A stretch of DNA of 43,246 nt from a virus. Position numbers and translations under genes: made by a program. The notes beneath the pieces were generated by a model. It made no database searches and had not been told where the DNA came from. It worked only from the letters and a program-made list of their open reading frames with translations. This document shows positions 1-43,246 of this stretch, piece after piece; position 1 is the stretch's first letter, and every line of letters starts with the position of its first letter. The stretch is from IMG/VR virus record IMGVR_UViG_3300031566_000112, positions 1 to 43,246 of that record, one strand, 5' to 3'.

Positions 1-28
1 TTTGATAAAATCAAACAAGGAGTCAGGC

Positions 29-70
29 ATGGGATACACAATTGTAATCGGAGAGGATGCCAAGCCATGA
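29..70 (+). CDS. tiny 13-residue ORF with good ribosome site
   Basis: An AAGGAG-like site sits just upstream of an ATG that opens 13 codons and ends in TGA, with the next gene starting inside the stop as ATGA. It may be a leader peptide coupling translation to the next gene or the remaining 5' end of a broken gene. Nothing identifies a function. Confidence 0.2.
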   Translation: MGYTIVIGEDAKP

Positions 71-261
71 AAATAAACATTAATATGAGAGACGACAGCG
101 CAAACAGCCATGTTGGTGGATCGGTTATTTTGCAAAATACAATCGATTACAAAAAAATGTACATTCGGTTCGATGATTCTGAAAGGGAAATTTCAGTTGA
201 TTTTGATGAAATCGTCGAGGCCATCAGCCTGTTCGAGCGATTGAGGAAACAGCTAACCTGA
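67..261 (+). CDS. small hypothetical protein (64 aa)
   Basis: I do not recognise this protein. It is acidic, begins with a short beta-like stretch (MKININ) and ends in a probable amphipathic helix (residues 45-62). Its ATG overlaps the stop of the tiny ORF before it, and the small terminase gene follows 11 bases after its stop. The position suggests a packaging-linked or early small protein, but this is only context. Confidence 0.5.
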   Translation: MKININMRDDSANSHVGGSVILQNTIDYKKMYIRFDDSEREISVDFDEIVEAISLFERLRKQLT

Positions 262-272
262 AGGGGGCAAAA

Positions 273-740
273 TTGCCAAAAACAAAAGCCATACCCGGCC
301 AACAACAAAACAGCGGCAACCAGCACACGGTCAAGTCCGTTGCGATTTCAGAGCACCTTCCGGGCAGGGAGATACTTTCCCTGTCCGGTGTCCCGGAAGT
401 GCTGGCAGGAAACCCGGAATCCGTCGCGTACTGGAATCAACACGCCGAACCGCTTCGGCAGTCTGGCCGGCTTAACGCCGACACCATGCCGCTTTTCGTC
501 ATGCTGTGCTCGTCGTGGGGAGATTGGATGGATTTGAAAAAACTGGAAGCCGCGCACCGGAAAAACAAACCGGCGCAGCGTGGAAAGCTGACCGTGAAAA
601 AAAAGACGGCGCGTCTGACCGAAACGGCCAAGGCAATCCCGAAGGCCGAACGGCACTTTGCGAAGCTGCTTTCACAATTCGAGGAAATATCGGCCAGGTA
701 CGCGAAACCCGACAAAAATCGTCTTCAATGGCCGGATTAA
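273..740 (+). CDS. terS: terminase small subunit, P27-like
   Basis: The 155-residue product resembles the P27 family of small terminase subunits, which bind the packaging site and hand DNA to the large subunit. Visible family features are a conserved central block around residues 45-95 with AYWNQHAEPLRQSGRL followed by an acidic residue, then LC..W..W, and a basic linker before a final helical segment (residues 120-150). The start is TTG at 273, chosen because AAGGGGG lies just upstream and no ATG fits. The large subunit lies over 7 kb downstream, an unusual separation. A second HTH protein at 1400-1672 is an alternative small-subunit candidate. Confidence 0.62.
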   Translation: MPKTKAIPGQQQNSGNQHTVKSVAISEHLPGREILSLSGVPEVLAGNPESVAYWNQHAEPLRQSGRLNADTMPLFVMLCSSWGDWMDLKKLEAAHRKNKPAQRGKLTVKKKTARLTETAKAIPKAERHFAKLLSQFEEISARYAKPDKNRLQWPD

Positions 741-755
741 ATGAGGTGAAATCAA

Positions 756-1403
756 ATGACAGAAAAAAACGGAATGAAATTCGACTGGAAAATCAAAAAA
801 TCGGGCCCGTCTGAAAAGTGGTCAGAATCAGCAAAGAGGATTCTTAACGCATTGCAACTCTCTTCGCCAAATATTTCTAAAAAGACAATGGGTATAATCT
901 CAAAAATTGACGATATCCGGATTCCTGAAAAAGGGGAACAGCTTCGGATAAGGACGCAGACACAGCTAAACATGATATCGTTCGTAATTGCAATGGCAAA
1001 CCGTGGCGTGATTGACGAATTGATTGTTGCCACTTATACGCTCAACAAAGAGGCGTTCGCGGTTTTAGCCGACCTCTCCAAATCAGGAAGGATAAGAAAT
1101 CTTAAACTCATGATCGCAAGCTCGTATAATTTCAGGGAGCCGGCATGGTCGGATGAAATAAAAAAACAGTGCAGAAAGATGAAAAATGTTTCGCTCGCGT
1201 TTGCTTGGTTTCACTGGAAAATCACGCTGGCAAAAGTCGGGGACGATTATTACTTGATCGAGGGGTCGATGAATTACTCAATGAATAACATGGCCGAACA
1301 GCTGCTTTTTGAAAACGACCGGAAAATGTGGGAAAATGACCGGAAGCTGCTGACTGAGACAATACTTGAAAACAAAACGAAGGCTGTGGAGATCGTGACA
1401 TGA
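756..1403 (+). CDS. phospholipase D-like domain protein
   Basis: The 215-residue protein carries one PLD-type active-site block: H153-x-K155 in FHWK, followed by EGSMN (from residue 169) and a downstream E in MAEQL. This is the HxK...(G)S/N arrangement of the PLD superfamily, whose members hydrolyse phosphodiesters in lipids or nucleic acids, usually as dimers when only one motif is present. The canonical final D of HKD is replaced by other residues, as in several phage and nuclease branches. GAGGTGA precedes the ATG. It overlaps the next HTH gene by ATGA, so the two are probably co-translated. A DNA-end-processing or host-DNA nuclease role is plausible but inferred. Confidence 0.6.
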   Translation: MTEKNGMKFDWKIKKSGPSEKWSESAKRILNALQLSSPNISKKTMGIISKIDDIRIPEKGEQLRIRTQTQLNMISFVIAMANRGVIDELIVATYTLNKEAFAVLADLSKSGRIRNLKLMIASSYNFREPAWSDEIKKQCRKMKNVSLAFAWFHWKITLAKVGDDYYLIEGSMNYSMNNMAEQLLFENDRKMWENDRKLLTETILENKTKAVEIVT

Positions 1404-1672
1404 TGAAACCGAATGCGGAGGAAATCGAGGAAATAAAGGAAATAATGCGAATGTCGATCGATTTTGAAACCGCGTGCCTTTCTCTCGATATTGAAAAGGA
1501 GACAATCGCCGAATGGTCGGAACTCCCGGAAATAAAAAAGGCCATATCCGAGGCGGAGGCGCAATTCAAGGTAATGCTCACGAAAAAATTGTGGGAGGAG
1601 GGTGGGATTAAGGGGATTGAGATTCTGCTTGAACGGCTCGAAGGCATGTTTGAAGGAAACGAATTCGAATAA
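1400..1672 (+). CDS. small HTH protein, terminase-small-subunit-like
   Basis: This 90-residue protein has the pattern of a phage HTH (homeodomain-like) unit: DFETACLSLDI (helix 1), ETIAEWSELPEI (turn and recognition helix), then KKAISEAEAQF and a long C-terminal helix. The same layout occurs in small terminase subunits and in phage DNA-binding adaptors. Its start codon lies in the stop of the PLD-like gene (ATGA). It could be a DNA-targeting partner of the PLD protein or a second packaging protein. I favour DNA binding in general over a specific role. Confidence 0.5.
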   Translation: MMKPNAEEIEEIKEIMRMSIDFETACLSLDIEKETIAEWSELPEIKKAISEAEAQFKVMLTKKLWEEGGIKGIEILLERLEGMFEGNEFE

Positions 1673-1686
1673 CGAAAGGACAATCC

Positions 1687-2109
1687 ATGAAAGAAAAAAA
1701 CATCCAAACGCTTTTTGGCCAGCAGAACGAAATCGAGGGATTTTTTGAACTCAAGCTTTGCAAGGGGAAATCCATCAGGTGGGACGCGGTTCGTGACCAT
1801 CAAATAGCCGCCCTCGGGTTGGCCGCATCCGAAACCGGTTTTTACTACAAAATACCTGACTCCCCCGTTTCCACGACTCAGAACACGGATGGATTCCGAT
1901 TCACGAAAAGGAAGCCGTTCGATTGCTTTTTTCTTAGGGGGTTACCAGCTTATGTCGTGATCTGCTGGTATGTTCCGAGAAAACTGAAAACGCTGTACTA
2001 TATCACGATAGGGGATTATGTTGCCGCGATGGAACGAGCCGCAAAAAAATCTTTCAACGAAATCGAGGCCAAAGAAATGGCGCGATTTGTCGTTGATCTG
2101 AAAGGATGA
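1687..2109 (+). CDS. RecU/Holliday-resolvase-like PDDEXK nuclease
   Basis: The 140-residue protein shows FFELKL near residues 19-24 (the E-x-K of PDDEXK nucleases), RDHQIAAL at 36-43 (matching the conserved HQ of RecU-like resolvases), a FDCFF block near residue 79 and a terminal YYITIGDYVAAMERA segment, again RecU-like. RecU and phage relatives cleave Holliday junctions or branched DNA before packaging. The N-terminal part before ELK is short, so the first acidic residue of the site is not obvious. AAAGGA precedes the ATG. Other PDDEXK nuclease activities are possible. Confidence 0.5.
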   Translation: MKEKNIQTLFGQQNEIEGFFELKLCKGKSIRWDAVRDHQIAALGLAASETGFYYKIPDSPVSTTQNTDGFRFTKRKPFDCFFLRGLPAYVVICWYVPRKLKTLYYITIGDYVAAMERAAKKSFNEIEAKEMARFVVDLKG

Positions 2110-2112
2110 GAC

Positions 2113-2187
2113 ATGATCGATCTGAAAAAAACAAGTGAACTTCTCAGAACACAGGACAACCGATCAACCGAGCACCCTCTTTTCTGA
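2113..2187 (+). pseudogene. truncated gene fragment before mom
   Basis: An ATG with an AGGATGAG ribosome site opens only 24 codons, ending in TGA where the sequence enters the segment that resembles the Dam gene start. The peptide (ending RSTEHPLF) looks like the N-terminus of a longer phage protein cut off by recombination. No continuation is seen in other frames. It is most likely a remnant left by arrival of the mom segment. Confidence 0.4.
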
Positions 2188-2203
2188 TGGTGAATTCCTG
2201 AAA

Positions 2204-2233
2204 ATGAAGGCACCATTCCCATATTTCGGAGGC
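2204..2233 (+). repeat. copy of the first 30 bases of the Dam gene
   Basis: These 30 bases differ at only two positions from 3201-3230, the start of the adenine methyltransferase, and encode MKAPFPYFGG in both places. Here the frame runs directly into the mom gene. The copy indicates that mom was inserted within or beside a methyltransferase start and that part of it was duplicated. Confidence 0.8.
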
Positions 2234-2251
2234 GACACAACAGGAGAAGCT

Positions 2252-2941
2252 ATGAAGAATTACATTTACAGTCAGTTAGCGATGTTTGGTGAAAATGAGA
2301 TCGTCGGTTTTGGTGGTGATGGCTTTTTCGTCAAGGAAATAGCGCGTAAGAATGCAAACGAAGTCATAGTCAATAATCACTATTCAAAAAAATTTTACAC
2401 GGCCTCTACTATCCATCTCGGCGTTTTTTTAGATAACGCAATGATTGGTGTTTTGCAATATGGTTTCGCAATGAATCCGGCCTCAATGGCGTCTGTTGTC
2501 GCTGATACGAAAATTGACGAATACTTAGAACTAAATCGGATGTGGTTTGTTGATAATTCCCCAAAGAATGCAAAAACTCAGGGGCTATCGCATGCAGTTA
2601 AATATATCAAACGTAAGTTCCCGAAAATCGGATGGATACAGTCTTTTGCAGATGAGCGTTGTCATAAATTCGGCATAGTATATCAGGCAGCAAACTTTCT
2701 TTATTGTGGTGAACATGAGAACCTTTTTTGGGAAATCGAAGGCGAATTTTATCATAATAGCCTAATGACACGCGATCCAAAGTTAACACCATCAGCACTA
2801 TTTGTGCAGTCTAACAAGTCAAAAGCAATAAAACACACGCTTCGCCAGTTCCGATATATTTATTTCATCAAAAAGAATCTTCGTGCCAAGTTGCGGCATA
2901 AGGTTCTTCCGTATCCGAAACATTATCAAGTCGTAGTATAA
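2252..2941 (+). CDS. mom: Mom-like adenine modification protein
   Basis: The 229-residue protein matches the phage Mu Mom family, GNAT-fold enzymes that convert adenine in DNA to a carbamoylmethyl-type derivative and so block restriction. Recognisable blocks are NNHYSKK (near residue 40), LGVF..NAMIGVLQYG, YLELNRMWFVDNSP (near 92) and IQSFADERCHKFGIVYQA (near 128). The start was placed at 2252 because AGGAG lies five bases upstream; the same frame is open further upstream through a copied piece of the Dam gene (ATG 2204), so a fusion form is possible. The base composition looks richer in A and T than the neighbours, consistent with transfer. It is flanked by gaattcctga at 2192 and 2978. Confidence 0.75.
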   Translation: MKNYIYSQLAMFGENEIVGFGGDGFFVKEIARKNANEVIVNNHYSKKFYTASTIHLGVFLDNAMIGVLQYGFAMNPASMASVVADTKIDEYLELNRMWFVDNSPKNAKTQGLSHAVKYIKRKFPKIGWIQSFADERCHKFGIVYQAANFLYCGEHENLFWEIEGEFYHNSLMTRDPKLTPSALFVQSNKSKAIKHTLRQFRYIYFIKKNLRAKLRHKVLPYPKHYQVVV

Positions 2942-3003
2942 CAAAGAACAAAATGTTTCTAAGACAACACGAATGGAGAATTCCTGATGGATGGAGATGA
3001 CAA

Positions 3004-3204
3004 ATGCAAAATAAAGGTCTGAACGTAAAAAGAGAACAATTTGCCCCGCACTGCGAAACTTTTTTTCAAAACAGTAAATGCCCGTATATCAAAAGAGGAT
3101 GTACCGGATGCATGATGGAGCCATGGAAATCATTACTTCCGAAAATATATGATAAACTGTCTGATCCGGAATATGTTCGGGAGATCATGGAGCGATTGAA
3201 ATGA
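3004..3204 (+). CDS. small Cys-rich protein (66 aa)
   Basis: I do not recognise a family. Cysteines at HCETFF, SKCPYIKRGCTGCM suggest a compact metal-binding knuckle in the first half, followed by a helical C-terminus. GGAGATG precedes the ATG. Its stop overlaps the Dam gene start (ATGA), so it is probably expressed with the methyltransferase and predates the mom insertion. Confidence 0.5.
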   Translation: MQNKGLNVKREQFAPHCETFFQNSKCPYIKRGCTGCMMEPWKSLLPKIYDKLSDPEYVREIMERLK

Positions 3205-4148
3205 AGGCGCCATTCCCATATTTCGGCGGCAAATCACTGATATCCTCACGCGTCTGGGAGCTTCTCGGGAACCCGGATCATTATATGGAGCCTTTTTTCG
3301 GTTCCGGCGCTGTCCTGCTTTCGCGAAAAGACTGGATCGGAAAAACGGAAACGGTATGCGACAAGGACGGATTTCTTGCCAATGTTTGGCGCGGAATCAA
3401 GCTGTATCCGGACGAAACCGCGAAATGGTGTGACTGGCCGGTGAACCATGCGGACCTGATGGCCCGGCGCAAGGAATTGATCAAAAACGAGGCTCTGTTG
3501 CTTGAAAGTCTGATTGATGATCCCGAGTGGTGTGATCCAAAACTTGCCGGATATTGGATATGGGCGGCGTCATGCTGGATCGGATCTGGACTTACAAAGG
3601 CATCAGGAAGCGAAAATTGCCAAAGGCCGCATATCGGTTCCAAAGGAGTTGGCGTGAACAAATGCCAAATCCCGCAAATCAGCAATACGGGAATGGGTGT
3701 GATTATAAATTCCGATATCCATGCCTGGTTTGACGCGCTTTCGGGTCGTCTGAGGCGCGTCCGGGTCGTGTGCGGTGATTTTATGCGGATACTTGGCGGC
3801 AATTGGCAGGGTGACAAATGGAAAAACGTAGGCATATTTTTCGATCCGCCCTACGGTGACACAAACAGGGATGTCGGGATCTATCATCACGACGGCACAG
3901 ACATTGCGGAACGAGTCGAAAAGTGGTGTCTCGAACGAACAGGCCTTCAAAACCACAAGATCGTCTTATGCGGATATGACGGCGAATATAAGGCACTCCT
4001 TGAAGCCGGTTGGAAGTCCGAAAAGTGGAAGGCAAACGGCGGATATTCAAACGCGTCGAAAGGCAAAAACAGGAACAAGTACCGAGAGACACTTTTTTAC
4101 ACGCCAAATTGCGAGGCCGGTCCGGTTCAGGGCAGCCTTTTTGGGTGA
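3201..4148 (+). CDS. dam: DNA N6-adenine methyltransferase, Dam (D12) family
   Basis: The 315-residue protein has the D12-class order of motifs: PYFGGKS at residues 6-12 and MEPFFGSGAVLL at about 28-39 (AdoMet-binding motif I region), then D215-PPY (catalytic motif IV). D12 enzymes methylate adenine at N6, often in GATC. A cysteine-rich and glycine-rich insert lies near residues 110-165. It overlaps the upstream small gene by ATGA and ends the leftmost rightward block, just before a control region with a terminator. Together with Mom and the cytosine-methylase-like protein it suggests layered protection of phage DNA from restriction. The recognition site cannot be read from sequence. Confidence 0.9.
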   Translation: MKAPFPYFGGKSLISSRVWELLGNPDHYMEPFFGSGAVLLSRKDWIGKTETVCDKDGFLANVWRGIKLYPDETAKWCDWPVNHADLMARRKELIKNEALLLESLIDDPEWCDPKLAGYWIWAASCWIGSGLTKASGSENCQRPHIGSKGVGVNKCQIPQISNTGMGVIINSDIHAWFDALSGRLRRVRVVCGDFMRILGGNWQGDKWKNVGIFFDPPYGDTNRDVGIYHHDGTDIAERVEKWCLERTGLQNHKIVLCGYDGEYKALLEAGWKSEKWKANGGYSNASKGKNRNKYRETLFYTPNCEAGPVQGSLFG

Positions 4149-4239
4149 CACGCGCGACTTAAGCGCCGGGCAAGACACGGGGCCAAAACGGAGAGGAAAA
4201 AGCCAATCCGGAAATATCCATTGTGAGGCCATTCGACCG

Positions 4240-4267
4240 CCATGCTCGTTCCGTGTGGCGAGCATGG
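4240..4267. repeat. hairpin with 9-bp arms
   Basis: CCATGCTCG and CGAGCATGG form a perfect stem around a ten-base loop. No T-run follows on either strand, so it is not an obvious terminator. It may be an RNA structure at the 3' end of the Dam operon transcript or a protein site. Confidence 0.5.
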
Positions 4268-4303
4268 GCGTGTTGCATAATAGGCGGAAAAGACGGGAAA
4301 AAT

Positions 4304-4332
4304 TCAGTTGTCAAGAAATCCTTGACAACTGA
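4304..4332. repeat. 12-bp inverted repeat containing TTCAGTTG
   Basis: The arms TCAGTTGTCAAG and CTTGACAACTGA are exact complements with a five-base spacer. The left arm carries the TTCAGTTG word that recurs toward the RHH promoter, which suggests a regulator-binding palindrome. Confidence 0.55.
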
Positions 4333-4336
4333 TTTT

Positions 4337-4626
4337 CGCCAACCGATGCCGGATAATGCCAACTGAATATAGCTCAGTTGGCATTGTTTTTTGTCAATGT
4401 TCATGCGGTTTTCGCCACTTCGCGCCAACCTCGCCATATAGTCAGAATAATAAATTATTTTTTTTAAAAAAGCGCGCGCGAGGGAATTTGAGGCAAGGTT
4501 GGGAATAAAACACTAGTAAGGAAATAGTTGGTTCAGTTGGCTAGGTTGGCGTAATTCAATAAAAACAATGACTTGCAAGATATTTCAGTTGGCGAACAGG
4601 TTGGCGGGAGTAAAATTCAGTTGGCG
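4337..4626. repeat. cluster of TTCAGTTGG / GGTTGGCG repeats
   Basis: TTCAGTTGG occurs at 4532-4540, 4584-4592 and 4616-4624 with near copies at 4303 and 4374. GGTTGGCG occurs at 4544-4551 and 4599-4606 and inverted at 4337-4344 and 4423-4430. The two words alternate in pairs just upstream of the RHH promoter. Such arrays are typical of repressor operators or replication iterons. Confidence 0.65.
4355..4392 (+). terminator. intrinsic terminator after the Dam operon
   Basis: AATGCCAACTGA pairs perfectly with TCAGTTGGCATT (4374-4385) around a seven-base loop, followed by G and six T residues. This is a standard rho-independent terminator for rightward transcription from the terminase-small/Dam block. 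The stem also contains the repeated TCAGTTGG word, so it may be both terminator and operator. Confidence 0.7.
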
Positions 4627-4641
4627 AAAAGCAAAAACGGG

Positions 4642-4669
4642 TTGACAATGGATAAAAAGCCGGTATAAT
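4642..4669 (+). promoter_or_regulatory. strong sigma70-type promoter for the RHH operon
   Basis: A perfect TTGACA (4642-4647) and a perfect TATAAT (4664-4669) are separated by 16 bases. The RHH gene starts 35 bases downstream with a GGGGGAAA ribosome site. The nearest repeat copy (4616-4626) lies directly upstream of the -35 box. Confidence 0.85.
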
Positions 4670-4704
4670 ACCGCCATTATCAACACAGAATTGGGGGAAA
4701 AACG

Positions 4705-4842
4705 ATGATTCCACAGCAAATTTCACTGACTGAGGCGCAAGTCAAACGGCTTGAAAAAGAAAAAAAAGACACCGGTCTCGGCAAGTCTGAGGTGATTCGC
4801 CGGGCGGTTGACATGTATTTTGATGAGAGGGAGGCAAAATGA
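4705..4842 (+). CDS. ribbon-helix-helix regulator (45 aa)
   Basis: The 45-residue protein has the CopG/Arc-like pattern: a short strand (QQISLTEAQ), then two helices around KRLEKEKKDTGLGKSEVIRRAVDM with the GKSEVIRRAV turn typical of RHH proteins. Such proteins bind repeated short sites as dimers and often control their own operon. It is the first gene after the strong promoter and the TTCAGTTGG/GGTTGGCG array, so autoregulation at those repeats is the simplest reading. Its TGA overlaps the next start (ATGA). Confidence 0.75.
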   Translation: MIPQQISLTEAQVKRLEKEKKDTGLGKSEVIRRAVDMYFDEREAK

Positions 4843-5036
4843 AATTAAATTACAAGTGGTTCACGTCAAGGATCAATTATTGGATTGCACGTTACAATTA
4901 TTGGCGAGCATGTGCGAAACTCGTCAATCAGATCGAAGGCCGTGGCGATCAGCTTCCGGAATGGTTTAAAGAATCGCTAAAGTACAAAAACGCTGAGCGT
5001 ATCGTCGGTTCAGATCGGATAAGGGATGAAAAATGA
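4839..5036 (+). CDS. small hypothetical protein (65 aa)
   Basis: I do not recognise it. It is rich in tyrosine and tryptophan near the N-terminus (residues 5-23) and basic overall. It overlaps the RHH gene and the next gene by ATGA at both ends, so it belongs to the early rightward operon. Confidence 0.5.
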   Translation: MKLNYKWFTSRINYWIARYNYWRACAKLVNQIEGRGDQLPEWFKESLKYKNAERIVGSDRIRDEK

Positions 5037-5290
5037 AAAAATTCACACGCAAAGGCCATAAAAAGGCAGCAAGAATCATTCGAGAAATAAAAAAAGGCGC
5101 TTTCGATCTTAAAAACATGATCGGACCTGCCTACGGCGTAACAAGCAAGGCATATAAATTAGCCTGTAAAATACCCGATGCAACAGAATTAAAGTCGGAA
5201 CTTGATGAATCTTGGCTTCGAGAAACTGGAACAATCGTGGGATCTCCGTACTATGAAGCAACCCGGAATCGAGGCACAAAATGCTCGTAG
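5033..5290 (+). CDS. small basic hypothetical protein (85 aa)
   Basis: No family is recognised. The N-terminal 30 residues are strongly basic and helical (KGHKKAARIIREIKKG), suggesting nucleic-acid contact. It starts in the previous stop (ATGA) and its end overlaps the CoiA-like gene start by ten bases, showing a compact operon. Confidence 0.5.
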   Translation: MKKFTRKGHKKAARIIREIKKGAFDLKNMIGPAYGVTSKAYKLACKIPDATELKSELDESWLRETGTIVGSPYYEATRNRGTKCS

Positions 5291-6054
5291 CGATCAATGA
5301 AAACAAGGAACCGGCATTGTCCTTCGAATCAAAAAAAACTGAAGGCCCGTTTTTCTGTCCGGATTGCGGGGAGCCTGTTTTTTTGAAACAGGGGGATGAA
5401 AAAATACATCATTTTTCACATTTCCCCGATTCGTCTTGTGGGCATGGGTTAGGCGAGAGTGAACAACACCTGCTATCAAAGCGTGATGTCTTCTTGTTAT
5501 TGAAAAAAAATCCAGCGGTAAAATCTGTTGAAATTGAAAAGAGGATCGGCAATGTAATATCGGATGTATTTTTTACAAGACACGATGGAGAGATGTGCGC
5601 AATCGAAATACAAATAACCCATACTTCGGCGGATAACATATCAAAAAAAATGTCTGAATATTTCATAAGTGGAATACCGGTATTGTGGATACTTCAAGAT
5701 TCTCCTTATGATGAAAAATGGAAAAAATGTATTAGAATAATGAGCTTCGGAAAATCATTTTGGCTTCGTGATGGAGTTGTATCATGTATGAAAAACGACT
5801 TCGACATGAAAAACGTTGTTGACGTCGCTTGCTTTTCAAAATTTCGGGTCGTCGGAAAATATTATCAACCATTGGGATTTGAAATACCAAACTGCCTTTT
5901 GTGGCTTCCAGAAGAATGTCATCTCCCGAAAGAATTCTGCTCTCATATTGAAGAATGCAAGTCGTGTGAAAGCAGGAACAACTCGTATTGCATGAAGATA
6001 GCACAATCACTGTCAATATATCCATTTAAAAAAATATGTGGTGACGACATATGA
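5281..6054 (+). CDS. CoiA-like nuclease-domain protein
   Basis: The 257-residue protein follows the CoiA family plan. An N-terminal zinc-ribbon-like segment carries C26-x-x-C29 and HHFSH (43-47) with a further Cys at 53, then ESEQHLLSK, then a PDDEXK-type core with D95 (SDVFF) and the E109-x-Q111 pair in AIEIQ, followed by GIPVLWIL. A second Cys cluster lies near the C-terminus (residues 220-238). CoiA proteins take part in DNA uptake and recombination, and phage relatives probably process DNA. It lies directly before the VapE-type helicase, which supports a replication or recombination role. Confidence 0.65.
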   Translation: MLVAINENKEPALSFESKKTEGPFFCPDCGEPVFLKQGDEKIHHFSHFPDSSCGHGLGESEQHLLSKRDVFLLLKKNPAVKSVEIEKRIGNVISDVFFTRHDGEMCAIEIQITHTSADNISKKMSEYFISGIPVLWILQDSPYDEKWKKCIRIMSFGKSFWLRDGVVSCMKNDFDMKNVVDVACFSKFRVVGKYYQPLGFEIPNCLLWLPEECHLPKEFCSHIEECKSCESRNNSYCMKIAQSLSIYPFKKICGDDI

Positions 6055-7298
6055 CCCAAAAACAACCACCACCAAAAAAAAAACCGCCCCCGCGTCCGTC
6101 CGAGGTCCTGAGCATGATGGAGGAAGCCGGGTATCGATTCCGGTTCAATGTCGCGAATGACGAAATCGAGTGCAACGGTCGGATAATGTCGGACGGCCAG
6201 GCGGCGCAGATTCGATGCTGGGCGAAGGAATGGCAAATCGGCATGTACGGCAAGGAGGCGCTGTCAGATGTCATGATTTTGGGGGCAATGCGGAACGAAT
6301 ACCATCCTGTCCTAGAATACGTGACCGGCATAAAATGGGACGGTCGGGATCACATATACGATCTTTGCCAAAAATTCAAAAGTCCGGATATCGCAATACG
6401 GTATGACGACGGATCATGTGTTCAAATCGCCGATCTTTATTTGAGAAAATTCCTTGTCGGGGCAATCGCAAAGGCGTTGCACGGGGAGCAAAACAACGTG
6501 CTTGTTCTTGAGGGTCCGCAAAATTGCGGCAAATCGGCTTTTGCAAAATGGCTTTGTTCCGGAATGCCTGAATATTTCATTGAGCATCCGCTTTACGGCA
6601 ATCTCAAGGACATGGATATGAGCCTGATATCAAATTTCATCTGGGAGATTTCCGAACTTGACGCGACGACCGCAAAAAAAGACATCGCATCGATAAAGGC
6701 TTTCGTGACGAAACACATCGTTGAAACCCGTCCGGCTTACGGTCGATTTCGGATAAAAAAGCCGTCAATGGCCTCGTTCATCGGAACTGTCAATCCCGGA
6801 ATCGGTTTTCTTGCCGACGAGTCAGGGAACAGGCGGTTTATGTGCATGAGGCTTGAGAGAATAGATTGGTCATATTCCAAAGACTCCCCCGATCAGTTAT
6901 GGGCACAGGCGTACAATCTTTACATGTCCGGCGAAAAATGGACACTTTCCGCGATTGAAAAAACGTATCAGACGGAAAGGAACAAGGCGTTTGACATCGA
7001 ATCACCGATTGAGGATTTCATCAGGAAATATTTCGACATAACCGGCAACAAATACGATTTTGTCCAGACGACCGACATTATCCAGACATTGCGTAAAAAC
7101 GAAGTCGTTTTAAATCCGAACCGATCCACATCAATGGAAATTTCGCGTTCGATGGCTCGGCTCGGAGCAAAAAAATCGAGAGATGGGTCTATTCGCGGAT
7201 ATTCCGGCATAAGGAAAATAGAGGCCACTTATCAGCCAGAATACTCCGAGGATGAGCCTGTCTATGAAAAACGATTCGAACAGCAATCCTTAAATTGA
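6051..7298 (+). CDS. VapE/VirE-type replication helicase
   Basis: The 415-residue protein is a virulence-associated-E (VapE) type P-loop ATPase. It has Walker A EGPQNCGKSAFAKW near residues 153-166, a Walker B-like FIWEISELD near 197-205, FIGTVNP near 243 and GNRRFMCM near 263, in the order seen in phage and satellite SF3-like helicases. The N-terminal 130 residues are the accessory region typical of VapE; no separate zinc-ribbon primase domain is visible. It is the only replicative ATPase in the window, so it is the likely initiator helicase. A proline-rich N-terminus (PPPKKKPPPRP) is notable. Confidence 0.8.
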   Translation: MTQKQPPPKKKPPPRPSEVLSMMEEAGYRFRFNVANDEIECNGRIMSDGQAAQIRCWAKEWQIGMYGKEALSDVMILGAMRNEYHPVLEYVTGIKWDGRDHIYDLCQKFKSPDIAIRYDDGSCVQIADLYLRKFLVGAIAKALHGEQNNVLVLEGPQNCGKSAFAKWLCSGMPEYFIEHPLYGNLKDMDMSLISNFIWEISELDATTAKKDIASIKAFVTKHIVETRPAYGRFRIKKPSMASFIGTVNPGIGFLADESGNRRFMCMRLERIDWSYSKDSPDQLWAQAYNLYMSGEKWTLSAIEKTYQTERNKAFDIESPIEDFIRKYFDITGNKYDFVQTTDIIQTLRKNEVVLNPNRSTSMEISRSMARLGAKKSRDGSIRGYSGIRKIEATYQPEYSEDEPVYEKRFEQQSLN

Positions 7299-7323
7299 CA
7301 AGGGACTGGCACAGGGAGGCGAA

Positions 7324-7650
7324 ATGAAAACTGAATCGAAAGGAGCGGAAATGCACGATTTTGAAGCACAATTCGAAAGAGAAAAAAAGGTCATTGCGGA
7401 GCGAACAGGCAAAACGCTCGTTCGCCAACTCCCGAAGATCATGGAGGAGATATGCGAAAAATACGACGAAATCCACGAGCTTTCACTTGATCTCGGAAGA
7501 TGGATCGATCATATGGATTCGGACGATGAGGCCGTTTTCACACAGGCCGGGATAGGCGCGATAACACTTGCTTTCGAAAAAACTGTTGTCGCAACTAAAA
7601 AATGGCGCGAAATCGAAGACGCCATAAAAAAAACGGTGGGGATTGAATGA
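7324..7650 (+). CDS. helical hypothetical protein (108 aa)
   Basis: I do not recognise it. It is acidic and predicted almost wholly helical, with possible coiled coil at residues 10-60. AGGGAGG precedes the ATG at a good distance. Its stop overlaps the next gene. It sits between the helicase and the methylase-like gene; a role in replication is only contextual. Confidence 0.5.
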   Translation: MKTESKGAEMHDFEAQFEREKKVIAERTGKTLVRQLPKIMEEICEKYDEIHELSLDLGRWIDHMDSDDEAVFTQAGIGAITLAFEKTVVATKKWREIEDAIKKTVGIE

Positions 7651-8315
7651 TGGCATATCTTGGCCCCCTCGGAGGATTTTCGGCGGAAGAGGCGTTGGCG
7701 CTTTTTATAGAAACAGACGAAAAATTCCTTGACGATGAGATCAAAAGACTCGAAGAAAAAATAATCGAACTCGACAAGGAGTGCAATGTGATTTTGGTCG
7801 GAAAAAATATCGGAGTCGAAAATTATATCCCGCCACAGGAAGTTTATGGAATTATTGCAAATCCTGTTTGCACAGATTTTTCCGTTGCCAAGAACTCAAA
7901 TGCATTGACATATCCTGACATGATAATTGTTGACGCATGCTTGCAGATAATCAAAAAATGCGACCCGATTTTCTGGGTCATTGAAAATCCGGCAAGCGGG
8001 CGGCTGAAAAATTACCTTGGCAAACCAAATTTTGTTTATGAGCCTTGGCAATTTGGAAGCCCCTGGACAAAACGAACGGCGCTTTGGGGAAAATTCCACG
8101 CGCCAAAACCGATCTATTCAAAATGGGAGGATGTCATCAAGAACGAAAATCTTTACATCAGGCCGGGAAGAAAAAAACCGGGTCTTGCATTCTTGCACAA
8201 ATCCGCAAAAAGACATATCCGTGAATTCGACAGGTTTGATATTGATGACGACGCCTCTTTTCGGTCATTGTGTCCGCAAACATTCGCGCGCGCATTTTTC
8301 GAAGCAAACCCGTGA
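7647..8315 (+). CDS. C5-cytosine-methyltransferase-like protein, shortened
   Basis: The 222-residue product shows the later half of a C5-methyltransferase-like fold: IIANPVCTDFSVAKNS near residues 70-85 (motif IV, catalytic Cys in a PVC instead of PPC setting), WVIENPASG near 110 (motif VI, ENP for the usual ENV), and WQFGSPWTKRTALWG near 130. The usual N-terminal AdoMet motif (FxGxGG) is missing or reduced to LGPLGGFS, and no target domain is visible. Phages carry similar shortened proteins. It could be an active divergent methylase, a deoxycytidylate-modifying relative or an inactive copy. Confidence 0.5.
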   Translation: MMAYLGPLGGFSAEEALALFIETDEKFLDDEIKRLEEKIIELDKECNVILVGKNIGVENYIPPQEVYGIIANPVCTDFSVAKNSNALTYPDMIIVDACLQIIKKCDPIFWVIENPASGRLKNYLGKPNFVYEPWQFGSPWTKRTALWGKFHAPKPIYSKWEDVIKNENLYIRPGRKKPGLAFLHKSAKRHIREFDRFDIDDDASFRSLCPQTFARAFFEANP

Positions 8316-10042
8316 AACTTGACCGATCACTCATACCTGGGAGTCCGGATTTATGGATACCTCCTGGCGTTGACATCGACAACCTGCCTGAAATCACGAA
8401 TCAGGAAGCCGCTGTAAGGGCCCTGCGAAACAGCCAGCAAACATTTATTGTTCATGAGGGCACTGAGAAGCAGGGTCAGCCGTTCTGTCAATTGTCATGG
8501 CAATGGCTGACGACATGGCAGATTTTCGGACAGCTCAGGCCGGACGGTACGCGGCAATATCAGCGGGTTTTCATCATGATCCCGAAAAAATCCGGGAAAT
8601 CGCCTTATCTTGGATGGCTTGCCTGGTATCTTTGCGCGTTTGACGGAGAGGCCGGCGCGTTGGTGGCCGTGATCGCGTCATCAGTTAAGCAGGCCGGCCA
8701 TATCTACAAGCCGATTGCTTTTAACGTCGCTCACCATCCTCTGCAGCGGGAGGACCCGCGCTTTAAAGAGTTCAAATCCACTCTGACAATCGAATACTAC
8801 GGGCCAATGTACCCCGGCGGCCCGGTCGTCAAGCGCGGAACGATTGAGCGCGAAACCGGTGATTCCAAAGGCGCCTCCGGAGGAAACTATTCGGCACTGA
8901 TATTTGATGAGATTCACGAGCTAAAAGGGCCGCGGGGTCGGGAACTTTATCTCGTTTACACGACGGAATCACAGATTTTTCGTCCGAATCCGCTGATTGT
9001 CACTGCAACGACGGCGGGGATCTATGAACAGGGATCGATATATGAGACGCTTAAAGACGAGGCGATGGCGGTTTTGGAAAATCCGGAGCTTAACCCGCGC
9101 ATGCTTGTAGTCGCGTACATTCCGGACACAGAAGAGGAGAAATGGCTCCGTGACGGGAACTTCCCGAGTGACGATCTGATTAGAAAATTGAATCCTCAAT
9201 GTGATGAGCTTATCCCGTTCGACCGGATCAAGGAAAAGTTGCTCGAATCGTTCAACAATCCTGATCCGTCCGTATGGCAGCACACCCTCTGTAGGCGATT
9301 TAATCTCGACATTTCGCAAATTCAGTCATGGATGCCCCAACATCTCTGGAAAGCATGCGATTTCGGCCCTGTCGATCTTGAATCGATGGAAGGCAGGAGA
9401 TGTTTCCTTGGGTTCGATATTGGCGGCGTGGACGATATGACGGCGCTTGTGGCGATATTTCCACCGGAGTCGGAAGGTGGGAAACTTCAAATCTGGGCAA
9501 AAGCATATCTTTGCGAGTTGAAGGTCCAAAAACACGCCGGCGAAAAGGCCAAAGAGGACGGCGAAACGGTCAGGATGGACGTCGCCAATTATCGCCAGTG
9601 GGAAAAAGACGGATGGCTTGAGGTCACACCTGGGCGCGTTTCAGACACAGACAAGATTTTGGAGGATATCCTCGGAATTTGCGGCATGTGCGAAGTCGCC
9701 GGAATCGGTTATGATCCCAGGGACGCGTTGAAAATCGTTAACAAGATCGAGGAGGAGTATCCGGTCTGTGTGTCCCTCGTCAATTCGGCGGCGATTTTCA
9801 ACGCCCCGATGACCGAATTTATGAAAGACGTCGTTCGCGAGGCCGTCAATCACGGCGGCAACCCCGCGCTTTCGTGGTGCGTCTGCAATCTGTCCGTCAA
9901 AATCAGCAAGACTGAAATCATGCCGTGGAAGGATTCAAGATCGCAGCGGATCGATCTTGCAATGGCGATGCTGAACGCCTATGCATGTTATCACGCCGAC
10001 ACCGGGGACAAATACGGCGATGTCGGCGTTTATTCGGTGTAA
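8312..10042 (+). CDS. terL: terminase large subunit
   Basis: This packaging motor has Walker A IPKKSGKS near residue 90, Walker B ALIFDEIHEL near 195-204, and a C-terminal RNase H-like nuclease with acidic residues in LGFDIGGVDDMT (near 368) and IGYDPRDA (near 466). It fits the Terminase_1 (HK97/lambdoid-like) group and is of normal length (576 aa). I chose GTG 8312, which overlaps the previous stop as GTGA; an in-frame GTG at 8270 would add 14 residues but has no clear ribosome site. The gene is followed by an opposite-strand island before the portal, which breaks the usual terminase-portal linkage. Confidence 0.92.
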   Translation: MKLDRSLIPGSPDLWIPPGVDIDNLPEITNQEAAVRALRNSQQTFIVHEGTEKQGQPFCQLSWQWLTTWQIFGQLRPDGTRQYQRVFIMIPKKSGKSPYLGWLAWYLCAFDGEAGALVAVIASSVKQAGHIYKPIAFNVAHHPLQREDPRFKEFKSTLTIEYYGPMYPGGPVVKRGTIERETGDSKGASGGNYSALIFDEIHELKGPRGRELYLVYTTESQIFRPNPLIVTATTAGIYEQGSIYETLKDEAMAVLENPELNPRMLVVAYIPDTEEEKWLRDGNFPSDDLIRKLNPQCDELIPFDRIKEKLLESFNNPDPSVWQHTLCRRFNLDISQIQSWMPQHLWKACDFGPVDLESMEGRRCFLGFDIGGVDDMTALVAIFPPESEGGKLQIWAKAYLCELKVQKHAGEKAKEDGETVRMDVANYRQWEKDGWLEVTPGRVSDTDKILEDILGICGMCEVAGIGYDPRDALKIVNKIEEEYPVCVSLVNSAAIFNAPMTEFMKDVVREAVNHGGNPALSWCVCNLSVKISKTEIMPWKDSRSQRIDLAMAMLNAYACYHADTGDKYGDVGVYSV

Positions 10043-10045
10043 GCC

Positions 10046-10297
10046 TCATTGCCAAGCACCGGGTTTAAGTCTCCCAGTGGCGTAATTTTTACGCTGTTTT
10101 CTCCACTTCTTCCCGTATTTTTTACCGCGTAATCGGGCATTATTGCAGCAATTTCCGCAGAACATAGTGACGTGATATCCGGCTTTGTACGCCTCCGTTA
10201 TCAGTGTTGACGGATTAATTGTCTTGCTGTAACAAAAATCTCTGCATGTAAGGCTGTCAAAGAAGGTATGGATATTCTTTCGCGTAAGTTTTTTCAT
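10046..10297 (-). CDS. small basic Cys-containing protein (83 aa)
   Basis: No family is recognised. It has FCGNCCNN and a strongly basic tail (KKYGKKWRKQRKN), suggesting a metal knuckle plus nucleic-acid binding. CGGAG precedes the ATG. It is the last gene of the leftward island and ends only three bases from the terminase stop. Confidence 0.5.
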   Translation of the reverse strand: MKKLTRKNIHTFFDSLTCRDFCYSKTINPSTLITEAYKAGYHVTMFCGNCCNNARLRGKKYGKKWRKQRKNYATGRLKPGAWQ

Positions 10298-10312
10298 TTT
10301 GCTCCGTTTTCC

Positions 10313-10528
10313 CTATTTAATTAATCTTTTCCGCAACAAAAGTTTGGGTTCCGTCATTTCAAATGGTTGCAGGCAGCCGCAATCCTTTTTTTTGTAGCAG
10401 GCAGAATCAAACGCGCAAAGCCATGTGTGCCCGTCACGAATCATTGTCCCCATTATAATACGTTTTGGCATACATTCGTTGCAATACACACTCAACGACT
10501 CAGACAGGCAGTTTCTGCAACTTTTCAT
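10313..10528 (-). CDS. small zinc-ribbon-like protein (71 aa)
   Basis: The product has C-x-x-C at residues 4-7 and C-x-x-C at 16-19, then a CYKKKDCGC cluster, so probably two metal-binding knuckles. GAGGAAG lies before the ATG. A GCCCGCC hairpin lies just upstream (10549-10566). Function unknown. Confidence 0.55.
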   Translation of the reverse strand: MKSCRNCLSESLSVYCNECMPKRIIMGTMIRDGHTWLCAFDSACYKKKDCGCLQPFEMTEPKLLLRKRLIK

Positions 10529-10548
10529 ATTTCTTCCTCATGATTGTT

Positions 10549-10566
10549 GCCCGCCTTTCGGCGGGC
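10549..10566 (-). repeat. leader hairpin, copy 1
   Basis: On the minus strand this is a perfect seven-base-pair stem with a GAAA loop, followed by AACAA and then the ribosome site of the 71-residue gene. A near copy lies at 10830-10847 before the next gene upstream. The shared form suggests RNA-level control or stability. Confidence 0.5.
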
Positions 10567-10584
10567 GTTTCGATTTCGCCCCAG

Positions 10585-10812
10585 TCATCTCAAAAGTGAC
10601 GCATGGCCTTCCTCCGTGTCCAGATACGCCCACCGGTCACCTCCGCACCTTTCTTTTTTAAGCGCGTTGTATATCGCGCCCGGTGTTTGCTCGCCGGTAT
10701 ATTCCTCTTTTGTTCCGACTTCGCCTTCTCCGGAAACTATGTAGAGTTCACCCTCTCCCGCCAAGATCAATGATTCGATGTCGCTTTTGCTTTGATAAAT
10801 TCTCAGATTCAT
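10585..10812 (-). CDS. small hypothetical protein (75 aa)
   Basis: Start chosen at 10812 because AAAGGAG lies at proper distance; an upstream in-frame ATG at 10842 would run through the hairpin. The protein is acidic with a central GEGELYIVSGEGEVG strand-rich segment. No family recognised. Member of the leftward island. Confidence 0.5.
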   Translation of the reverse strand: MNLRIYQSKSDIESLILAGEGELYIVSGEGEVGTKEEYTGEQTPGAIYNALKKERCGGDRWAYLDTEEGHASLLR

Positions 10813-10829
10813 TTCCGTTCTCCTTTGTT

Positions 10830-10847
10830 GCCCGGCTTTCACCGGGC
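10830..10847 (-). repeat. leader hairpin, copy 2
   Basis: Six-base-pair stem GCCCGG/CCGGGC with the same flanks as copy 1 (CGCCCG ... GAAAG ... CGGGCAACAA on the minus strand). It sits directly before the ribosome site of the 75-residue gene. Confidence 0.45.
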
Positions 10848-10854
10848 GTTATTT

Positions 10855-11073
10855 TTAAAGCAGTCTCATTGCATCGCTTGCCGTTTGAAGTTCCTTCATC
10901 CGCCTTGCAAGATCGAAATGCTTTTTCTTCATCCAAGGCTTTACTTCCAGCCGACCCATGTCGTTCATCATCCCCGTTCTGTCCGAGACGTCGCGATAAC
11001 AATTTTTAAGCTGTTGTTTGATTTTTGCGATTTCGTTACCGATTCTTTCATCCTGCATTGAGATATCGTTCAT
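10855..11073 (-). CDS. small helical protein (72 aa)
   Basis: Highly charged and helical, with likely coiled coil in residues 8-40 and a basic C-terminal half. GAAAGGA precedes the ATG. No family recognised. Part of the leftward island. Confidence 0.5.
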   Translation of the reverse strand: MNDISMQDERIGNEIAKIKQQLKNCYRDVSDRTGMMNDMGRLEVKPWMKKKHFDLARRMKELQTASDAMRLL

Positions 11074-11103
11074 GATTTTTCCTTTCGTTGTTTGCTGGCA
11101 CGT

Positions 11104-11391
11104 TTAGTTTCTCCGAAATTTGAATTCACAATCGCAAACGGCATAGCCGTAATTAAAAACACATTCATCGTCAAAAACCTCAAAAACTTCCGGAAGTGCC
11201 TCAATCCTGTTTTTTGTTTCGTCGGTAAGCCACGCACGAAATTCCATTGTTCCACGGCATGTAGAGAATGATCCGTTTATAAGACACTCGCCTACCGTTC
11301 GGTCAGTTTTGGAGGTCGGGTTCAAATTGCCTTTTGTTGTTCGATGCAGCCATATAGTGTCTGTTTTCTTCAATTTGATTTCTTTTCTCAT
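11104..11391 (-). CDS. hypothetical protein (95 aa), first gene after promoter A
   Basis: Start placed at 11391 with AAAGGAG upstream; an ATG at 11433 has no such site. The protein has a basic N-terminus (MRKEIKLKK) and a C-terminal CDCEFKFRR. No domain is recognised. It is the first gene after the duplicated promoter at 11443-11471, so it should be well expressed. Confidence 0.55.
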   Translation of the reverse strand: MRKEIKLKKTDTIWLHRTTKGNLNPTSKTDRTVGECLINGSFSTCRGTMEFRAWLTDETKNRIEALPEVFEVFDDECVFNYGYAVCDCEFKFRRN

Positions 11392-11408
11392 GCTGATTAC
11401 TCCTTTCA

Positions 11409-11479
11409 TTTCGTTAGTGTTTTTCCCGCTCAACTGAATATAATACTACACCATTAAAACTTTTATGTCAAGCGTTTTG
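11409..11479. repeat. 71-bp direct repeat, copy A
   Basis: These 71 bases are identical to 12760-12830. Each copy contains a leftward promoter and the word CAACTGAATATA, which is also found in the terminator region at 4360-4371. Copy A overlaps the 3' end of the gene at 11446-11730. Confidence 0.95.
11443..11471 (-). promoter_or_regulatory. leftward sigma70 promoter A
   Basis: On the minus strand a perfect TTGACA (plus positions 11466-11471) is followed after 17 bases by TAGTAT (11443-11448). The region just downstream contains ATTCAGTTGAG, resembling the TTCAGTTGG words near the RHH gene. It should drive the genes from 11391 down to 10046. Confidence 0.75.
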
Positions 11480-11730
11480 CGAATTATTTTATGCAATGAA
11501 TTCAGTAGTTTACGAAAATAATTCAAATTATTTTCGCCATGAACTTTGTTTTGGCGCATCAAACTTTCGGGATAAACCGCCCTCTCCAGGTTACGGCTTT
11601 CCCGTGGCAAGACGACATACAGGCCGTTTTCGGCAAGCCCGGTCATCGCCGAAGAGATGAGGATTTCGTCAAAAACCGGGTCTTTTCCGAATCGTTTGTC
11701 ATGTTTTTCGAGAAATTCAGGGAGTGTCAT
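11446..11730 (-). CDS. hypothetical protein (94 aa), 3' end made by promoter repeat
   Basis: GGAGGGGA precedes the ATG, which lies in the stop of the RHH gene (ATGA). The protein is unrecognised. Its last ten or so codons are read from the 71-bp promoter repeat, so the original C-terminus was probably replaced when the repeat arrived. The word LMRQNKV in it is echoed by a non-coding stretch near 12915-12937 on the same strand, suggesting a related gene once lay there. Confidence 0.5.
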   Translation of the reverse strand: MTLPEFLEKHDKRFGKDPVFDEILISSAMTGLAENGLYVVLPRESRNLERAVYPESLMRQNKVHGENNLNYFRKLLNSLHKIIRKTLDIKVLMV

Positions 11731-12071
11731 TTCCCCTCCATTTTGAAATAAAACTCCATCCCGATTCTGAAAATCTCCGCCACCGACACGCCTTTTTTCG
11801 ATGACTCGCCTTTTATTTTTTTGATAAGCGCGTCCGGGAGCATCATTCCGGCCATTCTTTTTCCGAACTTCTTTGGCCGGCCGAGTTTTATCTCCTTTTC
11901 CCCGCCTTTTTCTACCAGGAATTTTTCGACATCTGCGAGACTGTTAAAATTTCGTATCCGATCTCCGGCCAATCTCCATTTCCATGTTCTGTTTGTTTTT
12001 TCAAGTTTCATCCCCAGCTTTTCGGCCATTGCCTCAAGCTGTCCACGTTGTCTTGGATTTTTGTTTTTCAT
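11727..12071 (-). CDS. RHH-domain DNA-binding protein (114 aa)
   Basis: The C-terminal 45 residues read as a ribbon-helix-helix: GKRMAGMMLPDALIKKI followed by SSKKGVSVAEIFRIGMEFY. Before it is a basic region with an RPKKFGKR AT-hook-like stretch and a helical N-terminal domain with W residues. The start at 12071 has AAAGGA seven bases upstream; the same frame is open to 12269 but that part overlaps another small gene. It is the obvious candidate regulator of the leftward island promoters. Confidence 0.6.
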   Translation of the reverse strand: MKNKNPRQRGQLEAMAEKLGMKLEKTNRTWKWRLAGDRIRNFNSLADVEKFLVEKGGEKEIKLGRPKKFGKRMAGMMLPDALIKKIKGESSKKGVSVAEIFRIGMEFYFKMEGK

Positions 12072-12157
12072 TTTCAAGTCCTTTTCGTTTAAACCGCCAC
12101 CCGTGCTTTCCGCGCCAGTATTGGCATTGGCGGGCGGCGGCGTGGTCATGTTTCCGT

Positions 12158-12331
12158 TTATTCGTAACAATCGTAACAATCCGCGCACCGTTCGGATCCA
12201 TTGAAAACGACAGCCTTGAGATTGATAATTCTGATTTTTACCGCTCCGCCTTTGTCTGTTGAGTAACAACCTGCCGTCGTTATGGCATTTTTTATTTCGC
12301 CGATGTCAGCTTTGCATTTTTCGCATTTCAT
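12158..12331 (-). CDS. small zinc-ribbon-like protein (57 aa)
   Basis: The ORF starts with MKCEKCKADIGEIK and ends with CADCYDCYE, giving two Cys pairs at the ends of the chain, a typical small zinc ribbon. AAAGGGA precedes the ATG. It lies between the nucleotidyltransferase-like gene and the RHH gene on the same strand. Confidence 0.6.
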   Translation of the reverse strand: MKCEKCKADIGEIKNAITTAGCYSTDKGGAVKIRIINLKAVVFNGSERCADCYDCYE

Positions 12332-12348
12332 GATTCAGTCCCTTTCGA

Positions 12349-12747
12349 TTATCTAACGTTTTTGATGATGTTTTCAATCTCGTTTGCCTGTCCTGCCGTC
12401 ATGTATTTGTTCGCGATCATCATTGATCCAGCGCCGTTGCGAACCAAAAATCTGATGTCGTATTCGCAGTCATCGGCCTTTTGAAAAAACCGATTTTGGC
12501 AGTGTTCGACCAAAGCAAACGCCTTCAATTCGAGCAGGCTTTGAGGGCCTGCAATTTTTTTCCCGGCTTCTTTTTTCCAGATTTCCATGAAAAATTTGCT
12601 CTTTGCGGCGTTCAAAAGATCGTTTCCGGCTTCGTCTTTCGAGAACATCGGGAGGCCCGGGTCGTTGATGAGGTAGTCAGAATCCTCCGTGTGTCTCGTG
12701 CTTCCCATGATCATTAGTGCCTGTCCGCCGATGAGTATTTTTTCCAT
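12349..12747 (-). CDS. AbiEii-like nucleotidyltransferase-fold protein
   Basis: The 132-residue protein begins ILIGGQALMIMGSTRHTEDSDYLI, the GG...G.R.T.D.D pattern of minimal nucleotidyltransferases such as AbiEii/MenT toxins and related DUF proteins; the two metal-binding acids would be D22 and D24. A later LLELKAFALVEH..DDCEYDIRFL block also fits that group. It is shorter than typical AbiEii. It is first gene after promoter B. AbiEii toxins modify tRNA or related targets; here exclusion of rival phages or host control is possible, but no cognate antitoxin family (AbiEi) is seen. Confidence 0.5.
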   Translation of the reverse strand: MEKILIGGQALMIMGSTRHTEDSDYLINDPGLPMFSKDEAGNDLLNAAKSKFFMEIWKKEAGKKIAGPQSLLELKAFALVEHCQNRFFQKADDCEYDIRFLVRNGAGSMMIANKYMTAGQANEIENIIKNVR

Positions 12748-12759
12748 GTCCTTGCTCCG

Positions 12760-12830
12760 TTTCGTTAGTGTTTTTCCCGCTCAACTGAATATAATACTAC
12801 ACCATTAAAACTTTTATGTCAAGCGTTTTG
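12760..12830. repeat. 71-bp direct repeat, copy B
   Basis: Identical over 71 bases to 11409-11479. The copies lie about 1.35 kb apart and each precedes a leftward gene group. Perfect identity implies a recent duplication or gene conversion. Confidence 0.95.
12794..12822 (-). promoter_or_regulatory. leftward sigma70 promoter B
   Basis: Same elements as promoter A: minus-strand TTGACA at 12817-12822 and TAGTAT at 12794-12799, 17 bases apart. It should drive the nucleotidyltransferase-like, zinc-ribbon, RHH and 94-residue genes. A GGTTGGCG word lies upstream at 12869-12876. Confidence 0.75.
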
Positions 12831-12898
12831 TCGTTGCACTGCAATCTTTTTTTCGTGTCAACCATGCGGGTTGGCGGAGAATTTGCCTTGCACTGTGT

Positions 12899-12924
12899 AA
12901 CAAAGTTTGGTACCAAACTTTGTT
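12899..12924. repeat. perfect 26-bp palindrome
   Basis: AACAAAGTTTGGT and ACCAAACTTTGTT are exact complements with no spacer, centred on GGTACC. No T-run follows. Perfect symmetry without a loop favours a binding site for a dimeric protein over an RNA hairpin. Confidence 0.85.
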
Positions 12925-12958
12925 TGGGCGCATCAAACACGAATGATTTCAGTCACGT

Positions 12959-13021
12959 GGATAGAAAGTATCCGATTTCGCTTGACAGGTGGATAGAAAG
13001 TATGCAATGGATAGAAAGTAT
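12959..13021. repeat. three copies of GGATAGAAAGTAT
   Basis: The 13-base word occurs at 12959-12971, 12991-13003 and 13009-13021. Copy 2 lies between the -35 and -10 like boxes of a possible rightward promoter. Such spacing suggests an operator array controlling the late module or the tRNA. Confidence 0.8.
12982..13008 (+). promoter_or_regulatory. possible rightward promoter in repeat array
   Basis: TTGACA at 12982-12987 is followed after 15 bases by TGCAAT at 13003-13008. The spacer is short and the -10 weak, so this would need an activator or may be fortuitous. It is the only good -35 upstream of the tRNA and late genes. Confidence 0.3.
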
Positions 13022-13088
13022 CCGGGTAGGCTGGAAAGCAGAACGCATTGTCCGGTTCATGGCGCTTCCAGCCTGCACCGGATTTTGA

Positions 13089-13163
13089 TGCGCCGTGGTT
13101 GCTGGAAACCCGTCCGGGTTCATATCCCTGGCATCGCCGGTTCGATTCCGGTCGGCGCTTCCA
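13089..13163 (+). tRNA. initiator-like tRNA-Met (CAT)
   Basis: A cloverleaf can be drawn. The acceptor stem pairs 13090-13095 with 13153-13158, leaving a T-T mismatch at pair 1:72; the T arm is 13136-13152 with loop TTCGATT; CCA is encoded at 13161-13163. The anticodon loop TTCATAT gives CAT and is closed by three consecutive G-C pairs (GGG/CCC). Unpaired 1:72 and three G-C pairs are marks of bacterial initiator tRNAs. The D arm is irregular (GGTT/AACC with a six-base loop) and one anticodon-stem pair is C-T, so it may be divergent or partly degraded. Confidence 0.6.
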
Positions 13164-13232
13164 AGACGGCCATTTTTCATCTGGCACCTGGTGTCATTTT
13201 TTATCTGAGTCGTCTTTTGAAAAAGGAAACAC

Positions 13233-13433
13233 ATGGCAGAAGCACAAAAAAATAACGGCTTTGCCGATTTTGTAATTTTCCTGATTTCCATCGCTCTCCT
13301 TTCGTTTTTTGCCTATGACCTGGCAGGCATTGGCCCGGCTGCCGGAGTGGCCGGGCTTATGTTTTTCATCCATTACCTGCTTTCATGGCGGCTCGCATTT
13401 TTGATGATCAGGAGGCCAAATGTGGCCGATTGA
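13233..13433 (+). CDS. small membrane protein (66 aa)
   Basis: Residues 12-30 and 36-58 are hydrophobic and probably form two membrane segments. AAAAAGGA precedes the ATG and the 3' end overlaps the portal gene by 14 bases. No family is recognised. Position at the head of the late operon is unusual for a holin; a superinfection or membrane role is only possible. Confidence 0.55.
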   Translation: MAEAQKNNGFADFVIFLISIALLSFFAYDLAGIGPAAGVAGLMFFIHYLLSWRLAFLMIRRPNVAD

Positions 13434-14823
13434 CGCCATAAAATCAGGTGTCAGAGCGCTTGCCGGCACAATGCCAATGCAACGCTCAATCGGCCTTACG
13501 TCACTTTCTGATGCCAACTTTTGGAAATCCATTGGAAATTCGAATTTCGGCGGCGGAACAATGACCGGGGCCGGAACGTACGTCGGCCCGATGACAGGGC
13601 TTCGGGTTTCGGCGAATCTGGCTTGTATGCGGTTCGTCGCGAAAATGATGGCGGCGGTCCCGTGTCACGCTTACAAGCTTCGGAACAAAAAAAATCCCCA
13701 AGGCGGAAAAGACATTGCCGACCAACACCCGATAGACCAGGTTCTTTCGCTTTCCCCGTGTCCGGATATGACCGCATTCACGTGGCAAATCTCCAGAGTT
13801 CACAACCGCGCCACATTCGGAACGAGCTTTGACACGATAGATTTCAATGGGCGCGGTCAGGCAATTGCGCTCTGGCCGTCGATAAGCCCGAATGTCACGC
13901 CAATCCGTATCGATTCTCTTTCCCGGCTGACGGTTTTCGACGACATTTCCGGGCCGGGTTCGCTGGCATACGAAGTCACAAAAACATGGCCAAGGAATGC
14001 AATTGAGACATGGCCGGCGTCCAGAATACTGTCAATTCCGGGAGACACGACACTCAACGGCGTTGTCGGGATACCTGCAACCGATCTGATGAAACTCCGG
14101 TTCGGGATATATGAGGCTTTGCAACGGTGGGAGGCCGATTTTTTCGGGAAGGGGTATTCACCGTCGATGATCGGGACACTGCATTCGAATATCCCGCACG
14201 CGAAACGCGAGGAGATCGCGGAAAAGCAAAAAGAGGACTGGGCTGGCTTCAAGTCAAACCACCAGCTTTTTTTGACGTCGTACGGTCTTGATATCAAGCC
14301 TTTTGAGGCCCGCCTTGATCACGCAATGCTGGACAAGGAATACGCGACGGTGACCGAGGAAATCTGCGGTTTTTGGGGCATATCACCTGTACTTATCGGG
14401 CGCGTTGGCGGCGCGACATTCAACAACTCGGAACAATACTGGCTGCAGGCGCTGAAAGGCTGCCTTTTTCCATGGGCGGAAAACGACCGGCAGGCGTTTG
14501 ATTTCCGGCTTCTCAATCCGGCAGAGCGCCGGGCCGGGTATCGTACCGGCTATGATTTTTCTGCCATTGAGCAGGTTGACTCGGAGAGCATGGCGAAATT
14601 GATTCAGGCGCAATGGCTGGCCGGGGCGATCACGCCGAACGAGATAAGGGAGAGGCGCGGTCGGAATCCGCTCGAATCCGAAAACGCGGACAAGGGTCAT
14701 GTCCAAATGCAGATGCGACCGCTTGACGACGAACTTTCCGAAACTGAAAACTATGAGCCGGCGGATGATTCGCGGGATGAGGCCGAAAGTCGGATTGTCC
14801 ACCTGCTCGGGGATAAAAAATAA
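13420..14823 (+). CDS. portal protein, HK97 family
   Basis: The 467-residue protein matches HK97-type portals: SANLACMRFVAKMMAAVPCHAY near residues 62-84, LANLQ-type region replaced by TWQISRVHNRATFG near 120-135, then the helical clip/crown part with GYSPSMIGTL and ILIGRVGGATFNNSEQYWLQALKG-like sequence near 325-350. It forms the dodecameric DNA entry ring at one capsid vertex. AGGAGG lies four bases before the ATG. Followed directly by protease and capsid genes in the standard order. Confidence 0.9.
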   Translation: MWPIDAIKSGVRALAGTMPMQRSIGLTSLSDANFWKSIGNSNFGGGTMTGAGTYVGPMTGLRVSANLACMRFVAKMMAAVPCHAYKLRNKKNPQGGKDIADQHPIDQVLSLSPCPDMTAFTWQISRVHNRATFGTSFDTIDFNGRGQAIALWPSISPNVTPIRIDSLSRLTVFDDISGPGSLAYEVTKTWPRNAIETWPASRILSIPGDTTLNGVVGIPATDLMKLRFGIYEALQRWEADFFGKGYSPSMIGTLHSNIPHAKREEIAEKQKEDWAGFKSNHQLFLTSYGLDIKPFEARLDHAMLDKEYATVTEEICGFWGISPVLIGRVGGATFNNSEQYWLQALKGCLFPWAENDRQAFDFRLLNPAERRAGYRTGYDFSAIEQVDSESMAKLIQAQWLAGAITPNEIRERRGRNPLESENADKGHVQMQMRPLDDELSETENYEPADDSRDEAESRIVHLLGDKK

Positions 14824-15446
14824 TGGCAATCGAACTACAAACGCGATTTATACCGTTTTCACAATCAGATTTGAAAATTGAGACGAAACAGGATGCGCAA
14901 ATATTGAGGGGGTACGCCGCGAAATTCGACACGATGAGCGGGGAACTTTTTCGGCATACATCCGGTATTCGCGAAACTATTCGAAAAGGATTTTTCAAAA
15001 ACGCGTTAAACCAACCCGGACAGATTTTCGCTCTTTTCAATCATGACGACAATTTTGTTCTGGGGGAGCGCAACGCCGGAACACTTCGAATAGATGAGGA
15101 CGCAATCGGTTTGCCGTTCGAAATCTCGCTTTCCGATTCTCGGGCCGTTCGTGACTATGTTGTCACTCCGATTATGCGTGGCGAGTTGGCCGGATGTTCG
15201 TTTCGTGCGATGGTCGACATGGAGCTTGTGGAGTATGACCGAAAAGCGGATGTTTTTCACATGATGCCAGGTGCGGCAACGCTGATGGCGGACGTCGGTC
15301 CGGTCACATTCCCGGCATATCCGGATACGGAAGTTGCGGCTCGGTCGATTGAATTCTTTATTCAACGCAAGCGGGTCAAAAATATAACAAGAAAAGACAG
15401 AGAACAATTTCAACTTATGAAATCGAAATACGGGAGGATAGAGTAA
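14823..15446 (+). CDS. prohead maturation protease (HK97 gp4-like)
   Basis: The 207-residue protein has the herpesvirus-assemblin-like U35 pattern. A catalytic His lies in ALFNHDDNFVLG near residue 72 and the Ser in LAGCSFRAM near 125, with DVGPVTFPAYPDTEV near 155-170 closing the core. It cuts the N-terminal delta domain from capsid subunits during head maturation. Start and stop each overlap the neighbouring genes by one base. Confidence 0.88.
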   Translation: MAIELQTRFIPFSQSDLKIETKQDAQILRGYAAKFDTMSGELFRHTSGIRETIRKGFFKNALNQPGQIFALFNHDDNFVLGERNAGTLRIDEDAIGLPFEISLSDSRAVRDYVVTPIMRGELAGCSFRAMVDMELVEYDRKADVFHMMPGAATLMADVGPVTFPAYPDTEVAARSIEFFIQRKRVKNITRKDREQFQLMKSKYGRIE

Positions 15447-16888
15447 TGGGACTGAAAGAACAGATCGATGCGATCAATGTCAAAATCACGGATGCGGAAA
15501 CCGCGTACGGCGAACTTCTCGAAACGCTTCCCGACGAATTCGGGGAGGGTCCGGGCCAGCGGACAGAAAAAATGGAGGCGGAGCGGAAAGCCAGATTCGA
15601 CACGTTGGACAAGCTGTGCAAGCGTGAATCCAGCATGAAAGCGGCGTATCAGGACGAGCTTGAATACCGGACGCGAAAAGCCGAGGCGGAAGCCGTCCGA
15701 GGTGTTTCCGGAGGCCAGACACGGGAGTCTGTAACAGGGAGCGGCGCATCTGTCGAAGACAAACCGATCTATGCCGATCCGGATGTCGGTATCGGCCAAC
15801 AGCTTCGGGATATCGCGATCCGGGGAAGAAACGGGCGGGATGTCTCCAAGGATGCGTTCCAGAGATCATGCAGCCGACTTGAAAAGGCGGAAAATCGCCG
15901 GATTCATCTCATGTCACGTGCCGACACCATGACCCAGATGGAAAAAGTCCCCTCGCTTGGCGGGATTTTCCTTGAAATCGAACGCTCCCAAGACGTTCTT
16001 GAAATCGGATACAACAACTCCGAACTTGCCAAGCGTTGCACGCGTCGCAGAATGTCGGCAATAACAGGACGGCAGGAGATATATGGTCTTCAGGGAAATC
16101 TTTCACGTGCAGACGGAGTTCGAAACGGTTCGGTGAAATGGGTCCCGATTGACGAACTGGAAGAGATCATCCGGAGTCAGGTCAGATATGAAAACAAGCT
16201 GACAATCCAAACGACGAAAGTGGCAGCGGGATACAACGCCTCGAGGGAGATCGTGGATGATGTCCCGTTTCTTACCGGCGAAATCAACGATCTTTTCAAA
16301 AAAGAATGGGCGTTTTCCCTGCAAAGCTATATTTGGGAGGGGGCGGGCGGGAAGGAGCCGATGGTTGGCGTCAAAAACGCCAAGGCCGCGTACACCCAAC
16401 CAAAAACGGCAACGCAGGGAGCCGGAACAGTCGTGTGGGAAAATATCATTCAAATGTACATGCACATGTACGGCGGCGGATACAAAAACGCGTTTTGGGC
16501 GAAATCGAAATGGCTTGAACAACAGCTAATCGAACTTCAGATTGACACCGGGGATTCAAATGTTCTGATCATGGCCTACAAGAAAGGCGAAAACCCGGAA
16601 ATGCCAAGCATTCTTTACGGTCACGAGGCCGTGACGATCGAACAGGCGGATGTCCCGGGAACAGTTGGAGACATCGCGTTTCTCGATCTTTCCCAGTACA
16701 TTATCACAGACAAGGGATCGATGACGGCGGCATCATCCGTAGAAGTCGAATTTTGGTCAGATCAATGGGCGTTTAAATTCACCGTCGAAATAGATGGCCA
16801 GTCACGCGTGATTGACCAGATTACGCCCTACAAGGCACCATCCGGCGAAGTGGAATCACCGTTCGTGTTTCTCGCGACGCGCGCATAA
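15446..16888 (+). CDS. major capsid protein, HK97 fold
   Basis: The 480-residue product is a long HK97-type capsid precursor. Residues 1-100 are charged and helical (coiled-coil delta domain, the scaffold part); the mature shell part begins after a linker near 110-140. Typical features are VPIDELEEIIRSQVRYENKL-like E-loop/spine segment near 235, then EWAFSLQSYIWEGAGGKEPMVGV near 285-310 and the P-domain/A-domain later, ending APSGEVESPFVFLATRA. It follows the protease as in HK97. Confidence 0.9.
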   Translation: MGLKEQIDAINVKITDAETAYGELLETLPDEFGEGPGQRTEKMEAERKARFDTLDKLCKRESSMKAAYQDELEYRTRKAEAEAVRGVSGGQTRESVTGSGASVEDKPIYADPDVGIGQQLRDIAIRGRNGRDVSKDAFQRSCSRLEKAENRRIHLMSRADTMTQMEKVPSLGGIFLEIERSQDVLEIGYNNSELAKRCTRRRMSAITGRQEIYGLQGNLSRADGVRNGSVKWVPIDELEEIIRSQVRYENKLTIQTTKVAAGYNASREIVDDVPFLTGEINDLFKKEWAFSLQSYIWEGAGGKEPMVGVKNAKAAYTQPKTATQGAGTVVWENIIQMYMHMYGGGYKNAFWAKSKWLEQQLIELQIDTGDSNVLIMAYKKGENPEMPSILYGHEAVTIEQADVPGTVGDIAFLDLSQYIITDKGSMTAASSVEVEFWSDQWAFKFTVEIDGQSRVIDQITPYKAPSGEVESPFVFLATRA

Positions 16889-16899
16889 GGAGGCAAGAA

Positions 16900-17394
16900 A
16901 TGTCGAAAGATCATTGGGCTTTGCCCGAAAACACTGAAAAAGTTGCATGTGTTCCGAATCAGACAGGAGCGGCTATCGGAGCCGGAGTTTACGTCGGAAT
17001 GGCAAACGTCCGGAAAATGTTTGCCGTCATCGATTTTACTTACGGCGCGGATGTTGATTGTGTCGTCACTGTCCTTCAGGCCCCGCTTGTGGATGGTGTC
17101 AATCCTGTCACAATGACGAAGAAACTACCCATGTGGGCAAGCACTGACACAACTGCCAGTTCCGTGATCCCGGAAATTGCCCCCGCAGCATCGTACACTT
17201 TCGATGCCGGGGCAGGGAAAAACCAGACGCTCATCATTCAGATCGAGCCGATTGACATGGATGAACCGATTGGCGCGGCTGACGTGAACAACGCGGTTAC
17301 GATCAATATCGGCAACTCGGACGCGGCAAACATCATCAGCGTGGACTTCTACGTGATTCCGCGTGTTTTCAAGACTTCCCTTCTGGTGGACTGA
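16900..17394 (+). CDS. probable head decoration or capsid-linked protein (164 aa)
   Basis: AGGAGG precedes the ATG. The protein is beta-rich and Ala/Val/Thr-rich with no charge clusters, as in head-stabilising and decoration proteins encoded right after the capsid gene. No family motif is recognised. Assignment rests on position and composition. Confidence 0.45.
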   Translation: MSKDHWALPENTEKVACVPNQTGAAIGAGVYVGMANVRKMFAVIDFTYGADVDCVVTVLQAPLVDGVNPVTMTKKLPMWASTDTTASSVIPEIAPAASYTFDAGAGKNQTLIIQIEPIDMDEPIGAADVNNAVTINIGNSDAANIISVDFYVIPRVFKTSLLVD

Positions 17395-17681
17395 TGCGGG
17401 TAAAAATAATTAAAGACGTGCCGGGCTATAGGACCGGCACATCATACTCTGTTTCCGACGATCTGGCGTGTCACCTTGTGGCCGATTGTGTTGCAGAGGG
17501 AGAAACTCGGGAAAGCCATGCTGCCATACTCCGAGCCATTGAAAAAAGGCTGTCCGACTTGCGCGGCGAATCGGTTACGGAGCGATTCGTTGACATGGCT
17601 GGATTCGTCAATGAATCGGGCGGTCCGGAATCAAAATCCCAGAAAAGAAAGACGAAAAAAACACGGAAAAATAAGACATGA
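17394..17681 (+). CDS. small protein with basic tail (95 aa)
   Basis: Start overlaps the previous stop (TGATG). The N-terminus (MRVKIIKDVPGYRTGTSY.VSDDLA) resembles short beta-barrel-like phage proteins with a G-tolerant turn; the C-terminal 18 residues are mostly Lys, Arg and Thr, suggesting contact with DNA or RNA. No family assigned. Confidence 0.5.
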   Translation: MRVKIIKDVPGYRTGTSYSVSDDLACHLVADCVAEGETRESHAAILRAIEKRLSDLRGESVTERFVDMAGFVNESGGPESKSQKRKTKKTRKNKT

Positions 17682-18145
17682 AAAGATTATGCATATCATT
17701 GATACTGTCTGCGGTTTTTTCGCTTTCGGCATGGTGCCAGACTGCGACCGTTACCGCGCTGACACAGATTCACACAACTACCGTTTTTGTCGAATGGGTG
17801 GCGGACGCGTCCGGTGATGTGTCCGTAACGATTGACGCGACAACGACCGGACTTGATCTTACGAAACCGCTTTACGGGCTGTCGTGCGTCAATGCCGAGA
17901 CGGTTCCGGGAATTCCAGCGCCTTCCGCCCTCTATGATGTCGTGATCACAGACAAACACGGGTACGATATTTTCGGGGTCAATTTGATCGACAGGTCTGC
18001 CACGATTGCCGAGGTTTCGTCTCCGGAGTTTGTTGCCCGTACGGGGTTCATTTACGGCGGTTTCCCGATCAGGAACACATGGACCGTGACAATTTCAAAC
18101 GCCGGAAACGGCGGGGCCGGGTTATTGGAGATCGTATTCAAATGA
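17678..18145 (+). CDS. secreted-type beta-sandwich protein (155 aa)
   Basis: The first 20 residues are a Sec signal peptide (MKRLC, then a hydrophobic run, then SAWCQ), with cleavage likely after residue 19 or 20. The mature part is strand-rich (TVFVEWVADASGDVSVTI and onward) and reads like a surface beta-sandwich. The Cys in SAWC has Trp before it, so a lipobox is unlikely. Export signals are unusual for a gene in a head operon. It overlaps the next gene (ATGA), which also has a signal peptide. Confidence 0.6.
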   Translation: MKRLCISLILSAVFSLSAWCQTATVTALTQIHTTTVFVEWVADASGDVSVTIDATTTGLDLTKPLYGLSCVNAETVPGIPAPSALYDVVITDKHGYDIFGVNLIDRSATIAEVSSPEFVARTGFIYGGFPIRNTWTVTISNAGNGGAGLLEIVFK

Positions 18146-19431
18146 AAAAAATTATCATACTCGCACTCGTTTTTCTGGTTTTCCCCATCATTTCAAACGC
18201 CCAGTGGTGGTATGCCGGGGGTGGGACCGGTGGCGGCGGAGACATGCTCGAATCCGTATACGATCCTGCAGGCGGCGCGGCACAGGTTGCGTTTGCAACG
18301 GACCTTCCGGAGGCTTCCACCGCCGCCGGCCAAATGCTTTTCGGTGACGCTTCCGGCGGTTATGATCATTCCGAGACATCAGAGTTATTTTGGAATGATA
18401 CCAGCAAATTTTTATCAATCGGTGCGATTCCGTCAACTACAGGAACAATCAGGCTTGCAAACGCGGCAAGAATAGCTTGGAGAAACGCAGCAAACAGTTC
18501 AAACGGGCATATGCTTTTCGACGGAAATTTTGATTTCGGGTTTTATGTCGGCGGGTCAAGAGTTTGTAATTTCGGCTCAAATTCTGACAGTTATTTCAAT
18601 ACATTCGGTGGTAATTTTGGTATTGGTACAACAACACCTGACACTAAACTTCATGTAGTAGATGCTACAGGAGCGCAACAAACATGGAGCCATACAGAGG
18701 GAAACATTGAAAGCACTTGGACAACCGGAAGCGATGGTGTGACAACGCTTGTGACAAGTGGGAATGTTTTCAATATTGGTGGAGTGGACAACGCAAAGGC
18801 AGCGTTTGGTGCCGGGTCCGACATGTCCGCATATTACGACGGGACAAGCGGGTATATCAAGACAGACGATGTGGCCGCATCAGATTTACACATAACGACT
18901 GGTACAGCTAAAACAGTTGTGTATGACACGCCTGTATACGAAGACCTGAATTTTGATCCGGAAAACGGTGGTGCGGCTGCGACAAGGCCGGCAAGCGTCA
19001 CGATTAACAACGTTTTTCATTCAGAGTTTGCAAGCACCAACAACCAGCTTTGCGGGTCTTCGGCAGAGCTTCCGCACAAATATAAGTTGTCAACGGATTT
19101 GACGCCGCATATCCACATTTTCCTGAAATCCGGGGAAAGCGTTGGAACAACCGGCGTGACGTTTACATATTACTGGGAATTGAGGCAGTCAACCGGGACA
19201 ACGAGCGGGAGCCTTACACTTTCCGCAACATCCGCGGAGTTGGGGACAACGGCGGGCGGAAACAAATTCACGATTTCAGGAACCGCGTTTGCCGGAGCAG
19301 CAGAGCTTGACGGCCAGCTTGCAATTACGATTGCAAGAACGGCAGGGAACGCCGGGGACGTTGTGATGACGTCTTATGGCGTTCATTATCAAGTTGATAC
19401 GCCTGGGAGCCGGACATCAACGACAAAATAG
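18142..19431 (+). CDS. secreted-type fibre-like protein (429 aa)
   Basis: Start placed at 18142 in the previous stop (ATGA). Residues 1-20 form a signal peptide ending NAQ. A Gly-rich linker follows, then a fibre-like region with GIGTTTPDTKLHV near residue 155-170, a motif common in tail fibres and trimeric adhesins, and a C-terminal beta domain (HIHIFLKSGESVGTTGVTF). It could be a spike displayed on the cell or virion, or an exported receptor-blocking factor. The signal peptide is the odd feature for a virion protein. Confidence 0.6.
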   Translation: MKKIIILALVFLVFPIISNAQWWYAGGGTGGGGDMLESVYDPAGGAAQVAFATDLPEASTAAGQMLFGDASGGYDHSETSELFWNDTSKFLSIGAIPSTTGTIRLANAARIAWRNAANSSNGHMLFDGNFDFGFYVGGSRVCNFGSNSDSYFNTFGGNFGIGTTTPDTKLHVVDATGAQQTWSHTEGNIESTWTTGSDGVTTLVTSGNVFNIGGVDNAKAAFGAGSDMSAYYDGTSGYIKTDDVAASDLHITTGTAKTVVYDTPVYEDLNFDPENGGAAATRPASVTINNVFHSEFASTNNQLCGSSAELPHKYKLSTDLTPHIHIFLKSGESVGTTGVTFTYYWELRQSTGTTSGSLTLSATSAELGTTAGGNKFTISGTAFAGAAELDGQLAITIARTAGNAGDVVMTSYGVHYQVDTPGSRTSTTK

Positions 19432-19442
19432 GAGTATTATAA

Positions 19443-19703
19443 ATGGATATTGTCGGATACATAAACACACAGGAACCGGTGCTAAGCTGGCCCCCTGAAA
19501 AGAAATTGAAACTTCTCGAAAGATTTTGCAGGGCGCGGGGTTATCGGGATACAGTTGACGGCGCACCGAATCCCGTTACCAGAAAAGAATTCATGAACGC
19601 GGATATCGAAAATTACATCAAGACAATGTTCGTTTCCGACGCGAGGGAAGAGGCGAAGGCCGTCATGATTATTGAAGACATTGATTTTGGGATCATGCCT
19701 TAA
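19443..19703 (+). CDS. hypothetical protein (86 aa)
   Basis: AGGAG lies before the ATG. Unrecognised, mixed charged, helical (KLKLLERFCRARGY near residues 20-33). TAA of this gene is followed at once by the next ATG. Location between fibre-like and connector genes suggests a minor late role. Confidence 0.5.
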   Translation: MDIVGYINTQEPVLSWPPEKKLKLLERFCRARGYRDTVDGAPNPVTRKEFMNADIENYIKTMFVSDAREEAKAVMIIEDIDFGIMP

Positions 19704-20060
19704 ATGGACGCCAAAACAATCATGTATTTCGTCCTTGCCGGAATAACAATTATCGGCGCTGTCGTTGCGTTTTCGAAGCAATTCTCGAAAATAGACGACC
19801 TCGGAAAGGGACAGACAAAAATCATGAACCTGCTCTATCCGAGTGATGGGAAGGCCCGATTCCAGAACGTTGAGGATTGCAAATTTTGCCGAAAGGAATG
19901 CAAGGACGAAATTTGTGACTACATGACGAAAGAGATGAAACGATTTGAAACGGGATTTTTAAGGTTTCATTCTCGGCTTGACGACTTCCGGGACGACCTA
20001 AAAGACCTTAATTCGGAAGTCCAAAAAATAAACGTTTGGATGCCGGAGCGGAACAAATGA
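19704..20060 (+). CDS. membrane-anchored coiled-coil protein, lysis candidate (118 aa)
   Basis: Residues 6-23 form one membrane segment, followed by a helical, charged body with a CKFCRKECKDEIC cluster and coiled-coil stretch (residues 75-110). N-terminal anchor plus coiled coil is the plan of inner-membrane spanins and some holins, but no family match is certain. It opens a run of small membrane proteins. Confidence 0.45.
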   Translation: MDAKTIMYFVLAGITIIGAVVAFSKQFSKIDDLGKGQTKIMNLLYPSDGKARFQNVEDCKFCRKECKDEICDYMTKEMKRFETGFLRFHSRLDDFRDDLKDLNSEVQKINVWMPERNK

Positions 20061-20197
20061 GGCAGGACGTGAGGGATTGGATATGGATAGGCTGCCTGTC
20101 GGTTATAGTCGCGCTTCGATTTGCAAAGTGGTATTGTGATTATAAATGGTTTTCGTATTTGAAAAAAAGAATGGATAAGATGGAGAAAAACAAATGA
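20057..20197 (+). CDS. tiny membrane protein (46 aa)
   Basis: ATG overlaps the previous stop (ATGA). One hydrophobic segment (WIWIGCLSVIVALRFA) and a basic tail. Could be a small holin or antiholin, but evidence is only size and hydrophobicity. Confidence 0.45.
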   Translation: MRQDVRDWIWIGCLSVIVALRFAKWYCDYKWFSYLKKRMDKMEKNK

Positions 20198-20430
20198 GAA
20201 ATTTCGGGTGCCTTCCCCCAACAATTTTTATGCTGATTGTCGCATTTTTAATAATTTTCCCGTTTGGGATTTTCGCAAAATCAAATATTGGATTCCAATC
20301 GCCTGCAGGCGAATTGTGCTCCATAACACAAATCAAACCTGTGGCAAGCACACTTCCGAAACCGCACTCGGACACTCTGAGGACAAACCCTCCGGGTCCC
20401 GCATATCCGAAACCGGCGACCGTGAAATGA
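20194..20430 (+). CDS. membrane protein with proline-rich tail (78 aa)
   Basis: Residues 9-28 form a membrane segment; the tail is rich in Pro, Thr and Lys (PKPHSDTLRTNPPGP). A short N-terminal anchor with a proline-rich periplasmic tail recalls outer-membrane spanins, but no lipobox is present. Overlaps both neighbours by ATGA. Confidence 0.45.
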   Translation: MRNFGCLPPTIFMLIVAFLIIFPFGIFAKSNIGFQSPAGELCSITQIKPVASTLPKPHSDTLRTNPPGPAYPKPATVK

Positions 20431-20573
20431 GAAACACATCAAATCGGTTATCGAGGTTCCTCGAAGAGGGCTTTCCATGTTTCGGAATAGAGCCAAGAAT
20501 CCCGAAATGGGCAAGAAATTATGACCACGACGGAAACCTTGTAATTTACAACTGGCTCGGATTGGACGAATGA
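20427..20573 (+). CDS. small soluble protein (48 aa)
   Basis: Begins in the preceding stop (ATGA) and ends in the next start (ATGA). The frame is open upstream to 20208, but that part overlaps the membrane gene and lacks a ribosome site. No family recognised; ends in LVIYNWLGLDE. Confidence 0.45.
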   Translation: MRNTSNRLSRFLEEGFPCFGIEPRIPKWARNYDHDGNLVIYNWLGLDE

Positions 20574-21367
20574 GATCGATTAGCCAAACCATAACCGGGT
20601 CCGATCAGACGCCGGTACTCATTGGGAATCTTAAACAGTGGCTTTTCATGAGCAGCGGACAGACGCATCTTGACGACCGGCTTTCGATTGCTCTTGCGGC
20701 TGCGATTGATGCCATAGAACAGTCTGCAAACCTGAAAATATGTCGCCGGCGCATACTGTGGAAGCCGGAAATTTTCGGGTACCATCCCAGGCGATGCGAC
20801 GACAGAGAAATGATTCTGCCGTTCGGGAACAACACGAACGCGGAAATCAAATATCTTGACCATGATTTGAATTGGCAGGTGTTCGCGGACACAGAATGGC
20901 GGATCGAGGAAAACGAGGGCACGAATTTTTCGATTGTCCTTGAACCAGAATCCGAATGGCCGGACGTGACAAGCGCAGATGAGTGGCCAATTCAAATCCG
21001 ATTTGATTGCGGGTGGTTGACCGGGCAAGTTTGGGAGGCCGGAACGGTCTACTCGGTCGGAGACGTGGTAATACCGACGATAATTCGTAGGATAGCAAAC
21101 GGCATGGTTTACACTTGCAAAACCGGAGGGACATCCGGAGCGACGGAACCGACACTCACAACGGAGATCGGTGCAACGACGGCGGATGGTCCGGACACAC
21201 TCGTCTGGGAATGCACCGGCCAAAACGTGCCAATGGACATTTTCGCGGCCCTGTGCGTGTTTGCATCCGATCTGACGAAAAACGAGGCCCTATTTCTTGA
21301 ATATCCGAACATGAACAGGCTGCCGTATTTTGACGGTGTAATCGCGAACAGGGAGCTGCACTGGTGA
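20570..21367 (+). CDS. head-tail connector (gp6-like) with inserted binding domain
   Basis: The N-terminus reads like the HK97 gp6/Phage_connect fold (TPVLIGNLKQWL..DDRLSIALAAAIDAIEQSANLKI). Between residues about 150 and 218 lies a separate unit, VWEAGTVYSVGDVVI ... GMVYTCKTGGTSGATEP ... DGPDTLVWEC, which fits a carbohydrate-binding (CBM5/12-like) module. The connector sequence resumes with DIFAALCVFASDL. The insertion would add a surface domain at the neck. The pattern is seen directly; the sugar-binding role is inferred. Confidence 0.65.
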   Translation: MRSISQTITGSDQTPVLIGNLKQWLFMSSGQTHLDDRLSIALAAAIDAIEQSANLKICRRRILWKPEIFGYHPRRCDDREMILPFGNNTNAEIKYLDHDLNWQVFADTEWRIEENEGTNFSIVLEPESEWPDVTSADEWPIQIRFDCGWLTGQVWEAGTVYSVGDVVIPTIIRRIANGMVYTCKTGGTSGATEPTLTTEIGATTADGPDTLVWECTGQNVPMDIFAALCVFASDLTKNEALFLEYPNMNRLPYFDGVIANRELHW

Positions 21368-21726
21368 TTCATTCTGACTACATATGGAAGGCCAGGTTTT
21401 ACCGAATCACGCCCACACAGCCGGGCGGACCCGGGACCGACATCGTGGACACAGAGACCGACATAATTCCGGAGATTTTTTGCAAGTGGGACATGGCTCG
21501 GTCGAAAGAGCAGTTTTCGGACGGGACGTTTTCGGCGCGGGACTACCCGAAAATCTGGTTTTTTTGGCCGGGATTCGGGTTCGATCTCAGGCAGGGCGAC
21601 CGGGTGGCGATAAATTACAACGACGTGGACCGGGTGATGATAATTTCCGGGGTGATATCGCCAAGCAGTCAGCAAGACCCATGGTGCGTTGAATGCCAGG
21701 AGGAGGTTGAGGTGGCCGCATGCTGA
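21364..21726 (+). CDS. head-tail adaptor/closure protein
   Basis: The 120-residue protein follows the connector and ends VIISGVISPSSQQDPWCVECQEE, the C-terminal pattern of gp7/SPP1-gp16-like head-closure proteins. It should seal the portal ring and accept the tail. ATGA overlap with the connector. Confidence 0.6.
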   Translation: MIHSDYIWKARFYRITPTQPGGPGTDIVDTETDIIPEIFCKWDMARSKEQFSDGTFSARDYPKIWFFWPGFGFDLRQGDRVAINYNDVDRVMIISGVISPSSQQDPWCVECQEEVEVAAC

Positions 21727-22022
21727 AACAAATCATCGCAGATATGCGCAATGCAAGAAAGATTCGGCCCATTTATGATTGGGAATCTCTGCAAGAATCT
21801 TGTGGATGGTGTTCGAATTTCAGGGCCACAAGCATCGGCCCGATGTGCGGAGTCGGTCTTGAAATTGGATGTGTGAAATGCGAACAATTTTCAATTCTGG
21901 ATTCGGGATATGGAAAATTTGAACCTTTCGCGTGGCCGGCATTCGTTGCGGATCTAAAAGGTATACGTGCTTATAGTTGGCATTATCCGCAAGACGGCAA
22001 TTTTATGGTGTTTGAAAAATGA
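21720..22022 (+). CDS. Cys-rich hypothetical protein (100 aa)
   Basis: Cys pairs in ESCGWCSNF, MCGVGLEIGCVKC suggest a zinc-binding or disulfide knuckle in residues 26-55. No family recognised. It lies within the neck gene cluster and overlaps both neighbours. Confidence 0.5.
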   Translation: MLKQIIADMRNARKIRPIYDWESLQESCGWCSNFRATSIGPMCGVGLEIGCVKCEQFSILDSGYGKFEPFAWPAFVADLKGIRAYSWHYPQDGNFMVFEK

Positions 22023-22468
22023 GCATCACAAACGATATTGAGGACCTGCTCACGGCATTCATGGCGGCGAATGGAACGTCTTGGCAAAGCATGTTGACCG
22101 GCGGTTTTTTCACGGAAGGGAACATACCGGCTTGCGCGGCTGAATCTCCGCCATACGGGGAATGGGCATGGACGACCGAAAAAGACATTCGAACGGCGCA
22201 AGAATTTATCGACAGGCACGAATTCCAAGTCCTTTTTTACGGTGATGACCGGCGCGAATTAAACTTAATACGGGACAAGTGCCTTGATTCAATGGACACG
22301 AGCTGGATTGACATCAAGGACATCGGATTCCGAATCGAAATAATGAAAAACAAGGACGCTCCGGGCTTCAAGGCCTTGCCAGGCGACAAGAAAGATCGAT
22401 TTTCAAAATACGTCGCGATGGCACAATTTTGGTTCAGAGCGCAAAAAACTTGCACGATAACAACTTAA
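22019..22468 (+). CDS. tail terminator-like protein (149 aa)
   Basis: Size, position between head closure and tail tube, and the layout (N-terminal SITNDIEDLLTAFM helix, central strands, FWFRAQKTCTITT end) match tail-completion/terminator proteins that cap the tube. No firm motif. Inferred mainly from order. Confidence 0.45.
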   Translation: MSITNDIEDLLTAFMAANGTSWQSMLTGGFFTEGNIPACAAESPPYGEWAWTTEKDIRTAQEFIDRHEFQVLFYGDDRRELNLIRDKCLDSMDTSWIDIKDIGFRIEIMKNKDAPGFKALPGDKKDRFSKYVAMAQFWFRAQKTCTITT

Positions 22469-22481
22469 CAGGAGGAATAAT

Positions 22482-23270
22482 ATGGCAGCTACAGCTTGCA
22501 CACTGACGGCGGGGACGGCGCTCAAATCGTCTTCCATGGCCATCCTTATGTACGCCGACCTTGCGCAATCCGCGAGGGAGTTCGTGGCCGGTCTTACCGG
22601 CATGAAACCGCCTATCGGATTCACGCGGGCGGAATGGGAGAGGAAACAGGCCGGAACATACGCCGTTGACATTTCCGGAACCCCGAAGCTGGAAAAGGTG
22701 ACGGCGAAACTCGATTGGCAGAAAAACGACCCGCTACACATCGAACTGTACAACCGGGGAAAGTGTCAGAACGACAACTTCAAAGACGTGTGGTTTTACA
22801 TGGAGCGGAATCTTGCCGATCCGACGCAAGATGTGATCTGCATTCCCAACCATGTCGAAAACCCCAACGGCGGATTTTCCGTCAGTTCATTTGCCGTCCC
22901 GGAGGCGTCCCTTGACGCGGACTACAAAGCCGACTTTTCCATGACGTGCGCGATCACGTCTGTCTATGCGTTCATCCATCTTTTCGACGTGGCAACGCCG
23001 ATCTACACGTTCACCGCCGGAACCGGAACCGGAGACACAATCACCCGTTCGTCCGGATCATTCGTTGACGACGGGATCACAGAGGGGATGCGAATCTTTA
23101 TCGACGATACGGCGGCAGGCGGGACGAATTACCGAAAAATCGTAACAGTGGACACCCTCGCAGCACTCACCCTCAACGTCTTCAAGTCCGGAACGTCAGA
23201 GGACGCGTATCTTGCCACGGACGCGACCGGACTCGCAACAACCGTTCTTCGCGCCGGATACCAGATGTAA
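22482..23270 (+). CDS. major tail (tube) protein
   Basis: The 262-residue protein is beta-rich and follows the completion gene, as tube proteins do. A core of about 160 residues is followed by a C-terminal domain (ATPIYTFTAGTGTGDTITR ... ) with an Ig-like or pre-fold feel. GGAGG lies before the ATG. It forms the stacked rings through which DNA is ejected. Confidence 0.65.
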   Translation: MAATACTLTAGTALKSSSMAILMYADLAQSAREFVAGLTGMKPPIGFTRAEWERKQAGTYAVDISGTPKLEKVTAKLDWQKNDPLHIELYNRGKCQNDNFKDVWFYMERNLADPTQDVICIPNHVENPNGGFSVSSFAVPEASLDADYKADFSMTCAITSVYAFIHLFDVATPIYTFTAGTGTGDTITRSSGSFVDDGITEGMRIFIDDTAAGGTNYRKIVTVDTLAALTLNVFKSGTSEDAYLATDATGLATTVLRAGYQM

Positions 23271-23283
23271 GATTTCGGCGTTT

Positions 23284-23321
23284 CCGGTCCGGGGATAACT
23301 CTCATTCCGTCCCCGGTCCGG
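23284..23321 (+). repeat. hairpin between tail tube and chaperone
   Basis: CCGG-T-CCGGGGA pairs with TCCCCGG-T-CCGG with one T-T mismatch and a 14-base loop. An A-rich stretch and not a T-run follows, so a simple terminator is unlikely on the plus strand. It may lower the transcript level of the chaperone relative to the tube protein. Confidence 0.5.
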
Positions 23322-23355
23322 ATAAAAAAAGGAATGAGAAAAAAGGAATGAGAAA

Positions 23356-23925
23356 ATGCCGAAACTCAAAAAAAGAATCAAACTTGTTGTGACGCTTCCC
23401 GAATCTTGGGAATGGGACCCGACTGATGCTGACGGGAAAAAAATGCTGTCAAAGCCGGTAAAATACGAACTTGGACCAGGAGAACTATCCATTTGGAGCC
23501 TGCTTGAAAAAGATTTTGCGGAGCTCCAAGATGACTCCGTTCGAATCCTGTTTTCCGAATCCGGTGAACGCGCAATCCAGCCGAGCAACAAAAAATCACG
23601 AGAGGAGCTTTTCCTCCGGCGTGTCGGCGGGGTGTCCGATGACGGAAAAATCGGTGAAATGGGTTCTTGGTCGCAATTTTACGGAAATGACGGCCAGTCG
23701 TTGAACTGTATCCCGAAAAACATTCGAGAATTCGCACACTTTGAGGGCCTTCGCCATTTCGTTTGCTCGCACGTCGGGCCGATACTTGACAAGGAATCCG
23801 AAGGGAAGGCGACGGATGAGGAAAAAAACTTGCTAAAGTCGCTCACTGGGCGGCAGGAGGAAGCGAACGAGCACACAAATCCGGGGACTGCGAAACGTGC
23901 CGTGGGGCGTGGGCCGAAAGAATAG
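23356..23925 (+). CDS. tail assembly chaperone, short form (G-like)
   Basis: The 189-residue protein precedes the tape measure in the order tube, chaperone, chaperone extension. Two copies of AAAAAAGGAATGAG (23325-23352) supply a doubled ribosome site. An A-AAA-AAC slippery heptamer lies inside the 3' part, after which the -1 frame stays open, as in lambda G/GT. The short form should be made in excess. Family motifs are not otherwise clear. Confidence 0.6.
   Translation: MPKLKKRIKLVVTLPESWEWDPTDADGKKMLSKPVKYELGPGELSIWSLLEKDFAELQDDSVRILFSESGERAIQPSNKKSREELFLRRVGGVSDDGKIGEMGSWSQFYGNDGQSLNCIPKNIREFAHFEGLRHFVCSHVGPILDKESEGKATDEEKNLLKSLTGRQEEANEHTNPGTAKRAVGRGPKE
23823..23829 (+). promoter_or_regulatory. 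-1 programmed frameshift site AAAAAAC
   Basis: In the chaperone frame the codons are aaa (23824-23826) and aac (23827-23829), preceded by an a, giving the X-XXY-YYZ heptamer. The -1 frame is blocked by TGA at 23817-23819 immediately before, and is open from here to 24302, so the slip point is well placed. Confidence 0.75.
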
Positions 23926-24302
23926 CCTACTCGAAACCGGCCATCAACCGTGCCATCCTGCGCGGGATGGCCGCAAACGAAATGATTCCGGCATTGGCGT
24001 GTTGCAAGGACGGTGACATACTCGCAAGGCGTGATATCGGATTGATCGATTCGGATTTTTCCGCGCTCATGAATTTTTTTTGCCATCGATGGCGCGGAAA
24101 ATCCGGGACGCTGAACGGGTGTCAAATTACGATCATGCCGGAAAATATGGACGCGTGGAACGTCTTCGCGCGAACCGGGCCGGGTGCGAGGTCTTCGGAT
24201 GTCGAATCAGCAATAAGGATGCTGGGCGTCAGGGACGCGCGTGATTGCTGGGAGCGGGTGTCAATTTTGAATTCGGAATTTGCGAAAGCGAGGAAAAAAT
24301 GA
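23829..24302 (+). CDS. tail chaperone frameshift extension (T-like)
   Basis: This -1 frame segment encodes a continuous domain (CETCRGAWAERIAYSKPAIN..., then ILRGMAANEMIPALACC, DSDFSALMNFF) that starts well before its first ATG at 23967, where no ribosome site is visible. The domain therefore looks like a fusion made by slippage at 23823-23829. Such fusions recruit tube subunits to the tape measure. An independent start at 23967 is the less likely alternative. Confidence 0.65.
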   Translation, partial: LAKVAHWAAGGSERAHKSGDCETCRGAWAERIAYSKPAINRAILRGMAANEMIPALACCKDGDILARRDIGLIDSDFSALMNFFCHRWRGKSGTLNGCQITIMPENMDAWNVFARTGPGARSSDVESAIRMLGVRDARDCWERVSILNSEFAKARKK

Positions 24303-24487
24303 CGGATAAAAGTTGCGGTGTGTGTCATTGCCGATGGGTATGCAGGATCTGGAAAGAGGCAGACGCCGTATCCGACAAGTTTGAGGGCGCATTCCAAAAA
24401 GAGCCAACTTCAAACATCAAAAAAGATATGATGGGAGTAATTGCGAACAGATGCAGTTACTTTATTGACGTTCGGAAGCCAAAGTGA
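24299..24487 (+). CDS. small Cys-rich protein (62 aa)
   Basis: Begins with MTDKSCGVCHCRWVCRIW, four cysteines within 12 residues, so probably metal-binding. The ATG lies in the previous stop (ATGA). No family recognised. It is wedged between the chaperone and tape measure, an unusual place. Confidence 0.5.
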   Translation: MTDKSCGVCHCRWVCRIWKEADAVSDKFEGAFQKEPTSNIKKDMMGVIANRCSYFIDVRKPK

Positions 24488-24645
24488 AAACAGACATCGA
24501 CATAACGATTGTGACCGCCCTCACCGTGATTGCGCTCGGAGTTTTGTCCGCCAAATGTTTTTTCGGATTCGAAGACGGAAACGCCATCCTCGGAGGTATC
24601 GTCGGCGGGTTTATCAGCCGGCTGAAGAGGTCGAAAAATGCCTGA
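24484..24645 (+). CDS. small membrane protein (53 aa), GTG start
   Basis: GTG at 24484 overlaps the previous stop (GTGA). Residues 7-25 form one membrane segment and a Gly-rich second one (ILGGIVGGFIS) may follow; the tail is basic. Ends within the next start. Holin-like in size but position is unusual; function unknown. Confidence 0.5.
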   Translation: MKTDIDITIVTALTVIALGVLSAKCFFGFEDGNAILGGIVGGFISRLKRSKNA

Positions 24646-24991
24646 TTTCAAAGTGATAAGCAAATGGTTCGGAGACCAGATTGAGAAAGAAATAATCGAT
24701 GCGCTGAAAGAGGGCGTTGACGAATCAACAGAAGGAATTCTAAAAGACGCCCGCGCGAATTGTCCGCGCGTTACCGGTGCGCTTGCGGAAAGCGGGCAGA
24801 GACTCCCGGCGAAAGTTGGCCAGAAAGAAGTCTACGGGCGCGTAATTTTCGGGGGCGGGAAAATACAATACGCGTTATGGCCGGAACTGAAAACGCGATA
24901 TCTCAGGCGCGCGCTGGTTGCAAACGAGAATTCAAGCCTGTTGAATTTTGAGGGCAAGCTCGGATTCGGAAAGCGGAAAAAGGCAAAATAA
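24638..24991 (+). CDS. HK97 gp10-like tail component
   Basis: The 117-residue protein has the gp10 family layout: long N-terminal helix (FGDQIEKEIIDALKEGVDEST), then ANCPRVTGALAESGQ (the AP..TG.L..S motif) and VYGRVIFGGGKIQYALWPE. gp10-like proteins join the tail to the head. Here the gene lies just before the tape measure instead of with the neck cluster. Confidence 0.65.
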   Translation: MPDFKVISKWFGDQIEKEIIDALKEGVDESTEGILKDARANCPRVTGALAESGQRLPAKVGQKEVYGRVIFGGGKIQYALWPELKTRYLRRALVANENSSLLNFEGKLGFGKRKKAK

Positions 24992-27900
24992 ATGCCAAGA
25001 CTCGGATCGGTCGAAGTCGTCTATAAAAGCACGGGGCTGACACAGCTTCGTGCCGACGTAAAGGACAGCGAAAAGGCGTTCAAGTCCGGAGCGACTGCCG
25101 CCGCCGCCTATGCCATTGCAATCGGAACTTCAATCGTCAAGATCGGGATGCCGTTCGAACAGATGATCCTTGACGCCGGCTCGGCGATGCGGGCAACCGA
25201 AAGAGAAATGGCGGCAATCGAAACGGCTGCACGAAAAGCCGGAGCCACGACCGAACACCAGGCAAGAGCGGCGGCGGAGTCCCTTAAATTCCTCGGGAAA
25301 GCCGGGCTTGATGCCGGGCAGGCAATGATGGCCCTGCCGGGGATGATGAATTTCAAAACGGCAATCGGCGACCTAATGGGTCTTGGAAAAGCGACCGACG
25401 TTATTACCGATTCAATGACTTCGATGGGTCTCGAAGTCAAAGACCTTACCCACCTAACCGACCTTTTTATAGGCGTGTCAAACCGGTCATCAACAGACGC
25501 GGCGATGGTCGGCGAAACATTCTCTAAAGTCGCCGGCATCGCCAGGCTTTACGGAATGGAGGTTGAAGACCTCACGACAATCATCGGAATTCAGGCGTCC
25601 GCAGGCATAAAATCCGGAATCGCCGGTCGGCAACTGAAAAACGCCTTTGCAAACACCGCAAAGGCCGCCGCCGAACTTGGGATAAAAAACGAGGGGTTAC
25701 TCCCGACACTTCGCGCCGTTGAGAAAGCCGGGTGGGATGCCGACAAGATCATGTCGGTGTATGGCAAGATCGCGCTCCCGACAGTCGCAGCCATGCTCAA
25801 CAAGATATCAGGGACCGAGAAAGGGACGTTTGATTATCTTCGAAACGAGATGGCGCATGTTTCGGACGGCATGGGCGAGACCGCAATCCAAGCAGAAAAA
25901 ATGCGCTCATCGGTTCAAAACCAACTCAAAATAGTAACAAGCCAGGTTGAGGATTTGGCACTTTCGATATATGACAACTGGAAACCGGCGATGCTCGACG
26001 CAATCAAGACAACGATCGATTTCCTTAAAGAAAACAAGACCATGCTGATCGGCATGGCGGATGCTCTTAAACCCGTGCTTTTGATACTCGGAGTCGGCGG
26101 GACGATGATCCTTGGGCTTAAAGCGCTTGCCATTATGACGCCGTTGCTTGCCGGGGCGTTTGCCACGCTGTCCGAGTCGGTCGCCGTATACGCGACAACG
26201 AACGCATCAGCCATAACCGTCCTTAACACCCAGCTTTTCGGGGTGTCGCTTTCGGCAAGGGCGGCAACCGGGGCAATCGGTGTGCTTACCATTGCGGCGG
26301 GTGCGCTGTTCGCCGCGTTCGCCGGGTGGCAGATCGGGAAATATCTGTATGATCAATTCGAGTTTGCGCGGGTTTGGGGTGTTCATTTTGTTTCAACGCT
26401 TCAACGCGGGTTCATCGAATTGCAGTTTGCCGGGGAATACACGTGGATGGCGATCAAAAACGCATCCATAGCCCCAATGAAATTTATGTTGGAATCGTTT
26501 AAAACGCTTACCGACATCGCAACATCGACAATGGGGGCGCTTGGGCAGACCGAGGAACAAACCGGGTTTGCGAAAATGTCGATGGACATCAATAACGCCG
26601 TCCGCGAAATGGACGCATGGGCCGGGTCCATTGACGATGTTGCAAAACGTAAGAAAAGCGCTCTTGAAATCCACAATGCAACAGTTGACGCCATATATAA
26701 CGAGGCAAAAGCCGGGGTTACGTGGGCCGAGCAGATGGCGGGCCATAACGACAATGTGACCGAGAGCAAAAAGAAACAGGACGACGTGCTGGCCGATCTC
26801 CGGAACCGACAGACAGCGGCGCAAATTTCCGACCTGAACAAGATATCAATTGCAGAAATCGCGGCGGCTGATGAGCGGGCAAAGGCACAAGAAGACTTTT
26901 TCCAGAAATCCGGGATGATGTCAAAGGAAATGTATCAGGCTAGGCTAAAAGAACTTGACGCCGAGATAACCCGTTTTCGTCTTGCCGGTGCCGATGAGTT
27001 GCAAATCACCAAGTGGAAAAACGACGAAATATCGAAGCTGAACAAACAGTATTCCGGACAAACCACGAAACAGCTTGCGTCAGATGGAAAGGCCCGCGAA
27101 AAAGCGCTTGACAAAGCACTGAAAGACGAATTCGGATTCCTTGACGAACGCGAAAAGGCCGTTGACAAGGCGTACAGGGAGACCGTCAAACAGCACGAAA
27201 AAATGCTTAAGGAGATTTTAAAGCTCGAAGAAAGCCAGATCAAAGATTTTGAAAAAACACTCGGCGACTCCCAAAAAGCCTATGAAGATTTTCTGAAAGA
27301 CAAGCTCGGCGTAAAAGAACTGTCCGCCGAATCGCTGGCCGAAATCGACCGGGAATATGCCCGTATTTTCGATGAGGTGAGCGCCGGAGAGGTGGATTCG
27401 TTCGGTTCGGCCATGACCGACATCCTGAACGCGAAATTCGAAAACACTGAGGCGCTCAAAGAAAACGACGCCCTGTATTCCGCATATCTGAGAGAACAGG
27501 CAATCGCAAACAAGGACATTCGCTTAGAATTCTACTCAGGGGCCGGGCGCTTTTCAGAAGAATACTACGCATCCGAAGTACAGCGGATCAACGAATATAC
27601 CGAAAAACTCCGGAAGGCAGGTGTTGACGCCGTGGACATCGAGCGCGAAAAAACGGCGCAGATGCGCGAACTTGACATTAAAAAACTCGAATCGTCTGAC
27701 AGTTTTTTTGCCGGCCTTTCCTTGTCACTCGAAAAGTCAAAGGGCGATCTGATATCATGGGCGGACGTCGGCGAAGAGATTGGAAACACATTCCAAAAAT
27801 CTCTCTCCGGCACGATATCAACCGCAATCAATTCCATTTTTGAACCGGCAGACACATCCGAACTCGAAGCGCAACTGAAAGACCTCCAATCGCAATATGA

Positions 27901-30900
27901 CGCCTACGCGAAAAAAATAATCGAAGTAGACAACGCAATTGCAGCATCCGGGAAGCAAACACAGGACGCCATCCGGGAAGCAAACCGGAAAACGATGACC
28001 GATTACGAGCTTTTTCAAGACGACAAGCTCAGGTACGCCGAAACTATTGCCGACGCCGAAAAAGCGATCCTTGATGAAAATTTCGAGCTTGCGGCTGAAC
28101 TGTACGAGGAAGCGCGGGGTATTGCGGCGACGCTCCAGCGGGAAGTGAAAGACGAAACGGCGGCGGCGGTCAACGAAATAGCCGACCAATTTTCCGGGTT
28201 GCAGACGACCTTTGACGATCTCGAAAATTCGATAGGATCATTCGGCAAAGAATCACAGACCGCGCTTTCAAAGTCCGCCGGGATTTTCAATTCCATAAGT
28301 TCGTCTGCGAAAAATTTCGGAAAAGACATCGACAAGATCAATATTGCGGCAGCGCTCGGAGATCCGAAAGAGGCTAATAAAATAGCGAAGGCCGTCATCA
28401 AAAATTATGGCGAAATCTTCAAGGCCGGCGAATCGAGCATCAACGATCTTATGGGCGAGTGGGACGATTATTACGAAAAGATCGAGTCCAATGAGGACAA
28501 AATAAAAAATATCCACATGTCCACCGATGACAAAATCCGCGAACTCATGCGCGGGACGATGGACGAGCAGGAACTTTATAACGACAGGCGTCTTGAATAT
28601 GACGAGACGTACGCCGAAGCAACACGGGCATTGCAAGAGGGGAATTACGAATACGCCGCCGAACTTTTCGAAGAGTCGATAGGACTTGCCGAAAAGCTTG
28701 CGGATGATTCGGTCGGGACGCTGGAGGAAAACACGGCTATTGCAATCGATCTGATGAACCAGGCATCCACAGGGGCAACGGATGCGATGACGGCCCACAA
28801 CACGAGTATGGCTGAATCAATGTCGGATGTGGAAAACGCGATATCAAGCACGTCGGAGGCGCTCGGAGACGTCACAGACGCGCTATCCGGCCTTGACGGA
28901 GCCGGTAACGACATCGTGTCAAGCCTTGAGGAGAATACAGCCATTGCCATTGATCTTATGGCCGGAGTTGGAAAAGGGGCCGCCGATGCTCTGATTCTCG
29001 AACAAGAGGCTCTCGAAAAAAATATCACCGATACAGAAATTGCAATGGGTGATCTGTCCGGGAAAATATCTGAAAAATCAAGGGACATAGAAACAGATTG
29101 GGGTGATCTTTGGTCCGGCATGCTGCAAACCGTGACCACGGCAATAGCCAACATGGTCGCCGCGTGGGCCGCCGAAACACTCACAAATGCGGCAATAACC
29201 GGAGCCGGATATCTCGCGGGGCTTGCCGGATACGAGGATGGCGTCTATAATTTTCAGCCAAGCGCAAACACCCCACCGGCAGGCAACGGCGGTTTTCTGT
29301 CAATCCTACACCCCGGCGAATCAGTATTGACAGAGGAGCAAACGCAGGATTTCATAAATTCAACAGGGTGGCCCGAGGCGCGGGCGTCCGTCCTGGATTC
29401 TCTCGGGATCGACTCAGGAGACACGGACGGTTTTCTCGATACTGTCGGAGACTACTCAGGGGCCGGGAAAGCACTGTATGATTCCTGGATGGCATTCAGG
29501 GACGGCGACAACACAGCCGGGAGCATCGCGCTTGCAAACGCATTCGAGAAGGCGTTTACAACGTATGCGGCAAACGCCGGTTCCCAGTCGGCGGCCAATA
29601 TTGCTGGCGGGCTTGGCGGAGCAGCCGGCGCAATCGGTTCCGGAATTGGCGCTTGGCAATCGTTCCAGAATGAGGACTATGCATCAGGGATCACGCAGAC
29701 GTTGCAGACGGCGCAACAGGCGGCGGCGGCATATCAGACGCTAACCGCCAGCACAATCAACACCACGTCCACGGCCAGCATAGCAGCGGCAGAAAACGCG
29801 GCTGCAAGCGGTGCAGGGAGTCTGTCAAACTCTCTTGGCGATATTATCGAGGGGGCCGGTTATGGCGGGGCGATATGGTCTATTTTCAACATGATCGCCG
29901 GTGATGAGCATATGCAGTCTTCAATTGCCACGACAATGGCATCGACAGGAGCGATTATTGGCGCCTCTCTTGGCACGGCCCTTGCCGGACCGTACGGGTC
30001 AACAATCGGAGGTTTTTTTGGCGCGGCAATTGGCGGTCTTGCCGGCACGGTAATTGACGTTGCAAGCGGGCCGGATGCGCGATTCGAGGTTGACGACCTA
30101 AACGGCACGATCAATTCCGCGAGGACATGGACGAGCGATGGGTGGGCCGGGAGCCTCAACCCGGCTGAGGGTGATACCGGAAGCGCCCACGGAAATGCAA
30201 GAAACACATATCTGCAGGCCACACAGGCATCAATGGACATGGCCACGGCAACGGTGGCATCCGTCTATGAAATGCTCGGGCCGGAAATAGGGGAACAATT
30301 CTCAAACGCGTTCGCCGCAAATATCGATCCTGTAGCTGCAGAGGGCGGAAACTGGCAGATAGGAGAGGAAGGGCGCGGTTCGAACACCGCTGCTCGTCTG
30401 GCCGCAACTTACTGGAACGATACGATGGACGCTCTGTCACGTGCCGCGTATTCTATTGCTCCTTCAATTGGCGAAGAGGCGGATTTAGGAAATATAACGA
30501 ATCCTCTGTCACTTCTTGGAATGTGGGCGATGGAAAACATGGTTCCAGATGACGTGCTTATCGATCCGACAGGACAGGCTCAGCTTGAGGAGCGAAGCGA
30601 AATAGGCAAGGCATGGGCGATTGAACAAGAGCAAATGCGCCAGTCCGGTGAAATCGGCAGCGCGGCAACTGGCGGTGTTGTGGCGACTCCGAACGAATCT
30701 GGTTTTCTGGACGTGACGACCGGGGAAGGGATATTTTCTGTTCCCGCCATGAAGTGGGCCGAAGACATCGGGAAAATGATCGAACAGGGCGGACTTTTCG
30801 GCGGGCAGTTCCCGGAATTCGACAAGCCAGTCGAGCAACAGCAGGAAATTGTGGTCACGTTTCCGGACGACGTTGGGCGCTCAAACGTGTTTTCAGAGCT

Positions 30901-31159
30901 TTATCTTTCGGATGTCGTAACGAACACAACCGGGGCCAATGAACGGCTTGACAGGATAATCGAACGCCTTGAGGAGATTGTCGGGATCAACCGGGAAATC
31001 GCGTCAAAACCGGTTCCACACATATCGGCAGACGGGCTTGTCAATATGGTGGCCGGTCCGCTACAGGATGGGGCGCAATCCGGGAGGTATGTTTTCAACA
31101 GTCGGGAAGTTTTGCAAGCCGCAAGGATAACGATCAATAACCCAAGGATCGGATGGTAG
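24992..31159 (+). CDS. tape measure protein
   Basis: A 2055-residue tape measure. The N-terminal 400 residues match the TP901-type core (MRATEREMAAIETAARKAG..., TEHQARAAAESLKFLGKAGLD, GIKSGIAGRQLKNAF) and end in hydrophobic segments near 345-450. Long charged helical parts follow. Two similar segments of about 58 residues occur near 996 (MTDYELFQDDKLRYAETIADA) and 1186 (MDEQELYNDRRLEYDETYAEA), and the LEENTAIAIDLM word occurs twice (near 1244 and 1313). The last 600 residues are Ala/Gly-rich. Length sets tail length, so a long tail is expected; the largest gene in the window. Confidence 0.92.
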   Translation: MPRLGSVEVVYKSTGLTQLRADVKDSEKAFKSGATAAAAYAIAIGTSIVKIGMPFEQMILDAGSAMRATEREMAAIETAARKAGATTEHQARAAAESLKFLGKAGLDAGQAMMALPGMMNFKTAIGDLMGLGKATDVITDSMTSMGLEVKDLTHLTDLFIGVSNRSSTDAAMVGETFSKVAGIARLYGMEVEDLTTIIGIQASAGIKSGIAGRQLKNAFANTAKAAAELGIKNEGLLPTLRAVEKAGWDADKIMSVYGKIALPTVAAMLNKISGTEKGTFDYLRNEMAHVSDGMGETAIQAEKMRSSVQNQLKIVTSQVEDLALSIYDNWKPAMLDAIKTTIDFLKENKTMLIGMADALKPVLLILGVGGTMILGLKALAIMTPLLAGAFATLSESVAVYATTNASAITVLNTQLFGVSLSARAATGAIGVLTIAAGALFAAFAGWQIGKYLYDQFEFARVWGVHFVSTLQRGFIELQFAGEYTWMAIKNASIAPMKFMLESFKTLTDIATSTMGALGQTEEQTGFAKMSMDINNAVREMDAWAGSIDDVAKRKKSALEIHNATVDAIYNEAKAGVTWAEQMAGHNDNVTESKKKQDDVLADLRNRQTAAQISDLNKISIAEIAAADERAKAQEDFFQKSGMMSKEMYQARLKELDAEITRFRLAGADELQITKWKNDEISKLNKQYSGQTTKQLASDGKAREKALDKALKDEFGFLDEREKAVDKAYRETVKQHEKMLKEILKLEESQIKDFEKTLGDSQKAYEDFLKDKLGVKELSAESLAEIDREYARIFDEVSAGEVDSFGSAMTDILNAKFENTEALKENDALYSAYLREQAIANKDIRLEFYSGAGRFSEEYYASEVQRINEYTEKLRKAGVDAVDIEREKTAQMRELDIKKLESSDSFFAGLSLSLEKSKGDLISWADVGEEIGNTFQKSLSGTISTAINSIFEPADTSELEAQLKDLQSQYDAYAKKIIEVDNAIAASGKQTQDAIREANRKTMTDYELFQDDKLRYAETIADAEKAILDENFELAAELYEEARGIAATLQREVKDETAAAVNEIADQFSGLQTTFDDLENSIGSFGKESQTALSKSAGIFNSISSSAKNFGKDIDKINIAAALGDPKEANKIAKAVIKNYGEIFKAGESSINDLMGEWDDYYEKIESNEDKIKNIHMSTDDKIRELMRGTMDEQELYNDRRLEYDETYAEATRALQEGNYEYAAELFEESIGLAEKLADDSVGTLEENTAIAIDLMNQASTGATDAMTAHNTSMAESMSDVENAISSTSEALGDVTDALSGLDGAGNDIVSSLEENTAIAIDLMAGVGKGAADALILEQEALEKNITDTEIAMGDLSGKISEKSRDIETDWGDLWSGMLQTVTTAIANMVAAWAAETLTNAAITGAGYLAGLAGYEDGVYNFQPSANTPPAGNGGFLSILHPGESVLTEEQTQDFINSTGWPEARASVLDSLGIDSGDTDGFLDTVGDYSGAGKALYDSWMAFRDGDNTAGSIALANAFEKAFTTYAANAGSQSAANIAGGLGGAAGAIGSGIGAWQSFQNEDYASGITQTLQTAQQAAAAYQTLTASTINTTSTASIAAAENAAASGAGSLSNSLGDIIEGAGYGGAIWSIFNMIAGDEHMQSSIATTMASTGAIIGASLGTALAGPYGSTIGGFFGAAIGGLAGTVIDVASGPDARFEVDDLNGTINSARTWTSDGWAGSLNPAEGDTGSAHGNARNTYLQATQASMDMATATVASVYEMLGPEIGEQFSNAFAANIDPVAAEGGNWQIGEEGRGSNTAARLAATYWNDTMDALSRAAYSIAPSIGEEADLGNITNPLSLLGMWAMENMVPDDVLIDPTGQAQLEERSEIGKAWAIEQEQMRQSGEIGSAATGGVVATPNESGFLDVTTGEGIFSVPAMKWAEDIGKMIEQGGLFGGQFPEFDKPVEQQQEIVVTFPDDVGRSNVFSELYLSDVVTNTTGANERLDRIIERLEEIVGINREIASKPVPHISADGLVNMVAGPLQDGAQSGRYVFNSREVLQAARITINNPRIGW

Positions 31160-31165
31160 TAAATA

Positions 31166-31295
31166 ATGTCAAAACCAGCAACAACTTGTGGGATTCGTCG
31201 CCCCGGGTGTCGGCGAGCAGATCAGGACGGGGCGGGTTGATATCGGGCTAAACGATTTGAAACGTCAAATTCTTTATGAATTTGGGAAGGCTTAA
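31166..31295 (+). pseudogene. small ORF broken by a one-base frame change
   Basis: An ATG at 31166 starts MSKPATTCG and runs into early stops. One frame over, GTG at 31188 onward encodes GFVAPGVGEQIRTGRVDIGL and ends KRQILYEFGKA with TAA at 31293-31295. Removing one A from the CAACAAC run would join them into one 42-residue protein. Either a real frameshift mutation, a sequencing error or a GTG-started 35-residue product. It is coupled to the endolysin start (TAATG). Confidence 0.5.
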
Positions 31296-31597
31296 TGACT
31301 CTGAGAGAGAAACAGTCAAAGTTTGCACGCATGGTGGCCGACCTGATCATATTCGCATATCAAAACGGATATGAGCTGACGTTCGGGGATGCATACGCGC
31401 AAACCGGGCACAGATCAGGGAGCCTTCATTATTCGCGACTTGCAATCGACCTGAACCTGTTCAGGGACGGCAAGTACCTGAAAAAAACAAAGTGCCACGC
31501 CCCGCTTGGCGAATACTGGGAAAAATTGGGCGGATCATGGGGCGGGCGATTTGGCGACGGAAACCATTACTCGCTTGAACACGGTGGCAGAAAATGA
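31295..31597 (+). CDS. endolysin, M15-family peptidase
   Basis: The 100-residue protein is a compact L-alanyl-D-glutamate/D-Ala-D-Ala type M15 peptidase. Key pattern: SLHYSRLAIDLNLF (H45 and D52, zinc ligands) and GDGNHYSLEH (H91 the third ligand region), plus LGEYWEKLGGSWGGRF. It cuts peptidoglycan peptides at lysis. It overlaps the next gene and follows the tape measure, with no recognisable holin adjacent. Confidence 0.85.
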   Translation: MTLREKQSKFARMVADLIIFAYQNGYELTFGDAYAQTGHRSGSLHYSRLAIDLNLFRDGKYLKKTKCHAPLGEYWEKLGGSWGGRFGDGNHYSLEHGGRK

Positions 31598-33156
31598 CGG
31601 CACGGGCAACAACAATGGCCGAATTCCGGAGAAAGTCGGATTCGGAAAAACGCTCCCTGATGATCATGACAGCAAAAGACGCGGCGACGTCTCTTGTGAC
31701 AAGATATTTTTACTTTTCTGATATTGGCGGTGAGTTGTCAGGGCTATACTGGCACCCGATGATTGAGGCAATCCCAAATCTTTCGTACAATTCGCGCGAA
31801 ATCGGAGGGACCGCAACGCCATCTTGGAGTGACGCCAAACTTCGAAATGAGGATGGATATGACATAAGCCATGACCGGACCGGAATCTACATGGAGGACC
31901 TCGGAATAACATGGATAATTCAGGACCAGCCGGTATACTGCTATTTTGGAGGGGACGATCTCCCGTTTTCAGAGTATGCCCAGGTTTTCGGCGGGACATG
32001 CCAGGGGATAAAACGCGAGGATTCGGGGATCACGCTTGACCTCGCCGGCCTTGAAAATCAGATCAGAAGAAAAACAGTCGGCGCAAACAAGATCACGACA
32101 GCGGCTTACCCGAACTGTGGAACAAACGTCGGGAAATCAAAGCCGGTATGCATCGGGTATTGTCCGAACATCGAACCCGTTCTTGTGGACACCGTCAATT
32201 TTCGGTACATGTTCCATGAATCTGCCGGGTATGGCTTTTTTTTTGTGTATCAAGACGGGGTGACGCTGACAACCCCGGCACAGTATACAAACAACGGGGA
32301 CGGGACATTTACGCTTGTAGCCGCTCCGACAGGCCGGATAACCTGTTTCGTCGCAGGGCCGTACTACAACGCGACCGGTTTTGGGTCCGTCTTATCCGGG
32401 GTGTTGCAGACATGGGGCGGAATACTCCCCGCACAGATTGACGCGGCGGCGATCACCGCAGCAGATGCGGCGCTTCCGTTCCAGGTCGGCACATACGTCC
32501 AAAAAGAAACGCCGGTATCGGACGTAATATCACAGCTTGCCGATGGCGTGCCGGCATGGTGGGGATTCCAAAAAAACGGGATTTTTTCGATGCGTGAGGT
32601 TTCGGAACCGTCAACCCAGTCGACAGACTGGAAAATATCTTCCGTTGTGTCTTCTGAAATTCCGATTGCGTTTCTTGACGGGACACTTACGATTGGCCAG
32701 GCTTCGTCACCCACGTACCGCGTCACCGTGAACTACTACAAAAACGACGCGACGACAACGACGGAGCGGTTGAACGCCGCCCTCACAGAGGCGCAAAAGT
32801 TGTCGTTCACGCTACCTTACAGGCTTGACTACTATCAGGATACGGCCACACTAACCCAGTATCCGTACGCCAGGCAGGAAACGAAAATTCTGAATACCAT
32901 CCTTTCGGCGCAGGCGGTTTCAGCAGCCACAAAATGGGTGAATCTGCTTAAGGTTCCGCGCCGGCTTGTAAGGCTCACTGTCAAGACAATGGAACTTCGG
33001 TATGAGATCGGTGATATTGTCGAGGTCACATACCAAACCGAACTCAAAGACGGGTCTCCGTGGTATCGGCACGGGCTGAACGCCACAAAATTGATGATCA
33101 CTTCAATCAAGGAAAACTATTCGGCGGCTACAATCACGCTGGAATTGTGGGGATGA
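31594..33156 (+). CDS. tail tip / hub-like protein (520 aa)
   Basis: Beta-rich protein directly after the tape measure and endolysin, where tail hub proteins are found. It has an internal GKSKPVCIGYCPNIEPVLVD turn and a C-terminal LRYEIGDIVEVTYQTE..LNATKLMITSIKENY segment typical of tail-tip assembly proteins. The ATG at 31594 overlaps the endolysin stop (ATGA); in-frame ATGs downstream are alternatives. Exact family uncertain. Confidence 0.55.
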   Translation: MTARATTMAEFRRKSDSEKRSLMIMTAKDAATSLVTRYFYFSDIGGELSGLYWHPMIEAIPNLSYNSREIGGTATPSWSDAKLRNEDGYDISHDRTGIYMEDLGITWIIQDQPVYCYFGGDDLPFSEYAQVFGGTCQGIKREDSGITLDLAGLENQIRRKTVGANKITTAAYPNCGTNVGKSKPVCIGYCPNIEPVLVDTVNFRYMFHESAGYGFFFVYQDGVTLTTPAQYTNNGDGTFTLVAAPTGRITCFVAGPYYNATGFGSVLSGVLQTWGGILPAQIDAAAITAADAALPFQVGTYVQKETPVSDVISQLADGVPAWWGFQKNGIFSMREVSEPSTQSTDWKISSVVSSEIPIAFLDGTLTIGQASSPTYRVTVNYYKNDATTTTERLNAALTEAQKLSFTLPYRLDYYQDTATLTQYPYARQETKILNTILSAQAVSAATKWVNLLKVPRRLVRLTVKTMELRYEIGDIVEVTYQTELKDGSPWYRHGLNATKLMITSIKENYSAATITLELWG

Positions 33157-33157
33157 T

Positions 33158-34033
33158 ATGACGGATTGCGCGAATTTTGAAAACATTGTTTTCTGGCATG
33201 ATCAGGCGAGCATAAACAGTTTCACGTTAACTTCATCGACCTCCGCAGTCAACCACCCGGTTACGGAAATTCAAAACCAGTCGGTGAAATTGACATGGCG
33301 AAGCACGACAAGCGCGTTGTCTTATGTCGAAGGGAATGGCGGCGCGGCGTTCCTTGGATCAACAAAAAAAGCCGGATTCGTTTTTGTAAACCACAATTTC
33401 GATACCGGGACAAATATTCGTGTTGAATTGTGGAACGGAGCCGCAAAGATATTTGACGACTTGTTTGACGGGAGACTGTTTGCTCCGACAAGTGTCGCAG
33501 AGGTGCCCCCATATCAAAACCGCGTCTTGTACATAGATCAGGATTTCCCGTTTGTAACACGGTGGAGATGCTCATTTTCTGGAAGCGCGGCGACACATTA
33601 CGAAGTGGGCATGATGTTTTGCGGCACCGCATTCCAGCCGACAAACGCCGCGCTTGATGACGGAATCGAAATTATACCTGTAGATAATTCGAAAGTACAA
33701 TTATCAAAGGGAAAGGATCAATTTATTGACGTGGACCCAAAATCACGCGGGCTGTCGATATCGATGAACAGGATAGAGGACCTGAACCTGTTGGAGGCTA
33801 ATCCGAATAACAATTTTTCAGAATGGGCAAGGCTGATTTTCAACACCGGATCGCGTAATGCCGTTTTTGTTGACCCGTTCCCAAGGACCGAATTAATGAT
33901 ACCGGGAATAAACTATAGACTTATTAACGCAATATCTCAGATGTACGGATCTCTTTTTGCAAACGGCGGGATCAGGCCGACGAGCATCAACACGGCGATT
34001 GTTCCGACATTCAAACTTGTTGAGGCACTATGA
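33158..34033 (+). CDS. tail protein (291 aa)
   Basis: Strand-rich protein with a final segment like minor tail proteins (NFSEWARLIFNTGSRNAVFVDPFPRTE). It lies last in the tail cluster, so a distal tip or receptor-side part is likely. No lectin or enzyme motif seen. Its stop overlaps a 29-residue ORF. Confidence 0.5.
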   Translation: MTDCANFENIVFWHDQASINSFTLTSSTSAVNHPVTEIQNQSVKLTWRSTTSALSYVEGNGGAAFLGSTKKAGFVFVNHNFDTGTNIRVELWNGAAKIFDDLFDGRLFAPTSVAEVPPYQNRVLYIDQDFPFVTRWRCSFSGSAATHYEVGMMFCGTAFQPTNAALDDGIEIIPVDNSKVQLSKGKDQFIDVDPKSRGLSISMNRIEDLNLLEANPNNNFSEWARLIFNTGSRNAVFVDPFPRTELMIPGINYRLINAISQMYGSLFANGGIRPTSINTAIVPTFKLVEAL

Positions 34034-34119
34034 AAGTCAAAACAAACATAAAATCCGGGACGGCTGTCGAAAGCGTGCTGATTGATTTGGCGCGGGCGGT
34101 TTTGTGCGGGGCGAAATAA
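34030..34119 (+). CDS. 29-residue ORF at end of late operon
   Basis: ATG lies in the previous stop (ATGA). Encodes a basic start (MKVKTNIKSG) and a hydrophobic middle (VESVLIDLARAVL). The stop lies within a hairpin at 34107-34127. Could be a small real protein coupled to the tail gene; function unknown. Confidence 0.4.
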   Translation: MKVKTNIKSGTAVESVLIDLARAVLCGAK

Positions 34120-34127
34120 TCGCCCCG
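34107..34127. repeat. 8-bp hairpin between convergent operons
   Basis: CGGGGCGA pairs with TCGCCCCG around AATAA. Rightward and leftward operons converge here. No T-run follows on either strand, so intrinsic termination would be weak. Confidence 0.5.
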
Positions 34128-34132
34128 GGATG

Positions 34133-34453
34133 TTAAATGAGTTCCACAAAGCCCTTTTCGAATTCGACAACCCCGTTGTCCTCAACTTTGACGGTCTGAT
34201 TTTCAACATCAATCGTGACTATCCGCAATTCATCCCCATGCGGGCCACGACCAGATATCCCGTATCCAGTATATGGGCGGCAGCAGCCACGGGTCATTTC
34301 GTCGAAAATAATTCTTGCGAGATACTCCGCATCGTTCCAACGCTGTTTATGTGCCAATGCTTTTTTGATCGTTTTTGTCAGTTCGCTCGCCCCATAGTGC
34401 GTGTACAGCCAAACTTTTTCGTCTTTAATGTGTACCGATCCCCGGTCTCCCAT
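34133..34453 (-). CDS. conserved phage hypothetical (106 aa)
   Basis: Starts MGDRGSVHIKDEKVWLYTHYGA, a pattern I associate with a widespread phage family of unknown function, followed by RWNDAEYLARIIFDEM and GYGIS. AAAAGGAGG lies before the ATG, a strong site. The gene overlaps the end of the HTH gene by 76 bases. Confidence 0.6.
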   Translation of the reverse strand: MGDRGSVHIKDEKVWLYTHYGASELTKTIKKALAHKQRWNDAEYLARIIFDEMTRGCCRPYTGYGISGRGPHGDELRIVTIDVENQTVKVEDNGVVEFEKGFVELI

Positions 34454-34875
34454 TTTTCAATTCCTCCTTTTCCTGTTCGATTATGAAAACGATGGGCAAT
34501 GTGCCGTCGTCCATTTTTTAAATCCTCTTTCTCCTGCTCAATCATTGCCGCGAAAAGAAGATGGCACCCGGCCAAGTCCATCATAAAATCGTCTTCGTCA
34601 AGCCTGGCCCGTTTGAACTCTTTGCATGACCGGCACGGCATTTTTTCACCGTTTGACAATGCGCAATCCATGAGACACCCACCGTAGCGCTCGCAGTCCC
34701 ACCGCCTGTCTTTGTATTCGTCGGCCTTTAACATGGCCACAAATTGAACCTCCCCCCATTGGTAGTATTTTTCCTTGCCGATCTTTTTGACGTGCTCCAA
34801 AGTTTTGATGCGATTGTACATTGTCCGCATCGAAATACCTATTATCTTGGCCGCTTTGCGCGCTGTTATGAGCAT
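34378..34875 (-). CDS. HTH protein (excisionase/MerR-like head)
   Basis: The first 60 residues read LITARKAAKIIGISMRTMYN then KIGKEKYYQWGEV, the pattern of DNA-binding HTH heads in excisionase-type and packaging-type proteins. The rest has Cys residues (CERYGGCLMDCAL, CRSCKEF) suggesting a metal site and a helical tail. It overlaps the next gene by 76 bases, so its 3' end may be extended. A regulator of the leftward early module is likely. Confidence 0.55.
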   Translation of the reverse strand: MLITARKAAKIIGISMRTMYNRIKTLEHVKKIGKEKYYQWGEVQFVAMLKADEYKDRRWDCERYGGCLMDCALSNGEKMPCRSCKEFKRARLDEDDFMMDLAGCHLLFAAMIEQEKEDLKNGRRHIAHRFHNRTGKGGIEKWETGDRYTLKTKKFGCTRTMGRAN

Positions 34876-34886
34876 TCATGTCCTCT

Positions 34887-35084
34887 TTATTGACTTTCTG
34901 TCTGAGGAATCTCTCCGACAAAAACCACAGCAGGGCCAAATCTTACGAGCGTATGTCTGAGGAATCTCTCCGACAAAAACCACAGCAGGGCCAAATCATC
35001 GTAACCCATTGACATCAATTCATTTATTCTTTGTCTTTCCCATCCGTCAGATTTTTTGTTTCCTGGCAATCTAATATCTTTCAT
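34887..35084 (-). CDS. small hypothetical protein (65 aa), carries tandem duplication
   Basis: AAGGTG precedes the ATG, which overlaps the preceding stop. Unrecognised. The C-terminal half is altered by a 44-base direct repeat with a 55-base period (34899-34997): after the first LALLWFLSERFLR the second repeat is read in another frame. Ends 12 bases before the HTH gene start. Confidence 0.45.
   Translation of the reverse strand: MKDIRLPGNKKSDGWERQRINELMSMGYDDLALLWFLSERFLRHTLVRFGPAVVFVGEIPQTESQ
34899..34997. repeat. 44-bp tandem direct repeat
   Basis: 34899-34942 and 34954-34997 are identical over 44 bases with a 55-base period. The insertion is not a multiple of three, so it shifts the reading frame of the overlying gene. 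Confidence 0.95.
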
Positions 35085-35413
35085 ATTTCACCTTTTTCGC
35101 ACCATATCGGGCGCGGAGTCATATTTTCAATCCTTCGTTTCAGCCTGTGCCATGCTGTTGGCCAATTTTTTTTCGTTTCTTGGCGAACCCACCCCTTCAT
35201 GTCGTCCTCGATGTCAGGGATCATGTCTATCATGGCTTTGAGTTCGGCCATCATGTTTTTGTCGGCAACAGGGGGCTTATCACCGATCTTGCGCCGGACA
35301 CGTATAATTTTGTTTTCTTCCCAGTAAAAACACACCGCCATGATCCTGTCCGGCATGTTTTTTGCCGTCGCTTCGATTTGCGAAAAATGCCCGCAATTAT
35401 CGCAAAAATGCAT
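35081..35413 (-). CDS. Cys-containing hypothetical protein (110 aa)
   Basis: Start at 35413 overlaps the preceding stop (TGATG). It begins MHFCDNCGHFSQIEA, a CxxC knuckle, then a charged helical body. No family recognised. An ATG at 35428 would add five residues. Confidence 0.5.
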   Translation of the reverse strand: MHFCDNCGHFSQIEATAKNMPDRIMAVCFYWEENKIIRVRRKIGDKPPVADKNMMAELKAMIDMIPDIEDDMKGWVRQETKKNWPTAWHRLKRRIENMTPRPIWCEKGEI

Positions 35414-35778
35414 CAGGAATCCATCCATTCGGATTCTATGATTTCACAAAGCCTTTTGCGAGCTTCAGGGTGTATTTTCGCGATACAGTCTTCATTGACA
35501 CCACCATTTTCGAAAACGAAATCCGAAATATCGCACCAAATATTCCCGCTGTGCCAGTCGTCAAACATGATATCACGAACAGACACGCACGAAAGGCACG
35601 TTTTGAATGTCGACCAAGTTCCCCACCATTTTCCCCGGATGCGCTCGAACGCCTCGCCGGGAAATATTTTTTCTTTGCATTCGCAGCAAGTGTTTACCGA
35701 CTTCGCCGTCACGTTTTTTTGAGTGTACTCTTCCGCTTCGTTGTCGTTGCACACGCTTATTTTGCATGAGCATTCCAT
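35413..35778 (-). CDS. zinc-binding-like phage protein (121 aa)
   Basis: Starts MECSCKISVC with GGGGGA upstream. Blocks CCECKEKIFPGEAFERIRGKW and FKTCLSCVSVRD form Cys pairs and a W, as in a common phage family with a small zinc fold. Role unknown. Downstream in the leftward early module. Confidence 0.6.
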   Translation of the reverse strand: MECSCKISVCNDNEAEEYTQKNVTAKSVNTCCECKEKIFPGEAFERIRGKWWGTWSTFKTCLSCVSVRDIMFDDWHSGNIWCDISDFVFENGGVNEDCIAKIHPEARKRLCEIIESEWMDS

Positions 35779-35780
35779 TT

Positions 35781-35990
35781 TCAATCCCCCATTACCGGCT
35801 CGATCCTGTTGATCACATCGGCGACTTTCCGCATCTCTCGCCACGCCTTTTTCATCGCCAGAAATTGCCGAAACTGATCGGAAACCATGCCGGCAATATC
35901 GGCTTCTGGCATGCGCGAAATCGTATCATATGGCTGCCCGTGCATGTCAGCAAGGCCGCTGATGACGGCGTATTTTATCAGATTGTTCAT
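35781..35990 (-). CDS. small hypothetical protein (69 aa)
   Basis: Helical, with no recognised domain. ATG overlaps the preceding gene stop (ATGA). Member of a run of small overlapping genes. Confidence 0.5.
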   Translation of the reverse strand: MNNLIKYAVISGLADMHGQPYDTISRMPEADIAGMVSDQFRQFLAMKKAWREMRKVADVINRIEPVMGD

Positions 35991-36217
35991 GGCGCGCCAC
36001 CTTCTGATTCAATATTTATGAAATCGACCTCAAAATCCATGTCAGCGCTGTAACGTAAAGCATTATCGCTTCCGTGATATACCCTGAGTCCGTCTTTTTT
36101 TTTCATCACAGAAATATGACCGCCCTCTCCGGAAAATAGCCATAAAGTGCTCGGCCAACGCTTTGAGAGACGCTTTAGCGCATTGATTGCATTGCGCTCT
36201 TCTTTTGTAAGATCCAT
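35987..36217 (-). CDS. small hypothetical protein (76 aa)
   Basis: Start placed at 36217 (MDLTKEERNAINALKRLSK). Has KRWPSTLWLFSGEGG, a pattern I recall from phage proteins of unknown function. No certain ribosome site is visible, so start is tentative. Confidence 0.5.
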   Translation of the reverse strand: MDLTKEERNAINALKRLSKRWPSTLWLFSGEGGHISVMKKKDGLRVYHGSDNALRYSADMDFEVDFINIESEGGAP

Positions 36218-36219
36218 TT

Positions 36220-36294
36220 TTACACCCAAAACGCCCACAAGAACAAGAACGGCGTTGACATTATCAAAATCGAAAGTAGGAATGTTCTAATCAT
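36220..36294 (-). CDS. 24-residue membrane peptide
   Basis: ATG overlaps the preceding stop (ATGA). The peptide is almost wholly hydrophobic after MIRT (FLLSILIMSTPFLFLWAFWV), a single membrane helix, and ends one base before the next gene start region. Tight coupling on both sides supports expression, but chance cannot be excluded. Confidence 0.4.
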   Translation of the reverse strand: MIRTFLLSILIMSTPFLFLWAFWV

Positions 36295-36494
36295 GTCCAC
36301 ATATCATTGTAAATTCTCATTAGTTTTGCGTATCTCAAATCATATAATTCCGACCTGATGAATCTTTCAAGATGAGCGTTGAATTCTCCGACATGATAGC
36401 CTTCTCGAAACGCCCACCCGACATCTTCGCACGAAAACGACAGAGCAAAACATTTCATAAGTTCGTCAAACGCTTCCGATTTTGTCATATCCAT
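36291..36494 (-). CDS. small hypothetical protein (67 aa)
   Basis: GAGG lies close before the ATG. Helical, Cys and aromatic residues, no recognised family. Stop overlaps the 24-residue peptide start. Confidence 0.5.
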   Translation of the reverse strand: MDMTKSEAFDELMKCFALSFSCEDVGWAFREGYHVGEFNAHLERFIRSELYDLRYAKLMRIYNDMWT

Positions 36495-36626
36495 ATCCTC
36501 ACTTCGGTTGTCTCTAAAAAACAGTCAAATGTGCGAGACAAATGATTTTGCGCTTAACCTGTTAACGTCCAATCCGTTTGATTCTCAAAAATATCAGAAT
36601 GTGGCGAGCAAAGAGATTTGAGGTTG

Positions 36627-37625
36627 TCATATCCATATCCTAACTTGTTTCGGTTCCAGCCGTCCGACCGGCAACCGTCCCGATTTTTCCCATTCGTGAT
36701 ATGCCATGCTGACACGCTGATACTCTTCCCGGCATTTTTCAAGATCGCGGTCGTCCACCTGTTTGATTGTGGCCGTCGCCGGTTTTCCCTTTTCAGGTCC
36801 GATCCCGACGACAAAAAGCATGGGTAATGCGCCAAGATTGGTTCCGTTCCATATGTCGACTTGACCGAAGCTGTATTTTCCCGAAACACCCTCCTGATAG
36901 TGCGCCCCCTGAAGCCAGTATTTCGATCTCATCATGCGCATGGCATTGTCATGAGTTGCGGAATATTTGATATCCATGAGGATCGCGCATCCGGAGGCCA
37001 AAAGAAGATTGTCGCACAATGCCTTCTTTTTTATCCGCCACAATTCACTTCTTTTCCGAATTTCGCGCTCCCAATATATCGGCTCCTGCCATAGGCATCG
37101 TTCCCAGACGTATCCGACTTTTTCTGCGAACGGATACCAGTCGGGCAGCTGGAGATCGGCCATTTTTTCCGACAACTCTTTCAGGATTTTATAGTCAGTC
37201 TGGGACATTGGCATCTTCCCCGGCGCGGCCAGGCATTCGTCAATATAGGCATGACGTTTTTTGTAGGTCGCATTCCGTTTTTGATCACCGTTTTTGTCCG
37301 GATTGTTCAGCACAATCAGACTTTTCAATTTTTCTTCGTGTTCCGTAACGTCGCGATTCGCGATAATTCTCCCGATTTCATCGGGCGGTTCGTTGTCCTG
37401 TTCGCTGATGAAAAACCTGTCAAAAAACGTCCGCGTGTCGTGTGTCAGATCAAAACACATGGCTTCGAGAGCATTTCCGCGTTCGAAAGCAAATTGCCAC
37501 CTTTCACCGGATTTTTCGAGGCGCTCATTTTCGAGCACGTTGTCTGGGGAATAGTCCCCTGCGTTTCGAAAATCTGACAACTTGCCCGACGACTGGCCGG
37601 GCATTGTGAAATATTCATTTTGCAT
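36627..37625 (-). CDS. PDDEXK exonuclease, RecE/DUF3799-like
   Basis: The 332-residue protein begins NEYFTMPGQSSGKLSDFRNAG, matching the N-terminus of RecE/DUF3799-like nucleases, then FERGNALEAMCFD (G-x-A-x-E helix). The core has LCDNLLLASGCAILMDIKYS (D then D-I-K, where many have E-x-K) and RSKYWLQGAHYQEGV (Q-x-x-x-Y helix). Such 5'-3' exonucleases make 3' single strands for recombination with an annealing protein. The D in place of E is a conservative change. I chose ATG 37625; a TTG at 37664 is in frame. It lies with an annealing-protein candidate. Confidence 0.7.
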   Translation of the reverse strand: MQNEYFTMPGQSSGKLSDFRNAGDYSPDNVLENERLEKSGERWQFAFERGNALEAMCFDLTHDTRTFFDRFFISEQDNEPPDEIGRIIANRDVTEHEEKLKSLIVLNNPDKNGDQKRNATYKKRHAYIDECLAAPGKMPMSQTDYKILKELSEKMADLQLPDWYPFAEKVGYVWERCLWQEPIYWEREIRKRSELWRIKKKALCDNLLLASGCAILMDIKYSATHDNAMRMMRSKYWLQGAHYQEGVSGKYSFGQVDIWNGTNLGALPMLFVVGIGPEKGKPATATIKQVDDRDLEKCREEYQRVSMAYHEWEKSGRLPVGRLEPKQVRIWI

Positions 37626-37664
37626 CGCGCCACCACGACACGACTTTTTTTGCTGCGTCGTCAA

Positions 37665-38021
37665 TCATGTTAACCTCGCGTCATCGAGTTCCATTTGTAA
37701 TTCCGCGTTCGTCATTGCACGCTCATCGACCACATCGAACGTGTCCTGCCTGACAGTCAGAACGACTTTCTTGTCGTAATCATAGACTATCTCGCACTCT
37801 ATGGAGCGCATTTCATACCCGGACCGAATGCAGCGCGCACATATGCTACGCTGATTTTCGGCGATCTGTGCGCGCTCCTTGTATGTCGCCATGGCCTCTT
37901 TTTTCTCATCTTCGATGAGTTCGGAGTCCTCTTCTGCCTGCGCCATAAGTTCGGCTTTGGCTTTTAGTTCATCGTCTGACAATATGTGCTTCAGACTTCT
38001 TGTTTCATATCTTTTTTTCAT
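37665..38021 (-). CDS. recombination-linked phage protein (118 aa)
   Basis: GAGGAGG lies before the ATG. The sequence (KRYETRSLKHILSDDELKAKAELMAQAEE and later RSIECEIVYDYDKKVVLTVRQDT..MTNAELQ) matches a family often next to phage exonuclease and annealing genes. Helical first half, beta second half. Function unknown; the context is recombination. Confidence 0.6.
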   Translation of the reverse strand: MKKRYETRSLKHILSDDELKAKAELMAQAEEDSELIEDEKKEAMATYKERAQIAENQRSICARCIRSGYEMRSIECEIVYDYDKKVVLTVRQDTFDVVDERAMTNAELQMELDDARLT

Positions 38022-38070
38022 GTCCACCTCCTCAGTTTTGGCATTTCCTTCCGTTTTCGGATTCGCGACA

Positions 38071-38298
38071 TCACTTCCGAACGTTTTTTGTTTTTGCAGG
38101 CGCAGGGACAAGCCCATTATCGGTCCCAATTGCCTGCCCGAGTTTTTCCGAGGGCCATTGTCTCCAGTTTTTCATTATTGATTTTTTGCGCTGCCTGTTT
38201 TTTATTGCGGATGACGATTCGCTTTCTTTCAATGCCGTAAGCCCGATCAGACTGCCTACCGGCCTTCCGAAATATCTGTTTTGTATTCGTGTTCTCAT
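38071..38298 (-). CDS. small basic protein (75 aa)
   Basis: ATG overlaps the stop of the annealing-protein candidate (ATGA). Very basic (RQRKKSIMKNW), no family recognised. Probably co-translated with the preceding gene. Confidence 0.5.
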   Translation of the reverse strand: MRTRIQNRYFGRPVGSLIGLTALKESESSSAIKNRQRKKSIMKNWRQWPSEKLGQAIGTDNGLVPAPAKTKNVRK

Positions 38299-39485
38299 TT
38301 TGGCAATATCCTTCCCGGCCAATCAAGGCCAGCCCATTCAAAATATACGCTCCATTTTTCGCGGGAAGTTGACGCAGTTTCGATTCCAAGTCGTTTTTTT
38401 GCGGCTTCCGTCCCCTGAACGTCTGTGGCAAGCATGGCATTCGGAGCTTTTATTGCCCGAAAGCATTTTTGCTCGCATTTGTTTTTGATGAAATGAAATT
38501 CGTTGTGGCGCATCGGGTCCGGGTCATTACAGTGGCTCGGTTCGTCAAAGCTGAATGCCGGACATGAATCTTTCCCTGCATCGCAGATGATCGGGATCAA
38601 AAAATCTTTTTCAGGATCGGCAGTCGCTTTTTCTTTCAGTTCGGTCTTGGGATGATCGGGATCGAATTCAAGTTTTTTGGGGATCGGCTCATAGATCGGC
38701 TCGATCGGCTCATGAATCGGTTCGAGTCCTTTTTCAGTGCGTTCTTCGCTCACAGTGACAATTTCGGAAACCGGCGTTGCCGCAACACCCTCAAAATCAC
38801 CGCTTTCGTGAACGTCAGAACCTGAAATCCTTGAAAGAACACGCCCAAACAATTTTGACAGCGCTTTTCCGATTACGCCGTCGTCACCCATACCTTTGTT
38901 GACCTTGATTTTGAATACAAGCGTATCGTCCGGGCCATCGCCTATCGAATTCGGCTCCCCGTTCAGCTTCCACGACGCCCAGCAGTGGACAACGGCAACG
39001 CACACGTTTTCGAGTCCGTTGTATCCCATGCGATCTTCGAAAATGAACTGTGCCGGCGACGTTCGGTATTTGAAATCCGTTACTCCAGGGTATTCATAAA
39101 TCATCCTGAATTTGTGGGCCTTGCCGGAATAGAAACGACCGGCAATGATGTTGAACTCCCCGCCTGTAAGCCTGGCACCGGCGATCGTTGCATGAACACA
39201 AGCGTTCCGAATTGTTGGCCAAGGGTATGCAGCTTGCGAGTTTGCCTTGTCGGTAACGAACCCGAGCGGATTGTCACACAGTTCGAGTATCATGTTTTTG
39301 ACTTCCTGGATTTCGAAAATTTCCCCAAGTTGCCGGATTGCCTTCGACACATGAAAGGCTCTCGAAAGATTTTCGATTTCAGGTGGCATTCCGGATATTA
39401 TCTCCGTGATTTCCTTGTTTTTCGAAACTATCAGATCGTTCAATTTTTTTCTCCGTTCGTTATTAATGTCAATTTCTCCCAACAT
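38295..39485 (-). CDS. RecT-like single-strand annealing candidate with C-terminal extension
   Basis: The 396-residue protein has, near residues 90-215, TIRNACVHATIAGARLTGGEFNIIAG followed by RFYSGKAHKF and later KINKGMGD/KALSKLFGRVLSRISG, a layout I read as RecT-like annealing. The neighbouring PDDEXK exonuclease supports this. After residue 230 comes a linker with repeated EPI words (EPIHEPIEPIYEPIPKK) and a Cys-rich C-terminus (DSCPAF, CNDPDP, NKCEQKCFRA). A TTG with a GGAGA site inside (near residue 15) is an alternative start. Other fold assignments remain possible. Confidence 0.5.
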   Translation of the reverse strand: MLGEIDINNERRKKLNDLIVSKNKEITEIISGMPPEIENLSRAFHVSKAIRQLGEIFEIQEVKNMILELCDNPLGFVTDKANSQAAYPWPTIRNACVHATIAGARLTGGEFNIIAGRFYSGKAHKFRMIYEYPGVTDFKYRTSPAQFIFEDRMGYNGLENVCVAVVHCWASWKLNGEPNSIGDGPDDTLVFKIKVNKGMGDDGVIGKALSKLFGRVLSRISGSDVHESGDFEGVAATPVSEIVTVSEERTEKGLEPIHEPIEPIYEPIPKKLEFDPDHPKTELKEKATADPEKDFLIPIICDAGKDSCPAFSFDEPSHCNDPDPMRHNEFHFIKNKCEQKCFRAIKAPNAMLATDVQGTEAAKKRLGIETASTSREKWSVYFEWAGLDWPGRILPK

Positions 39486-39621
39486 ACGGGAGGATCACGG
39501 CCCGCGCCACGAATCCAGCAGTTGTTGTTTTGATTTCGCCGACCTGGTTGATTCCGAAAAACAGGCCCCACATCTTTGAAAAATCTTCGTTAGCGTTTTT
39601 TGAGAATCTCCAGCCGGTCAT
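39469..39621 (-). CDS. small protein (50 aa) overlapping the annealing gene
   Basis: ATG at 39621 opens 50 codons (MTGWRFSKNANEDFSKMWGL ... ) overlapping the start of the annealing gene by 17 bases. Its middle FFGINQVGEIKTTTAGFVARAVI is well formed. The ribosome site is weak. Probably a real small protein of the recombination cluster. Confidence 0.4.
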   Translation of the reverse strand: MTGWRFSKNANEDFSKMWGLFFGINQVGEIKTTTAGFVARAVILPYVGRN

Positions 39622-39632
39622 TTGGAATAGAG

Positions 39633-40541
39633 TCATCCTTTGCCGCCTTTGAACTGCAAGCCAACGTCAGGAACCCACCCACCGCGCCGCATGGATTCGC
39701 CGATCTCCTGTATGATTGATATAATTTTGTTCCACTTTTCGGCGATCTGTTCGTCTGTGATTTCCCGGTCATACGCGGCGGCGTGACAAACTTCGTGATA
39801 CAATTTTGCAACGGCGAGGACGTCATACCCGCAATCGTTTATTTTATTGCCAAGTGCTTCCCGGCCTGTCCGGATGTTCGTCACAAGCCTGACAGTATTC
39901 GCCTCATTTTTTTTAATTTGTCTGGACATGCTCATAAATGTCCGATAGATGTCGCGATAAAAATCCTTGTCAGTAAAAATCGCCCTGAGCTTGGCCTCGT
40001 AGTCCGGGGTGCTTGGAAAAATGGCTTCACATTTTTCCTCATCGCAGGGAAAAGCATTGACAACGCTATCAAACGCTTCCTTCGGAGATTTCCCCTTTGC
40101 AATATGGCAATTGTATATCCCAGTAAGGTTTTTAATGGTAATTTCGTGTTGATCGGAGAAAACTTTTTCGATCAACTGTTTCGTGGCTTCTGTGTCGGTA
40201 AAGTCGGCATCGAATTCAATTGTTGTTCGGTCCATTTTTATACTCCCCTTTTTTTTATGCCAAGATATTATGTAGCCCTGCACTGCCTCCGTTTCCGTTT
40301 TGTTGAATCCGCATTTGAGATCCACTTTGTATCCGTACGATCTGAGGGCTTCGACAACGTGCGGTTCGATTTTTGACACACTCAGCGAATAAAAGCCCTC
40401 TTCTGCTGCCTCCTTGATCAATGGGAAAATATTTGCTTTTAAGAGGTTGGCCATGTCTGCCGTTGATAAGGCGTCGTGTTTGCTGATTTGCATTTCGTCA
40501 TTGACAACGCTATCAAACGCTTCGTGATTTGATGGGTCCAT
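39633..40541 (-). CDS. fused ORF: two duplicated-start early genes
   Basis: One frame of 302 codons runs from 40541 to 39633, but a second start with its own ribosome site lies at 40235 in the same frame (MDRTTIEFDADFTD). Both starts share an 18-base segment (ggtccatttttatactcc on the plus strand) and a 25-base segment encodes AFDSVVN in both parts. The first part (residues 1-102) then runs into the second with no stop. Likely products are a 302-residue fusion and/or a 201-residue protein. No family recognised; helical, early. Confidence 0.5.
   Translation of the reverse strand: MDPSNHEAFDSVVNDEMQISKHDALSTADMANLLKANIFPLIKEAAEEGFYSLSVSKIEPHVVEALRSYGYKVDLKCGFNKTETEAVQGYIISWHKKKGSIKMDRTTIEFDADFTDTEATKQLIEKVFSDQHEITIKNLTGIYNCHIAKGKSPKEAFDSVVNAFPCDEEKCEAIFPSTPDYEAKLRAIFTDKDFYRDIYRTFMSMSRQIKKNEANTVRLVTNIRTGREALGNKINDCGYDVLAVAKLYHEVCHAAAYDREITDEQIAEKWNKIISIIQEIGESMRRGGWVPDVGLQFKGGKG
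40055..40079. repeat. 25-bp repeat copy 1 (AFDSVVN)
   Basis: Identical over 25 bases to 40499-40523. Lies in the second half of the fused ORF and encodes AFDSVVN on the minus strand. Confidence 0.9.
40229..40246. repeat. 18-bp duplicated start region, copy 1
   Basis: Same as 40535-40552. On the minus strand it gives GGAGTATAAAAATGGACC, including ribosome site and ATG, so it is the internal start of the second gene. Confidence 0.9.
40499..40523. repeat. 25-bp repeat copy 2 (AFDSVVN)
   Basis: Second copy, close to the N-terminus of the fused ORF, 444 bases from copy 1. Confidence 0.9.
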
Positions 40542-40552
40542 TTTTATACTCC
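40535..40552. repeat. 18-bp duplicated start region, copy 2
   Basis: Supplies the ribosome site and ATG of the first gene. The 306-base distance from copy 1 is a multiple of three, which keeps the frames joined. Confidence 0.9.
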
Positions 40553-40792
40553 TTTTATCAATTCTTCTATTTCATCCTTGTGCGCACGGAAGAGATTTGC
40601 AATGAATTTATCATCGTCAATAACACTGATCAGTAATCGAGTGTCAATAGATATCTGGGTTGTAATTTTTTCGCGCCCTGTGAATTTCGCGGTTCTTCTG
40701 ATGATGATCTCCCCGTATCTGCACCTCCCGTAGTCGTTATCAAAGAATATTTCCGTGTTTATTTCGCCGATTTTCGGCATTTCGTCATTCAT
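40544..40792 (-). CDS. first gene of leftward early module (82 aa)
   Basis: AAGGAG lies before the ATG. Mixed alpha/beta, acidic, no recognised family. It starts the leftward run 40792 to 34133. Confidence 0.5.
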   Translation of the reverse strand: MNDEMPKIGEINTEIFFDNDYGRCRYGEIIIRRTAKFTGREKITTQISIDTRLLISVIDDDKFIANLFRAHKDEIEELIKGV

Positions 40793-40895
40793 GTTGTGCT
40801 CCTTGTGTTTTATGTTTGCCGGGGATTTTCCGCGCCCCGGCCCGCGTGTCGTGTAATCATCCGACTGCCAAACATCGCCAATTTCTTGGCATCAG

Positions 40896-40923
40896 ACAAT
40901 ATCAATTGCAAGCAGCGTGCCAA
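40896..40923 (-). promoter_or_regulatory. possible leftward early promoter
   Basis: Minus-strand TTGGCA (40918-40923) and TATTGT (40896-40901) are 16 bases apart. Each differs from consensus at one or two bases. It lies about 100 bases before the first leftward gene. Confidence 0.35.
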
Positions 40924-40976
40924 TTCGATAAAAAAGCATTATTTTAGGCCTTCATTTGCAAAATAGGCCTTTCCCC

Positions 40977-41018
40977 GGGAGTGATCATTCCCCCAACGTC
41001 GGGAAAATGATCACTTCC
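40977..41018. repeat. interrupted palindrome around TGATCA
   Basis: AGTGATCATT (40980-40989) and AATGATCACT (41006-41015) are exact complements, extended by GG/CC outside. The size and the TGATCA halves suggest a site for a dimeric regulator between divergent operons. Confidence 0.65.
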
Positions 41019-41140
41019 GAAAAATGATATCCGTTCAATATCCTGAACGAAAAAAGCGGAAAAATTGTCAATATTCAATAAAATCAATTGTATATCCATA
41101 CATTCATTATTTTGAACATTGTTCATAATTTTGAATAATC

Positions 41141-41197
41141 TGCCTGAAAATTGCCCCCTATATAAAAAGGATGCCCCCACCCGTGCCTGAAAATTGC
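41141..41197. repeat. two copies of TGCCTGAAAATTGC
   Basis: The 14-base word occurs at 41141-41154 and 41184-41197, just upstream of the tRNA-like gene and a candidate promoter. Possible operator pair. Confidence 0.75.
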
Positions 41198-41201
41198 GGG
41201 T

Positions 41202-41229
41202 TTGCGAAAATGTGTTTTTGTGGTATTTT
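41202..41229 (+). promoter_or_regulatory. possible rightward promoter before tRNA-like gene
   Basis: TTGCGA (41202-41207), 16-base spacer, then an extended -10 TGG-TATTTT (41221-41229). The tRNA-like gene starts 30 bases downstream. Confidence 0.35.
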
Positions 41230-41258
41230 TGGCACGTGGATTGCAACGACAAAACTGT

Positions 41259-41336
41259 GGGGCGGTAAGTTAATTGGATAAACGGCGCGTCCTTGTCCTC
41301 GAGAGAATGCGGGTTCGAATCCCGTCCGCCCCACCA
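41259..41336 (+). tRNA. tRNA-like gene with irregular anticodon arm
   Basis: Seven perfect acceptor pairs (GGGGCGG at 41259-41265 with CCGCCCC at 41326-41332), a discriminator A and encoded CCA (41334-41336), a D-like arm (AGTTAATTGGATAAAC) and a T arm with TTCGAAT loop (41309-41325) are clear. The anticodon part does not make a normal five-pair, seven-base-loop arm; a CCT reading (arginine) needs a mismatched stem. The D region resembles arginine tRNAs. It may be degenerate, atypical or a tRNA-like integration or packaging remnant. Confidence 0.6.
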
Positions 41337-41394
41337 AATTTTAATAATTGGCACTGGCCTATCTGATAAAATGTTTTATGTGAGGAGGCATGGA

Positions 41395-41616
41395 ATGAAT
41401 AGACTTGGGTATTATTCGAAAAAGTCGGCTGAACGTTACGGATATTGGCTTTACAGAACGGAATCAGGGAAAATTGTGGAGGTAACAACAGTTTTGGATT
41501 CTGGGCAAAAGCCTGTGTCAGCTTGGGAAGATGAGGTGTTTGTCGGGTATGTTTCGGAATTCGTTAAAAGTTGTCGTGTCCGTGGCTATCAGCCACCCGA
41601 AATCGACTTTGTATGA
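41395..41616 (+). CDS. small hypothetical protein (73 aa)
   Basis: GAGGAGG lies six bases before the ATG. Begins MNRLGYYSKKSAERYGYWLY, basic and aromatic. The frame is open upstream through the tRNA-like gene, which is not coding. Its stop overlaps the HNH gene (ATGA). Confidence 0.55.
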   Translation: MNRLGYYSKKSAERYGYWLYRTESGKIVEVTTVLDSGQKPVSAWEDEVFVGYVSEFVKSCRVRGYQPPEIDFV

Positions 41617-41897
41617 AACACCTTTGCAAATGCGGGAAACTTGCTACCGAGAAGGTATGCCCCACATGCCGGCAAAAAGGCGTTGACGTCTCGAAAATGT
41701 ACGGGAAACAGGCTTGGCGGATTTTGGCAAAGCGAAGATTGGCGGAAAATCCCCTGTGCGAGGAATGCATGTCGCGACCGTCCGTCCAGGCTCATCACAG
41801 GATCAAGGCGCTGGAAAGGCCCGATCTGTTCTTTTACTACGAAAACACAATGGCGCTTTGCAGGGAGTGCCATTGGGAAAAGGAGAAAGGCAAATGA
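41613..41897 (+). CDS. HNH endonuclease
   Basis: The 94-residue protein has an N-terminal CKCG...CPTC zinc knuckle, then PLCEEC (49-52), H61-H62, N78 in ENTMALC and C83-x-x-C86-H87, the classic HNH layout with structural Cys pairs. In cos-type phages a small HNH protein works with the terminase at the packaging site. Here it lies upstream of the small terminase if the genome ends are joined. ATGA coupled to the genes on both sides. Confidence 0.85.
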   Translation: MKHLCKCGKLATEKVCPTCRQKGVDVSKMYGKQAWRILAKRRLAENPLCEECMSRPSVQAHHRIKALERPDLFFYYENTMALCRECHWEKEKGK

Positions 41898-42085
41898 AAC
41901 TTATAATAAAATGGGATACCGGAAACTCGACACGCCCAACAGTGACGGATATTCTTGAGCATCTGGAGGCCGAATTGCGCGAATGCACCGGGGAGCTTGA
42001 GAGGAAGCCAAGGATTATTTTGACAAGGAGGTTACTCAGGGAGTTATACGATGACACTTTCATGCAGTTGCCCCGAGGCCTTTGA
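41894..42085 (+). CDS. small protein (63 aa)
   Basis: ATGA overlap with the HNH gene. Helical, acidic middle (ILEHLEAELRECTGELERK), basic end. No family recognised. It runs 35 bases into the next gene, so the two overlap in different frames. Confidence 0.5.
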   Translation: MKLIIKWDTGNSTRPTVTDILEHLEAELRECTGELERKPRIILTRRLLRELYDDTFMQLPRGL

Positions 42086-42329
42086 AACGGCGTATCAGCT
42101 TGGAAAAAAGAAATGCCGATTTGTGTTTGTCTGTCCTCAATGCGGTATTGGCACAAATCATCTTGACGAAACGCAGAGCGGAATCAGGTTTTGCGGAAAT
42201 GTTGGCTGTGGATACGTCGAGGGAGAGAAGCCGGAGCCGTGCGTCTCTTGCACGTTCTCCGAGGGCGCATCGAACCCGGACAGATCGCGATTTATTCCAA
42301 TCATTCAACCCAGGCGGGAGGAATCATGA
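42051..42329 (+). CDS. zinc-ribbon-like protein (92 aa)
   Basis: Cys pairs CPQCG and CGNVGC, plus CVSC, suggest a zinc ribbon in residues 28-70. AGGGAG lies before the ATG. The C-terminus is basic. Function unknown. Confidence 0.55.
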   Translation: MTLSCSCPEAFETAYQLGKKKCRFVFVCPQCGIGTNHLDETQSGIRFCGNVGCGYVEGEKPEPCVSCTFSEGASNPDRSRFIPIIQPRREES

Positions 42330-42604
42330 ACGAATTTTACTACGAGATGCGAACATTTGTAATTTGTATCCTTATTGCCATACTCATACTCGTGCTCAAT
42401 TGCGCGCGGATGACGGGCGAACAAAAGAGGGTCATGATCGAAGCAGGGCTTTATATCGGCATGACGATTGCCGAGGCCATCATTGAGCGCGGGCAGCCGG
42501 TGACGCGGTACAGACCAAGAGGCAATAGCGGAAATGAGTATCTTGTATATGGCGAATGCGTCCTTGTGTTTGAGGATGGGAAACTGGAAAGGATTGACAA
42601 ATGA
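42326..42604 (+). CDS. membrane-anchored BamE/SmpA-like protein (92 aa)
   Basis: GGGAGG precedes the ATG, which overlaps the previous stop. Residues 10-26 form a membrane anchor; then GLYIGMTIAEAIIERGQPVTRY and LVYGECVLVFEDGKLERI follow the BamE/SmpA-like fold pattern of small outer-envelope proteins. The residue before Cys is Asn, not a good lipobox. In phages such proteins may alter the host envelope; this is inference. Confidence 0.5.
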   Translation: MNEFYYEMRTFVICILIAILILVLNCARMTGEQKRVMIEAGLYIGMTIAEAIIERGQPVTRYRPRGNSGNEYLVYGECVLVFEDGKLERIDK

Positions 42605-43032
42605 AAAAAATATTGACGATTGAGGTTGACACAGAACACGAAATTAAGGTTGGTAAACGGTACAGCTTTGGCCCTCTGCCCGTTGCTCGCCCCGATTCAA
42701 GAATATCATGCTTGGTAATCGGTGTCAAGACGCTGTATGACGGGGACGATGACGATGCAAGAAGCGTTATTGAGCATAGGCTTGACAATTTCGTTGAAAG
42801 GCACTTCGATCACGAGACAAGGATCAAGGCGATTGAGACTGATATCACGAAAATCAATCATCGTGCGGATCAGGTAGCAGGATGGTTTTTGATGGTGAAG
42901 GAGCGCATTGAGCAGATCGAGACACAGATCAAGGACATTGCTGACGTTGACAATATCAGGGAAGCTGTTTCGAATCTCATTACAGACGTAAGCAGACTTT
43001 TCAGGAAGTTTTCCGAGCTCAAATACAAATGA
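42601..43032 (+). CDS. coiled-coil protein (143 aa)
   Basis: ATGA overlap with the preceding gene. The N-terminal third is beta-like; residues 65-140 are a charged helix with heptad spacing (IKAIETDITKINHRADQV and onward). No family recognised. Last gene before the terminal repeat cluster. Confidence 0.55.
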   Translation: MKKILTIEVDTEHEIKVGKRYSFGPLPVARPDSRISCLVIGVKTLYDGDDDDARSVIEHRLDNFVERHFDHETRIKAIETDITKINHRADQVAGWFLMVKERIEQIETQIKDIADVDNIREAVSNLITDVSRLFRKFSELKYK

Positions 43033-43246
43033 AAAAAATATTACACCGTGACATGATGCGTCATGATTCGAGTGCGTCATTTGACACAGTGCGTTATAAA
43101 TATCATTATTGACGCAGTGCGTTAAGAGCGTAATCATTCATATTTATGACGCATTCTCGTGAGGCCTTGATACTGTAGGGTTCACACATGACGCGGCGTG
43201 TCGGGTGGGGGGAGTCTCCGGTCTTATGACGCATGTTCCCCCCGAT
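43033..43246. repeat. TGACGCA repeat cluster, candidate packaging site
   Basis: TGACGCA or its reverse occurs at 43057-43063, 43073-43079, 43110-43116, 43147-43153 and 43227-43233, with one-base variants at 43090, 43118 and 43189. A GGGGGGA ... TCCCCCC inverted pair lies at the very end (about 43206-43242). The region is non-coding and, if the ends join, lies directly before the small terminase. This fits terminase-binding sites near a cos or pac site. Replication iterons are the alternative. Confidence 0.65.

Follow-up and report, generated by a model that had tools for sequence, protein, structure and literature searches.

The window analyzed here is the whole virus record, 43,246 bases in length. 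Read from left to right on the + strand, the locus starts with the 5' remnant of a gene that we call X (24 codons, 2113-2187), followed by the left copy of a 15-base repeat (2187-2201), a left copy of a dam start (2202-2233), an 18-nt spacer that carries AGGAG, the ribosome-binding site of mom (2234-2251), and mom itself, a Mom-family DNA adenine hypermodification gene encoding 229 amino acids (2252-2941). The right copy of the 15-base repeat (2973-2987) then precedes an ORF of 66 amino acids with four cysteines, designated here the Cys ORF (3004-3204), whose stop codon overlaps the dam start at its ATG, and the locus ends with dam (3201-4148), which encodes a D12-type N6-adenine DNA methyltransferase and is intact. 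An earlier note on this DNA had named most of these elements, and we found every one that it named, with positions that proved right to within one base.

Genes at the locus

The ORF at 2113-2187 translates as MIDLKKTSELLRTQDNRSTEHPLF followed by a stop codon, and the earlier view of it as a truncated gene was borne out. Our own HMM, built from intact family members, matches the stub with an E value of 1.7e-4 at the N terminus of the domain, the sole significant match to the X family in the six-frame translation of the window, and the intact members extend more than 100 residues beyond the 24 codons of the stub. Among the family members are p12 of phiARM81mr, the HK022 ead/Ea22-like protein (through its C-terminal part), and a protein of Xanthomonas phage Rb1, to which the stub is 54.5% identical over 22 amino acids by tblastn. 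The stub still possesses a Shine-Dalgarno sequence (-5.4 kcal/mol). In Aeromonas phage phiARM81mr, the intact gene X overlaps a Dam gene located directly downstream, which makes X followed by Dam a known natural order, albeit with a Dam of another family (PF05869).

Judged from its sequence, mom is a genuine Mom gene, full length and apparently intact, so that the earlier description of a Mom-like gene holds. Its product matches PF25680 with an E value of 4.6e-66 and 222.8 bits (cut-off, 27.1) over model positions 2 to 202 of 202, as well as phrog_1384 (1.3e-53) and the Mom entry 8bv8 of the PDB (3.4e-56). The protein contains the conserved blocks of the family and is 48% identical to Mom of Pseudomonas phage JD024 and 42% identical to that of Mu, its closest relatives being found in unrelated Mu-like phages. 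By homology, Mom translated from the ATG at 2252 would modify adenines of the phage DNA.

That ATG is preceded by a well-spaced AGGAG (-7.4 kcal/mol). The reading frame is also open from the relic ATG at 2204 through Mom to 2941 (ORF 2135-2941), as the earlier note had seen when it proposed a Dam-start/Mom fusion; the relic start, however, has no ribosome-binding site, its Shine-Dalgarno strength (-3.1 kcal/mol) being at the background level set by all AUGs of the + strand (-2.8 on average). The fusion is therefore unlikely, and although possible in frame, it would account for a minor product at best. Read in the +1 frame, the 18-nt leader ends with ATTQEKL and a TGA that overlaps the ATG of mom, perhaps the tail of a gene formerly located upstream of mom. 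A GATC cluster upstream of mom was considered as a Mu-like element of Dam control and was rejected, since the window contains four such clusters and the one near mom is not special.

The small Cys ORF and the full Dam gene are present after mom as described earlier. We found no relative of the Cys ORF in Pfam, PHROGs, NCBIfam, phages, or viral contigs. Dam is a full-length ORF that matches PF02086 (8.5e-9, 35.9 bits, with a cut-off of 22), carries the DPPY and PFPYFGGK motifs, which are invariant or conserved in the Dam alignment (A1), and is 50 to 57% identical to its viral relatives. Its score against TIGR00571 (29.9) is far below the cut-off of 114.85, and the name Dam hence implies no GATC specificity. 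From the homology of the two proteins, Dam would be expected to methylate adenines as well, and Mom and Dam jointly would protect the phage DNA against restriction. A second DNA-methyltransferase-like ORF (PHROG 757, 8.6e-23) is located at 7647-8315, immediately before the large terminase gene.

A duplicated dam start and a segment of foreign composition

The left copy of the dam start, AAATGAAGGCACCATTCCCATATTTCGGAGGC, encodes MKAPFPYFGG and ends after the GG of the SAM-binding motif. The 30-base copy reported in the earlier note is real: positions 2204-2233 and 3201-3230 are identical at 28 of 30 bases, or at 30 of 32 when the two A's before the ATG are counted (2202-2233 versus 3199-3230), whereas the best 30-mer pair obtained in 100 dinucleotide shuffles of 2100-3300 reached 23/30. 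Across the whole window, direct pairs of at least 26/30 occur at four offsets only, one of which is that of the dam-start pair. The two differences between the copies, GCA/GCG and GGA/GGC, are both synonymous. In the viral contig collection, we found no other KAPFPYFGG start whose next codon does not begin with A, that is, which departs from K at that position. An assembly artefact is an unlikely source of the duplicate: two bases distinguish the copies, whose exact identity is limited to 17 bp, less than the k-mers that assemblers usually employ.

The 967 bases between the two copies, which contain mom and the Cys ORF, have a G+C content of 38.8%, the lowest among all stretches of equal length in the 43-kb record. 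The 967-bp stretches of the record average 48.7% with a standard deviation of 3.9%, and the segment is thus about 2.5 standard deviations lower. The GC3 values of mom and of the Cys ORF are both near 0.385, compared to 0.563 for dam, and the overall GC of the Cys ORF (0.388) is similar to that of mom. Together, these values support the view that the mom-Cys segment is compositionally foreign with respect to the phage backbone. A second stretch of the record, 5101-6067, is almost equally A+T-rich, and within it lies the gene of a CoiA-like competence protein (5281-6054; PF25164 and PF06054). We detected nothing above chance that would serve the mom-Cys cassette as a promoter or terminator of its own. 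The dam-start repeat, which is the strongest repeat, and the change in composition share their borders, and this coincidence is our main reason for taking the dam-start repeat as the border of the cassette and mom plus the Cys ORF as the inserted unit.

Search for relatives

With a Dam profile, we retrieved about 160 D12 dam loci from GTDB genomes and viral contigs, and none of these loci contains gene X, the Cys ORF, or this order with mom. Scans of the viral contigs with the TerL, resolvase-like, and Cys-ORF proteins returned no relative, and a blastn search for distant matches in phages returned none. The earlier note had suggested a comparison with relatives that lack mom and carry an intact gene at the Dam junction; the viral contigs, GTDB genomes, and phages that we searched yielded no close relative, neither one with an empty site nor a donor. 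In two IMG/VR contigs, L138 and L139, a D12 dam and a divergent Mom gene stand in this order with 10 nt between them (L138:9968-11668; PF25680, 1.9e-32), whose product in L138 is 29% identical to the Mom of the window. These contigs provide an independent dam-mom pair and show that the two modifications are found paired elsewhere too. Among the annotated phages for which the mom neighborhood was read, a methylase is annotated within about 2.5 kb of mom in one.

Origin of the arrangement

The earlier note had read the locus as the record of a single recombination event that added mom. The observed features speak for this reading, namely the repeat, the truncation of gene X, the identity and integrity of mom and dam, and the foreign composition of the segment; since no empty-site relative was found, we infer the direction, the mechanism, and the occurrence of a single event. 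On balance, we lean toward the view that a low-G+C mom-Cys cassette was acquired at the 5' end of a D12 dam gene and that the dam start was left in duplicate. According to the mechanism that we propose, a cassette with mom and the Cys ORF (approximately 2234-3200) would have entered at the 5' end of the D12 dam of the phage, by recombination or by break repair at the conserved sequence for the SAM-binding start, MKAPFPYFGGK. The event would have duplicated the dam start, creating a 32-bp direct repeat around the cassette and leaving a dead stub on the left and an intact dam on the right. As gene X is now reduced to a remnant of 24 codons, its 3' part would have been removed by the junction itself or by an earlier deletion. 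Insertion at a dam start has a precedent in three phage dam genes split by HNH genes and left with truncated starts, which we describe below. Several points count against our account: no empty-site or donor relative was found, the stretch 5101-6067 is almost equally A+T-rich, the 15-base repeat offers a competing border, which would enclose the dam stub and mom only, and the stub might come from another dam, given that the dam start of another locus, L111, reaches 29/30.

The last of these points leads to the alternative that survives best, namely that the left stub is the remainder of a second, foreign dam (dam') that traveled with mom and that an internal deletion fused the dam' start to the mom leader. 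Dam-mom cassettes do exist, as in L138 and L139, and both differences in the stub are synonymous, as expected from a working gene. Moreover, the DNA of the dam start is itself conserved, since these 30 bases code for the SAM-binding N terminus of D12 methylases (MKAPFPYFGG), and distant relatives can accordingly reach 26 to 29/30: among the D12 relatives that were fetched, the best match to the dam start of the window is that of L111, followed by one match of 27/30 and three of 26/30, the others being lower. The L111 protein is just 50% identical to Dam of the window, so the 28/30 identity alone does not prove the origin of the stub. Nevertheless, no more than about 1% of the examined D12 dams reach 28/30 or better against the dam start of the window, the Mom of L138 is not close to that of the window, and no further dam fragment is present between the stub and mom. 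We consequently regard a foreign dam' as unlikely, and the 28/30 identity favors, short of proof, a stub that would have been copied from this same dam gene.

HNH genes at the start of other dam genes

In L098 (7301-7930), L116 (283-915), and L178 (reverse strand, approximately 4287-4935 of the reverse complement), dam is split at the KAPFPYF(G) codons by an HNH endonuclease gene. The three HNH genes constitute one family, with 35 to 59% mutual identity and PF13392 scoring above its cut-off in two of them, and the inserts measure 589 to 609 nt, of which just about 100 nt lie outside the HNH ORF in each case. The 5' dam stubs encode VKAPFPYFG, SAPFPYF, and LKAPFPYFG, and the split genes resume at YFGGK; when the insert is skipped across a TAYTTYGG repeat, the reading frame is restored in all three. 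Each insert ends in a strong hairpin, the 3' arm of which re-encodes APFP and is followed by a stop codon, with a gap of 5 to 10 nt between this stop codon and YFGGK. We rejected group I and group II introns as an explanation for the split genes, the inserts having neither an Rfam match nor an intron core.

A dam gene with the same succession of hairpin, KAPFP, and TAG before YFGGK occurs in L099 (9970-10045), where neither an HNH gene nor a 5' stub is found nearby; this signature is possibly what an insertion left after its decay, or else an amber codon in frame that would require readthrough. Programmed readthrough or frameshifting at the hairpin-stop junctions was rejected, since the frames that would be required differ among L098, L099, L116, and L178 and the junctions therefore share no conserved recoding. 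In L036 (9251-10001), which belongs to a Bacillota MAG, an HNH gene of the same family precedes an intact D12 dam by 164 nt.

The stub of the window also breaks within the conserved start codons of dam, after YFGG, compared to after YF or YFG in the three split genes. It is thus a scar of the same type at almost identical codons, except that its cargo is mom and that dam is intact to the right. Cases of a free-standing HNH endonuclease gene interrupting another gene at a critical site are on record for mobA in gene 60 of T4 and mobE in nrdA of Aeh1 (PMC2988022), and homing endonuclease genes are located at exchange boundaries between phages (PMC10448857). Such precedents, together with the one HNH family that leaves a 5' stub each time it splits dam and with its fourth member upstream of dam in L036, would be compatible with a homing-driven origin, in which the HNH enzyme of a coinfecting phage would have cut the conserved dam start and the mom segment would have been taken up during repair, with the stub left behind. 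We consider this origin quite improbable: neither mom nor the Cys ORF contains an HNH domain, tblastn revealed no credible relative of these HNH genes anywhere in the window (best E value, 0.045), the stub of the window extends 4 to 6 nt beyond the other stubs, and the right border shows neither the hairpin nor the KAPFP-stop signature. A broader proposal would make the dam start, fixed at the DNA level by its SAM-binding motif, a recurrent integration hotspot of phages, where HNH breaks could be used to load unrelated antirestriction cargo such as mom beside the methylase and where stubs remain as scars; we offer it only tentatively and regard it as unlikely.

The 15-base repeat and the stub

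The earlier note had also described a repeat word, GAATTCCTGA, as flanking the segment. Both copies are present (2192-2201 and 2978-2987), within a longer match of 14/15, ATGG[T/A]GAATTCCTGA, the right copy of which stands between mom and the Cys ORF. Their role as borders is weak, in competition with the 32-base repeat of the dam start: a pair of 14/15 arises region-wide in 4 of 100 shuffles, and in 1 of 1,000 when the comparison is restricted to the two flanks, so that we consider the 15-base repeat suggestive only. If these repeats were the borders, the insertion would comprise the dam stub and mom (2187-2972) and would separate gene X from a Cys-dam pair already resident. The frame of X, followed through the right copy, reads EWRIPDGWR and then a stop codon, just before the ribosome-binding site of the Cys ORF, an operon-like disposition that would suit this scenario. 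We find it quite improbable, given the frequency of equally good matches in the shuffles and given that the Cys ORF is A+T-rich to the same degree as mom. Furthermore, we rejected EWRIPDGWR as a C-terminal remnant of gene X, because the family HMM detects none at this position.

Finally, a functional stub, either translated from 2204 into a Dam-start/Mom fusion or regulating mom, is very improbable: the frame is indeed open to 2941, and some Mom homologs have 26 to 34 residues before the conserved GFG/GYG, compared to 35 in the fusion and 19 in the form starting at 2252, but the Shine-Dalgarno strengths favor 2252, an open frame across the 18-nt spacer is expected by chance in about one case out of four, and the RNA structure of the stub is no stronger than that of shuffled sequences (z, -0.42).

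Comparison with known systems

The kinds of genes present at the locus are already known, and it is their arrangement that is new. The mom gene of Mu and of Casadabanvirus (PF25680, PHROG 1384) belongs to the same Mom family, with 42 to 48% identity and the conserved blocks kept. In Mu, mom overlaps the upstream gene com, whose product is a small translational activator with a CCCC zinc finger, whereas in the window the X stub and the dam stub stand upstream of mom and no com-like gene is found there. The four-Cys ORF of the window, considered alongside the Com sequence, comes after mom and matches no protein family. The contigs L138 and L139 share with the window the adjacency of a D12 dam and a Mom gene but differ in that dam comes first, Mom is divergent, and no duplicated dam start is seen. 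As with mobA of T4, mobE of Aeh1, and the three HNH-split dam genes, a foreign gene occupies a critical conserved site with a piece of the host gene on its left; in the window, however, mom and a small ORF make up the cargo in place of an endonuclease gene, and dam is intact on the right. The cassette also resembles a moron, an extra gene of deviant composition between resident genes of a phage operon, but it is bordered by a direct repeat of the start of its target gene, it truncates its neighbor, and it has no promoter or terminator of its own above chance.

If the mom-Cys cassette was acquired at the 5' end of dam as we propose, the locus would be a readable scar of the gain, by a phage, of a DNA hypermodification gene beside a methylase. 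Considered with the three HNH-split dam genes, whose interruption falls at these codons too, it raises the possibility that mobile genes or cargo genes land at the conserved start of phage D12 methylases.

Two other direct repeats of the window deserve mention. A perfect repeat of 71 bp is found at 11409-11479 and 12760-12830, 1351 bp apart and near leftward genes, one of which is weakly repressor-like; its copies are possibly duplicated promoter/operator regions. An exact repeat of 44 bp, with a period of 55, is found at 34899-34942 and 34954-34997, at the edge of a leftward ORF.
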